Positions 1-47,043 of a stretch of 47,043 nucleotides of DNA are shown piece after piece. The DNA lies in NCBI GenBank assembly GCA_012799825.1, contig JAAZKK010000121.1, positions 1 through 47,043 on the forward strand, given 5' to 3'. The notes beneath the pieces are model-generated. The model was given only the letters and a program-made list of their open reading frames with translations, made no database searches and was not told the origin of the DNA. The translations under genes were made by a program, and so were the position numbers. The stretch comes from Clostridiaceae bacterium. GTDB taxonomy: Bacteria; Bacillota; Clostridia; Saccharofermentanales; DTU023. The stretch's first letter is position 1. Every line of letters starts with the position of its first letter.

Positions 1-72
1 AAATGTATGTTGCCGGCCATTGACCAACTGCGTTATGCTGTGAAGACAAAAGTGTTGCCGACGTGCAGATAA
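1..72 (+). CDS. 3' end of an unidentified upstream gene (partial)
   Basis: Frame 1 is open from the window edge to a TAA at 70-72, giving a 23-residue C-terminal piece that ends in VLPTCR. The other two forward frames hit stops earlier. A short hairpin that could terminate transcription follows the stop directly. The piece is too short to assign to a family, and it could be chance open frame. Confidence 0.3.
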   Translation, partial: KCMLPAIDQLRYAVKTKVLPTCR

Positions 73-90
73 AAGCCGTCGGCTTTTCTC
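71..90 (+). terminator. Small terminator-like hairpin
   Basis: AAAAGCC-GTC-GGCTTTT is a perfect 7-bp stem with a 3-nt loop, followed by CTC. It sits right behind the stop of the upstream partial frame. It also lies between the two candidate starts of the Dus gene, which argues for the later start. The U-tract is part of the stem, so termination may be weak. Confidence 0.45.
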
Positions 91-107
91 TGAAAGGACA
101 TCGTTTC

Positions 108-1460
108 TTGAACGCGTTTCGTCTCCTTTTTCCGGAAAATGAACCGGTCATCGGATTGGCGCCAATGGCCGGTTTTACAACGCCTGCTTTTCGCGGTCTG
201 GCAGCTCGTTTCGGCGCGTCTTATACCGTGACGGAGCTTGTCTCTTGTCGAGGCATTACATATGACCGCGGGCTCAGTCGGAGTTTGCGCTACCTTGCGC
301 CTCCTGATAGATTTCCCAATGTAACCTTTCCGGGCTTTTCATGCACCGACGATGTGGGACCGGCGACCGGTGCGCATTCCTTGTCGAATATGTCTGAAGT
401 TGACGATACGGCACAGAGAGCGATGGGATGTGATACCGTCGCGAAGAACGATGACCGTTTAAGCAAGCATGATCAATATGGAAATGCGTACTCTCGTCCG
501 TGGGGCATTCAACTTTTTGGGTCGGAGCCGGCAGATTTTGCCAGGGCAATCGACATTATCTTCGAGGAGCCGGAATTACAATCGGCGTCATTTATCGATA
601 TCAATATGGGGTGTCCCGTCCCTAAAGTCGCCAAAGAAGGCGCGGGCGCAGTGCTTATGAAAAAACCATACCAGTGCGGGCGCATCGTCGAGGCCGCCGT
701 GCGCGCTGCCTCGCGACACGGACGCTTTGTCACAGTAAAAATTCGCTCAGGACTTGATCCATCATCTATCAATGCTCCGCTCGTCGCAAAGACTGCCGTG
801 TCCGCAGGCGCGATGGCGGTAACTTGTCACGCGCGCACCGCAGATCAATTTTACAGAGGAACGGCGGACTGGTTACAGATCGCTCGAGTGAAAGAGGCGA
901 TCGATGTGCCGGTTATCGGGAACGGCGATCTCACGACAGCTGAGGATCTTATAAAAATGCGCAAAGAGACAGGTTGCGACGGATTTGCGATCGGTCGAGC
1001 CGCGCGCGGCAATCCTCAACTCTTTATGACGTTGCGCCGCGATCTTCGTTCGCATTTTGAACAAAAGAGAGAACAGCACGGTTCACTGCATGGCTTGACG
1101 GCTCCGGACATCCCCATGCATTCGGGCGCCGCTTCTGCTGCCGATCTTCAGCGAGGCGATCAAAATCACAATCAGCGTGTTGACAAACCGGCACACGAAT
1201 CGGTTGAATTATGTGCCGAAGATTGGCTTCAGATTATAGTGGCGCAACTCGACGCGACGATCGAAAGGCTGGGCGAGGCTGTAGGCGTGCGCGAGATGCG
1301 TTCCTCCTTTGCGTTCTATCTCAAGGGTTTTCCGGGAGCTGCCGCTTTTCGCTGCCGCGTCATGGAGCCTGTCACGCGAGAAGGTGTGGTCGCAGTCCTC
1401 CGTGAAGCCGCCAACGCTCGAGCAATGATGACAGTTTCACTTGACGGCAATTTTGATTGA
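108..1460 (+). CDS. dus: tRNA-dihydrouridine synthase (DusB-like)
   Basis: Flavin-dependent reduction of uridine to dihydrouridine in tRNA D-loops, in the cytosol. The N-terminal TIM-barrel signature (IGLAPMAGFTTPAFR), the catalytic-Cys motif MGCPVPKV (Cys about residue 169), the FMN-site GNGDL and the IGRAARGNP segment are all present. An upstream GTG at 63 is in frame but lacks a ribosome site and has a hairpin behind it. TTG at 108 has AAAGGA 9-10 nt upstream and places APMAG at the usual distance from the N-terminus, so I chose it. The protein is 450 residues, long for the family (about 320-350). Two hydrophilic inserts explain this: about residues 70-130, just before the usual IQLFG strand, and about 316-369, before the C-terminal helical domain. 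The exact subfamily (DusA/B/C) rests on general resemblance only. Confidence 0.9.
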   Translation: MNAFRLLFPENEPVIGLAPMAGFTTPAFRGLAARFGASYTVTELVSCRGITYDRGLSRSLRYLAPPDRFPNVTFPGFSCTDDVGPATGAHSLSNMSEVDDTAQRAMGCDTVAKNDDRLSKHDQYGNAYSRPWGIQLFGSEPADFARAIDIIFEEPELQSASFIDINMGCPVPKVAKEGAGAVLMKKPYQCGRIVEAAVRAASRHGRFVTVKIRSGLDPSSINAPLVAKTAVSAGAMAVTCHARTADQFYRGTADWLQIARVKEAIDVPVIGNGDLTTAEDLIKMRKETGCDGFAIGRAARGNPQLFMTLRRDLRSHFEQKREQHGSLHGLTAPDIPMHSGAASAADLQRGDQNHNQRVDKPAHESVELCAEDWLQIIVAQLDATIERLGEAVGVREMRSSFAFYLKGFPGAAAFRCRVMEPVTREGVVAVLREAANARAMMTVSLDGNFD

Positions 1461-1551
1461 TGTAAACTGAAACTTGCAGTGCTTAAAGTTACAGCGTAAA
1501 TTAAACCACCGATCTTTTAAATAATAAAAGCACTACTGCAAAGGATAACTA

Positions 1552-4392
1552 GTGCTATCACGGGAAGAGGGCCTCAAACACGATATGAAGAAGGGTAGGA
1601 GTGCGCGCGTTGCGCGAATTGTCACACTCGTTGTTTCTGCTTATTTTCTGACCTGTTTCCTCTTCAGTTTTCGCATGAATCCGGTGGGCCAATTTTTCTC
1701 AACGATTGAAACGACACCATTTAGCGCTCTTTTTCAAGGCATTCTATTTGCGATTTCATTAATTTTCGTATTTCTATTTACGTATATTTTTAAGGAGGCG
1801 TCCGTTCGTCTGATCCTCCTTATTTCGATTCAAGCGTATCTTGCGATCAGTGCGCTCCGTTGTGGCGAGTCGGGGTTTGTTGCGGGCGCTCTTATTGTCG
1901 GCGTTGCCGTACTTTTTCATGGATATGCCGACGTGCACAACCTTCGTTTATCACGAAATTCATCCGGTACGCCAAATCATAATAGTCTCAACGCGACGGA
2001 CGATAAGAATCTCAACGGTTCGGGCAAGAAGAGATCCGACGATGCTACGGCACCAAAGACCGGAGACGCCACAGATGAGGATTTGAGGAGCGAAACGGCT
2101 TCTCGTGTCAATCGCAGAGTCTTCATCGTACTCTGCGTTTTGTCAGCGATCATTCCGTTGGGCTTTGTCTCTCAACTCTTTTTCAAATCTTCCGGCGACG
2201 CGCCTAAAAATCCTGTTTTTTTCGGTACTTCTGCCGGCTGGCTCTGGATCTCCGCGTTCGGTGCCGCCGTGTTAGGGGTGTTCCTATATATGTCATTTAA
2301 AAAGGGCGTTGGCAGAAATCTTTCTCTTGAACGTTCTCCGAGACTTAGCGTAGTCCTTTTTCTTTTGGCGCTGATCCCCGCTGCAATTCTGATGATCATC
2401 ATGGTGGCGCGTATCAGCGGTTTCCTCTCGCCGACGTACGATATGGGCATTTTTACGCAGATGTTCCACAATATGAAAACGACGGGCGCGCCGATCACAA
2501 CATTGGAGCGTGACATGTCGCTCTCTCATTTCAAAATCCATATGTCGCCCATCTTTTATCTGATACTGCCTTTTTACTTGATCGCTCCATCCGCGGAAAC
2601 CCTTCAAGTATTGCAGATTCTAGTTGTCTTGTCTGGCGTCATCCCGCTCGATCTTCTAGCCAAGCGGTATTTTCTCGGGAGCAAGGCGTGGCGCCTGGCC
2701 GCTGCCGTCCTGTATGTTCTCCAACCGGGTCTGCTCGGCAGCAACTTGTACGATCTTCATGAAAACTGTTTTCTCGCCCCGCTGACGTTATGGCTCATCT
2801 ATGCCTGCCATACAAGACGTACGGTTATTGTGTTGCTTTTTGCCGCTTTGACGCTCATGGTGAAGGAAGATGCCGCACTCTACGTCGTTGCCGTTGCGTT
2901 ATTCGTGTTTTTTGGCGGGATATCCGCCGACAATCATTACCAGCGGCGCAAGGATCTTATACATGGCATGCTTCTGCTCGCCGGTGCCTTGATCTATTTT
3001 GCTTGGGTTTCGACCTATCTAAATAACGCCGGTTACGGCATCATGACATATCGTTTCAATAATCTGATGATTTATAAGGAGCTCGGCGTCCTCGGCATCA
3101 TTCCTGCGTTGCTGCAAAATCCCGCATATTATTTGTCGACGTTCTGGACGATGGAGAAAATCAGCTATCTTATGGTTGTTCTGGGAAGCCTCGGTTTTCT
3201 GCCGCTCTTTCAGCGGAAAGGCGCGCACTATTTCCTGATCATTCCCCTTGTTGTCATGAATTTGTCGTCAAATTACACTTATCAACATGATTTGAAGTTT
3301 CAATACCATTATGGGAGTGTCGCGCTCCTCGTTTTCATGGCGATGATGGCCGTCGCAGGTTATACCGAGCGCATGTCACGCACACCTGTCACGCTTCCTG
3401 CGCTGAGAAAAACATCAAGAACGGCGCTACTGCGTCATGGAGCGCCTGACCAAACGTCTCTTTCAGAGGTCAATCAGCCGTCTAAAGTTGAGGAAGTGAC
3501 AAAACCTGTCGCTCGGACTGGACAAGATCGTAAAAAGAGCGGTAACGATGGACGACAGCTTGTACAGCAGATTGTCAGAGCTCCCCAACAGAGCGCTTTG
3601 CGGCCTGGACTTCGCGTACCATCGATTGCTTCGCGACAACCTGCGGAACCTTCCTTGAGGGATGAACGTGATGAAAGGGATCGTTTACCTTCGCGTTCGT
3701 CATCTGAGAATGCTGATCGCTCATTGGCGCGTCATACCGTGAACGAGCAAAAGAAACAAAATGTCCGACTAGCTCGCATTGAAAAGAGCAGTCGCACTTC
3801 CCGCGCAAATTACCGGCAAAATGAGAATCGTGTTCTTGCGGCAGGCGGTTTTGTGCGTCCTCAGGAAGTAGAAGATGAGCTGTCGCCTAACAACGGCGCC
3901 GTTGATGTGAGGCGACGCCACGCCGGGAAGGCAACGCCATCTGCGAAGACTGCCGTTGCATCGAAAGATCCGCGCTCTGTCCGGTTAAGACGTGTGCTCG
4001 CTTTTGTTGTCGCGTTTGCTCTATTTTGCGCCGCCTCGCAAAGTCTCTTGTTGTTATCGGAGCGCCGTTCTACGATCCTGTACGAAAAAGCAAATCGCCA
4101 GAGCCTAAATGCAATCAGACATTGCCTTGACCAGATTCCAAAAGAAGCAAGTGTTGGTACCACAACATTTTTCACGAGTTATCTTGCCAACCGTGCGGAA
4201 ATTTATGATCTCGGATACCATAAGCGATCGCTTAAGGATGGACATCTTGAGTATCTTGTTTTTGATCAGCGCTGGCATCGCTATTCAGATGAAGATGTGA
4301 TGGCAAAGGCTTTAGAGTACGGCTATGTCAGAATGAGCGGAACACCTGAAAACGTCGTCATTCTCAAATGGCCTAATGCGCATACGCCTTGA
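1552..4392 (+). CDS. Large DUF2079 integral membrane protein
   Basis: A polytopic membrane protein of 946 residues of the DUF2079 family, whose fold resembles GT-C glycosyltransferases; the substrate is unknown. Family landmarks are YDMGIFTQ near residue 296, the following HF-I-HMSP segment, and LHENCF near residue 402, which correspond to conserved acidic and His positions. Many hydrophobic helices cover roughly residues 20-130 and 185-600. Residues about 605-815 are instead a hydrophilic Arg/Ser/Gln/Glu-rich stretch without membrane segments. One more helix (about 815-840) and a small soluble C-terminal domain follow. The GTG at 1552 has AGGA 6 nt upstream; an in-frame ATG at 1585 is less well served. 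The function in the cell envelope is inferred, not shown. Confidence 0.8.
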   Translation: MLSREEGLKHDMKKGRSARVARIVTLVVSAYFLTCFLFSFRMNPVGQFFSTIETTPFSALFQGILFAISLIFVFLFTYIFKEASVRLILLISIQAYLAISALRCGESGFVAGALIVGVAVLFHGYADVHNLRLSRNSSGTPNHNSLNATDDKNLNGSGKKRSDDATAPKTGDATDEDLRSETASRVNRRVFIVLCVLSAIIPLGFVSQLFFKSSGDAPKNPVFFGTSAGWLWISAFGAAVLGVFLYMSFKKGVGRNLSLERSPRLSVVLFLLALIPAAILMIIMVARISGFLSPTYDMGIFTQMFHNMKTTGAPITTLERDMSLSHFKIHMSPIFYLILPFYLIAPSAETLQVLQILVVLSGVIPLDLLAKRYFLGSKAWRLAAAVLYVLQPGLLGSNLYDLHENCFLAPLTLWLIYACHTRRTVIVLLFAALTLMVKEDAALYVVAVALFVFFGGISADNHYQRRKDLIHGMLLLAGALIYFAWVSTYLNNAGYGIMTYRFNNLMIYKELGVLGIIPALLQNPAYYLSTFWTMEKISYLMVVLGSLGFLPLFQRKGAHYFLIIPLVVMNLSSNYTYQHDLKFQYHYGSVALLVFMAMMAVAGYTERMSRTPVTLPALRKTSRTALLRHGAPDQTSLSEVNQPSKVEEVTKPVARTGQDRKKSGNDGRQLVQQIVRAPQQSALRPGLRVPSIASRQPAEPSLRDERDERDRLPSRSSSENADRSLARHTVNEQKKQNVRLARIEKSSRTSRANYRQNENRVLAAGGFVRPQEVEDELSPNNGAVDVRRRHAGKATPSAKTAVASKDPRSVRLRRVLAFVVAFALFCAASQSLLLLSERRSTILYEKANRQSLNAIRHCLDQIPKEASVGTTTFFTSYLANRAEIYDLGYHKRSLKDGHLEYLVFDQRWHRYSDEDVMAKALEYGYVRMSGTPENVVILKWPNAHTP

Positions 4393-4514
4393 GTTGTCGT
4401 GTCGCCATTTTTGTCGCGATCATCTTGCGGCGATGGTGTGATTGTCGAAATAGCGAAATAGTGACGTTCCCAATCATTTCATTGCCGTTCATGTTTTTCA
4501 CGGCTTTGATGCGT

Positions 4515-4520
4515 TATAAT
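4515..4520 (+). promoter_or_regulatory. Candidate -10 box upstream of the EF-G-like gene
   Basis: A perfect TATAAT stands 31 nt before the chosen ATG at 4552. No good -35 is seen at 16-18 nt; the best is TGTTTT at 4492-4497. An in-frame ATG at 4519 lies inside this box, which is why I reject it as the start codon. Confidence 0.4.
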
Positions 4521-4551
4521 GGACAAAATTGTCTTTCTTGAAGGGGGAAAT

Positions 4552-6633
4552 ATGAAACTTACGACGGATAAAATCAGAAACATCACCGTGATGGGTCACG
4601 GCGGCGTCGGCAAAACGGCGTTTGTCGAAGCCGCGCTTTACTGCGGTGGCGTCATCGATCGCATGGGCCGATCGAACGATGGCAACACTGTGACCGACTT
4701 CGACGCCGAAGAAATGCGCCGCGGCAACTCCATTAGCACATCGGTTGCGTGGTGCCGTTGGAAAGATTGCAAACTCAACTTTATTGACACACCGGGCGAT
4801 TTCGATTTTCTCGGCGAACAGATTCTCGGCATGATTGCGGGCGATACCGCGATGATCATCATGTCCGGCAAAGACGGTCTCTCTGTCGGCGCGGAGAAGG
4901 CTGTGCGCAATGCCGAAACGCAGAATATGCCAATTTCGTTCTTCGTGAACCGTATGGATGAAGCGAACGCTGATTTCGCGAAGACGCTTGAGGCGCTTCG
5001 TGAAGCTTATGGAGATCGAGTGTTGCCGCTTTCAGTCCCTATTAAGGAGGGCGATCAACTCATAGGTCTTGTCGATGTTCTCAATCAGAAAGCATTCTCC
5101 TTCTCAGGGAAAAAGGGCGAGATGAAAGAAATCGAGATGCCGGCGGACTTAGAGGACGTCGTTGAATCCTACGTCGAAAGCATCAATGAACAGATTGCAG
5201 AGAACGATGAGCACCTGATGGAAAAATATTTTGAAGGTGAACCTTTCACTCCGGACGAGCTGTCGCACGGCATGCGCCTTGCTATTACCTCCGGTTCCAT
5301 CAAGCCTGTGTTTGCGGGATCAGCTTCTGATAATCTCGGAGTGTCGTTCGCTCTCGACGCGATTGCCCGATATTTTCCTCTTCCGACATCACATCGGATC
5401 AAAGCGTTGAATAGCGCAGGAGAAGAGGTTGAGGTCATCGCATCGCAGGATGAGCCTTTGGCGGCGTTCGTCTTCAAGACGTTTGTCGATCCCTTTGTCG
5501 GACGTATCTCGCTTTTCCGTGTGTTTTCCGGCGAAATTACAGGCAACAGCACACTCTATAACGCGACGCAAGACGTGGAAGAGCGTCTGATAGGCCTAAA
5601 TTTCCAGAATGGCAAGAAGCAGGAGCCGACCGAGAAAATTGTCGCGGGAGACATCGGTTCCATTGCCAAACTGTCCGAGACAATGACGCTTCATACCATC
5701 GCGGACAAGGATCAACCGGTCAAGATTATTCCCCCCGATATGCCGGCTCCCTGTATGACGCTGGCCATTTCTCCGGTCAACAAGGGCGATGAAGAAAAGA
5801 TCATGCAAGGTCTGCTTCGACTAAAAGATGAAGATATCGTATTTGACATTGTCAATGATGCCGAGACGCGTCAGTTCCTCCTATCCGGACTCGGAGAAGT
5901 ACAACTTAACGTTATATGCGCGCGTCTGAAGTCGAAATTCGGCGTTGAGGCACAGCTGTCTGAACCTCGCATTGCTTATCGTGAAACGATTCGCAAGACG
6001 GTGAGCGTGCAGGGACGGCACAAAAAACAGACCGGCGGCCATGGTCAGTACGGTGATGTGTGGATTCGTTTCGAGCCCGGAGAAAATGAAGATCTCGAAT
6101 TTGATGAAGAAGTGTTCGGTGGCGCCGTGCCCAAGAACTACTTCCCCGCGGTTGAAAAAGGTCTTCGTGAAGCCGTGGAGGAAGGACCGCTTGCAGGTTA
6201 TCCAGTTGTCTTCCTCAAAGCGACGCTCTACGACGGATCGTATCATGATGTCGACTCGAACGAACTTTCATTTAAGCTCGCTGCCCGCTTGGCGTACCGT
6301 GAAGGTCTGCCGAAAGCCAATCCTGTCCTCTTGGAGCCTATCGATAAACTGATGGTGCACATACCGGATGCATTCTTGGGTGATATCATGGGTGACCTCA
6401 ACAAACGCCGCGGACGTATCATGGGCATCCATGCCGAGAGCGAAATTCCCGGTTTCCAAGTGGTCGAAGCGGAAGCACCGCGCGGTGAAATCGCAAAATA
6501 CGCGACCGATCTGAAGTCGATGACGCAAGGTCGAGGATGGTTCACGATGGAATTCGTGCGTTACGAACAGATGCCCCAGCAGTTCGCCGATCGCGTGATC
6601 GCGGAAGCGGAAGCACGTCGCGAAGACCAATAA
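4552..6633 (+). CDS. Elongation factor G-like GTPase (FusA2 type)
   Basis: A 693-residue protein with the full EF-G domain order: GTPase domain, beta-barrel domain II, and the domain III-V region including the QTGGHGQYGDVW and RGRIMG segments. The P-loop GHGGVGKT lies at residues 15-22. Compared with canonical EF-G several GTPase motifs differ: G3 reads DTPGDFDF (residues 79-86) where EF-G has DTPGHVDF, so Asp replaces the catalytic His. Switch I reads RRGNSIS rather than RGITI, and G4 reads NRMD rather than NKMD. These changes place it with EF-G paralogues rather than the housekeeping translocase; a role in ribosome rescue, recycling or stress is inference. GGGGG 5 nt before ATG 4552 decides the start. 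A strong terminator follows. Confidence 0.88.
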   Translation: MKLTTDKIRNITVMGHGGVGKTAFVEAALYCGGVIDRMGRSNDGNTVTDFDAEEMRRGNSISTSVAWCRWKDCKLNFIDTPGDFDFLGEQILGMIAGDTAMIIMSGKDGLSVGAEKAVRNAETQNMPISFFVNRMDEANADFAKTLEALREAYGDRVLPLSVPIKEGDQLIGLVDVLNQKAFSFSGKKGEMKEIEMPADLEDVVESYVESINEQIAENDEHLMEKYFEGEPFTPDELSHGMRLAITSGSIKPVFAGSASDNLGVSFALDAIARYFPLPTSHRIKALNSAGEEVEVIASQDEPLAAFVFKTFVDPFVGRISLFRVFSGEITGNSTLYNATQDVEERLIGLNFQNGKKQEPTEKIVAGDIGSIAKLSETMTLHTIADKDQPVKIIPPDMPAPCMTLAISPVNKGDEEKIMQGLLRLKDEDIVFDIVNDAETRQFLLSGLGEVQLNVICARLKSKFGVEAQLSEPRIAYRETIRKTVSVQGRHKKQTGGHGQYGDVWIRFEPGENEDLEFDEEVFGGAVPKNYFPAVEKGLREAVEEGPLAGYPVVFLKATLYDGSYHDVDSNELSFKLAARLAYREGLPKANPVLLEPIDKLMVHIPDAFLGDIMGDLNKRRGRIMGIHAESEIPGFQVVEAEAPRGEIAKYATDLKSMTQGRGWFTMEFVRYEQMPQQFADRVIAEAEARREDQ

Positions 6634-6650
6634 ACCATATAAATATGAAT

Positions 6651-6694
6651 AGATGCGCCGATTTTCGTTTAAGCGGAAGGCGCATCTTTCTTTT
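6651..6694 (+). terminator. Rho-independent terminator after the EF-G-like gene
   Basis: The stem AGATGCGCC (6651-6659) pairs perfectly with GGCGCATCT (6679-6687), followed by TTCTTTT. It lies 18 nt behind the stop codon. Confidence 0.85.
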
Positions 6695-6765
6695 AATATC
6701 TGTTATCTTATTAGTCTGGACAAGTATTTTAGAAAAAAGCGCTAAAGGAGATACGGGAGCATTGC

Positions 6766-8142
6766 ATGCCCATATTCGCTGACATCCTATCAGCCGGATT
6801 ACCGCTCTTTCGGTTTGCGATGCTTTTTGCCGGATCGCTTTGGGTGAATCTTGTCTGGCCGCTTCTCTTTCTCGTAGCGACGACGCTTCTTACGGCTTTT
6901 ATGAAATCGGTGAGATTTCTTCCGCAGCCCTGCGATGACCTTCCGAACCGTCCGCGAGTACCTCTTTCTCTTGCCAAAAAAATGGAAACGAGCGAAATCG
7001 TAGAGCGTGAAACTCGTACAGCCATTTTTCTTAATATGGCTGCTTTTTTAATAGCGAGTACGCGTGCGGGACTTCCGTCGTTTATTGTACTTATTGGAGC
7101 GCCTGAGGAGCCGGTGCGCGGCTGGATTTCGTTTGGATGGTACGCGTTGTCGATTCTTGCTGTGCTCGTCATAGGTTTTGTAGTTCCGTTGCGCGCGGGA
7201 GGACGTCGCCGTGAAACCTTTGCTTGTGCCGTCTGGCCTGCCATCTCTTTTCTCCTTTTTCTCGTCCGTCCAATCGACCGCCTTATTTTTGTGACGGCAA
7301 GTGGCATCATGAAGTTGTTCCGTTTGAAAGATGTTAAGGATCGCAGTCAGATTCTGACGGAAGAAGAATTATTGAATATATTGGGCAACGATAGCGGTGA
7401 AAGTGACTTTGAGGCTGATAACATCGAATACATCGAAAACCTGTTTCAGTTTGATGACAAGGTTGCTTCTGACGTTATGACGCACCGCATCGAGATCGAC
7501 GCTCTTCCAATTGATACCGATTATGAGACGACCATTAGCTTCATTCGAGAGACTAGGCATACGAGATTTCCGATTTTCAGAGGTACGGTGGACAACATCG
7601 TCGGGATCTTACACGTCAAGGATCTTCTCTTTGTAGAGCAGGACGATTCGTTTTCCTTAGAAAAAATGATGCGCGAGCCTTGGTTTACACCGGAGTCGCG
7701 TAATACACGCCAACTGCTGCGTGAAATGCAGAAAGAGCACGTACAGATGGCCATCGTCATCGATGAGTACGGCGGAACTGCGGGGATGATCACCATTGAA
7801 GATTTGGTCGAACAAATTGTCGGCAACATTGAAGACGAATACGATGACGATGAGCAAGAGATGATTCGTGTCGCACCGGACACATGGGTCGTTGCCGGAT
7901 CGTATCCGATCGACCGTTTAGCGCGTGAAACAGGCGTTTTCTTTGGCGAGGATGAATTTGATTCGACGGCCGGTTTCGTTATTGAGCGGCTTGACCGCAT
8001 TCCGGAAGAGAATGAACATGCGAGTATTACTTTCGGTTCCCTGACGTTCGACGTCATGTCAGTTATAGACAACCGAATCGCTTGGCTTCGCGTAACTCGC
8101 ACTTCCGATGAAAAGAATGTCGAAGGGTACGACAATGACTGA
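6766..8142 (+). CDS. CNNM/CorC-type membrane protein with CBS pair
   Basis: Family of ion-transport-associated membrane proteins (hemolysin C/CorC/CNNM, related to YhdP, YrkA and PaeA), implicated in Mg2+ or other cation efflux. The 458-residue chain has about four hydrophobic segments in the first 185 residues at the position of the DUF21 domain. A cytosolic CBS pair follows (about 225-345, including the hallmark YGGTAGMITIEDLVEQIVG and an acidic EDEYDDDEQE run). The C-terminal CorC_HlyC domain occupies about 365-450. The DUF21 part is divergent and I assign it mainly by position. GGGAG 6 nt before the ATG supports the start. The last 8 nt overlap the next gene (ATGACTGA), so the two are probably co-translated. 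Confidence 0.85.
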   Translation: MPIFADILSAGLPLFRFAMLFAGSLWVNLVWPLLFLVATTLLTAFMKSVRFLPQPCDDLPNRPRVPLSLAKKMETSEIVERETRTAIFLNMAAFLIASTRAGLPSFIVLIGAPEEPVRGWISFGWYALSILAVLVIGFVVPLRAGGRRRETFACAVWPAISFLLFLVRPIDRLIFVTASGIMKLFRLKDVKDRSQILTEEELLNILGNDSGESDFEADNIEYIENLFQFDDKVASDVMTHRIEIDALPIDTDYETTISFIRETRHTRFPIFRGTVDNIVGILHVKDLLFVEQDDSFSLEKMMREPWFTPESRNTRQLLREMQKEHVQMAIVIDEYGGTAGMITIEDLVEQIVGNIEDEYDDDEQEMIRVAPDTWVVAGSYPIDRLARETGVFFGEDEFDSTAGFVIERLDRIPEENEHASITFGSLTFDVMSVIDNRIAWLRVTRTSDEKNVEGYDND

Positions 8143-8830
8143 TGTGAAGAAACAATCATTTTTTTCTGTTGAGGTAGAAGCAATTTTTTTCGATTTAGAT
8201 GGTACGCTGGTCGACACCGTCCCTCTGATCATCGCCTCTCATCGCCATACTTTTAATAAATATCTAGGCTGGATTCCCGATGAATCGACCCTTCTCAGCA
8301 CGATCGGTGTGCCCCTTGAGAAAACATTTAAAGAATATGGTAAAGACTTAGCCTATGAGATGCTCGACGAGTATCTCATCTGGAGCACTCCTCGCATGTC
8401 GGAGATGGTCGATATTTTCCCCGGAGTTGTCGAAACATTGGCCGAGCTTAAATCTCGCGGTTTTATCCTCGGGATTGTGACCTCGCGCCGGCGTGCCGGC
8501 GTAGACGTGCTGATGGAGAAGTACGACTTGGAGCACTATTTTTCAGTGTGCGTCAGCGTCAACGATCCGGAACGTCCAAAACCGTATCCGGATCCTCTGT
8601 ATCTTGCGATGCGTCAAACCTGCATATCCGATCCTTCTCATGTTCTTTATGTCGGCGACAGCGTGCACGATGTGCACTGTGCGAACAACGCCGGCACCAT
8701 GTCATGTGTGGTGGGCTGGACGGCAATGGATAAGGAGGAGCTTGGCGCTCTTAATCCGACTTTTTGGATCGATCGCATGGAGGATCTTCTTGAACGCGTT
8801 GAACTTTGTTCGCCTCGCTCAGAGTCATAA
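8135..8830 (+). CDS. HAD-superfamily phosphatase (PpaX/Gph-like)
   Basis: A 231-residue haloacid-dehalogenase hydrolase. Motif I FFDLDGTLVDT carries the nucleophile Asp20 and the acid/base Asp22. Motif II is IVTSRR, and motif III/IV is Lys in RPKPYPDPL plus VGDSVHD. The cap helix opening DTVPLIIASHRHTF resembles the pyrophosphatase PpaX of Bacillus and phosphoglycolate phosphatase; the real substrate cannot be read from sequence. The ATG at 8135 overlaps the TGA of the CBS protein as ATGACTGA, with GGG 7 nt upstream. An in-frame ATG at 8108 exists but has no better ribosome site. Confidence 0.85.
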   Translation: MTDVKKQSFFSVEVEAIFFDLDGTLVDTVPLIIASHRHTFNKYLGWIPDESTLLSTIGVPLEKTFKEYGKDLAYEMLDEYLIWSTPRMSEMVDIFPGVVETLAELKSRGFILGIVTSRRRAGVDVLMEKYDLEHYFSVCVSVNDPERPKPYPDPLYLAMRQTCISDPSHVLYVGDSVHDVHCANNAGTMSCVVGWTAMDKEELGALNPTFWIDRMEDLLERVELCSPRSES

Positions 8831-8871
8831 TGCCTTTTAACCTTTTCTTGTTGTTCTTCAGTGTGATAAAC

Positions 8872-8900
8872 TTGACATCGTGCTTGAATGTTGCTTTTAT
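8872..8900 (+). promoter_or_regulatory. Sigma-A promoter for the foldase gene
   Basis: TTGACA at 8872-8877, a 17-nt spacer, and TTTTAT at 8895-8900 with an upstream TGC that forms an extended -10. Transcription would start near 8907, which favours translation from ATG 8932 rather than from the in-frame TTG 8806 or ATG 8830. Confidence 0.7.
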
Positions 8901-8931
8901 GGCAAAAGCAGTTTCGAAGGAGAAGTCCGAT

Positions 8932-10563
8932 ATGGCAAAGAAAGAATCGAACGAATCGACAGAGTGGAAGGCTCAAGTGGAGCGCGCAGAACGCAAGGCA
9001 CGCATTGCACGCATGAAAGGGAGCCAAGGCAAGAAGAAGAAAATCGGATCGCATCGTATTTGGAAGAAGGTGCTTCTGATCACGACCGTTTGCCTTTTGG
9101 TGATTCTTTTAGCCGGTTGGCTTGTTATCCGTTCAGGAATCATCGTTCGCAAAGTCAGTGCGCTGACAGTGAACGGTCGTAAATTCTCTGCAAGTGATCT
9201 CAATCTCAGTATCGGCAACATTGCCGTCAACGCTCAGCTCGGCCTTGTGTTTACGGAGGAGTTTCAGGAGACGCTCATGTCGCCGTCGCCTTATGCTCCT
9301 GATCAGACGTTGCGAGATCTTCTTATTGAAGCTGCTGTTTCACAGCTCGAATATTTCGCTGCGACTTCTGCCGATATGGTAAAAGTCGGATTCAAGCCGA
9401 CCGATGAGCAAAACAAAGAAATTGAAGCGGCGCTTGACGCCTATGAGAAACAAATGCTTCAGATTTCGGAACAGTCCGGCCGCTCCGTGACGTCGATTCT
9501 GGAAATGTACTATGGTCCCGGCACGCGTCTGAAAGCGGTTCAAAGCAACATGGATGAGAATATGAGAGTCTCCTACTACATGAATTCGATTCGTGAGGCG
9601 GCAGACGTTTCTGATGAGAAGATCACTGCTTATTACGACGAGCACAGAGATGACTACGATCTTTTCTCATACTATCTTTATGATTTTAAGCCGGAAGACA
9701 GCAACCTCGAGGGGGATGCTCTCACCGAAGCACTTGATGAACTTGAAGCGAAAGCCAACACCGCCGCGGAATCGTTGAGACTGAAACCTTTTATTGAAGC
9801 CGTGAGCGATCAGCTTCCGGAAGAGGAAGCCAAAAAACTTCTTGAAAGCGAAGACACGCTTCTTCAGCGCAAGAAGAAGGCCGCCATGCTCACAACGCTG
9901 TTCGATTTCGTGAAAGACAGCGAACGCAAAAAAGGCGATCACAAGGTGATTCGAGGAGCCAAGCAAGTCACGCTCGTTGAATTTGTGTCAAGGGAAAAAG
10001 ACGATTTCCGTCCGTATTCCGTACGCCATATTTTGCTTTCGAAAGAGGGGCACGACGGCAGTCAGGAATTGACGCAGGCCGATTACGATACACTGAAGAT
10101 CGAGGCGATGGATGTTTGGCAAGAGTATCTGGACGGGGAGCAGACAGCAGACGCTTTCTCGCAACTTGCTAAGGAGAAAAGCAAGGATCAAGGTAGTGCC
10201 TCAAATGGCGGTCTCTACGCAGACATCACTTCTGATAAAAGCGCCCAGTTTGTGAAACCGTTCCGCGAATGGTGCGAAGATCCCGCGCGAAAACCGGGAG
10301 ATACAGGCCTTGTCAAATCTCAATTCGGGTACCACGTGATGTATTTTCAAGGTCATGGCGATGAAGCGGAATTGACAAGTAAAATCCGCGAAACGCTCCG
10401 TGACGAACACGTAAACGCCTGGTCTACAGCCATCATGAATGATGTGAAGAGTGAGCAACATCCGTTCGGTATGAAGTTTGTCGGCCGCATCCATTTTTTT
10501 AAGGCTCTGTTCAGTAAAGAGGACAAACCTGCCCCCGAAGAGACGGTGTTCAAAATAGACTGA
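8932..10563 (+). CDS. Membrane-anchored parvulin-type peptidyl-prolyl isomerase (PrsA/SurA-like)
   Basis: An extracytoplasmic foldase that would help exported proteins fold. The 543-residue chain has a Lys-rich cytosolic N-terminus, one membrane helix at about residues 46-67, a helical chaperone domain with a SurA_N-like start (VNGRKFSASDLN), and a parvulin domain from YSVRHILL (about 363) to FGYHVMYFQG (about 465). Unlike Bacillus PrsA it has no lipobox in this form. The ATG at 8932 has AAGGAGAAG 7-9 nt upstream. An alternative in-frame ATG at 8830 (TAATG with the previous stop) would add a segment ending LTSC that mimics a lipobox, but it has no ribosome site and no basic n-region, and it overlaps the promoter. 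A terminator follows the stop. Confidence 0.85.
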   Translation: MAKKESNESTEWKAQVERAERKARIARMKGSQGKKKKIGSHRIWKKVLLITTVCLLVILLAGWLVIRSGIIVRKVSALTVNGRKFSASDLNLSIGNIAVNAQLGLVFTEEFQETLMSPSPYAPDQTLRDLLIEAAVSQLEYFAATSADMVKVGFKPTDEQNKEIEAALDAYEKQMLQISEQSGRSVTSILEMYYGPGTRLKAVQSNMDENMRVSYYMNSIREAADVSDEKITAYYDEHRDDYDLFSYYLYDFKPEDSNLEGDALTEALDELEAKANTAAESLRLKPFIEAVSDQLPEEEAKKLLESEDTLLQRKKKAAMLTTLFDFVKDSERKKGDHKVIRGAKQVTLVEFVSREKDDFRPYSVRHILLSKEGHDGSQELTQADYDTLKIEAMDVWQEYLDGEQTADAFSQLAKEKSKDQGSASNGGLYADITSDKSAQFVKPFREWCEDPARKPGDTGLVKSQFGYHVMYFQGHGDEAELTSKIRETLRDEHVNAWSTAIMNDVKSEQHPFGMKFVGRIHFFKALFSKEDKPAPEETVFKID

Positions 10564-10580
10564 GACAACAAATTGCACGC

Positions 10581-10620
10581 AAAAAACTCAACGGCGAAAA
10601 TCTCCGCCGTTGAGTTTTTT
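10581..10620 (+). terminator. Strong rho-independent terminator
   Basis: AAAAAACTCAACGGCG (10581-10596) is fully complementary to CGCCGTTGAGTTTTTT (10605-10620) across an 8-nt loop, ending in six T. The symmetric A/T flanks could let it work on both strands. It insulates the foldase gene from rpoBC. Confidence 0.95.
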
Positions 10621-10640
10621 GATGTCATAAAAAATAACCG

Positions 10641-10669
10641 TTGACGGACGGCCTGAAAAGCGGTAGAAT
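10641..10669 (+). promoter_or_regulatory. Sigma-A promoter for rpoBC
   Basis: TTGACG (10641-10646), a 17-nt spacer, TAGAAT (10664-10669). Predicted start near 10676, leaving an untranslated leader of about 160 nt before rpoB. Confidence 0.8.
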
Positions 10670-10781
10670 AGTTTGATGTGTCGCTCAACCTGCTTTGGCA
10701 CCTGAAATACAACTTATTGTTTCTCTGTCTTAAGGTGGTTCGACACCGCAATTATATCATGCAAGAAGATATCGTCAATAC

Positions 10782-10818
10782 CGGTTTGGCGCTATCTTTG
10801 TTATCAACCGGTTTTGAT
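10782..10818 (+). promoter_or_regulatory. Leader hairpin before rpoB
   Basis: ACCGGTT pairs with AACCGGT about 18 nt further on, followed by TTT and TTGATT, just ahead of the ribosome site. It could act as a weak attenuator or simply be an mRNA structure; the stem is short and the T-run interrupted. Confidence 0.35.
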
Positions 10819-10836
10819 TGAGTGAGGTGATCGCTG

Positions 10837-13800
10837 ATGGTTAAGCCCGTTCAGTACGGACGCGTTCAGAGAATGTCTTATTCTAAGATTGATGAGATCC
10901 TCGACATTCCCGATTTGTTGGAAATCCAGAAAAGCAGCTACAAGTGGTTCCTTGAAGAAGGACTGATGGAAGTGCTTGAAGATGCTTCTCCGATAACCGA
11001 TTTTTCAGGAGATATTGAGCTTTCTTTTATTGATCGTGAATTTGACGTCAATAATCCAACTTATTCCATCGAGGAATGCAAAGACCGCGATGCCAATTAC
11101 GCGGCTAAAATGTACATGACCGTTCGGCTTCATGACCGTACGAACGACAATATTAAAGACCAAGAAGTTTATATCGGTGAATTTCCGATCATGACAGAAA
11201 CGGGCAGTTTCATCATTAATGGCGCGGAACGCGTGGTGATTAGCCAGCTCGTGCGTTCGCCAGGCGCGTACTTTGATATTGTTCGCGATAAAAACGATGT
11301 CGAAATTTTTACTGCGCAGGTGATTCCGAACCGCGGAGCGTGGATAGAATTTGAATCCGATGTCAAAGATCTTCTTTGGGTGCGTATGGATCGCCAGCGC
11401 AAGTTTTATCTTACGATCTTAATTCGTGCGCTCGGTTTTGGAACGGACGAGGAAATCATTGAATTGCTCGGAGAAGAAGAATCCCTCGTTCAAACACTGA
11501 AAAAGGACGGATGTCATTCGAGCGAAGAAGGCTTGCAGGAGATGTTCCGCAAGCTGCGTTCGGGCGAGGTGTATACGCGTGAAGGCGCACAGGCGCTCCT
11601 TCGCAATATGTTCTTCCACCCGAACCGTTACGATCTTGCCAAAGTCGGTGTCTATAAACTCAATAAAAAGCTTGCGATCGCAGATCGTTTGAAAGGCCAC
11701 CGCGCTGCCGATGACGTGATCGGTGACGATGGTGAAGTGTTTGTACTTGCTGATGAAATCATTACTGAGGAAGCGGCCAACGCCATTCAACAGGCGGGCA
11801 TCAACAGCGTTGATGTTTATCCGATACGCCGAATCGGAGATACTGTGACGCAGATAGATCGTGAACTTCGTGTGGTAGGCAACGAGCGTGTGCGCGTTGA
11901 CCAATATCTTAGACGTCACTTCAGCGAAGATGTGCTGGAAGGCATCAATTATGAAAAAAATGGCCTTACAGAAGCGGTATATACGCCTGTACTTCGCGAA
12001 ATCGTTGAAGAAGCAAAGTCTTCGGCTGAGCCTTCTAAAACGCTAAAAACACTGCTCGAGTCGCACCGCCGCACACTCATTCCGAACCATCTCACCATCC
12101 ATGATTTTCTTGCGGTAATAAGCTACTACATCGGACTTGAATACGGCGTTGGCGAGAGAGATGACATCGATCACCTTGGCAACCGCCGCATTCGTTCAGT
12201 GGGTGAATTGTTGCAGAATCAGATGCGCATCGGTTTCTCTCGTATGGATCGCGTTGTTCGCGAACGCATGCAAACAATTCCCGATATCTCTGTCGCGACA
12301 CCGAAAGACATCGTCAATACACGGCCTATTTCAGCCGCGATCAAAGAATTCTTCGGATCGAGTCAATTGTCTCAATTTACCGACCAGCCGAACCCTCTCG
12401 CTGAGATGACGCACAAGCGCCGTCTTTCTGCGCTGGGTCCGGGCGGACTTTCACGCGATCGCGCCAACTTTGAAGTCCGCGACGTGCACTCGTCGCATTA
12501 TGGCCGCATGTGTCCGATCGAAACGCCGGAAGGCCCGAACATCGGTCTTATTAACTCTTTGGCGACCTATGCGCGTGTCAATCGTTACGGATTCCTCGAG
12601 ACGCCGTATCGAATCTACGACAAAAAAAACTGCTGTGTCTCCGACAGAGTGGAATACTTTTCCGCAGACGAAGAAGACAAATATTTCATCGCGCAGGCAA
12701 ACGAGCCGCTTGACGAGAATGGCCGTTTCCTGAATAAAAAAATATCCTGCCGCTTCCGTGATGAGTTCTTCGAACTTGATCCGGAACGCGTCGATCTGAT
12801 GGACGTTTCACCTAAGCAGCTCGTTTCGGTCGCGACGTCCTTGATTCCGTTCCTCGGCAACGACGACGCGAATCGCGCGCTGATGGGTTCTAACATGCAG
12901 CGACAAGCTGTGCCTCTGATTCAGCCCGAAGCTCCCATCATCGGTACAGGCATGGAACATCGTGCCGCGAAAGACTCCGGTGTTTGTGTTGTCGCCAAAA
13001 ATGACGGAACCGTTGTACAAGTTGCAGGAGATCGCATTGTCGTACATACGGACGAAAACGGAACCGATACATATCCGCTGAAAAAATACGACCGATCTAA
13101 TCAGGGGACTTGCATTAACCAGCGTCCGCTTGTTTTGCCCGGCGAGCGAATCAAAGCCGGTGATATCATCGGCGACGGTCCTTCAACCGACAATGGAGAG
13201 CTCGCGCTTGGACGCAATGTTATCGTCGGATTCATGACTTGGGAAGGCTACAACTATGAAGATGCCGTCCTCATGAGCGAGCGGCTCGTCCGCGACGATG
13301 TATACACTTCGATTCATATCACTGAATACGAGTGTGAAGCGCGTGACACGAAGCTTGGCCCTGAAGAGATCACTCGAGAGATCCCCAACGTGGCCGATGA
13401 ATCGCTGCACGATCTCGACGAAGAAGGTATCGTACGCATTGGCGCCGAAGTTCGTGCAGGTGACATTCTTGTCGGCAAAGTCACGCCAAAAGGCGAGACG
13501 GAGCTGACACCGGAAGAACGCCTTTATCGGGCCATCTTCGGTGAAAAAGTTCGAGAGGTTCGAGATACGTCAACGCGTGTGCCGCACGGTGAGTCCGGTG
13601 TCGTTGTAGACATTAAAGTGTTTACGCGCGAAAACGACGAACAATTGAAGCACGGTGTCACGAAGCTTGTGCGCGTCTACGTCGCTCAGAAGCGGAAAGT
13701 GTCGGTCGGTGACAAAATGGCCGGACGGCACGGAAATAAAGGCGTCGTGTCCAAGATTCTGCCCGTCGAAGATATGCCGTATTTGCCAGATGGCACGCCG

Positions 13801-14715
13801 CTGGACATCGTATTGAACCCGCTCGGCGTTCCTTCGCGAATGAACGTCGGTCAGCTTCTCGAAGTTCACCTCGGCGCCGCCGCCAATGAACTCGGCGTCA
13901 AAATTGCGACTCCTGTTTTTGACGGCGCGAATGAAGATGACGTTGTGGAAGCGTTTAAGAAAGCCGGCATGTCGACGGATGGGAAAACGATCCTCTATGA
14001 CGGCAGAACCGGTGAACCGTTTGAAAACCCTGTCACCGTAGGTGTTATGTACTATATGAAATTGTTGCACCTTGTTGACGACAAGATCCACGCGCGTTCG
14101 ATTGGTCCCTATTCGCTCGTGACACAGCAGCCTCTTGGCGGAAAAGCCCAGTTTGGCGGACAGCGTTTCGGTGAAATGGAAGTTTGGGCGCTTGAAGCCT
14201 ATGGCGCGGCGTACACGCTCCAAGAGATGCTGACCGTGAAATCGGACGACATCTGGGGGCGCACGAAGACTTACGAAGCCATCGTCAAGGGCGACAACAT
14301 TCCCGAGCCCGGTGTGCCGGAAGCGTTCAAAGTGCTCGTCAAAGAGCTTCAGTCGCTTAGCCTTGACGTACATATTTACTCCGACGAAAATGAGGAGTTG
14401 CCGCTGCCGGAGGGAGACGATATCGATAGTGATCATGAGACGATCACCTACAGGACGCTCTCCCGCCTATTAGGCGATGACGGCATGCCGCAAAGCGTCG
14501 AAGCGGATGAGCTCGAAAGCAGCGGCTTTGTCGGCGGCACATTGGATGAGGAAGGTGCCGTCGTTCCCGATGAGGATGACGATCTTTTTGATGACGATGA
14601 TTCTGTTTTCGCCGCCGACGATGACGATCCGGATGTCGACGGCAATGACGATAACGCCGAGGATGCGCCCGATGCGGAAGCTGGCGCTTCCGATGACGAA
14701 GAAGAGAACGAGTAA
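10837..14715 (+). CDS. rpoB: DNA-directed RNA polymerase beta subunit
   Basis: Catalytic subunit of RNA polymerase; with beta' it forms the active-site cleft. The 1292-residue chain shows the rifampicin-pocket segment [10 protein letters not shown]...[13 protein letters not shown] near residues 505-535, with the His and Ser positions of drug-sensitive enzymes intact. The [16 protein letters not shown] block, the [10 protein letters not shown] block and the [19 protein letters not shown] block also match. The last about 75 residues are an acidic Asp/Glu-rich tail that extends beyond the usual C-terminus. GAGGTGATC precedes the ATG. The gene lies behind its own promoter, with rpoC 18 nt downstream. 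No rplJL precede it, unlike most bacteria. Confidence 0.98.
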
Positions 14716-14733
14716 AGGAGGCCGTAACGAATT

Positions 14734-17700
14734 ATGTCTGAATTAAGAAACTTTGATGCCATAGGTATCGGTCTCGCCTCTAAGGAGAAAATCCTTTCGT
14801 GGTCGAAAGCTGAGGTCAAAAAACCTGAAACGATTAACTATCGGACGCTTAAACCGGAAACTGACGGACTTTTCTGCGAAAAGATTTTCGGTCCTACGCG
14901 TGACTGGGAATGTTTCTGCGGCAAATACAAGACAAAACGCTACCGCGGCATCATCTGCGATAAGTGCGGTGTAGAGGTCACGCTGTCCAAAGTGCGACGT
15001 GAACGCATGGGGCATATTCGCCTCGCGGCGCCTGTTACGCATATTTGGTACTACCGCGGGATTCCGAGCCGTATCGGTCTGATGCTGGACATGTCGCCTC
15101 GCAACTTGGAGAAAGTCATCTATTTTGCGGCGTATATTGTGATCGATCCCGGCGAGACGAAATTCTCTAAAATGCAGATCATCAATGAGCGCGATTATCG
15201 TGAAGCATACTATAAATACGGGCGCAATGCCTTTGTCGCTAAAATGGGCGCAGAGGCAATCCGCGACTTGCTCGCTGAGATCGACGTGCCGGAACTTGCA
15301 AAGGATCTACGTGGCCAGCTTGAAAAAGCGCGCGGTCAGAAAAAAGCGCGTCTCATCAAGCGTTTGGAAGTCGTAGAAGCTTTCCGAAATTCCAGATTCC
15401 GTCCGGAATGGATGGTGCTGGAAGTCTTGCCGGTGTTGCCGCCTGAACTGCGGCCGATGGTCGAGCTTGACGGCGGACGTTTCGCGACGTCGGACCTCAA
15501 TGATCTCTATCGTCGCGTGATCAACCGCAACAACCGTCTGAACAAGCTTTTGCAACTTGGCGCGCCTAACATTATCGTGCGCAACGAAAAGCGTATGCTT
15601 CAAGAGGCAGTCGACGCGCTCATCGACAACGGCCGCCGTGGCCGCCCTGTCACCGGCGCCGGCAACCGTCCGCTAAAATCGCTCTCCGATCTCCTGAAAG
15701 GAAAGCAGGGACGGTTCCGTCAGAACTTGCTGGGCAAACGTGTTGACTACTCCGGTCGTTCCGTTATCGTGGTCGGACCGGAGCTTAAAATGCACCAATG
15801 CGGACTGCCCAAAGAGATGGCGCTTGAATTGTTTAAGCCGTTTGTCATGCGCGAAATGATGCGACACGGCTATGCGCAGAATATTAAATCGGCCAGACGC
15901 CAAGTTGAACGCGGCGGGGATCTCGTGTGGGATATGCTTGACGAGGTCATCAAAGACCATCCCGTATTACTAAACCGAGCCCCGACGTTGCACCGCTTGG
16001 GGATTCAAGCGTTTGAGCCCGTCCTCGTCGAAGGGCGCGCCATTCAGTTGCATCCTCTGTCATGTACGGCGTTTAACGCGGACTTTGACGGCGACCAGAT
16101 GCCGGTACACGTCCCGCTTTCTTCTGAAGCACAGGCGGAAGCTCGTTACCTGATGTTCGCTTCGAATAACCTCCTGAAGCCTCAGGATGGCAAACCTGTT
16201 ACGGTGCCGACACAGGATATGGTGATAGGCTGCTATTACCTGACGATCGTGAAACCGAACCCCGATGTGCCGGAAGACGCCCCGCTGCGTGTATTCTCCT
16301 CGGTCGAAGAAGCCATCATGGCCTACGATGAGCATCAAATCACGCTCGGTCAGCCTATCCGTGTTCGCCGAGAAGTAACGCGCGACGGCAAGACATACCG
16401 AGGCATCATCGAGACTACTCTCGGACGTTGCATTTTTAACGGTGTCATTCCCCAAACGCTCGGCTTTGTCGAACGCAAGGATGGAGATACCGAAAGCCAG
16501 ATCGCGCTCGAGTGCGATTTTGTCGTCGGAAAGAGAGAACTCGGTCGCATCATTGAGCGCTGTATTCATGAATGCGGAATCACCAAGACGGCAAATGTAC
16601 TCGACGACATCAAGACGCTCGGTTTCCATTATTCAACGGTTGGCGGCATTTCCATCGGTATTTTCGATATGACTATTCCGGAAGAAAAAGACGCTTTGAT
16701 AGAGAAAGCGGAAAAACGTGTTGAATACGTCAATGACGGATACATGATGGGTTCTTTGACTGAATCCGGTCGCTACAAGTCGGTGCTTGATATTTGGCGC
16801 GAGACGACTGATGAGATTACGGAAGCCGTCAAAAAGAGCCTTGGAAAGTACAACCCGATCCATATGATGTCGCTTTCAGGAGCACGCGGTAACATCGATC
16901 AGATTAAACAGCTTGCAGGTATGCGCGGCAATATGATCGATACTTCGGGCAAGGCGATCGAAATTCCGATCAAATCCAACTTGCGCGAAGGCATGAACGT
17001 GCTGGAATTCTTTATCTCCTCGCACGGCGCGCGCAAGACATTGTCAGACACCGCTCTGAAAACGGCGGATTCCGGTTATCTCACGCGTCGACTTGTCGAT
17101 ATTGCGCAGGACGTCATTATTCGCACCGAAGACTGCGGCACGGATGACTTCATTGAAGTGTCGCCCGTCGTTGTCGGCGGGAAGACAAAGCGAATTGTGG
17201 AAGGTTTGGCATCACGCATTGAAGGCCGCTATGCCGCCAAAGACATCGTTCATCCCGAAACGGGCGAAGTGCTTGTTCAAAAAGGCGAAATGATCGGCCA
17301 CACGATGGCGATGAACATCGAAAGCATCGGTTTCAAAAAAGTTCCGATTCGCAGCGTTCTGACTTGTGGCTGTGACCGCGGTGTTTGCGCCAAGTGTTAC
17401 GGCCAAAACCTTGCAACCGGCGAGCCTGCCGTCGTGGGAGAGGCTGTCGGGATCATGGCCGCGCAATCCATCGGTGAACCGGGAACGCAACTCACGCTGC
17501 GTACTTTCCATACGGGCGGCGTCGCCGCGGGCGGGGACATCACGATAGGTCTTCCGCGCGTTGAAGAGCTGTTTGAAGCGCGCAAGCCGAAAGGCCAAGC
17601 AGTTATTGCTGAAATCCAAGGCACCGTTTCCGTAACGGAAACCGAGAAACAACGTCAGGAAGTCATCATCATGGCGGAGGACGGCAAGAGCAAGAAATAC

Positions 17701-18567
17701 ATTGTGCCGATCTCCACGCCGTTGCTCGTAGACACCGGTGACGAAGTAGACGCCGGCGATCTGCTTACCGACGGTTCGGTCAATCCGCATGACATTATGA
17801 AGATCAAGGGCGCTTCCGGTGTTCAGAAATACATCATTTCTGAAGTCCTTAAGGTGTATAAAAACAACGGCGTCGAAATCAATGACAAACATCTGGAGAT
17901 TATTGTGCGTCAGATGCTTCGCAAAGTGAAAATCGATGATCCGGGCGATACGCTCCTCATCACAGGCAGCACCGTCGATATCGCAATTCTCCGGACGGCG
18001 AATAAATGGGCAGAAAGCAAGGGCTTGAGACCGGCGAAGTCGCATCGAATCCTCTTGGGGATCACGAAAGCGTCACTCGCGACGGAGTCATTCCTGTCCG
18101 CCGCGTCATTCCAAGAGACGACACGTGTGCTTACCGATGCCGCTGTCAAGGGTAAAATCGACATGCTCGAAGGACTCAAGGAAAACGTCATTATCGGCAA
18201 ATTGATTCCTGCCGGCACCGGTCTTTCTCACTATCGCAACATCAGCGCTGTCCCGGTTATTCCCGGCAACATGCCACTTCTAAATGCCACAGCCGGAGAT
18301 GATCCTGCCATCAAACGGACGGAGGTCGAGCAAAAAGGCCTCGACGTCGGTTTTACACAGACAACGCGAGAATCTTTTGAGGGGTTTGTCATGGCCAAGG
18401 GCTTTTCGCCGGACCGTTTTGACAACATCTGCTCTTTTGACCTTAACTCTCTTAAAAATGAGGACCGCGACCAAGAAGATCACGATGATGATGTAGATGA
18501 TATCGATCTTTCCGATTGGTTCGTCGCCCAGGACGGGACAAGCTTCGTCGACGTCCATACAGATTGA
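14734..18567 (+). CDS. rpoC: DNA-directed RNA polymerase beta' subunit
   Basis: Carries the Mg2+-binding active site of RNA polymerase. The catalytic motif [12 protein letters not shown] is at residues 448-459 with all three Asp (450, 452, 454); the residue after QM is Pro where most homologues have Ala. The N-terminal zinc ribbon uses Cys60, 62, 75 and 78. The second zinc site is formed by Cys in EDCGTDD and by [11 protein letters not shown] from residue 878. The trigger-loop segment ([19 protein letters not shown]) is intact. The 1277-residue chain ends with an acidic [14 protein letters not shown] tail. AAAGGAGG lies 10 nt before the ATG; it is transcribed with rpoB and ends at a bidirectional terminator. 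Confidence 0.98.
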
Positions 18568-18593
18568 TTGCAATTGTTACATCATAAAAAATG

Positions 18594-18639
18594 AACATCG
18601 CCTGTTCCCTATATTCGGATCAGGCGATGTTTGTTTTTT
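18594..18639. terminator. Bidirectional terminator between rpoC and the amidase operon
   Basis: AACATCGCCTG (18594-18604) pairs perfectly with CAGGCGATGTT (18621-18631), followed by TGTTTTTT on the plus strand. On the minus strand the stem is followed by CATTTTTT. It serves the convergent rpoC and minus-strand operon. Confidence 0.9.
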
Positions 18640-18665
18640 AAAAGATCTTTTTTGCAACAGAAAAA

Positions 18666-18899
18666 CTACTTTCCTAGTGATGCGATGTAACGGCAGTAAA
18701 AATCAGCAGCACAAGAAAAGGATGTCTGCGGGATGGGTTCAATCATCGTGCTCAACGGCACGGTGACGTCCCAGTCCACTCTCACTTCTCGATCTTTGAC
18801 GAGTTCCAAAAGAGCTTCTTTTGTGATGGGATAATCGACATCGCGAAGCGCTCGATGGATGTTGTGAAAGAACGCCGGATAAGACGGTTTGGTCATCAT
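18666..18899 (-). CDS. Small conserved-looking protein coupled to the amidase
   Basis: A 77-residue soluble protein without signal or membrane segment. The pattern of an N-terminal helix, YPITKEALLELV, a central DWDVTVPL and a closing helix is loosely reminiscent of DUF2795-type small proteins, but I do not assign it. Its ribosome site GAGGAGG lies inside the last codons of the amidase gene, 8 nt before the first of two tandem ATGs, and only 3 nt separate the genes. Translation is therefore probably coupled to the amidase. It may be an accessory protein of that enzyme (inference). Confidence 0.65.
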   Translation of the reverse strand: MMTKPSYPAFFHNIHRALRDVDYPITKEALLELVKDREVRVDWDVTVPLSTMIEPIPQTSFSCAADFYCRYIASLGK

Positions 18900-18902
18900 A
18901 GG

Positions 18903-19832
18903 TCATTCCTCCTCTTTTTCGTAAGCAGTGTACGGCGTACAATCCCCGCATCCGTCAAGATCCGGGCAGCTTGAGCCGCGATTACAGTATGAGTACATTG
19001 GATTGCTGTGGACGGCTTGCTTCCGCATCGCGTCGATGATGCCGGGATAAAGATCGGCTTTTATCAAACTGACGTTGCCGCGCCCGGCCTCTGTAATGAT
19101 GTTGCCGTCAGGTCCTAGAATCATACTTCTTCCAAAGCAGGAGCGTGTTTCATTCTTTGCCATGCCGGAAGTGTTAACAGCTACGACATAGACCTGGTTG
19201 AAATAAGCGCCCGCGCGATTGGTGATTTCCCATGATTCATAGAAAGGATCCATGTAATGTGTCGGGCGAATGATTACGTTGGCGCCGCGCACTGCTGCTT
19301 CACGCCAAATTTCCGGATAATCGCCGTCGGCGCAAATGATAATACCAAGCTTAGATCCCTTAGGTCCGTCACAGACTGTGCACGATGTTCCCGGTATGGA
19401 ATTTTCAAAAGGGATCCAAGGATTCATTTTGAGATAAGAATGCACGATTTCGCCGCGGTCATTGACGACGATCGTACGATTTGCGTAGCAATTCCGTGAC
19501 TTATTTCCCCAGACAAGCAGACTGAAGACGCCCCACACTTCGAGCGCCTTGCAACGCTCGCAGAGCATCTCTACTTCTTCTCCGTCGATGTCGATCATGG
19601 CGTCGTGCCAGTTGACCGGAGCGAAGCCTTGTATGCAGGCTTCGGGGAAAACGACGATGTCGGTGCCCGGAAATGCGTCGACTGACTGATTGAGATAGTC
19701 CAGTACCAAGTCAAGATTTTCGCGCATCTCCTCTTTTGTCTGTGCGCCAATCGGCGCGAACTGGACACCCACAACACTTAAAACTTCTGTTGTAATTGTT
19801 CCGTTTATGGAGAACAAATTACCGATATTCAT
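18903..19832 (-). CDS. Nitrilase-superfamily amidase (formamidase/aliphatic amidase-like)
   Basis: Hydrolyses a small amide to the acid and ammonia, in the cytosol. The Glu-Lys-Cys triad is visible as Glu64 in FPEACIQG, Lys135 in LKMNPWIPFE and Cys167 in IIICADGDYPEIW. Spacing and the GPKGSK and YPEIWR segments match the AmiF/AmiE branch, where formamide or short aliphatic amides are substrates. The chain is 309 residues, slightly shorter than AmiF (about 334), and ends in an unusual cluster of four Cys (CNRGSSCPDLDGCGDC) not typical of the family. AAGGAGG stands 7 nt before the ATG. It lies downstream of an NCS1 permease in the same direction, so the amide may derive from the imported compound (inference). 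Confidence 0.85.
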   Translation of the reverse strand: MNIGNLFSINGTITTEVLSVVGVQFAPIGAQTKEEMRENLDLVLDYLNQSVDAFPGTDIVVFPEACIQGFAPVNWHDAMIDIDGEEVEMLCERCKALEVWGVFSLLVWGNKSRNCYANRTIVVNDRGEIVHSYLKMNPWIPFENSIPGTSCTVCDGPKGSKLGIIICADGDYPEIWREAAVRGANVIIRPTHYMDPFYESWEITNRAGAYFNQVYVVAVNTSGMAKNETRSCFGRSMILGPDGNIITEAGRGNVSLIKADLYPGIIDAMRKQAVHSNPMYSYCNRGSSCPDLDGCGDCTPYTAYEKEEE

Positions 19833-19938
19833 GTAAGAGCCTCCTTCGTTTTAATCGTAGCGCATACTTTTGTGTTGGAACCGGCAAACGTACACTCTAC
19901 AGGTGCGAAACGCAAGTTGTTTGAATACTCGTCAAATG

Positions 19939-19959
19939 GATTATCGCAGCCTGATAATC
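19939..19959. promoter_or_regulatory. Inverted repeat upstream of the amidase
   Basis: GATTATC-GCAGCCT-GATAATC is a perfect 7-bp inverted repeat in the 234-bp gap between permease and amidase. It could be an operator for amidase transcription or an RNA hairpin. No convincing promoter was found beside it. Confidence 0.35.
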
Positions 19960-20003
19960 TGCTAAATAACAGGAACGTGCGCTTGCCTACACTATGCCAC
20001 AAA

Positions 20004-20049
20004 AGCCAAGCCATTCGTCTTCTGTTTGAGGTAGACGAACAGCTTGGCT
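20004..20049 (-). terminator. Long hairpin behind the NCS1 permease
   Basis: Two 16-nt arms (20004-20019 and 20034-20049) are complementary except for a 2-nt internal mismatch, with a 14-nt loop. Read on the minus strand, the stem is followed by TTTTGTGG. This is a partial terminator 18 nt after the permease stop and would allow some read-through into the amidase. Confidence 0.6.
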
Positions 20050-20066
20050 AATGCGCAACTACGGGT

Positions 20067-21443
20067 TTATACGTATTCTGCGTTTTCCGCTACAATGTGG
20101 CGGTCATTCGGCAACAATGCGTTAAAGATAGGAACGCAAACCGCCGCAACGATGATTCCAAAAAGCGGAGGAACGCCTACATGGAAGCGATCGGTTATAA
20201 ACGCAACGACCGTTCCGAGGACATACGATACTACAGGACCGACGCGAATTGCTTTAAAGCGAATGTGCTCGAGTCGCGGCAGGCTGCGTTTGTAAGTGAA
20301 CAGATAATCTCCCAGCATAACGCCGCCGATCGGTGGAATGAAAATACCCAACAATACGAGGAAGTTGATAAGCTGGGCATAGATTCCCGTCATCGCCAAA
20401 ACGATGGAAATAATGAGTCCGCCGATCAAGAACGGAGTCTTGTTCGGTTTATTGAACATTTCTGCGCCGGCAACACCCCAAGCGTAGGCGCCCGCGTGCG
20501 CCGTCGTCCAGATGTTCAGCGTCAAAATGATCAAAGCCAACACCGTTACAACAGCGCCCATGCTCATCATGATGACGACAAAGTCCGACTCGTTGTAGGC
20601 CAATCCGCCGACAACACCGGCTGCGAGCATGATCGTATTGCCGATCATGAATGCAACGAATCCAGACCAGAAGCCTGCGCGAGCAGATTTTGAGAATCTG
20701 GACCAGTTGCAGGCCTGCGTTCCCATCGAGGCAAACGTTCCCATGATCGCTGTCAACGCAGTTGCCACCGACATCTCTTCGGTCGGCATAACATTAAACA
20801 GCGCACTAAATCCACCTGCAGATTGTGATGCGACAATCGGGATGTAAATGACCAAAATCAGCAGCGCAGGCACGGCAACAATGGCGACCTTCTCAATCGC
20901 TTCATAGCCCCAAAGCGCCGTCACGCCGAAAACGAGTGCCCAGAACAGTGTGAACCAAATAGCATGTTGCGGCACGTTGAATGCGACCGCAAACATCTGT
21001 CCTACATATGAACTGACATAGGCGTACCAACCAATCTGTGTGCCTCCAAGCAAGAAACTCACCCACTTTGATCCGATCGTACCTAAGGTGTACCTTGAAA
21101 GCATCGCCGACGTGAGTCCTGTCTTCGCGCCAATGGCACAGTTGGCTGCGACATAGACTCCAAGAATCAGGTTGCCGACTAATGAAATCCAAATCAGATC
21201 TTTAAAGGTAAACGCCGCGGCAATCTGTGCGCCCGTGTTCATGGTCGGACTAAAGAATGTGATACCTAAAAGAACGGCAGCGACCGAGAAGAACGAGCGC
21301 CGCGCGCTTTTAGGCACATGCGTCAACGGATAATCCGGATCGATCGGTTTAGCATCAGTCTCAGGCGTTCCCTTTGCCTGTTCTGCAGATTGAACTTTCG
21401 CCGCGTCATCTACAGATGTTTCTTTTTTCTTAAGATCTTCCAT
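20067..21443 (-). CDS. NCS1-family permease (cytosine/purine permease, CodB-like)
   Basis: A 458-residue secondary transporter of the nucleobase-cation-symport-1 family with about 12 hydrophobic segments after a hydrophilic 50-residue N-terminus. The GTQIGWYAY segment of helix 3 and the NWSRFSKSARA loop after helix 6 match the CodB branch, which imports cytosine or related nucleobases and hydantoins by Na+ or H+ symport. The exact substrate is not readable. GGGAGG lies 5 nt before the ATG. A plausible promoter and a leader that can fold into a three-way junction precede it. The amidase and the small protein downstream suggest uptake of a nitrogen source. Confidence 0.85.
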   Translation of the reverse strand: MEDLKKKETSVDDAAKVQSAEQAKGTPETDAKPIDPDYPLTHVPKSARRSFFSVAAVLLGITFFSPTMNTGAQIAAAFTFKDLIWISLVGNLILGVYVAANCAIGAKTGLTSAMLSRYTLGTIGSKWVSFLLGGTQIGWYAYVSSYVGQMFAVAFNVPQHAIWFTLFWALVFGVTALWGYEAIEKVAIVAVPALLILVIYIPIVASQSAGGFSALFNVMPTEEMSVATALTAIMGTFASMGTQACNWSRFSKSARAGFWSGFVAFMIGNTIMLAAGVVGGLAYNESDFVVIMMSMGAVVTVLALIILTLNIWTTAHAGAYAWGVAGAEMFNKPNKTPFLIGGLIISIVLAMTGIYAQLINFLVLLGIFIPPIGGVMLGDYLFTYKRSLPRLEHIRFKAIRVGPVVSYVLGTVVAFITDRFHVGVPPLFGIIVAAVCVPIFNALLPNDRHIVAENAEYV

Positions 21444-21485
21444 AAAAACCTCCCATAATTCTCATAGTTTGGTGAATAGTTACCA

Positions 21486-21546
21486 CAGGGTTCCCGTTTT
21501 TAAGGCGGGTGTCGACGTTGTGCCACATAGATCGTCGCGCTCCCTG
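21486..21546 (-). ncRNA. Candidate structured leader (three-way junction) of the permease mRNA
   Basis: On the minus strand CAGGG (21546-21542) and CCCTG (21490-21486) close a helix. Between them lie two further helices, CGACG/CGTCG (21537-21533 with 21517-21513) and CCCG/CGGG (21509-21506 with 21496-21493). The junction strands are short (AGCG, ACA, AA). It lies in the predicted leader, 43 nt before the start codon. I could not match it to the conserved nucleotides of purine, TPP or guanidine riboswitches, so it is a structural candidate only. Confidence 0.35.
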
Positions 21547-21614
21547 ATTTTTCCTAAAAGATTTCAAATGGCTTTCATCATGTAATCCATGAAACATGTT
21601 GCAAGTATATTTGC

Positions 21615-21644
21615 ATTGTAACATTAATGGCAGAACAAAAACAA
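21615..21644 (-). promoter_or_regulatory. Candidate promoter of the permease gene
   Basis: On the minus strand TTGTTT (21644-21639), an 18-nt spacer, then TACAAT (21620-21615). The start would lie near 21608, giving a leader of about 165 nt. A second -10-like TATACT lies at 21609-21604. Confidence 0.5.
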
Positions 21645-21756
21645 TACTGTTGCGAATATTAATACTTTTCTTGTTCGTACGTCATAATCATTGTTTTATA
21701 AAGCTTTACAAGTCATTCTCTGTAATTGTCTGTCCGCCATTTCTTAAAATGTATTC

Positions 21757-21782
21757 AATGTAACGAAGCAATTTGTTACATT
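21757..21782. promoter_or_regulatory. Inverted repeat with TGTAAC/GTTACA half-sites
   Basis: AATGTAAC (21757-21764) and GTTACATT (21775-21782) are perfectly complementary across 10 nt. A related TGTAACATT occurs at the permease -10 region (21617-21625). This looks like operator half-sites for an unknown regulator. Confidence 0.35.
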
Positions 21783-22004
21783 ATGTAGCATTTATATAAA
21801 GTGTGATTTATCGGCATGTCATCACAGAGACGTGTTAATGATTTCTGTCATTTGATATCTGAATGTTATTGAAGGGTGCGCTTTTTGAAAGAGATAGGCG
21901 CTCTTACAGAATCAGTTTAGATCGGTTTGTAAAGGCATAAGGATAAAGAAAATGAAAAACTTGTTTTTACAGTTAAATTTTGTGCCATATAGCACACGTT
22001 TTGA

Positions 22005-22033
22005 TTGACAATATTTTCAATAAAGCGTAAAAT
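22005..22033 (+). promoter_or_regulatory. Sigma-A promoter of the ctsR operon
   Basis: TTGACA (22005-22010), 17-nt spacer, TAAAAT (22028-22033). The CtsR operator overlaps the predicted transcription start. Confidence 0.85.
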
Positions 22034-22036
22034 AAA

Positions 22037-22059
22037 AGTCAAAGAAAGTAAAAGTCAAA
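22037..22059 (+). promoter_or_regulatory. CtsR operator
   Basis: AGTCAAA-GAA-AGTAAAA (22037-22053) matches the known CtsR box (RGTCAAA-NAN-RGTCAAA) at all but one position. A third heptad AGTCAAA follows at 22053-22059. Placed directly downstream of the -10 box it would block transcription in unstressed cells, as known for Bacillus clp genes. Confidence 0.85.
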
Positions 22060-22097
22060 CACTGTACTCTATTAGACAGAAGAAGTGAGATTTTAAA

Positions 22098-22256
22098 ATG
22101 AGTGCTGACAGAAGGAAGATACGTCGCCCTAATAAGAGTGAACGAAGCCAAGATTACACGCATTTTGACATGCCTAGTGGACGCGACGGAAAATTCGGAG
22201 CTAACAGGATACCGCTCGCATTCACTATCATGCCCGGTGGACTACCCTCGCCTTGA
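22098..22256 (+). CDS. Possible leader ORF ahead of ctsR
   Basis: A 52-codon frame starting MSADRRKIRR and ending GGLPSP lies in the unusually long (about 290 nt) leader between the operon promoter and ctsR. Upstream GAAGTGAG is only a weak ribosome site. The peptide is basic with no recognised domain. A second frame (GTG at 22102) overlaps it, so coding is not decided. It may be a leader peptide or just open leader RNA. Confidence 0.25.
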   Translation: MSADRRKIRRPNKSERSQDYTHFDMPSGRDGKFGANRIPLAFTIMPGGLPSP

Positions 22257-22330
22257 AAAGCGCTGGAAGCGTGTTGTAAGTGCTGCCACACTTGATAGAA
22301 GATGATCAGCCTAGAGAAGGAAGCGAAAAC

Positions 22331-22804
22331 GTGAAAAGTATTAGTGACAGAATCGAAGAGGTTATTCTCAACTTGATTGAAGAACAGGACGGATCGTGTC
22401 AGATCGTCAGGAATGTGATGGCAGATAAAATGAAAGTTACCCCATCACAGATCACATACGTGCTATCGACGCGTTTTACCTATGAACAGGGTTTTCTTGT
22501 TGAGAGTCGTAGAGGAGGTTCAGGGTTCGTGCGTATCAAACGCGTTCCCTACTCCGATGCCTCCGATTATTTAATGCAGATTGTACGTTCTATGCCGGAA
22601 TCGCTGACCCAGCACGATCTTTATATTCTCGTTACCGGAATGAAAAACGACGACGTCGTCGCGGATGGAGTCGCTAGGATCATCATCTCGGCGCTGTCGA
22701 ATCGCAGTTTAGCACGGCTCTCGAATCCATTGCGGGATGAAGTGCGGTCCGACATTTGCAAAACGATCCTGACGTGTCTTGCCGCGCAAGGAGGAAGGGC
22801 ATGA
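22331..22804 (+). CDS. ctsR: Transcriptional repressor CtsR
   Basis: Winged-helix repressor of clp and related heat-shock genes. The 157-residue chain opens with SISDRIEEVILNL, then the DNA-binding helix with PSQITYVLSTRFT, and the glycine-rich wing ESRRGGSGFVRI (thermosensing in Bacillus). The C-terminal dimerisation and McsB-contact domain follows. The GTG at 22331 with GAAGGAAG about 6-8 nt upstream gives the usual family N-terminus; an upstream in-frame start at 22280 would add 17 unrelated residues. The stop overlaps mcsA (ATGA). Its own operator sits at the operon promoter, implying autoregulation. Confidence 0.93.
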   Translation: MKSISDRIEEVILNLIEEQDGSCQIVRNVMADKMKVTPSQITYVLSTRFTYEQGFLVESRRGGSGFVRIKRVPYSDASDYLMQIVRSMPESLTQHDLYILVTGMKNDDVVADGVARIIISALSNRSLARLSNPLRDEVRSDICKTILTCLAAQGGRA

Positions 22805-23544
22805 TTTGTCAACATTGTCATGAACGCGAAGCGCGTATTCATGTGAAGCGCGTCGTGAACGGAAAACGAGATGACATCTATCTTTGTGATCGCTGTGCCG
22901 CACAGAGAAACGTCGGCTTTACAAGCTCCAATATGCCGGGTCAGCATACGTTATGGAATGATCTTCTGGACGCGATGTTGCCGGGATCCGCGCTTTTCGG
23001 CCTGCCTTTCGCGGACGAAGAGCGCTCACCTCGCCCTCGCGGCATCGTTTGTCCCTCGTGTGGAGAGACGGAAGCGGAACTTAAAAAAACAGGGTTGCTC
23101 GGATGCCGTCATTGCTACGACACATTCGCAGAGCTTTTGACACCTGTTTTTCAGAAGGCACATGGACACACCCGTCATGTGAGCGATCGTTTTAAAGATA
23201 ATCACCTGTCGATTTCGCGTGAAAAAGTGCGCTCGAGCGATCTTATCACTTCAAAGGCGAACGAGTGTGATTTGGAAATAGAGGCACCCTTCCGGTTCGT
23301 TCATGCGGGAGAACGTCGCTCGACAGGCGATAACGAGGCGATGGCCGAGATCAAGCGGCTTCGCGCGGAACTTCAGGAGGCCGTTGATGCTGAGAACTAT
23401 GAGTTGGCGGCGCAGTTGCGCGATGCCATTTACGATATTGAAAAAAAAGCCGAAACAGAAAAGACGCCTAAAGAGCATACGAACAACAGTGATTTGTCGT
23501 CGGGCGACTGCGCAAAAGACGAACAAGATGACGGGTGCGAATGA
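22801..23544 (+). CDS. mcsA: McsA, zinc-binding activator of the McsB arginine kinase
   Basis: Adaptor that activates McsB and links it to ClpC. The 247-residue protein has four CxxC knuckles: CQHC (residues 3-6), CDRC, CPSC and CRHC. It ends with a UVR motif (EIKRLRAELQEAV...ENYELAAQLRD) near residues 182-215 and an acidic tail. The ATG at 22801 overlaps the ctsR stop and has AAGGAGGAAGG right before it, which decides against an in-frame start at 22756. It is longer than Bacillus McsA (about 185 residues), mainly in the linker and tail. Confidence 0.9.
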   Translation: MICQHCHEREARIHVKRVVNGKRDDIYLCDRCAAQRNVGFTSSNMPGQHTLWNDLLDAMLPGSALFGLPFADEERSPRPRGIVCPSCGETEAELKKTGLLGCRHCYDTFAELLTPVFQKAHGHTRHVSDRFKDNHLSISREKVRSSDLITSKANECDLEIEAPFRFVHAGERRSTGDNEAMAEIKRLRAELQEAVDAENYELAAQLRDAIYDIEKKAETEKTPKEHTNNSDLSSGDCAKDEQDDGCE

Positions 23545-23582
23545 GATACGACATGAACTTTGTGTGAAGCGAGATGTGAAAG

Positions 23583-24623
23583 ATGAGTGTGAGTTGGTAT
23601 TTGGAAGACGGACCGAGTGAAGACGTTGTCATCTCGACGCGTGTGCGTTTGGCACGCAATATTGACAACACACCTTTTCCTTGGCGTCTGACACCGGAGG
23701 AAAAAGACCAAGTGCGCGAACGCGTTGAAGTCGCATTCCGCGAAGTTTGTGACGCACAGGTTGAAAAACCGCTTGTCGTCGATCTGGCTAAGATGGACGA
23801 TATTGCCGTCACTGCCTTGGCTGATAAACGCGTCATAAGCAGAAACATGTTGAGAAAAAGAGAAGGTGAAGCGCTCTTTCTCTTCGGTGATGAGTCGGCA
23901 GGGATTCTCGTCAACGAAGAAGATCATCTCAGGCTATTCGCTATCGGCGCAGGCCTATGTTTTGAGAAAACAGCCTATGACGTATCAAAAAACGCAGCGG
24001 CTCTGGAAGAGCGGATCCCGATGGCAAAAAGCGAGAGGCTCGGATACCTTACGAGCTGTCCGACGAATACAGGGACCGGCATGCGCGCATCGTGTATGTT
24101 GCACATTCCGGGTCTTATCAGGACGGGCATCGTCGGCGATCTTTCTCGAAAACTGGCGCGAGCAGGTTTCGCGCTTCGAGGCGCAGATGGTGAAGGCAGC
24201 GAACCCTACGCCGACATGGTTCAACTTTCCAATCAAGTCACGCTCGGCGTAACGGAAGAAAGGACGCTTCAGGACATGACACAGCTTGCCGAAAACGTCG
24301 CCTCTGAAGAACGCAAAGCCAGACAGCAACTGTATGATCGCGACCGCGTCGGCTTGGAAGACAAGATCGGCCGCGTCAAAGGGAAGATGCTTTTTGCTCG
24401 GAGGATGTCGACGGAAGAGGCGATGAAAGGGCTATCACTTCTACGTCTCGGACGCGAGCTGGAACTGCCGGACATGCCGAAATACAGAACGATTCAAGCG
24501 CTTTTCGCCAGCGTCGGAGCGGGCGCTATCCAGCAGCAAATGGGACGGCCGCTCGACGGGTGGGAGCGAGATGAAGCGCGCGCGGACATCATCCGCGAGT
24601 GTTTGAGTCAAGAGAAAATATAA
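23583..24623 (+). CDS. mcsB: Protein-arginine kinase McsB
   Basis: Phosphorylates arginine residues on client proteins and on CtsR, marking them for ClpCP degradation. The 346-residue chain has the guanidino-kinase signatures STRVRLARN (near residue 19), NEEDHLR, the active-site Cys in LTSCPTNTGTGMRAS, and RASCM. The phosphoarginine-pocket region is present in the C-terminal part. It follows mcsA by 38 nt. The ribosome site is weak (GAAAG just before ATG), so expression may depend on upstream translation. Confidence 0.93.
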   Translation: MSVSWYLEDGPSEDVVISTRVRLARNIDNTPFPWRLTPEEKDQVRERVEVAFREVCDAQVEKPLVVDLAKMDDIAVTALADKRVISRNMLRKREGEALFLFGDESAGILVNEEDHLRLFAIGAGLCFEKTAYDVSKNAAALEERIPMAKSERLGYLTSCPTNTGTGMRASCMLHIPGLIRTGIVGDLSRKLARAGFALRGADGEGSEPYADMVQLSNQVTLGVTEERTLQDMTQLAENVASEERKARQQLYDRDRVGLEDKIGRVKGKMLFARRMSTEEAMKGLSLLRLGRELELPDMPKYRTIQALFASVGAGAIQQQMGRPLDGWERDEARADIIRECLSQEKI

Positions 24624-24812
24624 GGAAGCAAACCATATTGAAATCATGCGCTAACTAGGCGTCAGTCTAAAAAGAGACTCAATCTCAGGGAGAGTATCGA
24701 CTTCCTCAACTGCACGGTTCTATTATCCCATGTGGCTTATGGGATTAACAGAAAAAGCCGCTAAGGTACCAGCACTAGCTGAAATTAATATACTTAAGGA
24801 GAACAAACATAT
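24624..24812. other. 189-nt spacer between mcsB and clpC
   Basis: No gene. Two small hairpins are visible: AGTCT/AGACT (24664-24679) and ATCCCAT/ATGGGAT with a 7-nt loop (24725-24745). Neither has a U-tract, so they are more likely mRNA structure than terminators. No second CtsR box or clear promoter was seen, so clpC probably depends on the ctsR promoter. Confidence 0.5.
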
Positions 24813-27413
24813 ATGATGGTTAGATTTTCACAAAGGGCGGGACAGGCACTCGGCACAGCGTGGGTGACATCGCGCTCGTTTCAAACAGGATATATCGGAA
24901 CGGAGCACCTGCTTTTGGGGATCACAGCCGAAGGCAGCGGGGCATGTTGCGATCTTTTAAGTCAGGCAGGTGTCGATGAGGACCTCATCAGAAAGAACCT
25001 GATCCTTCTAAACCGCAAAGAGCCTGTCGACGTTCCCGAAGCGGAAATGGCGAAACTGGACGGCAATCAGATCATTAGCCAGATGACGCCGAGAACGCGT
25101 CGGGTCCTCAATCTCGCTGCGCGCGAAGCGGCGGCTTCCGGGCCGGCGGCGATCATTGAGCCGGAACATCTTTTACTTGGGATTTTGAGGGATGGCGACA
25201 GTGTTGCTGTGCGTATCCTCAATCAAGCCGGCGTCAATATACGTGCGCTTTACCGAGAGCTTTCTAATGCTCTCGCTCAAGGCGGCACGAGCGAGTCACA
25301 AGAGGGCGGGGGTGCCTATTCATCATCTACTAAAGAGCGCGCGTCAGATAAAAACGCGTCCGGACGAGAGCCTTTGAATCGCAAAACGGACACTCCGAAT
25401 TTGGATAAATTCAGTCGAGACATGACTGCGATGGCACAGGAAAACCGCTTTGACCCGATTATCGGTCGTCATGAGGAAATTCTCCGCGTTGAACAGATTC
25501 TCTGCCGACGGACGAAGAATAACCCCGTCCTGATCGGCGAGCCGGGCGTTGGGAAAACGGCCATCATAGAGGGGCTTGCCCAGAAAATCACGTCTAATCG
25601 CGTGCCGTCCATCCTACAGGGCAAACGTCTGCTGTCGCTCGACCTTTCAGGAATGGTGGCCGGATCGAAATACCGCGGCGAATTTGAGGATCGATTGAAA
25701 AAAGGTCTAGACGAAGCGATTAAAGCAGGCAACGTTGTGCTTTTCATCGATGAATTGCACACGATCGTCGGTGCCGGTGCGTCAGAAGGCGCTCTAGATG
25801 CGGCCAATATCTTAAAACCGATGCTGGCGCGCGGCGAAGTTCAAGTCATCGGTGCGACAACGATCGATGAATACCGCAAACATATTGAGAAAGACGCGGC
25901 GCTTGAACGCCGATTCATGCCGGTCATGGTCGATGAGCCGACACCGGAGGATGCGGTAGATATCCTGTTGGGTCTTCGCTCTAAATACGAGGAACATCAT
26001 CGAGTCAAGATCACCGAAGAAGCGATCCAAGAAGCCGTCAAACTGTCTTCCCGCTATATCACCGATCGGTTCTTGCCGGACAAGGCGATCGATTTGATCG
26101 ACGAAGCCGCGTCACGCCTAAGGCTTAATCGCACCGCCGATTCAAAGGAGCTTTATGAACTGCAGAGCGAACTTGAGAAAGTGCGAGCTGAGAAAGAAGA
26201 AGCTGTCTCCGATGAAGCTTTTGAGAAAGCGGCTGAGCTGAAGTCGAGGGAAGATGCTCTTGAAAAGAAGATTGAAGCCGGTCAAAGCGTTACAGAAGAA
26301 AAAAATCGCGACGCGTGGCCGCCGCTTACCGCGGACATGATCGCCGACATCGTATCGAGCTGGACGAATATCCCTGTAAATACGCTGACAGAAGATGACC
26401 ATGAGCGGCTTCGCAACTTGGAAGACGAGCTGAAAAAACGCGTACTCGGTCAAGACGAGGCCGTGACGGCCGTCGCAAAAGCGATTCGTCGCGGGCGCCT
26501 CGGTTTGAAAGATCCGAACCGGCCGATGGGATCCTTTATTTTCCTCGGCACAACAGGTGTCGGAAAGACGGAGCTTGCCAAAGCGCTGGCGGAGGCCATG
26601 TTCGGATATGAGAATGCGCTGATCCGTGTCGATATGTCTGAATATATGGAGAAGTTCGACGTCTCGAAGCTGATCGGCTCGCCGCCAGGTTACGTCGGCT
26701 ACGATGAGGGCGGTCAACTTACGGAAAAAGTGAGACGGCAGCCTTATTCCGTCGTCCTCTTCGATGAAGTTGAGAAAGCGCATCCCGACGTTTTGAACGC
26801 GCTTCTTCAGATTATGGAAGACGGCCGCTTGACCGATGGACAGGGACGGACGGTGGACTTTACGAATACCATCATCATCATGACGTCCAACATCGGCGCG
26901 CGCTTGCTTACGACGTCAGAAGGACGGCGCATCGGCTTTGGAACCGCCAATCAAATGCAGAGCGAAGAGGAAGACAACGCGATGATGTATGGCGGCAAAT
27001 CTTACGATGAGGCGAAGCAGCTTGTCATGGACGAGCTCCGCCGCACTTTTGCACCTGAGTTCATCAACCGCGTCGACGGCATCATCTTCTTCCACATGTT
27101 GAGCCCGGAGACGATGCGAAAGATCGTCGACATCATGTTGAACAATTTGATCGCGCGCATTGCCGATCTCGGTATCATGACCGATGTCACGGACGAAGCG
27201 AAAGATTACTTGGCGACGCGCGGCTACAAGCCGGAGTTCGGCGCCAGACCGCTCCGCCGTCTGATTCAGTCCGAAGTCGAAGACCGGTTCTCCGAAGCGT
27301 TACTTGACGGGATCATCGAGAAAGGTGACACAGTAATCGTCGACCTTGACGTTGAAACGGATCATCTCATCGTACTCCGCAAAGCGACAGACTCGACAGG
27401 GCAAGCTAACTAA
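24813..27413 (+). CDS. clpC: AAA+ unfoldase ClpC
   Basis: Hexameric ATPase that unfolds substrates and feeds them to ClpP. The order is typical: Clp-N repeats (about 1-145), a Ser/Gly-rich linker, the first AAA+ domain with Walker A GEPGVGKT (242-249) and Walker B LFIDELHT, the middle domain with a UVR-type coiled coil (about 445-490), the second AAA+ domain with Walker A GTTGVGKT (579-586) and LFDEVEKAH, and a C-terminal D2-small domain. A GF-containing loop (RRIGFG) at the ClpP-contact position is visible. Length 866 is slightly above Bacillus ClpC (810). AAGGAG lies 12 nt before the first of tandem ATGs. Confidence 0.95.
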
Positions 27414-27425
27414 TCATCCGTTTCG

Positions 27426-28103
27426 TTACGCGTTGTCGTTATTGCCGTTATTCAAATTTCTAAGATGTAAGTAAACGGTATTCTTTGATATACCAAGTTG
27501 TTTTGCAACAATGGCCACGGCGTCCTTGAACTGAAAGATATCCTTATCGTTCAGGATGCCGATAATGGCCTTATTGCGGTTTGATGAGAGAATAGACGGA
27601 TCGTTCAGAACAGCACGTTGAGCATTGATGGTCGCGCTTTTTAACAGGTCCTGCGAACTACTGGCGAAGTTTTCGACGGGATCTGTTTTTCCGTTTTCTT
27701 CCACAAACAGACCATTGAAAAATTTGTTCATCGGAATATCCATAAAAAAATTGATACATAAAAGACCGATGATCTGCTCATTTTCGCCCGTAATGGGAAG
27801 CGTTGCCGATCTAATCGGTGCACCGCTCTTGCTGTGATTGAAATACACGAGATTTTTGTGATTATTTCCACTTCGCTTAATTTCACTCAACATGCGAAGC
27901 GCAAGGTCTGTGATAGGTGCGCCCTCTTTACGACCGGTGTAATGTCCGTTGATCACCTTGACGGCTGATGAATCGAGATCTTCTAGGCTGTGAAGCACTA
28001 ATTCATAACCTTCTCCCAAAAACTGATCTAATCCTTCAAGGATTGAATAATACGATTTCAATATATGATGATCCGTTTCAGTGAGTGAAATGCCTCTTGC
28101 CAT
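27426..28103 (-). CDS. YheO-type transcriptional regulator (PAS-like plus HTH)
   Basis: A 225-residue DNA-binding regulator. The N-terminal YheO-like PAS domain (about 10-115) contains LVLHSLEDLD and NHSKSGAPIRSATLPI, which in this family probably senses a small ligand. The C-terminal helix-turn-helix is VAIVAKQLGISKNTVYLHLR (about 198-217). ATG at 28103 has AAAGAGG 9 nt upstream; an upstream in-frame start would add 21 basic residues and is less likely. It is divergent from the ridA operon and converges with clpC (12-nt gap). Control of that operon is inferred from position. Confidence 0.85.
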   Translation of the reverse strand: MARGISLTETDHHILKSYYSILEGLDQFLGEGYELVLHSLEDLDSSAVKVINGHYTGRKEGAPITDLALRMLSEIKRSGNNHKNLVYFNHSKSGAPIRSATLPITGENEQIIGLLCINFFMDIPMNKFFNGLFVEENGKTDPVENFASSSQDLLKSATINAQRAVLNDPSILSSNRNKAIIGILNDKDIFQFKDAVAIVAKQLGISKNTVYLHLRNLNNGNNDNA

Positions 28104-28163
28104 AAATGAATGCCTCTTTCTTTTTATCGCTGACTTATTTATTAGATGGATTGATTGTTTTCT

Positions 28164-28173
28164 CAATTAATTG
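28164..28173. promoter_or_regulatory. Palindrome at the regulator's transcription start
   Basis: CAATTAATTG is a perfect 10-bp palindrome just downstream of the regulator's -10 box, a position suited to autoregulation. It is short, so chance is possible. Confidence 0.3.
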
Positions 28174-28178
28174 TCGAC

Positions 28179-28207
28179 ATTATAGATTATTTCGTATTCA
28201 AGCGCAA
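28179..28207 (-). promoter_or_regulatory. Promoter of the YheO-type regulator
   Basis: On the minus strand TTGCGC (28207-28202), 17-nt spacer, TATAAT (28184-28179). The predicted leader is about 70 nt. Confidence 0.65.
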
Positions 28208-28352
28208 AATTAGGCATTAAATAAATCATCAGAAAAAATGCGGTAATGACAATTCCAAAACAATTCTTACGACACTTTAAGTGCGTTTTGATCGGCCATC
28301 AAATCAAAGTGAACAATTATTCAAGATTATAATATTTTTATGTATCAAGCAC

Positions 28353-28382
28353 TTGACAATAAAATAATTCATTGACTAAAAT
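28353..28382 (+). promoter_or_regulatory. Promoter of the ridA operon
   Basis: TTGACA (28353-28358), 18-nt spacer, TAAAAT (28377-28382). The start near 28389 falls inside the operator-like repeat. Confidence 0.7.
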
Positions 28383-28384
28383 AA

Positions 28385-28403
28385 GATCACGTCTCCCGTG
28401 ATC
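28385..28403. promoter_or_regulatory. Operator-like perfect inverted repeat
   Basis: GATCACG-TCTCC-CGTGATC: two 7-bp arms, perfectly complementary, directly behind the -10 box of the ridA operon. Occupancy would block transcription. The neighbouring YheO-type regulator is the natural candidate to bind it (inference). Confidence 0.55.
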
Positions 28404-28487
28404 GGTGTCAAGACCGCGGGCGGCGCAATCTTATTTATTGATATGCGAAATGACAGCTGCGTCATTACAAGGAAAGGAAATGGATCG

Positions 28488-28892
28488 ATGATGGAGAACG
28501 CATTGAGAAAAGTGGAAACAGACAAGGCACCCGCCGCAATTGGACCGTATTCGCAGGCTATGGTTGCCGGAAATTTTATGTTTACGTCTGGCCAGCTTCC
28601 TGTATCTCCCGAGACAGGTGAAGTGCCCACGGAATTTGAGGCTCAGGTGAAGCAGGTTTTTGAGAATCTTAGTCATGTTCTCGTTGCCGGCGGAAGTTCT
28701 TTCAATTCTGTTGTGAAGACGCTCTGCTTTTTGCAGTCCATGGACGATTTTGCGGCATTCAACGATGTGTATGCTCGTTATTTCAAGGATCATAAACCGG
28801 CGCGCTCATGTGTGGCCGTCAAAACGCTTCCGAAAAACGTGCTCTGCGAAGTTGAGGCGGTTGCACTTATTGAAACTTCAAATTGTGACTAG
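28488..28892 (+). CDS. ridA: RidA family reactive-intermediate (enamine/imine) deaminase
   Basis: Hydrolyses reactive enamines/imines such as 2-aminoacrylate that PLP enzymes release, protecting other PLP enzymes. The chain is about 134 residues and shows AAIGPYSQAM, FTSGQLPVSPETGE, and ARSCVAVKTLPKNVLCEVEAVA. In this last block the Arg corresponds to the carboxylate-binding catalytic Arg of RidA and the Glu lies in the EVEAVA strand. Tandem ATGs at 28488 and 28491 follow AAGGAAAGG; an upstream in-frame start at 28398 overlaps the operator and is rejected. It is first in an operon with an aminotransferase and a peptide transporter. Confidence 0.92.
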   Translation: MMENALRKVETDKAPAAIGPYSQAMVAGNFMFTSGQLPVSPETGEVPTEFEAQVKQVFENLSHVLVAGGSSFNSVVKTLCFLQSMDDFAAFNDVYARYFKDHKPARSCVAVKTLPKNVLCEVEAVALIETSNCD

Positions 28893-28913
28893 TGATAGGG
28901 GAGAGTTGCTACG

Positions 28914-30149
28914 TTGAATGACATTACCGGAAAAATGAGAAAAGCGTTTCGCGATGCCGAAGGTGGTCTGTTCGGAGATGTCGAGAAGGCTGACGTTGGC
29001 GATCAGGTCGTTGTCCTGATGAAACAGGGGTATACGCTTATGAGTTGGGCAGATGCGTTTTTTCCTGACTCAGCAACACCGGCACATGTTTCGCGCGCGA
29101 CAGCGGATGTCATTCTCGAAGGGCGAGGCGCCCACTACACGGCACCGATCGGCAGTGGGTCGCTCAAAGTCAAAATCGCTAGAAAACTCAAACGAGAGAA
29201 TCAGCTTGACGTGGATCCTCAGCGCAACATCCTCATCACGCCGGGATCGGATTCCGGACTTTTCTTCGCCATGATTCCGTTCGTGCAAGACGGGGATGAT
29301 GTGATGATTCCCGATCCGAGTTATCCAAACAACGCGCAAAATACGCATATTCTGGGTGGCAATGTGATCGATGTTCCGCTTGATCCTGCGAAAGGATGGG
29401 CGCTTGATGTCCGAGCTTTTGAGGAACGGATTACGCCTGCAACGAAAATGGTGGTGTTGACGAATCCGAATAACCCGACAGCCAATGTGTTCCGCCGCGA
29501 AGCGCTCGAAGCTCTCGCTGAATTTATTATTCGCCATGATCTTGTTTGCGTGGTTGACCAAGCGTTTGAAGACATTATCTTCGATGATATTGAAATGGTA
29601 ACCATCGCTTCTCTTCCAGGTATGTGGGAGCGCACGATCAGCGTATTCTCCTTCTCTAAGGGTATGGGGCTTTCCGGTTATCGTGTCGGCTACCTTGTCA
29701 CAAACGATGTCATCATGGACAAGCTCTACGGCACGGCGGTTTCGGTCATCGGCGCTACAAATACGGCGGCACAAGCCGGAGCAGAAGCGGCGTTAGATGA
29801 TCCATCTTTTTTGAATGATTATCGACGGATCCAGAAGTACCGGCGTGACTTCTGCTATAAGGCACTCCACGATATTCCCGGCGTCCGCATGTATAAAAGC
29901 GAATCCGGCATTTTGTCATGGCTCGATGTTTCGGCGTTGGGCGCTGAATCAGATGTCGTCAAACACCTGCGTGACCACGCAAAAGTACTGGTTAATGGCG
30001 GTTCAGTCTACGGGCCTTCAGGACGAGGCCACATTCGTGTTGTGCACGGCGTATTGAGTTCGGACGAAAAATTTGAAGATGCCGTGTGCCGTATGCGTAA
30101 AGCGCTTCTCGACTTGTCGAAGAATAGAAAGAGGGAGGCATCATGCTGA
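28914..30149 (+). CDS. PLP-dependent class I/II aminotransferase
   Basis: A fold-type-I aminotransferase of 411 residues. Family marks are the NPNNPTA motif, the VVDQAFEDI segment with the cofactor Asp, and the Schiff-base Lys249 in SFSKGMGLSGYRVGYL. It resembles the aspartate/aromatic aminotransferase group; the substrate is not determined. A beta-lyase-like activity would explain the adjacent RidA but is inference. The start is a TTG with GGGGAG 10 nt upstream, 22 nt after ridA. The stop overlaps the start of the first permease (ATGCTGA), so these genes are co-translated. Confidence 0.87.
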   Translation: MNDITGKMRKAFRDAEGGLFGDVEKADVGDQVVVLMKQGYTLMSWADAFFPDSATPAHVSRATADVILEGRGAHYTAPIGSGSLKVKIARKLKRENQLDVDPQRNILITPGSDSGLFFAMIPFVQDGDDVMIPDPSYPNNAQNTHILGGNVIDVPLDPAKGWALDVRAFEERITPATKMVVLTNPNNPTANVFRREALEALAEFIIRHDLVCVVDQAFEDIIFDDIEMVTIASLPGMWERTISVFSFSKGMGLSGYRVGYLVTNDVIMDKLYGTAVSVIGATNTAAQAGAEAALDDPSFLNDYRRIQKYRRDFCYKALHDIPGVRMYKSESGILSWLDVSALGAESDVVKHLRDHAKVLVNGGSVYGPSGRGHIRVVHGVLSSDEKFEDAVCRMRKALLDLSKNRKREASC

Positions 30150-31141
30150 AATATATCGGAAAAAGAATTCTCATGATGATTCCGGTGCTTCTCGGTGTTA
30201 TTATCTTTGTTTTCACCATTATGTATCTCACGCCCGGAAATCCAGCGCGCATTATGTTAGGGCCTAACGCTTCGGAAGAGGCGGTGCAGCAATTACTTGA
30301 GGAGAAGGGATTTGATCGACCGTATCTTGTGCAGCTCACTGATTATATAAAAAATATTGTCCTGCGCGGAGACTTCGGTGAGAGCTTTCAGACTGGAGAG
30401 CCGGTGCTGAAAGAAATCCTGGAGCGCTTTCCAACGACGCTGAAATTAGCGACGTTAAGCGTGACAGTTTCTCTTGTATTTGGGCTCACGTTTGGGATTA
30501 TTTCGGCGACAAAACAGTACTCGATTTTGGACAAGGTCACGACTTCTTTTGCGCTTCTAGGTGTTTCGATGCCGAGCTTTTGGGCGGGGCTGATGGCGAC
30601 CATTCTTTTCTCTTCCATATTAGGCTGGCTACCGGCATCTGGGTCGTACGGATGGAAATATTGGATTCTGCCGCCGCTCGTTCTGGGATTGCATTCCGCA
30701 GCATCGATCATGCGCATGACGCGCTCGTCCATGTTAGAGGTCATTCGTCAGGACTATATTCGAACGGCTCGTGCCAAAGGACAGACAGAGAGCAAAGTCA
30801 TTATCATTCACGCTTTGCGCAATGCTCTGATACCGGTCGTCACAGTGGTCGGCATGCAATTCGGTATTCTTCTGGGCGGATCCATTCTGATAGAGTCCGT
30901 ATTTGCATTGCCGGGTCTTGGGCGACTAATCATCGGCTCTATTGGTAAACGCGACCGCATGGTTGTCCAAGGCGGTGTTCTTTTCCTAGCTCTTGCGTTC
31001 AGTCTTGTGAATTTATTGGTCGATATTTTGTATGCCTTTATCGACCCGAGAATAAAATCACAATATCAAGCTTCAAGAAAAAGACCGAAGGAGGTGCCGA
31101 ACCATGTCGAGAACAAGCTCGAAACACAAGAAAACAGCTAA
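30143..31141 (+). CDS. Peptide ABC transporter permease (DppB/OppB type)
   Basis: Inner-membrane subunit of a di/oligopeptide-type importer, 332 residues. The chain opens MLKYIGKRILMMIPVLLG, typical of DppB, with six hydrophobic segments. The ATPase-coupling EAA loop is around YIRTARAKGQTESKVIIIHALRNALIPV (about residues 205-232). It overlaps the aminotransferase stop by 7 nt and the next permease by 38 nt, showing tight co-expression. Confidence 0.93.
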   Translation: MLKYIGKRILMMIPVLLGVIIFVFTIMYLTPGNPARIMLGPNASEEAVQQLLEEKGFDRPYLVQLTDYIKNIVLRGDFGESFQTGEPVLKEILERFPTTLKLATLSVTVSLVFGLTFGIISATKQYSILDKVTTSFALLGVSMPSFWAGLMATILFSSILGWLPASGSYGWKYWILPPLVLGLHSAASIMRMTRSSMLEVIRQDYIRTARAKGQTESKVIIIHALRNALIPVVTVVGMQFGILLGGSILIESVFALPGLGRLIIGSIGKRDRMVVQGGVLFLALAFSLVNLLVDILYAFIDPRIKSQYQASRKRPKEVPNHVENKLETQENS

Positions 31142-31997
31142 AAATCAAGCTTCCGGCACCGGTTACTGGGCCAATGCCTGGTTTCGTCTGAAAAAGAACA
31201 AGGGCGCCATGATCAGTCTCGCCGTACTGATTCTCATGGTTTTGATCGCCATTTTCGCAGACATCGTTTCCCCTTACCCGTATGATTTACAAAATGCCGA
31301 TCACGCTTTTCAGACGCCTTCAAAGCAACACTTGCTCGGTACCGACAATTTTGGTCGCGATATCCTTTCTCGAATCATCCATGGAGGCCGGATTTCACTT
31401 TTAGTCGGATTTTCGTCTATCATCTTTGCCATTATTCTTGGCGGTTTATTGGGCGCGCTATCCGGATACTATGCCGGAGCGGTGGACAACATCATCATGC
31501 GGTCGATGGATATCCTCATGGCCATCCCGGGCATGCTACTTGCGATTACACTGGCGGCGGCTTTTGAGCCCGGTCTTAACAATGTCATCATTGCTATCGG
31601 CGTCGCCGAAGTGCCAATTTACGCACGTGTCATTCGTTCTTCTGTTTTGACGATTAAAGGCCAAGAGTTTATTGAGGCGGCAGAGAGCATCGGCGCCTCC
31701 GATGCCCGAATCATTCTGCGTCATATTATTCCGAACTGCATGGCGCCAATCATTGTACAGGCGACGCTCGGTATGGCAGGTGCGATCCTTTCAGTAGCAG
31801 CATTAAGCTTTTTAGGACTTGGCATTCAGCCGCCTACTCCTGAATGGGGATCCATGCTGGCCAATGTGCGTCAACATTTGACAACTTATCCGCACATGGC
31901 CGTGTTTCCGGGACTTGCCATCATGATTACCATTTTTGCGCTGAACATTCTTGGCGACGGCTTGCGTGACGCGCTTGACCCGCGTCTGAAAAATTGA
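31104..31997 (+). CDS. Peptide ABC transporter permease (DppC/OppC type)
   Basis: Partner permease of 297 residues. The N-terminal cytosolic stretch and first helix (NKGAMISLAVLILMVLIAIFAD) are followed by the DppC hallmark HLLGTDNFGRDILSR. The coupling loop EFIEAAESIGASDARIILRHIIPN and the final helices follow. AAGGAGGTG 7 nt before the ATG is a near-ideal ribosome site, located inside the end of the preceding gene. Confidence 0.93.
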   Translation: MSRTSSKHKKTAKNQASGTGYWANAWFRLKKNKGAMISLAVLILMVLIAIFADIVSPYPYDLQNADHAFQTPSKQHLLGTDNFGRDILSRIIHGGRISLLVGFSSIIFAIILGGLLGALSGYYAGAVDNIIMRSMDILMAIPGMLLAITLAAAFEPGLNNVIIAIGVAEVPIYARVIRSSVLTIKGQEFIEAAESIGASDARIILRHIIPNCMAPIIVQATLGMAGAILSVAALSFLGLGIQPPTPEWGSMLANVRQHLTTYPHMAVFPGLAIMITIFALNILGDGLRDALDPRLKN

Positions 31998-32012
31998 GGA
32001 AGGGGGAGAAGC

Positions 32013-33143
32013 ATGAACAACAATAATCTACTTGAAATCAAAAATTTGACCATTCAGTATAAAACTGATAACGGTCTTGTCCATGCGGTGAATGATCTTT
32101 CACTGTCCCTCGAAAAAGGTGAGAGTCTCGGCCTCGTAGGCGAAACAGGTGCCGGGAAAACCACTACGGCACTCGGTATCATGAATTTGGTGCCGGATCC
32201 GCCAGGCATTATCGTTGGCGGCGAAATACAGTTTGAAGGCCGTGATTTATTAAAACTGAACAAACAGGATATGAGAAAGGTTCGTGGCGAGAAAATTTCC
32301 ATGGTTTTTCAGGATCCCATGACCTCTCTGAATCCCGTGATGACGGTAGGTAAGCAAATTGCTGAAAGTATCAGTATCCATGAATCTTTATCGCGAAAAG
32401 AGGCGGAGCGGCGTGCTGTGGACGTGCTTGAAATGGTAGGAATTCCGGGCGAGCGATTCAATGAATATCCGCACCAGTTTTCTGGAGGGATGCGCCAGCG
32501 AGTCGTCATCGCGATAGCGCTTGCCTGTCGCCCTGATCTTTTGATTGCAGATGAACCTACGACGGCACTCGATGTTACAATCCAAGCGCAGGTGCTTGAT
32601 CTCATTTCCAACTTGAAAAATGAGCAGCAGACTTCACTGATTCTGATTACACATGACCTTGGCGTTGTCGCCGAAATCTGTGAGAAAGTCGCAATTATGT
32701 ATGCCGGTCGACTCGTCGAATACGGCACACTTGGCGACATTTACAACCATACACGTCATCCTTATTCCATCGGTCTTTTTTCATCGATTCCCAGCGTAGA
32801 TGGAGATGAAAAACGTTTGACGCCCATTCCCGGGCTTATGCCGGATCCAATCAATCTTCCGGAGGGCTGCAGTTTTTGGCCTCGCTGTAATCGCGCAACC
32901 GAGGAATGTAAAAAGGCCGTTCCCGCGCTGACTGAGTCTGAGCCTGGACACTGGGTTCGTTGCTTCCACGCGGGCTTAGAGGGATCTTCCTATAAGAATG
33001 ATGCCTCTAACAAAAATGAAACATCAAAGCAAGATGACACATCGAAAAAGAATGATGCTTCGAGAAAAGGTCCTCAAACTCATGCTGAATACGCCGATAC
33101 TGAAAGCGCATGCAAATTTCTCGGGTCTTTGGTGTCTGAGTGA
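32013..33143 (+). CDS. Peptide ABC transporter ATPase (DppD/OppD type)
   Basis: Energises peptide uptake. Walker A is GETGAGKT (43-50), the signature is FSGGMRQR (about 157-164), and Walker B is LLIADEPTTALD. The C-terminal oligopeptide-transporter extension has the usual Cys cluster (CSFWPRCNRATEEC and VRC). Beyond it, residues 328-351 are four hexapeptide repeats (KNDASN, KNETSK, QDDTSK, KNDASR), followed by an unrelated 25-residue end. That tail is absent from ordinary DppD. AGGAAGGGGGAG precedes the ATG. Confidence 0.93.
   Translation: MNNNNLLEIKNLTIQYKTDNGLVHAVNDLSLSLEKGESLGLVGETGAGKTTTALGIMNLVPDPPGIIVGGEIQFEGRDLLKLNKQDMRKVRGEKISMVFQDPMTSLNPVMTVGKQIAESISIHESLSRKEAERRAVDVLEMVGIPGERFNEYPHQFSGGMRQRVVIAIALACRPDLLIADEPTTALDVTIQAQVLDLISNLKNEQQTSLILITHDLGVVAEICEKVAIMYAGRLVEYGTLGDIYNHTRHPYSIGLFSSIPSVDGDEKRLTPIPGLMPDPINLPEGCSFWPRCNRATEECKKAVPALTESEPGHWVRCFHAGLEGSSYKNDASNKNETSKQDDTSKKNDASRKGPQTHAEYADTESACKFLGSLVSE
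32994..33065 (+). repeat. Four 18-bp tandem repeats in the ATPase gene tail
   Basis: Imperfect 18-bp units, in frame, encode KNDASN-KNETSK-QDDTSK-KNDASR. The first and last units differ at only a few bases, pointing to slippage-type expansion. Confidence 0.7.
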
Positions 33144-33156
33144 AGGAGGTTGATCT

Positions 33157-34164
33157 ATGAGCACGTTATTGGAAGTTCGTGATCTGAAGAAATACTTCAA
33201 AACGCCGTCAGGAACCGTTCATGCGGTCGATGGTGTTAATTTCAGCATCGAGGAAGGAAAAACGCTCGGCGTCGTCGGAGAGAGCGGCTGCGGAAAAAGC
33301 ACACTAGGACGTACGGTTATTCGTCTTCTTCAACCGACAGCAGGTACCATTATCTACGATGGACGCGATATTTCTTCGCCTTCAAAAGAAGAGTTAAAAG
33401 TGTTGCGCCGGGAAATGCAGATGATTTTCCAAGATCCGTTTTCCTCGTTGAATCCTCGCATGACCGTAAAAGATACCATCCTCGAACCGATGGAGATCCA
33501 CCGACTTTACGATGGAGATCGCACGAAACAAAGTGAAGCAGTCCTCAACCTAATGGATACGGTCGGACTAGCTCGACGTCTCGCTAACAGTTATCCGCAC
33601 GAACTAGATGGCGGCCGCCGGCAACGCATCGGTATTGCTCGAGCACTTGCCCTTGATCCGCGGTTCATCGTCTGCGACGAACCGGTAAGTGCGCTCGACG
33701 TATCGATCCAGGCGCAGATTCTCAATCTAATGCAGGATCTGCAGGAAGAAAAAAATCTGACCTACATTTTTATTACACACGATCTGTCCGTCGTTAAACA
33801 TATATCCGACATAATCTGTGTCATGTACTTGGGTCAAATCGTTGAAATGTGTCCCTCAAAGACGCTTTTCAAACAGCAATATCATCCGTATTCGCAGGCG
33901 CTTTTATCCGCAATTCCCTACCCAAAAGTCGGTGTGAAGCGGAAACGCATCCTGTTGCGCGGTGAAATCTCATCGCCAATCGATCCGAAGCCGATTTGCC
34001 GGTTTGCCACGCGGTGTCCGCATGCCAAGCCGATCTGCTTTAAAGAAGAACCGACGCTCGTCCGCGTGGAAGACCAACACTACGCCGCTTGCCATCTTCA
34101 AAAAGAGAGTCAACCGTACGAACTTCCCTTTCCTGAAGATACCGTCGAGATTGAGAACAAATGA
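33157..34164 (+). CDS. Peptide ABC transporter ATPase (DppF/OppF type)
   Basis: Second ATPase of the importer, 335 residues. Walker A is GESGCGKS (41-48) and Walker B is FIVCDEPVSALD. The signature reads ELDGGRRQR (149-157), with Asp in place of the Ser of LSGGQ; this variant is known to me from some other DppF-type ATPases, so it is probably a subfamily trait and not a lesion. The C-terminal extension carries CRFATRCPHAKPIC. AAGGAGG lies 8 nt before the ATG, 13 nt after the DppD-type gene. Confidence 0.93.
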   Translation: MSTLLEVRDLKKYFKTPSGTVHAVDGVNFSIEEGKTLGVVGESGCGKSTLGRTVIRLLQPTAGTIIYDGRDISSPSKEELKVLRREMQMIFQDPFSSLNPRMTVKDTILEPMEIHRLYDGDRTKQSEAVLNLMDTVGLARRLANSYPHELDGGRRQRIGIARALALDPRFIVCDEPVSALDVSIQAQILNLMQDLQEEKNLTYIFITHDLSVVKHISDIICVMYLGQIVEMCPSKTLFKQQYHPYSQALLSAIPYPKVGVKRKRILLRGEISSPIDPKPICRFATRCPHAKPICFKEEPTLVRVEDQHYAACHLQKESQPYELPFPEDTVEIENK

Positions 34165-34218
34165 CCTTTGTTCATCTGGCACGAGACTGACGCGAAACGC
34201 CACATAACTACACTGCAA

Positions 34219-34250
34219 GACAGTTTTTCTGAACAACTTGAAAAACTGTC
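34219..34250 (+). promoter_or_regulatory. Strong intergenic stem-loop before the substrate-binding protein gene
   Basis: GACAGTTTTTC (34219-34229) pairs perfectly with GAAAAACTGTC (34240-34250) across a 10-nt loop. The following CAAAGATTT is not a clear U-tract. Together with a second repeat downstream it may be a processing or stability element. Confidence 0.6.
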
Positions 34251-34274
34251 CAAAGATTTACCAAGATCCTCTGC

Positions 34275-34310
34275 CCGTGGTGTCACAGGGACGCTCTCTT
34301 AGCGCCACGG
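34275..34310 (+). repeat. Second inverted repeat before the substrate-binding protein gene
   Basis: CCGTGG (34275-34280) and CCACGG (34305-34310) could pair over a 24-nt loop. The structure is weaker than its neighbour. Confidence 0.35.
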
Positions 34311-34343
34311 TTAGCATAGAGAAATAAAAGAAGGAGAAGCACT

Positions 34344-35867
34344 ATGAAAAAGAAAAAAATCAGTTTACTCGTGGTGATCGTATTGATCGTTGCGCTTTTC
34401 GTTAGCGCTTGCGGCGACGGTAAAGATAAACCACAAGCAAAAGATTCACTTGTGGTCGGTCTTACCGCAAATCCGATTACACTCGACCCGTACAACACCA
34501 CCGACTCCCCTGCCGGAAAGGTCAATAAAAACATTCACGAAACGCTTGTTAAATATGACAAGGATATGAATGTAGTGCCTTGTCTGGCAGAAAGCTGGGA
34601 AATTGTGGATGATACAACCTACGTATTTAAACTTCGTAAGGGCGTGAAATTCCACAACGGTGAAGAACTGACCGCTGCTGATGTCAAATTCTCATTTGAT
34701 ATGCAAAAAGACAATGCGCATGCGGAATCCGTTACAGGGATGGTTGACTTTGATAACTGCAAGGTCATTGATACCTATACCTTCGAAATGAAGATGAAAG
34801 AGCCCTTTGGATCAATTTTGCAGCACTTGACCCAAGCGGTGACCTCAATTGTTCATGAAAAAACGTACACGGAAGCCGGCAAAGATTATTCTACCAATCC
34901 TGTCGGAACAGGTCCCTATAAGCTTGTCGAATGGAAACAGGATGACTTTGTTAAGCTGACTCGCAATGATGATTACTGGGGCGATAAAGCAAAAATCAAG
35001 GAGCTTGTGTTCCGCGTTATTCCGGAAAGCTCCACTAGAGCGATCGAAGTGGAAAGCGGCGGCATCGACATCGCAACGAAAGTCGCGCCGAGTGAAGTGT
35101 CTCGTTTGGAGAAAGCCGAAAGCGTTGTTGTTAACATGCAACCTTCGTTTACCACACAGTTTATCGGTTTAAACATGAACAATGAACTGCTGCAGAACAT
35201 GAAGTTGCGTCAAGCCATTAACTTCGGCATTGACAAGGAAGCGATTTTGAAGCTCGCATTTCAAAATATAGGTGTCATTGCATCGGCTCCGATGAGTCCC
35301 GGACACTGGGGATATCACGACGCACTGCCTCCTTTCACCCATGATGTGGACAAAGCGAAAACTCTCCTTGCAGAGGCTGGTTATGCGGACGGGATTACCC
35401 TCACGATCACGACAGATGAAGATCAAGTTCGCCGAGACATTGCCGAGATGGTACTGTCGCAACTTGGAGAAGTTGGCATTACGGTTGAAATTAAGACGCT
35501 TGAGCGCGGTGCATTTATCGATGCGGTCATCAAAGGAACGCTTGAAATGTTTGTTCTTGGCTGGAGTGACTTTGGCACACCGGACTACGGTCTTGCTATC
35601 ATCAATCCTGCGCTGAAGGGAGCGGGCGGCAACATGGCATTCTATGACAATGCTGAAGTTGAGGAGTTGTTGAAAAAAGCACAGGCTTCGACCGACGATG
35701 CCGAGCGTATGAAAATGTACAAAAAAGCTCAGGAAATCAGCTGGAATGAATCACCGTATGTCTTCCTGCAGCATGACACCGAAGTCACGGTTTACAGCAA
35801 AAATCTGAAGGGCTTCAACATTAATGCCGGTGGTGATTCCGATTATGCTGCTATGTTCTTCGAGTAA
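34344..35867 (+). CDS. Peptide ABC transporter substrate-binding lipoprotein (family 5)
   Basis: Extracellular receptor of the importer, 507 residues. A basic n-region (KKKK) and a hydrophobic core lead to the lipobox VSAC with Cys23, so it is anchored by lipid to the membrane. The SBP_bac_5 fold is shown by ITLDPYNTTDSPAGKVNKNI, the FKLRKGVKFHNGEELTAADV block and the NPVGTGPYKL block. AGAAGGAGAAG is well placed before the ATG. It is the only gene of the transporter set apart by a long (179-nt) spacer with hairpins, a usual arrangement for higher expression of the binding protein. Confidence 0.93.
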   Translation: MKKKKISLLVVIVLIVALFVSACGDGKDKPQAKDSLVVGLTANPITLDPYNTTDSPAGKVNKNIHETLVKYDKDMNVVPCLAESWEIVDDTTYVFKLRKGVKFHNGEELTAADVKFSFDMQKDNAHAESVTGMVDFDNCKVIDTYTFEMKMKEPFGSILQHLTQAVTSIVHEKTYTEAGKDYSTNPVGTGPYKLVEWKQDDFVKLTRNDDYWGDKAKIKELVFRVIPESSTRAIEVESGGIDIATKVAPSEVSRLEKAESVVVNMQPSFTTQFIGLNMNNELLQNMKLRQAINFGIDKEAILKLAFQNIGVIASAPMSPGHWGYHDALPPFTHDVDKAKTLLAEAGYADGITLTITTDEDQVRRDIAEMVLSQLGEVGITVEIKTLERGAFIDAVIKGTLEMFVLGWSDFGTPDYGLAIINPALKGAGGNMAFYDNAEVEELLKKAQASTDDAERMKMYKKAQEISWNESPYVFLQHDTEVTVYSKNLKGFNINAGGDSDYAAMFFE

Positions 35868-35879
35868 GTTGAAGCAAAT

Positions 35880-35919
35880 GATGACTCCGTTCAAGCACTA
35901 ACGTGCGAACGGAATCATC
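35880..35919 (+). promoter_or_regulatory. Very strong stem-loop behind the substrate-binding protein gene
   Basis: A 13-bp stem with one mismatch (35880-35892 with 35907-35919) is topped by GCAC-TAAC-GTGC after a 2-nt bulge. No U-tract follows, so it is more likely a 3' stabiliser or partial terminator. Confidence 0.6.
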
Positions 35920-35983
35920 ATAGACTATAAGACAAGATGGATGTGCTTGCCATGTGCGAGGTGAGTCTTCATCGAAACACCGT

Positions 35984-36012
35984 TCTGTGTCCTTTACTTT
36001 AGAGGGCACAGA
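35984..36012 (+). promoter_or_regulatory. Stem-loop before the M24 peptidase gene
   Basis: A 10-bp stem with one G-U pair (35984-35993 with 36003-36012) and a 9-nt loop, about 40 nt ahead of the start codon. No U-tract; function unknown. Confidence 0.4.
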
Positions 36013-36051
36013 GCGGATCCAATAGCCGTTTAAATCGACGAAAAGAGAATA

Positions 36052-37338
36052 ATGACGATGAAAAAGCCGACCATTAACCAAATGAAGCACAAGCTTGAAA
36101 AGGCGGGACTTTATCCTTTGAAAAAACAAGCGGAGACATCAGTTCGAGTGCTTGAAAAACGCCTCAATACATTGCTTCCGATCGCCATGAATGAAGCAGA
36201 TATTGACTGCTGGATTGTTATTTCCCGCGAATACTGTGAAGATCCGGTCTTTCGTTCTCTTGTTGCCTGGGATATGCCCAGTGCGCGTCGAATGAATGCC
36301 CTCATTTTTCTAAAAGAAGGAAAATACAGTGTGCGCCGTTTTGGGATTGGCGGTCTTTCGGCAGTTACACAGCCCTTTTATGAGCAAGTTCCTTTTGAAT
36401 ATGGATCAGAGTTGCAAGCGTTGATGAATCTTCTTGAACAGCATCAGCCTAAGCGCATTGCGGTCAACATATCCGAAAACCTTGCGATGGCGGATGGTTT
36501 AACGTCATGGTTAAATCAAGCTCTTTGCGAGCATCTGTTGCCGGGTCAATGCCTTTGCAGCGCTGAGGAAATGGTTGTCGGTTATATGCAGCGCTTGACC
36601 GATTTTGAACAGGAGCTGTTGCGAACCGTCGTTGACGTGACACACGATATCATTGACATGGCGTTCAGCAACGAAGCGATTGTGCCAAGTAAAACAACAA
36701 CGACCGATTTGGAATGGCTAATGCGCGATACCATTGCTGATCTTGATGCTTTTTTCTGGTTTGGTCCGGATATCGATCTGCAACGCCGCGGTTCGAATGT
36801 CAGTCGCATGTTTAACGAAGTCATTGAGAAGGGAGATCTTCTCCATTGTGATGTCGGGTTTCGCCCTGCGTTCCTTTATCTTCATTCCGATGTCCAGCGT
36901 CTTTGCTATGTGCTTCGAGATGGAGAGGAAGAGGCGCCCGAAGGTGTTAGGCAAGTGCTTCACATCGGCAATCGGTTTCAGGACATTGTCATGTCGCATA
37001 TCTCTGAAAATTGCACCGGCAATGACGTTTTTCTGCGCTCGATCCACCAAGCAAAAGAGGAAGACATCGTTCCCATGTTGTACACACATCCGCTCGGAAC
37101 TTACGGTCATGGCGCCGGCCCTGTTTTTGGACAATACGGTCAACAGGAACCTATTCCGGGGCGCGGCGAATACAAAGTTCGGAACAGCACGTGTTATGCT
37201 CTAGAACTTAACATCCTCGCACCCATCCCTGAGTGGGATGATCAGCACGTTTTTGCTTATCTGGAGGAAGACATTCTCTTCCGCAACGGTGTCGCCAGTT
37301 ATCTTTCCGGACGCCAAACAGAACTTTTGTTGGTCTAG
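36052..37338 (+). CDS. M24-family metallopeptidase (Xaa-Pro aminopeptidase-like)
   Basis: A 428-residue pita-bread-fold protein, cytosolic. The dinuclear metal ligands are in place: Asp267 (HCDVG), Asp280 (LHSDVQR), His353 or His346 (THPLGTYGHGAGP), Glu385 (ALELN) and a Glu at 405-406 (LEEDI). The N-terminal half (about 1-185) is the creatinase-like domain, more divergent. It probably cleaves imported peptides, perhaps Xaa-Pro ones; the spacing around the metal site differs from classical PepP, so specificity is open. Two ATGs (36052, 36058) follow AAGAG. It closes the ridA-transporter cassette. Confidence 0.85.
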   Translation: MTMKKPTINQMKHKLEKAGLYPLKKQAETSVRVLEKRLNTLLPIAMNEADIDCWIVISREYCEDPVFRSLVAWDMPSARRMNALIFLKEGKYSVRRFGIGGLSAVTQPFYEQVPFEYGSELQALMNLLEQHQPKRIAVNISENLAMADGLTSWLNQALCEHLLPGQCLCSAEEMVVGYMQRLTDFEQELLRTVVDVTHDIIDMAFSNEAIVPSKTTTTDLEWLMRDTIADLDAFFWFGPDIDLQRRGSNVSRMFNEVIEKGDLLHCDVGFRPAFLYLHSDVQRLCYVLRDGEEEAPEGVRQVLHIGNRFQDIVMSHISENCTGNDVFLRSIHQAKEEDIVPMLYTHPLGTYGHGAGPVFGQYGQQEPIPGRGEYKVRNSTCYALELNILAPIPEWDDQHVFAYLEEDILFRNGVASYLSGRQTELLLV

Positions 37339-37339
37339 T

Positions 37340-37738
37340 GACGATTTTTTGCCAACGATCAGAGATAGCATCGAAACCAAGATTTTTGTACGATCGTCCT
37401 CGATGAGCGCCGATAGATTTTCGAAGTCGGTGTCTCTGTCCCTTAATTCATGCGGAATGCGCCGGAGCATGTCGTCCATTCGGTTGCGACCAATGATGTC
37501 TTCAAGTTCGAAAAAAATCATCGATACGAAAGAGTGCAATATCGCCTCAAAAAAGCCGACAGTAATCGTCGGGTTGTAACCTCTGTAAATTCCGTCGATC
37601 TTATCAAGATTCTTTATGAAAGTTCCTTGACAGTCCCCAAGGTTGTAATTTTACTTCGCCATGGCAGTAAACATGATATGATAGGTTTCAACGCGGATAT
37701 CTCTGATATATTTGGCGCGATCGAAATGCCCGATTGAT
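37340..37738 (-). pseudogene. Decayed C-terminal remnant of an unidentified gene
   Basis: The minus-strand frame reads as continuous protein-like sequence (for example FDRAKYIRDIRVETYHIMF, then VGFFEAILHSFVSMIFF and DDMLRRIPHEL), with a single in-frame TAA at about 37650 after MAK. A stop also lies just upstream near 37750, and no start codon or ribosome site precedes it. The frame runs on into the 3' end of the peptidase gene. The pattern suggests a truncated, mutated gene left between the peptidase and folD. I do not recognise the family. A sequencing error at the TAA cannot be excluded. Confidence 0.4.
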
Positions 37739-37769
37739 ATATTGTGTTAAAAAAGGAAGGGGAAAGACA

Positions 37770-38615
37770 GTGGCGCAGATTTTATTAGGGAAAGCTGTAG
37801 CGGATGCTCGCTCAGAGGATCTTATTGGGCGTGTGGAAGTGCTGAAGGAAAAAGGGATCGATCCAAAACTTGTGATTGTGCGTGTTGGCGAGAAACCGGA
37901 GGATCTTTCATATGAGCGCGGCGCGTTGAATCGTGCCCGGCGCATCGGTGTGGAGACTGACGTAAGGGTATTTCAAGAGAACGTCTCGACGGGCGAAGTG
38001 CTTGATGCGATAGCGGCAATCAACGAGGATCCGAAGATCCACGGATGTCTAGTTTTCCGCCCCCTTCCTAAAACCGTTGATGAGCGCGTCATCTGTGAAT
38101 CACTTGCGCCGGAGAAGGACGTTGACGGTATAGGCTCCGCGTCGATGGCGCATGTTTTCATGAATCAAGGAAGCGGATTTGCTCCTTGTACGGCCGAAGC
38201 CGTGCTTGCTATGCTAAAGCATTACAAGATCCCGATGAGCGGGTCGCGTGTTACCGTCATCGGCAGAAGTCTTGTCATCGGGAAGCCCGTGTCGATGATG
38301 CTTTTAAATGAAAACGCAACGGTGACGATATGCCACACGAGGACACGTGATCTTGCCGCCGCGGCGCGCGAAGCCGATATTATCGTCGCTTGTGCGGGGA
38401 AAGCCGGTATGGTGGGTAAGGATTTTGTTCGCGAAGACCAGACGGTCATCGATGTCGGCATCAACGTCAATGACGAGGGGAAATTAGTAGGCGATGTCGA
38501 TTTTGATTCTGTGGAACCGATCGTTGCCAACATCACTCCAACACCACGCGGAGTCGGTTCGGTCACGACGACGATGTTGATGCAGCACGTTGTAGAAGCA
38601 GCGGAGATGATTTGA
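37770..38615 (+). CDS. folD: FolD-like methylene-THF dehydrogenase lacking cyclohydrolase residues
   Basis: Family of bifunctional NAD(P)-dependent methylene-tetrahydrofolate dehydrogenase/methenyl-THF cyclohydrolase. The 281-residue chain keeps PEKDVDG (about 114-120), the GRSLVIGKPVSMML nucleotide-binding block, and TPTPRGVGSVTTTML. But the motif Y-x-x-x-K, whose Lys drives the cyclohydrolase step, reads Y48-E-R-G-A52, and the G-x-L-V-Q motif reads GCLVF with Phe96 for the Gln. From mutants of other FolDs such a protein would retain at most dehydrogenase activity. The GTG at 37770 has AAGGAAGGGG 8 nt upstream; the upstream ATG at 37734 lacks one. Confidence 0.85.
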   Translation: MAQILLGKAVADARSEDLIGRVEVLKEKGIDPKLVIVRVGEKPEDLSYERGALNRARRIGVETDVRVFQENVSTGEVLDAIAAINEDPKIHGCLVFRPLPKTVDERVICESLAPEKDVDGIGSASMAHVFMNQGSGFAPCTAEAVLAMLKHYKIPMSGSRVTVIGRSLVIGKPVSMMLLNENATVTICHTRTRDLAAAAREADIIVACAGKAGMVGKDFVREDQTVIDVGINVNDEGKLVGDVDFDSVEPIVANITPTPRGVGSVTTTMLMQHVVEAAEMI

Positions 38616-38641
38616 CGGGAACGTTCAGCTTTTCGTATAAT
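38612..38641 (+). promoter_or_regulatory. Promoter of the rpmH operon
   Basis: TTGACG (38612-38617) overlaps the folD stop codon; after an 18-nt spacer comes a perfect TATAAT (38636-38641). The leader would be about 80 nt. A second TATAAT at 38700-38705 has no matching -35. Confidence 0.7.
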
Positions 38642-38728
38642 CAAAACGTTATGCCTTATTTTGACAGGAACACAGAAGTAAGACCGATCAAACGGTAAAT
38701 ATAATCACGAATTCTTTGGAGAGAGAAC

Positions 38729-38863
38729 ATGAAACGAACGTATCAACCAAAACGTCGCAAACGCTCACGCGTATACGGATTCCGTAAAAGAATGGCGACA
38801 AGGCAGGGAAGACAGATTTTAAAACGCAGAAGGATTAAAGGCCGCAAGAGACTTACGTGGTAA
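38729..38863 (+). CDS. rpmH: Ribosomal protein bL34
   Basis: A 44-residue, very basic protein of the large subunit. The start [20 protein letters not shown] and the end KGRKRLTW match L34 throughout; the final Trp is a small variation. GGAGAGAGAAC precedes the ATG. It is first in the rpmH-rnpA-yidD-yidC-jag block, separated from rnpA by 13 nt. Confidence 0.97.
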
Positions 38864-38876
38864 TCGTCGGGGGCGG

Positions 38877-39275
38877 ATGATGACGCGCGCCGGAAGATTG
38901 ACAAATAACCGCGATTTTACACGCGTATACCGGAAAGGAACATGGAAGCGCGGTCGCTTTATCGGCCTACATTTTTTAAAACACCGAGGACGATATGCCT
39001 CAGGCTCGGCTCGTGTTGGTTTCACAGTGAACCGTTCGCTAAAAAACGCGGTCGAGCGCAATCGCATGAAACGCCTGCTTCGCGAGGCCTTTCGTTTGTC
39101 ACAACTTATCATCATGCCCGGTGTCGATATGGTGGTGAGCGGCCGCTGGAAGAAGGAGAGCGAGCCTCGGTTACCAGATCTCATCGATGAGCTTCAGAAG
39201 CTGATCACGGAGGCCGGGATCGGCAGTATCGCGTCACCTTGCGAGAAGAACATATCGGAAAACAATCTTGATTGA
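38877..39275 (+). CDS. rnpA: Ribonuclease P protein component
   Basis: Protein cofactor of RNase P, which removes 5' leaders from pre-tRNAs. The 132-residue chain has the N-terminal [14 protein letters not shown] strand region, [16 protein letters not shown], and the RNA-binding RNR box [14 protein letters not shown] (about 60-73). Tandem ATGs follow GGGGGCGG. About 15 extra residues at the C-terminus go beyond the usual end. The stop overlaps the start of yidD. Confidence 0.95.
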
Positions 39276-39634
39276 CTGAAGATTCTTTGGAAAACAACGT
39301 GCTCAAGGAAAAAGCAGATTTGCAAGAAGATGCAAAAGACAAAACGAATGTTCCGCGCCGTTCGGTGCCGGCTTCGTTGATGCTGGGCGCCATTCGTGTG
39401 TATCAGCGTCAATTGTCGCCGAATCATTTGCCTTGTTGCCGTTTTTCACCGACCTGTTCCACGTATGCGATGGAGGCGATACAGCGTTTCGGCGCATTTC
39501 GCGGAGGGCTGCTCGCGTTGTGGCGTCTGTTGCGCTGCAATCCGTTTGCTCGTGGCGGTTATGACCCCGTGCCGACAATGTGGCCGACGTGGCGCAAGGA
39601 TGTTCATCTTTCCGGGAACAGAAAGAGCGGATAA
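39272..39634 (+). CDS. yidD: Membrane protein insertion efficiency factor YidD
   Basis: Small membrane-associated protein that aids YidC-dependent insertion. The core [11 protein letters not shown]...[15 protein letters not shown]...GGYDPVP is intact, including the conserved Cys. The TTG at 39272 overlaps the rnpA stop (TTGA). It gives a 120-residue protein with a charged N-terminal extension of about 35 residues; YidD is commonly 70-90 residues. An internal GTG at 39299 is an alternative start with a weak ribosome site. Confidence 0.9.
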
Positions 39635-39836
39635 CGCGCGAATCTTAGGAGTGCGGTTTTCGCAAGGCATAAACCGTGACATCATAGACGCGACGTTTAG
39701 AACAGCAGGAATAATACTTCCGAATTATCAGAAACCTTATTTTCTTGCTCAAAAAAACAGGACAATCGCAAAAAAGCGGATCAGTAGAATTTACTGAAAC
39801 CTGTGCAACTGACATACTGAAAGAGAGATAAAAGCG

Positions 39837-40952
39837 ATGAATTTTATACCGGTGCAACTAGGACTACTGGATCCACTTTACAAATTGTTCGGCTGGATTC
39901 TCGGCGTGCTTTACTCATGGATCGGCAGTTATGGCCTCGTCATTATCCTTTTCACTGTAGGTATCCGGCTGTTGCTGATGCCTTTGGCGCTGAAGTCGCA
40001 GCGCGGTTCGCTTCGTCAGCAATTGCTCGTCGATGAAGTCAACGATATCAAACGCCATTACGGGAATGATCAGCAGCGCATCACAGAAATGACGCAACAG
40101 CTTTATAAGGAGAACGGCATCTCGATGACCTCAGGCTGCCTTCCCATGGTGCTTCAGCTGCTCCTGATCTGGCCTGTATTTTATCTTTTCCGTTCACCGC
40201 TTCGCTGGATCACCAACGTATCTGTCCAAAATCTGAGAAACATCGCGGGGCTTATGCAGACGCACGGCCTGATGACTCAAGCGGAAGTCAACAACGTTGC
40301 TTTGATGGATATCCCCGTGCTTGCCGGACTTCGCGACTCGGGTGCCGTACTTGAACAGTCCGTTTCCAATGGGTGGATCACCCTCGATAAATTGATCAAC
40401 ACAAACTTTCTCGGCATGGATCTTGCCCGCACACCTTCATGGAAACCGACGGATTGGTTCGGTGCAAACTGGCGTGTTGAGTTGCCCCTTGTCATTCTCA
40501 TCCTAATTACAATGATCACTTATTTCATTCAGATGAAAGTCATGCGCAACAGCCGCCCGCGTCCAGAGAAAACAAAGGAAGAAAAAAGAAGAGACAAAGC
40601 CAATCCGGCAAAACGCGGTCAAGAGCCTGAAGCAGGCTCCGGTATGCTGAAATCGATGAACTATATCATGCCTGTTTTCATGCTGTTCACGATGTTCCGC
40701 ATGCCCGCCGCCATGTGCGTTTTCTGGTTTGCCCAAAACATCGTTTACCTCGCACAGTCGCTGATTGGCTACAAATACTACATCAAGCCGCTTCGACTGT
40801 CGTATGAACTTGATCAGGCTCAATATGATCGATCCCGCCCCGCCGAAGTTGCCGACGACAGCCGTTCCACAAAGAATCGTAAAAAAGGCAAAAAGAAACG
40901 CGAGAAGCGATCCTTGATGTCGGTGATTCGCGGCGACGGTCCTCGCGAGTAA
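39837..40952 (+). CDS. yidC: Membrane protein insertase YidC/Oxa1
   Basis: Inserts and folds membrane proteins, alone or with SecYEG. The 371-residue Gram-positive-type protein has five membrane segments, beginning WIGSYGLVIILFTVGIRLLL, with the substrate-groove Arg after it. The MTSGCLPMVLQLLLIWPVFY helix and a positively charged tail (KNRKKGKKKREKR) that can contact ribosomes follow. It has no lipobox, unlike Bacillus SpoIIIJ. AAAGAGAG precedes the ATG. A 202-nt spacer without recognised gene separates it from yidD. Confidence 0.95.
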   Translation: MNFIPVQLGLLDPLYKLFGWILGVLYSWIGSYGLVIILFTVGIRLLLMPLALKSQRGSLRQQLLVDEVNDIKRHYGNDQQRITEMTQQLYKENGISMTSGCLPMVLQLLLIWPVFYLFRSPLRWITNVSVQNLRNIAGLMQTHGLMTQAEVNNVALMDIPVLAGLRDSGAVLEQSVSNGWITLDKLINTNFLGMDLARTPSWKPTDWFGANWRVELPLVILILITMITYFIQMKVMRNSRPRPEKTKEEKRRDKANPAKRGQEPEAGSGMLKSMNYIMPVFMLFTMFRMPAAMCVFWFAQNIVYLAQSLIGYKYYIKPLRLSYELDQAQYDRSRPAEVADDSRSTKNRKKGKKKREKRSLMSVIRGDGPRE

Positions 40953-40982
40953 TTCGGTCGTCAAAGAAGGAGATTTTTTCAC

Positions 40983-41774
40983 ATGGATCATGTGGTCGAA
41001 ACGACAGGAAAAACCGTAGATCAGGCCGTAGAGAAGGCCTTAGAAGAATTAGACATTTCCTTAACGGATGCGCTGATAGAAATCCTCGATGAAGGGGACA
41101 AAGGCGGTATTTTCGGATTTGGCCGCCAACCGGCACGTGTGCGCGTCACCGATATAAGCGGCGACGAAGAAAGGTGCCGTGAACGCGTGCGCCGCCGCGC
41201 GACTCTCGAAGACGGACGCCACGAAGACGTCAACGATGATGACGACGACGCCGGCGATGATACTGAGGCGTGGAAAATGCCCGCTGAGGAGCGAAGTTTA
41301 GATGCCGCGGAAAATGCGGCGTTAGATTACGTTGAGGCGATTCTATCCGGCATAGGTATTCACGGCCGGTTGGAGTCCTACATCGATGAAGAAGGCAGCT
41401 TGGAAATCGATATTTCCGGCAACGACTGCGGTGTTGCGATCGGCCGCCACGGAGAAACCCTCGATGCTATTCAATATTTAACTAATATTGTTGCCAATCG
41501 TTGGATGGACGATTTCCTTCGCGTGATCGTTGATGTCTCCGGTTATCGCCATCGCCGTGAACAGCGTTTGAGTCGTATCGCCAACAAGACAGCGGAACGC
41601 GTACTCGCGACCGGTCGCGAATCGAAGCTCAAGCCCATGACTCCGGCCGAGCGGCGCGTTATCCATATGACGTTGCGTGATGTCGAAGGTATATCCACCT
41701 ACAGCGAAGGAGCCGATCCTAGGCGCTATGTTGTGATCGCGCCTTCAGTCGGTGTTGAATTTATTAACGACTGA
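40983..41774 (+). CDS. khpB: RNA-binding protein Jag/KhpB
   Basis: KH-R3H RNA-binding protein, partner of KhpA in Gram-positive bacteria. The 263-residue chain has the Jag-N domain (1-55, with GGIFGFGRQPARVRV), an acidic linker (about 75-105), the KH domain with VAIGRHGETLDAIQYL (about 148-163), and the R3H domain (RRVIHMTLRDVEGISTYSEG, near 222-241). AGAAGGAG precedes the ATG 30 nt after yidC. Confidence 0.94.
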   Translation: MDHVVETTGKTVDQAVEKALEELDISLTDALIEILDEGDKGGIFGFGRQPARVRVTDISGDEERCRERVRRRATLEDGRHEDVNDDDDDAGDDTEAWKMPAEERSLDAAENAALDYVEAILSGIGIHGRLESYIDEEGSLEIDISGNDCGVAIGRHGETLDAIQYLTNIVANRWMDDFLRVIVDVSGYRHRREQRLSRIANKTAERVLATGRESKLKPMTPAERRVIHMTLRDVEGISTYSEGADPRRYVVIAPSVGVEFIND

Positions 41775-41840
41775 TCCACCGCGATTGATCCGTTGAAAGA
41801 CATACGGCGCTAGGTCTGAGATTAAGACGCAAAAACGCAC

Positions 41841-41875
41841 ATCCGGATGCGGAAGCCGTATCCGGATCTTTGATT
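41841..41875 (+). terminator. Terminator-like hairpin after jag
   Basis: ATCCGGATGCGG (41841-41852) pairs with CCGTATCCGGAT (41856-41867) as a 12-bp stem with one G-U pair and a 3-nt AAG loop, followed by CTTTGATTGT. The stem is very stable but the T-run is interrupted; probably a partial terminator before mnmE. Confidence 0.6.
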
Positions 41876-41903
41876 GTATTAAATAAAGAAAGGACGATGA
41901 GCG

Positions 41904-43577
41904 ATGAATCCCGATCAAGATACGATAGCGGCTTTTTCGACACCGCCTGGCGAGAGCGGGATTGCCGTCATGCGCCTTTCCGGTCCCGACGCTGCGGCCA
42001 TATGTGATCGGCTTTTTGTCCCGGTCTCAAACACGTTTCCTAAACCCTCTCAAATGAAGGGTTATACGCTTGCGCCCGGCACGTGGGCAGGGATTGACGA
42101 TGTCGTGCTTTCGTGTTTTCGTGCGCCTTGTTCGTATACGGGAGAAGACGTATACGAAATCTCTTGTCACGGAGGAAAGGCTATCCGCGAAGGCGTCCTT
42201 GCGAGCGCTCTCTCTGCAGGCGCACGCGCTGCAGGCCCCGGCGAATACAGCCGTCGCGCTTTTCTAAACGGAAAATTGGACCTCGCATCGGCAGAAGCAG
42301 TAATGGATCTCATTGAGGCACAGGCAGAGAAACAGGCAAAAGCGGCCTATCGCCAGTTAAAGGGCGATCTGTCGAATGCCGTGCGTATTCGCGCCGATCA
42401 ACTCTACGCCATACTTGCCCATTTGGAAATGTTGCTGGACTGGGATGAGGAGGAAGAACGCGATGAAGATCGCATCACTATCACGTCAGATTTGAAGGAG
42501 GCGGAATCGGCTCTGCAACATCTGGTCTCGACGTTTCGAAGCGGTCGTGTCGTTCGCGAAGGTCTCCATGTCGTCATCGCCGGAAATCCCAACGTTGGAA
42601 AATCATCTCTTCTCAATGCGCTGTCAGGTCGCTCCCGCGCCATTGTCAGCGATATTCCCGGCACAACACGCGACACGGTAGACATCGATGTGACGTTGGA
42701 CGGTTACCTTTTGCATCTCACCGATACGGCCGGTTTTTCATGCGAAACAGACGACCCCATCGAGCTTGAAGGGATCATCCGTGCCGGCGACGCTCTCAAC
42801 GAAGCGGATATCGTCCTCTGGGTGCTCTCACCGCCGCTGCCAACTCACCAAGACCGCCGTCACCAAGAAGAGCGCATTAAAGCGCTCGTCGCGCAAGGCA
42901 TTCCGGTACTTTTGATTCTTGGAAAAGATGATCTCAGACCGACCCTGTCTTCCGACGATGATCCTGTGCTCTACGCCGCCGAACGCTTCCCCGATTTTCC
43001 GATGCTGGCGTGGTCATATAAAGACCCGGAAGCCCTTATTCGACTGAAGGAAAAACTGGTGGCCTTTATTGAAAAGGGAGAATTAGATTCAAGCCCTGAT
43101 CTGCCGATGGCGGGCGCACCGGAAGATCAATGTCTTGACGCAAAAAAGATTGAGACGGGCGCCGCGGCAGGAGATGACTTCTTGCGAACGGCGACAGATG
43201 CCAACCAAACTGTAGCTGTTGTATCGGAAAGGCGCCTATATCTCGACGAAAATGTAGGTTTTTTAGACGAGACGACAGAAAAAGAGCTCTTACGGGAGGC
43301 AGGCGGCACAGCAAAAAGAGATCTCTTACAAGATGCGAGTTCCGGTCGATCGACGGGAAGTGAAGTTTTGATCACGCATGAGCGCCATAAAGCGGCTGTA
43401 GATCGCGCGCTTGATCTCACTAGTCAGGCAGTAAGCGATCTTGAGCGAGGGCTTTCGTTCGACTTAGTGGCGATCACCGTGCGCGAAGCCATCTCGGAAC
43501 TGTCGCTGATCACAGGCGACGATGTTTCCGAAACGCTGATCGAGACAATTTTTAGTCGCTTTTGTATCGGAAAATAA
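41904..43577 (+). CDS. mnmE: tRNA uridine-34 modification GTPase MnmE
   Basis: With MnmG it makes the aminomethyl-type modification at wobble U34 of tRNAs. The 557-residue chain has the folate-binding N-domain (1-120, DTIAAFSTPPGESGIAV), the helical domain, and the G domain with G1 GNPNVGKS (227-234), G2 GTTRD and G3 DTAG (274-277). It ends with FSRFCIGK, the family's C-terminal Cys motif. G4, normally NKxD, reads GKDD (340-343). About 95 hydrophilic residues (396-490) are inserted between the G domain and the final helices; MnmE is usually about 455 residues. AAAGGACGATGAG precedes the ATG. Confidence 0.95.
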   Translation: MNPDQDTIAAFSTPPGESGIAVMRLSGPDAAAICDRLFVPVSNTFPKPSQMKGYTLAPGTWAGIDDVVLSCFRAPCSYTGEDVYEISCHGGKAIREGVLASALSAGARAAGPGEYSRRAFLNGKLDLASAEAVMDLIEAQAEKQAKAAYRQLKGDLSNAVRIRADQLYAILAHLEMLLDWDEEEERDEDRITITSDLKEAESALQHLVSTFRSGRVVREGLHVVIAGNPNVGKSSLLNALSGRSRAIVSDIPGTTRDTVDIDVTLDGYLLHLTDTAGFSCETDDPIELEGIIRAGDALNEADIVLWVLSPPLPTHQDRRHQEERIKALVAQGIPVLLILGKDDLRPTLSSDDDPVLYAAERFPDFPMLAWSYKDPEALIRLKEKLVAFIEKGELDSSPDLPMAGAPEDQCLDAKKIETGAAAGDDFLRTATDANQTVAVVSERRLYLDENVGFLDETTEKELLREAGGTAKRDLLQDASSGRSTGSEVLITHERHKAAVDRALDLTSQAVSDLERGLSFDLVAITVREAISELSLITGDDVSETLIETIFSRFCIGK

Positions 43578-43749
43578 CGAGTGTGTCAGTTGATTGCAAT
43601 TGCAGTAATATAGCTTGATCCTTATTATTTTAAGTAACGGGCTTATCAGGTGAGAACGCTTGCAATATGACTCGATCTGTCTATCTTTGTAATAGAAACA
43701 GGCGAAAAACGAATAGATCCGATTGATTATTTCAGGTGGGGAGTAAAAC

Positions 43750-45681
43750 ATGCCTTCTTTAGCTGAAGCCATGCAACAAAAACATGCTTTTCTTGCAGGA
43801 GAGGCAGATATCATCGTGGTCGGCGCAGGCCATGCGGGATGCGAGGCGGCGCTTGCGGCCGCGCGCTTGGGCTGCCGTGTCATCCTATTTACGATGACGC
43901 TCGACAGTCTTGCCAATTTACCGTGCAATCCGAACATCGGCGGCACGGCTAAGGGACAGATGGTTCGGGAAATTGACGCGTTGGGAGGCGAGATGGGGCG
44001 CCTTGCCGATGAACACATGATTCAGTTCCGCATGCTCAACGCGAGCAAAGGCCCGGCGGTGAAGTCGCCTCGCGCGCAGATTGATCGCACGGGCTATCAG
44101 CGTGGGATGAAACAGGTGCTCGAGTCGGAACCGAATATCCGGCTCATTCAGCAGGAAATCGTCGGCCTTCTCGTGGACAACGGTGCCGTCGAAGGTGTCA
44201 TTGCGGCAACAGGCTCTCTTTACCGCGCATCTCGCGTCATCCTTTGTCCGGGCACTTTTATGGACGCTGAGGTCATCATCGGCGAATCCGTTTGTTCGTC
44301 TGGACCCGATCAACTCGCGCCGTCGTGCGGTCTTGGGGACGCGCTGAAAGCGCTCGGTCTTCCGACGACGCGTTTCAAGACAGGCACACCGGGACGTTTC
44401 CATTTCAGAAGTCTTGATACCGACGTAATGGAATTGCAGCATGCCGACGCCGTTCCGCGGCCTTTTTCATTCGACAACGAGGACGATCCCTCATGGCAGC
44501 CGTTGGCAGAGAAACCGTGCTACATTACGTGGACGACGCCGGCTACGAAAAAACTCATTGAAGACAATCTTGATCGCTCACCGCTCTATTCCGGTGTCAT
44601 CAAAGGCATTGGCCCGAGGTATTGTCCTTCCATCGAAGACAAAATGGTTAAATTTCCTGATCATGAGCGTCACCACGTTTTTCTTGAGCCGACGGGCCTT
44701 GATACGGCGGAAATGTATGCGTCAGGTTTGTCTTCTTCCATGCCGGAAGATGTACAGGCCGGCATTTATAAGACTGTACCGGGAATGGAGCACGTGGAAG
44801 TGATGCGCCCTGCTTATGCCATCGAGTATCTATTAGTCGACCCGACGTCGCTCACACTCGCTCTTGAGACGAAAGCTGTCCACGGTCTTTATCTTGCGGG
44901 ACAGATTAACGGCTCTTCCGGTTACGAAGAAGCTGCCGCGCAGGGACTCATGGCAGGCATCAATGCTGTTCGCAGTCTCCGCGGCGAATCTCCCATTATT
45001 ATCGATCGCTCGCAAGCTTATATCGGTGTCCTCATCGACGATCTTGTTACGAAGGGAACGAGTGAGCCGTACCGCCTGATGACATCGCGCGCCGAGTATC
45101 GTCTGCTTCTTCGCCAAGACAACGCCGACGCCCGCCTGACCCCGCTCGGTCATGAAATAGGACTCATTTCAGACGATCGCTGGCATCGCTTTCTTGAAAA
45201 ACAAAGTGCCATCGAAAAAGAAAAAAATCGTTTGAAATCAGTGCGTGTTCCGAAAGATGCTCTCTCCGACCGCGTGCTGGAAGAAGCGGGGAGCACTCCT
45301 CTGAAATACTCCGTCAACCTCTTGTCTCTCATGAAGCGCCCCGAATTGAATTATGACAAATTGGCTTTACTGGATCCCGATCGCCCCGACCTTGCCGCTT
45401 CCGTCCGCGAATGCGTTGAAGTCGACATCCGCTATGAAGGGTACATCAGGCTCGAACAGGAGCGCGTCGATCGCTTTCGCAAACTCGAACGACGGCTAAT
45501 ACCACAAGATATCGACTACAAAAAAATTCGCGGCATCCGGCTTGAAGCGCGTCAAAAACTTGACGCGCGCCGTCCCGTTTCCATCGGTCAAGCAGGTCGT
45601 ATTTCCGGCGTTTCTCCGGCTGATATTCAGGTGCTTCTCGTCTGGCTGGAGCAGCACCATCGCCAGATGAGCGCAACGTAA
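43750..45681 (+). CDS. mnmG: tRNA uridine-34 modification flavoenzyme MnmG
   Basis: FAD-dependent partner of MnmE. The 643-residue chain has the dinucleotide-binding GAGHAGCEAALAAARLG (near residue 25), the NPNIGGTAKGQ block with its Cys, and KGPAVKSPRAQIDR. The second flavin motif NGSSGYEEAAAQGLMAG and the C-terminal MnmE-contact domain also fit. GGTGGGGAG lies before the ATG. A 172-nt spacer separates it from mnmE; it contains the 10-bp palindrome TGCAATTGCA but no clear promoter. Confidence 0.96.
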   Translation: MPSLAEAMQQKHAFLAGEADIIVVGAGHAGCEAALAAARLGCRVILFTMTLDSLANLPCNPNIGGTAKGQMVREIDALGGEMGRLADEHMIQFRMLNASKGPAVKSPRAQIDRTGYQRGMKQVLESEPNIRLIQQEIVGLLVDNGAVEGVIAATGSLYRASRVILCPGTFMDAEVIIGESVCSSGPDQLAPSCGLGDALKALGLPTTRFKTGTPGRFHFRSLDTDVMELQHADAVPRPFSFDNEDDPSWQPLAEKPCYITWTTPATKKLIEDNLDRSPLYSGVIKGIGPRYCPSIEDKMVKFPDHERHHVFLEPTGLDTAEMYASGLSSSMPEDVQAGIYKTVPGMEHVEVMRPAYAIEYLLVDPTSLTLALETKAVHGLYLAGQINGSSGYEEAAAQGLMAGINAVRSLRGESPIIIDRSQAYIGVLIDDLVTKGTSEPYRLMTSRAEYRLLLRQDNADARLTPLGHEIGLISDDRWHRFLEKQSAIEKEKNRLKSVRVPKDALSDRVLEEAGSTPLKYSVNLLSLMKRPELNYDKLALLDPDRPDLAASVRECVEVDIRYEGYIRLEQERVDRFRKLERRLIPQDIDYKKIRGIRLEARQKLDARRPVSIGQAGRISGVSPADIQVLLVWLEQHHRQMSAT

Positions 45682-45696
45682 AGTGAGAACCTCCCG

Positions 45697-46701
45697 ATGG
45701 ATATCTCCGATGCTGAAAAAATTGCAGAGTCTGAAAGATTGAGTTGTTCTGATGACTCCTCCACTACATTAAAAGTGACAGGGTATGAAAGGGTAGCCTG
45801 TCTCGTGGAACCTCTTATTGTAAAAAAAGTTGAAGAGTGTGGAGGATCGGGTCGTTTTATGGATCGTTCCCTTATTGAAGAAGCAGCTGAACGAGTCGGT
45901 ATTTTCCCAACGTCTGATCTGCTTGAAAAAACGAAACGTTTTATTGATGTTCTTCTTGAGGCCAATCAGTTCGTCAACCTTACTGCTATTACCGAGCCTG
46001 CGGCCATCGCGACCCGTCATCTTCAGGACAGTTGGACACCTGCGCGCTTCATCGCCGAAGGCGCCTCTGTCATCGATGTCGGAACAGGTGCCGGATTTCC
46101 CGGCATACCGCTTCGCATCGCGCGACCGGATCTAAATATGACCTTGATCGATGCCTCAGCTAAGCGCGTCCATTTTCTGGAACGTGTCATTCAAAAGATT
46201 TTCGCGGAAGAATTATCAAGCCTTCAGGAAAACATGATGAAACAAGGTGATCTCGATGACATAGACTTTTCCGTTGCGGCCTCAAGTCATCTTTCAACAT
46301 GTTCTCAGATATCCGCAGAAACATCTCATCCTTCATTCATATCATCGCCTATTCCTCGTGTGATTCATGGCCGCGCGGAGGAGCTGGGACGTGATCCCGA
46401 CCACCGAGAAAAATACGATGTCGCGATCGCGCGTGCTGTGACAGCGTTGCCCGTTTTAGCGGAATATTGCCTTCCCTTCGTTCAGTTAGGCGGCCTTTTT
46501 ATCGCCATGAAGGGGCTCGACGACGAGACCGAAGAAGCTGAACGCGCGATTCATTTACTTGGCGGTGTGGTTGAAGAAGTTTACCGATATAAGCTCCCTG
46601 AGATCGAAGCGTCGTTCTCCCTTGTCATCGTTCGAAAAAAAACGGCAACGTCACTGCGATATCCACGGCGCATGGCCGCAATCAAGCGCCGTCCGCTTTA
46701 A
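45697..46701 (+). CDS. rsmG: 16S rRNA (guanine-527-N7) methyltransferase RsmG
   Basis: SAM-dependent methylation of G527 in 16S rRNA. The SAM motif VIDVGTGAGFPGIPLRIA, the HGRAEELG segment, and YDVAIARAVTALPVLAEY through GGLFIAMKG define it. The frame is 334 codons, while RsmG is usually about 235-240. About 54 residues precede the normal family N-terminus, and about 50 are inserted (about 165-220) between LIDASAKRVHFL and HGRAEELG. A second start, ATG at 45859 with GGAGG 13 nt upstream, would begin MDRSLIEEAAERV exactly at the usual N-terminus. I keep the long frame but regard the start as undecided. Confidence 0.9.
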   Translation: MDISDAEKIAESERLSCSDDSSTTLKVTGYERVACLVEPLIVKKVEECGGSGRFMDRSLIEEAAERVGIFPTSDLLEKTKRFIDVLLEANQFVNLTAITEPAAIATRHLQDSWTPARFIAEGASVIDVGTGAGFPGIPLRIARPDLNMTLIDASAKRVHFLERVIQKIFAEELSSLQENMMKQGDLDDIDFSVAASSHLSTCSQISAETSHPSFISSPIPRVIHGRAEELGRDPDHREKYDVAIARAVTALPVLAEYCLPFVQLGGLFIAMKGLDDETEEAERAIHLLGGVVEEVYRYKLPEIEASFSLVIVRKKTATSLRYPRRMAAIKRRPL

Positions 46702-47043
46702 TACTTCATTCGTATATTTTCTTACTCCGTCTTGTTTTACTTTGAGGTGTAAATCAATTTTAATCCGACAGGTTTTGCATCAAGAAAGGTTCCGTTTCTT
46801 GTCTAAGATCCGTGATCCCTGTGAGGATGTCAAAATAATACTAAAAGTGGAAAACGTAATGATTAACGAAGGAAAAGAGTTTCCACTAAATATTACACAA
46901 GTACACAACGCTTAAGTTGAAGCAAAATTCAACCGAACAGAATCTCAAAATATTACCGAATGAAAAAGTAAAAAACAACCGAATAAGAATTGAAAATATG
47001 ACCGATTCATGTTATTTCTACCTTGAGAAAAGATATCAAAGAA
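46702..47043. other. AT-rich non-coding end of the window
   Basis: No gene is supported in these 342 bases. Contents: an inverted repeat CAAGAAA-GGTTCCG-TTTCTTG at 46781-46801, and the 23-bp-spaced ACCGA array (46932-47023). No parS site (TGTTTCACGTGAAACA) and no DnaA box (TTATCCACA) was seen. A forward frame that continues out of the rsmG region to 46915 looks like a shadow. Confidence 0.55.
46932..47023. repeat. Four 23-bp-spaced ACCGA repeats
   Basis: ACCGA begins at 46932, 46955, 46978 and 47001, exactly 23 bp apart each time. Units 1-3 continue ACCGAAY followed by A-rich sequence (ACCGAACAGAAT, ACCGAATGAAAA, ACCGAATAAGAA); unit 4 reads ACCGATTCATG and is degenerate. A 23-bp period excludes a protein-coding repeat. 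The layout resembles iterons or a row of protein-binding sites. Confidence 0.6.

Follow-up and report, generated by a model that had tools for sequence, protein, structure and literature searches.

A clostridial FolD homologue without the cyclohydrolase lysine and glutamine, and a hut-linked FTCD_C protein as its candidate partner

The FolD homologue encoded in the window (the whole 47,043-nucleotide stretch of DNA analysed here, contig C110 of assembly G000, which is 2.31 Mb and 91.8 % complete) is likely to be a methylene-THF dehydrogenase only. In the arrangement that we propose, the cyclohydrolase half of the active site would have been lost while the methylene-THF dehydrogenase remains, the exchange between methenyl-THF and 10-formyl-THF would be left to a single FTCD_C protein encoded beside hutH, and Fhs would make 10-formyl-THF from formate. 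The evidence comes from the residues of the window FolD, its predicted fold, its position in trees, the gene content of the assembly and the co-occurrence of residue loss with FTCD_C in other genomes.

The gene was found to encode an uninterrupted protein of 281 aa, read by translation from GTG to TGA (window:37770-38615, forward strand), with the following features.

37770..38615, + strand: folD homologue, predicted methylene-THF dehydrogenase without cyclohydrolase, GTG start, 281 aa
37754..37769, + strand: ribosome-binding stretch AAGGAAGGGGAAAGAC 5' of the GTG, read from the sequence
37911..37913, + strand: Tyr48, conserved active-site Tyr
37923..37925, + strand: Ala52 where the catalytic Lys is expected, from alignment with 3p2o
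38055..38057, + strand: Phe96 where the active-site Gln is expected, from alignment with 3p2o
38124..38126, + strand: Asp119 of KDVDG, conserved
38262..38288, + strand: GRSLVIGKP nucleotide-binding motif, residues 165-173

Directly 5' of the GTG the sequence reads AGGGGAAAGACA. A TTG start at 37734 was rejected because of the good ribosome-binding stretch at GTG 37770, where two close relatives have ATG. Both Pfam domains scored above their cut-offs, THF_DHG_CYH (PF00763) at 104.3 bits and THF_DHG_CYH_C (PF02882) at 189.7 bits. On alignment with 3p2o, the solved Campylobacter FolD, Y-E-R-G-A lies opposite Y-V-K-S-K and GCLVF opposite GILVQ, so the catalytic Lys corresponds to Ala52 and the Gln to Phe96. 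Tyr48, Lys116, Asp117, Asp119, GRSLVIGKP and the C-terminal P-x-G-x-G are kept. Translation and alignment thus confirmed two claims of an earlier sequence-only reading, namely that Lys and Gln are replaced (Y48-E-R-G-A52 and G-C-L-V-F96) and that the nucleotide-binding motifs and the Asp of KDVDG are retained.

The protein models as a complete FolD, the predicted structure having a pLDDT of 94.9 and TM-scores of 0.96/0.95 to 3p2o_B and 0.88 to E. coli FolD (5o28). Comparison with the two nearest relatives gave dN of 0.05-0.08, dS of 0.44-1.15 and dN/dS of about 0.06-0.12, and this low dN relative to dS indicates that the gene is under purifying selection and not decaying. A pseudogene was rejected on these values and on the open frame. 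In a contig scan covering three loci, relatives with 91 % and 86 % FolD identity were metagenome-assembled genomes filed as Clostridiaceae. Immediately downstream of the gene is an rpmH-rnpA-yidD-yidC-jag-mnmE-like series (window:38730-43577), to which names were assigned by eye on the basis of translations from the window and L004.

The expected effect of such replacements can be gauged from E. coli FolD, in which, according to the available part of a mutant study, K54N leaves cyclohydrolase undetectable and dehydrogenase at about 19 %, and Q98H leaves about 1 % and 8 % respectively (PMC5688156). These published Lys54 and Gln98 mutants match what the sequence-only reading had stated for Lys mutants of the human enzyme, that cyclohydrolase is lost and dehydrogenase kept. 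Since they also lose most of their dehydrogenase activity, the window enzyme would need compensating changes. It has Lys42 and Arg97, near the lost residues in sequence, and one of them could stand in for the lost Lys.

The sequence-only reading had also held that the cell would need a separate cyclohydrolase, such as FchA, or a second FolD. The genome search returned one FTCD_C (PF04961) gene (C121:34537-35082, E 9.4e-61, 205 bits) and, by a PF02882 search, no second FolD; a match on C70 (21.6 bits) was rejected as a second FolD because it is weak and below the cut-off. The FTCD_C neighbourhood on C121 runs recN, hutH, fchA, rny. A single Fhs gene is located on C6, so that folD, FTCD_C and Fhs occupy three contigs and folD is not clustered with fchA. 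Urocanase and FTCD_N are both on C100, making a histidine-to-formimino-THF route likely. Beside the hut genes on C100 (L237:2070-5196) lie two genes that overlap by 11 bases, one for a 645-aa protein matching no Pfam family and one for a protein resembling octopine dehydrogenase.

To relate FolD residues to gene content, residues were read at three positions in 203 genomes, comprising 91/148 from a sample of relatives (with a FolD match in 139/148) and 112/298 from a further sample of the phylum. Of the latter, 79 came from a set of 80 that we chose by eye because their FolD scores were low, and the other 33 consisted of 14 chosen for FTCD_C adjoining folD, 6 for FTCD_C elsewhere and 13 with high scores (3 with FTCD_C). 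Given this selection, the survey percentages are not phylum-wide frequencies, and adjacency arises partly by choice. G432 and G254 (truncated FolD frame) were left out, and absence of FTCD_C means that none was among the matches listed.

Among the matches listed, FTCD_C was present in 117/120 genomes without a Lys+Gln FolD versus 17/82 with one (Fisher p 7e-33, a value that ignores kinship and treats as a random draw genomes that were not one). Both residues were lost in 93/203 genomes, 91 with FTCD_C among the matches listed, in 55/93 within the same fetched stretch as folD. Lys was lost and a Gln-bearing copy present in 7 genomes, 6 with FTCD_C. A further class keeps Lys and has Glu for Gln (e.g. 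GIMVELPLP; L212-L225, L124, L143, L148, L156 and L159); all 19 of its genomes have FTCD_C, which in 15/19 lies within the fetched stretch that holds folD, 14 of the 15 having been selected for adjacency. The remaining genomes were one other with FTCD_C and one without, G008, whose partial FolD was placed outside the 120 versus 82 comparison. The Lys+Gln copy of G427 was counted as such although it has Ser for Tyr. The converse of the association fails, since FTCD_C is also found alongside canonical FolDs. For a kinship-free test of Lys loss against FTCD_C, the 2-3 independent pairs were too few.

Three genomes had neither FTCD_C nor an intact FolD among the matches listed: G012, of the window's own genus and 84 % complete; G439 (94 %); and G296 (99 %), which has three FolD copies, none Lys+Gln. 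G320 and G344 were removed from these exceptions after a further FolD copy was read. Several other arrangements were observed. A natural FolD-FTCD_C fusion forms a single 542-aa frame, FolD first, in G048 (L064:1891-3516) and G059 (L066:2622-4247); it adjoins fhs, its FolD part has Ile for Lys and Leu for Gln, and Pfam confirmed both domains in G048. Paralogue pairs in L122 (G268), L128 (G249), L134 (G241) and L155 (G366) place a canonical Lys+Gln copy next to one in which Gln replaces Lys, the second site is Gln or His, and KDVDG reads KDVEG. In G418 (C1:595133-595476), a FolD N-domain interrupted by an in-frame stop adjoins FTCD_C, and another FolD-FTCD_C pair is kept.

The window FolD belongs to a large Bacillota group in which Lys and Gln are missing and FchA/FTCD_C is almost always encoded in the same genome. 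A first FolD tree of 224 rows (in most cases a single row for each residue class of a genome) was built with six active-site columns blanked, and intact versus non-intact FolD required 3 changes on it, compared with a shuffled mean of 66. A second tree of 86 hand-picked rows, with these columns likewise blanked, also gave 3 changes, of which starred branches force at least 2. On the latter, the window FolD groups with its genus (support 92). More broadly, it and 42 other rows, every one of them without Lys and Gln, make up one side of a branch (support 87, or 95 and starred for 42/43). Another 8 rows without both residues lie on the other side of the branch, which indicates that the loss occurred more than once. 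The FolDs of G016, G022 and G028 (L052, L055 and L057) form a starred group nested in the canonical FolDs of the window's family and beyond; they represent a separate loss of Lys, with Gln also lost in two, and their genomes have one hut-linked FTCD_C each.

Sharing of the double loss by 93/203 genomes, together with clustering of such rows when the affected columns are blanked, places it beyond chance. Its fixation in so large a group, whose genomes also encode FTCD_C, points towards an enzyme with dehydrogenase activity only, and the monofunctional reading proposed from the sequence is supported by the residues, the FolD tree, the co-occurrence with FTCD_C and the published E. coli mutants. 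Every NCBIfam model matching the window FolD (25 among the matches listed, all below cut-offs) is named bifunctional, so annotation by family name would credit many Bacillota with a cyclohydrolase activity probably absent from their FolD. The two FolD residues and a check for FTCD_C tell mono- from bifunctional cases apart. As E. coli K54N is described as insensitive to carolacton in the available part of its report (PMC5688156), the same may hold for FolDs that lack this Lys.

The partner in the window's genome differs from that of most related FolDs. In the FTCD_C tree, one starred clade contains 54 folD-linked rows, most of which partner YERGA-type FolDs, with L192 of G316 an exception by the FolD tree. 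A second starred clade holds 20 hut-linked rows and is closer to the partners of Lys/Glu FolDs. The FTCD_C of the window organism falls in the hut-linked clade and not in that of most YERGA-type partners. FTCD_C was found in 12/14 genomes of the genus, in 11 as a single copy, and the recN-hutH-fchA-rny neighbourhood was seen in 12/12 of these as far as contigs reach. None of the 14 had FTCD_C beside folD, two of the folD contigs being short. G003 has a second, very divergent FTCD_C, whose neighbours are FTCD_N, urocanase and a paralogue of hutH (C26; L101:3067-3813).

This hut linkage bears on an alternative that is compatible with the dehydrogenase-only part of our explanation, namely that the FolD is a dehydrogenase only and that the organism has no enzymatic cyclohydrolase at all. 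FTCD_C would then act solely as formimino-THF cyclodeaminase, Fhs would supply 10-formyl-THF and the remaining exchange would be spontaneous. The position of the FTCD_C gene after hutH, the urocanase and FTCD_N on another contig and the presence of Fhs all fit this alternative, as do hut-linked FTCD_C genes of the same clade in two genomes that retain a Lys+Gln FolD, G018 and G019, and a hut-linked FTCD_C placed by coordinates in G024. Spontaneous conversion is also the reason that the authors give, in the available part of their paper, for survival of the E. coli mutants (PMC5688156). Against it, Lys loss accompanies FTCD_C elsewhere in the survey, and the window FTCD_C favours the solved methenyl-THF cyclohydrolase 7vg4 over FTCD (118.1 versus 97.5 bits). 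The hut-linked protein of G018, from a genome with canonical FolD, scored nearly equally (92.6 versus 90.4), and a folD-linked FchA from G017 scored 152.8 versus 92.6. For these three proteins the scores are suggestive of a cyclohydrolase role for the window FTCD_C. It has the core residues common to FchA and cyclodeaminases, and agrees with folD-linked FchAs at position 54 but not at positions 50, 53 and 150. Taken together, an absence of enzymatic cyclohydrolase is a serious possibility that we place clearly below even.

Under the preferred reading, in which FTCD_C covers the exchange, the single hut-linked protein may act in histidine breakdown as well as in the one-carbon metabolism of the window organism. 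Its history is more tentative: a hut-linked FTCD_C taking over the methenyl-THF cyclohydrolase step in this Bacillota family, letting the window lineage drop FchA and the sister genus (G016, G022 and G028) lose the FolD Lys again, is a scenario to which we give somewhat less than an even chance.

It was also considered whether the FolD is still bifunctional, with the function of Lys and Gln assumed by Lys/Arg42, Arg97, Arg38 and Glu49. In a residue comparison of 85 double-loss rows with canonical rows, where positions 52 and 96 and, in part, 49 define the classes and a few genomes appear twice, basic residues were gained in the double-loss group at positions 21, 38, 42, 97 and 160. Arg38 was present in 79/85 double-loss rows, Arg97 in 60/85 and Arg or Lys42 in 66/85, with few in canonical rows; Glu49 was present in 79/85, partly from how the group was chosen. 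However, position 52 is Ala, Ile, Leu or Val depending on the genome, as expected for a position without a catalytic role, and the FTCD_C found in most such genomes, often near folD and in two cases fused to it, would be superfluous for a bifunctional enzyme. Retained bifunctionality is therefore improbable. The natural variants (Ala, Ile, Leu or Val with Phe, Leu or Met; Lys with Glu; Gln with His) constitute a set for studying how the two activities separate.

That a dedicated fchA lies in sequence absent from the assembly is more improbable still: the assembly is incomplete and both kinds of FTCD_C occur in G017 and G023 of the same family, but the hutH-linked and mostly single-copy pattern across the genus argues otherwise, and a folD-linked FchA used as query found only the hut-linked gene in the window's genome, not the usual folD-linked type.

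The window FolD can be placed among known systems. E. coli FolD (5o28) shares its fold and dehydrogenase motifs, and Lys54 and Gln98 in the numbering of PMC5688156 are Ala52 and Phe96 here. The yeast NAD-dependent dehydrogenase 1edz is described, in titles cited by PMC11064299, as monofunctional with dehydrogenase activity only; kinship with it was rejected, since the match (E 2.7e-9) is far weaker than to bacterial FolDs. FchA-MtdA bifunctional enzymes are described for Clostridium formicaceticum and others in the accessible text of PMC12844395, and resemble the FolD-FTCD_C frame of G048 and G059 in joining both activities in one chain, whereas the window FolD is unfused.

Separate genes are also documented. 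In the available portions of the sources, the locus tags of fhs, fchA and folD in Clostridium autoethanogenum are neighbouring and the genes have been expressed in E. coli (PMC9618320), and Tepidanaerobacter acetatoxydans has the three as separate genes (PMC3584212); their placement at neighbouring tags or one locus differs from the three contigs of the window genome. The order fhs-fchA-folD was also found, by coordinates, in G017, G023, G045 and G053, and in Anaerotardibacter muris (L006:3689-6852), whose FolD (YERTA/GCLMF) is 53 % identical to that of the window and possibly reflects lateral transfer between distant phyla.

Among the records listed by searches of a literature collection that lacks most subscription papers, none described this FolD group or a hut-linked FTCD_C replacing FchA. 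What is new for the window organism is a YERGA-group FolD for which a hut-linked FTCD_C, in place of the usual FchA partner, is the sole candidate found. A Clostridium perfringens study by Aluri and colleagues (2016, Microbiology 162:145) is cited in PMC7219735. It is reported to describe a monofunctional dehydrogenase FolD, with FchA supplying the cyclohydrolase and Fhs present. By this description, with likeness judged on gene content and not on residue class, the window genome is similar in having a separate FTCD_C/FchA protein and Fhs, and differs in the hut linkage of its FTCD_C. The combination of a monofunctional FolD and a separate FchA is thus already established in clostridia, and the window FolD looks like a new example of it.
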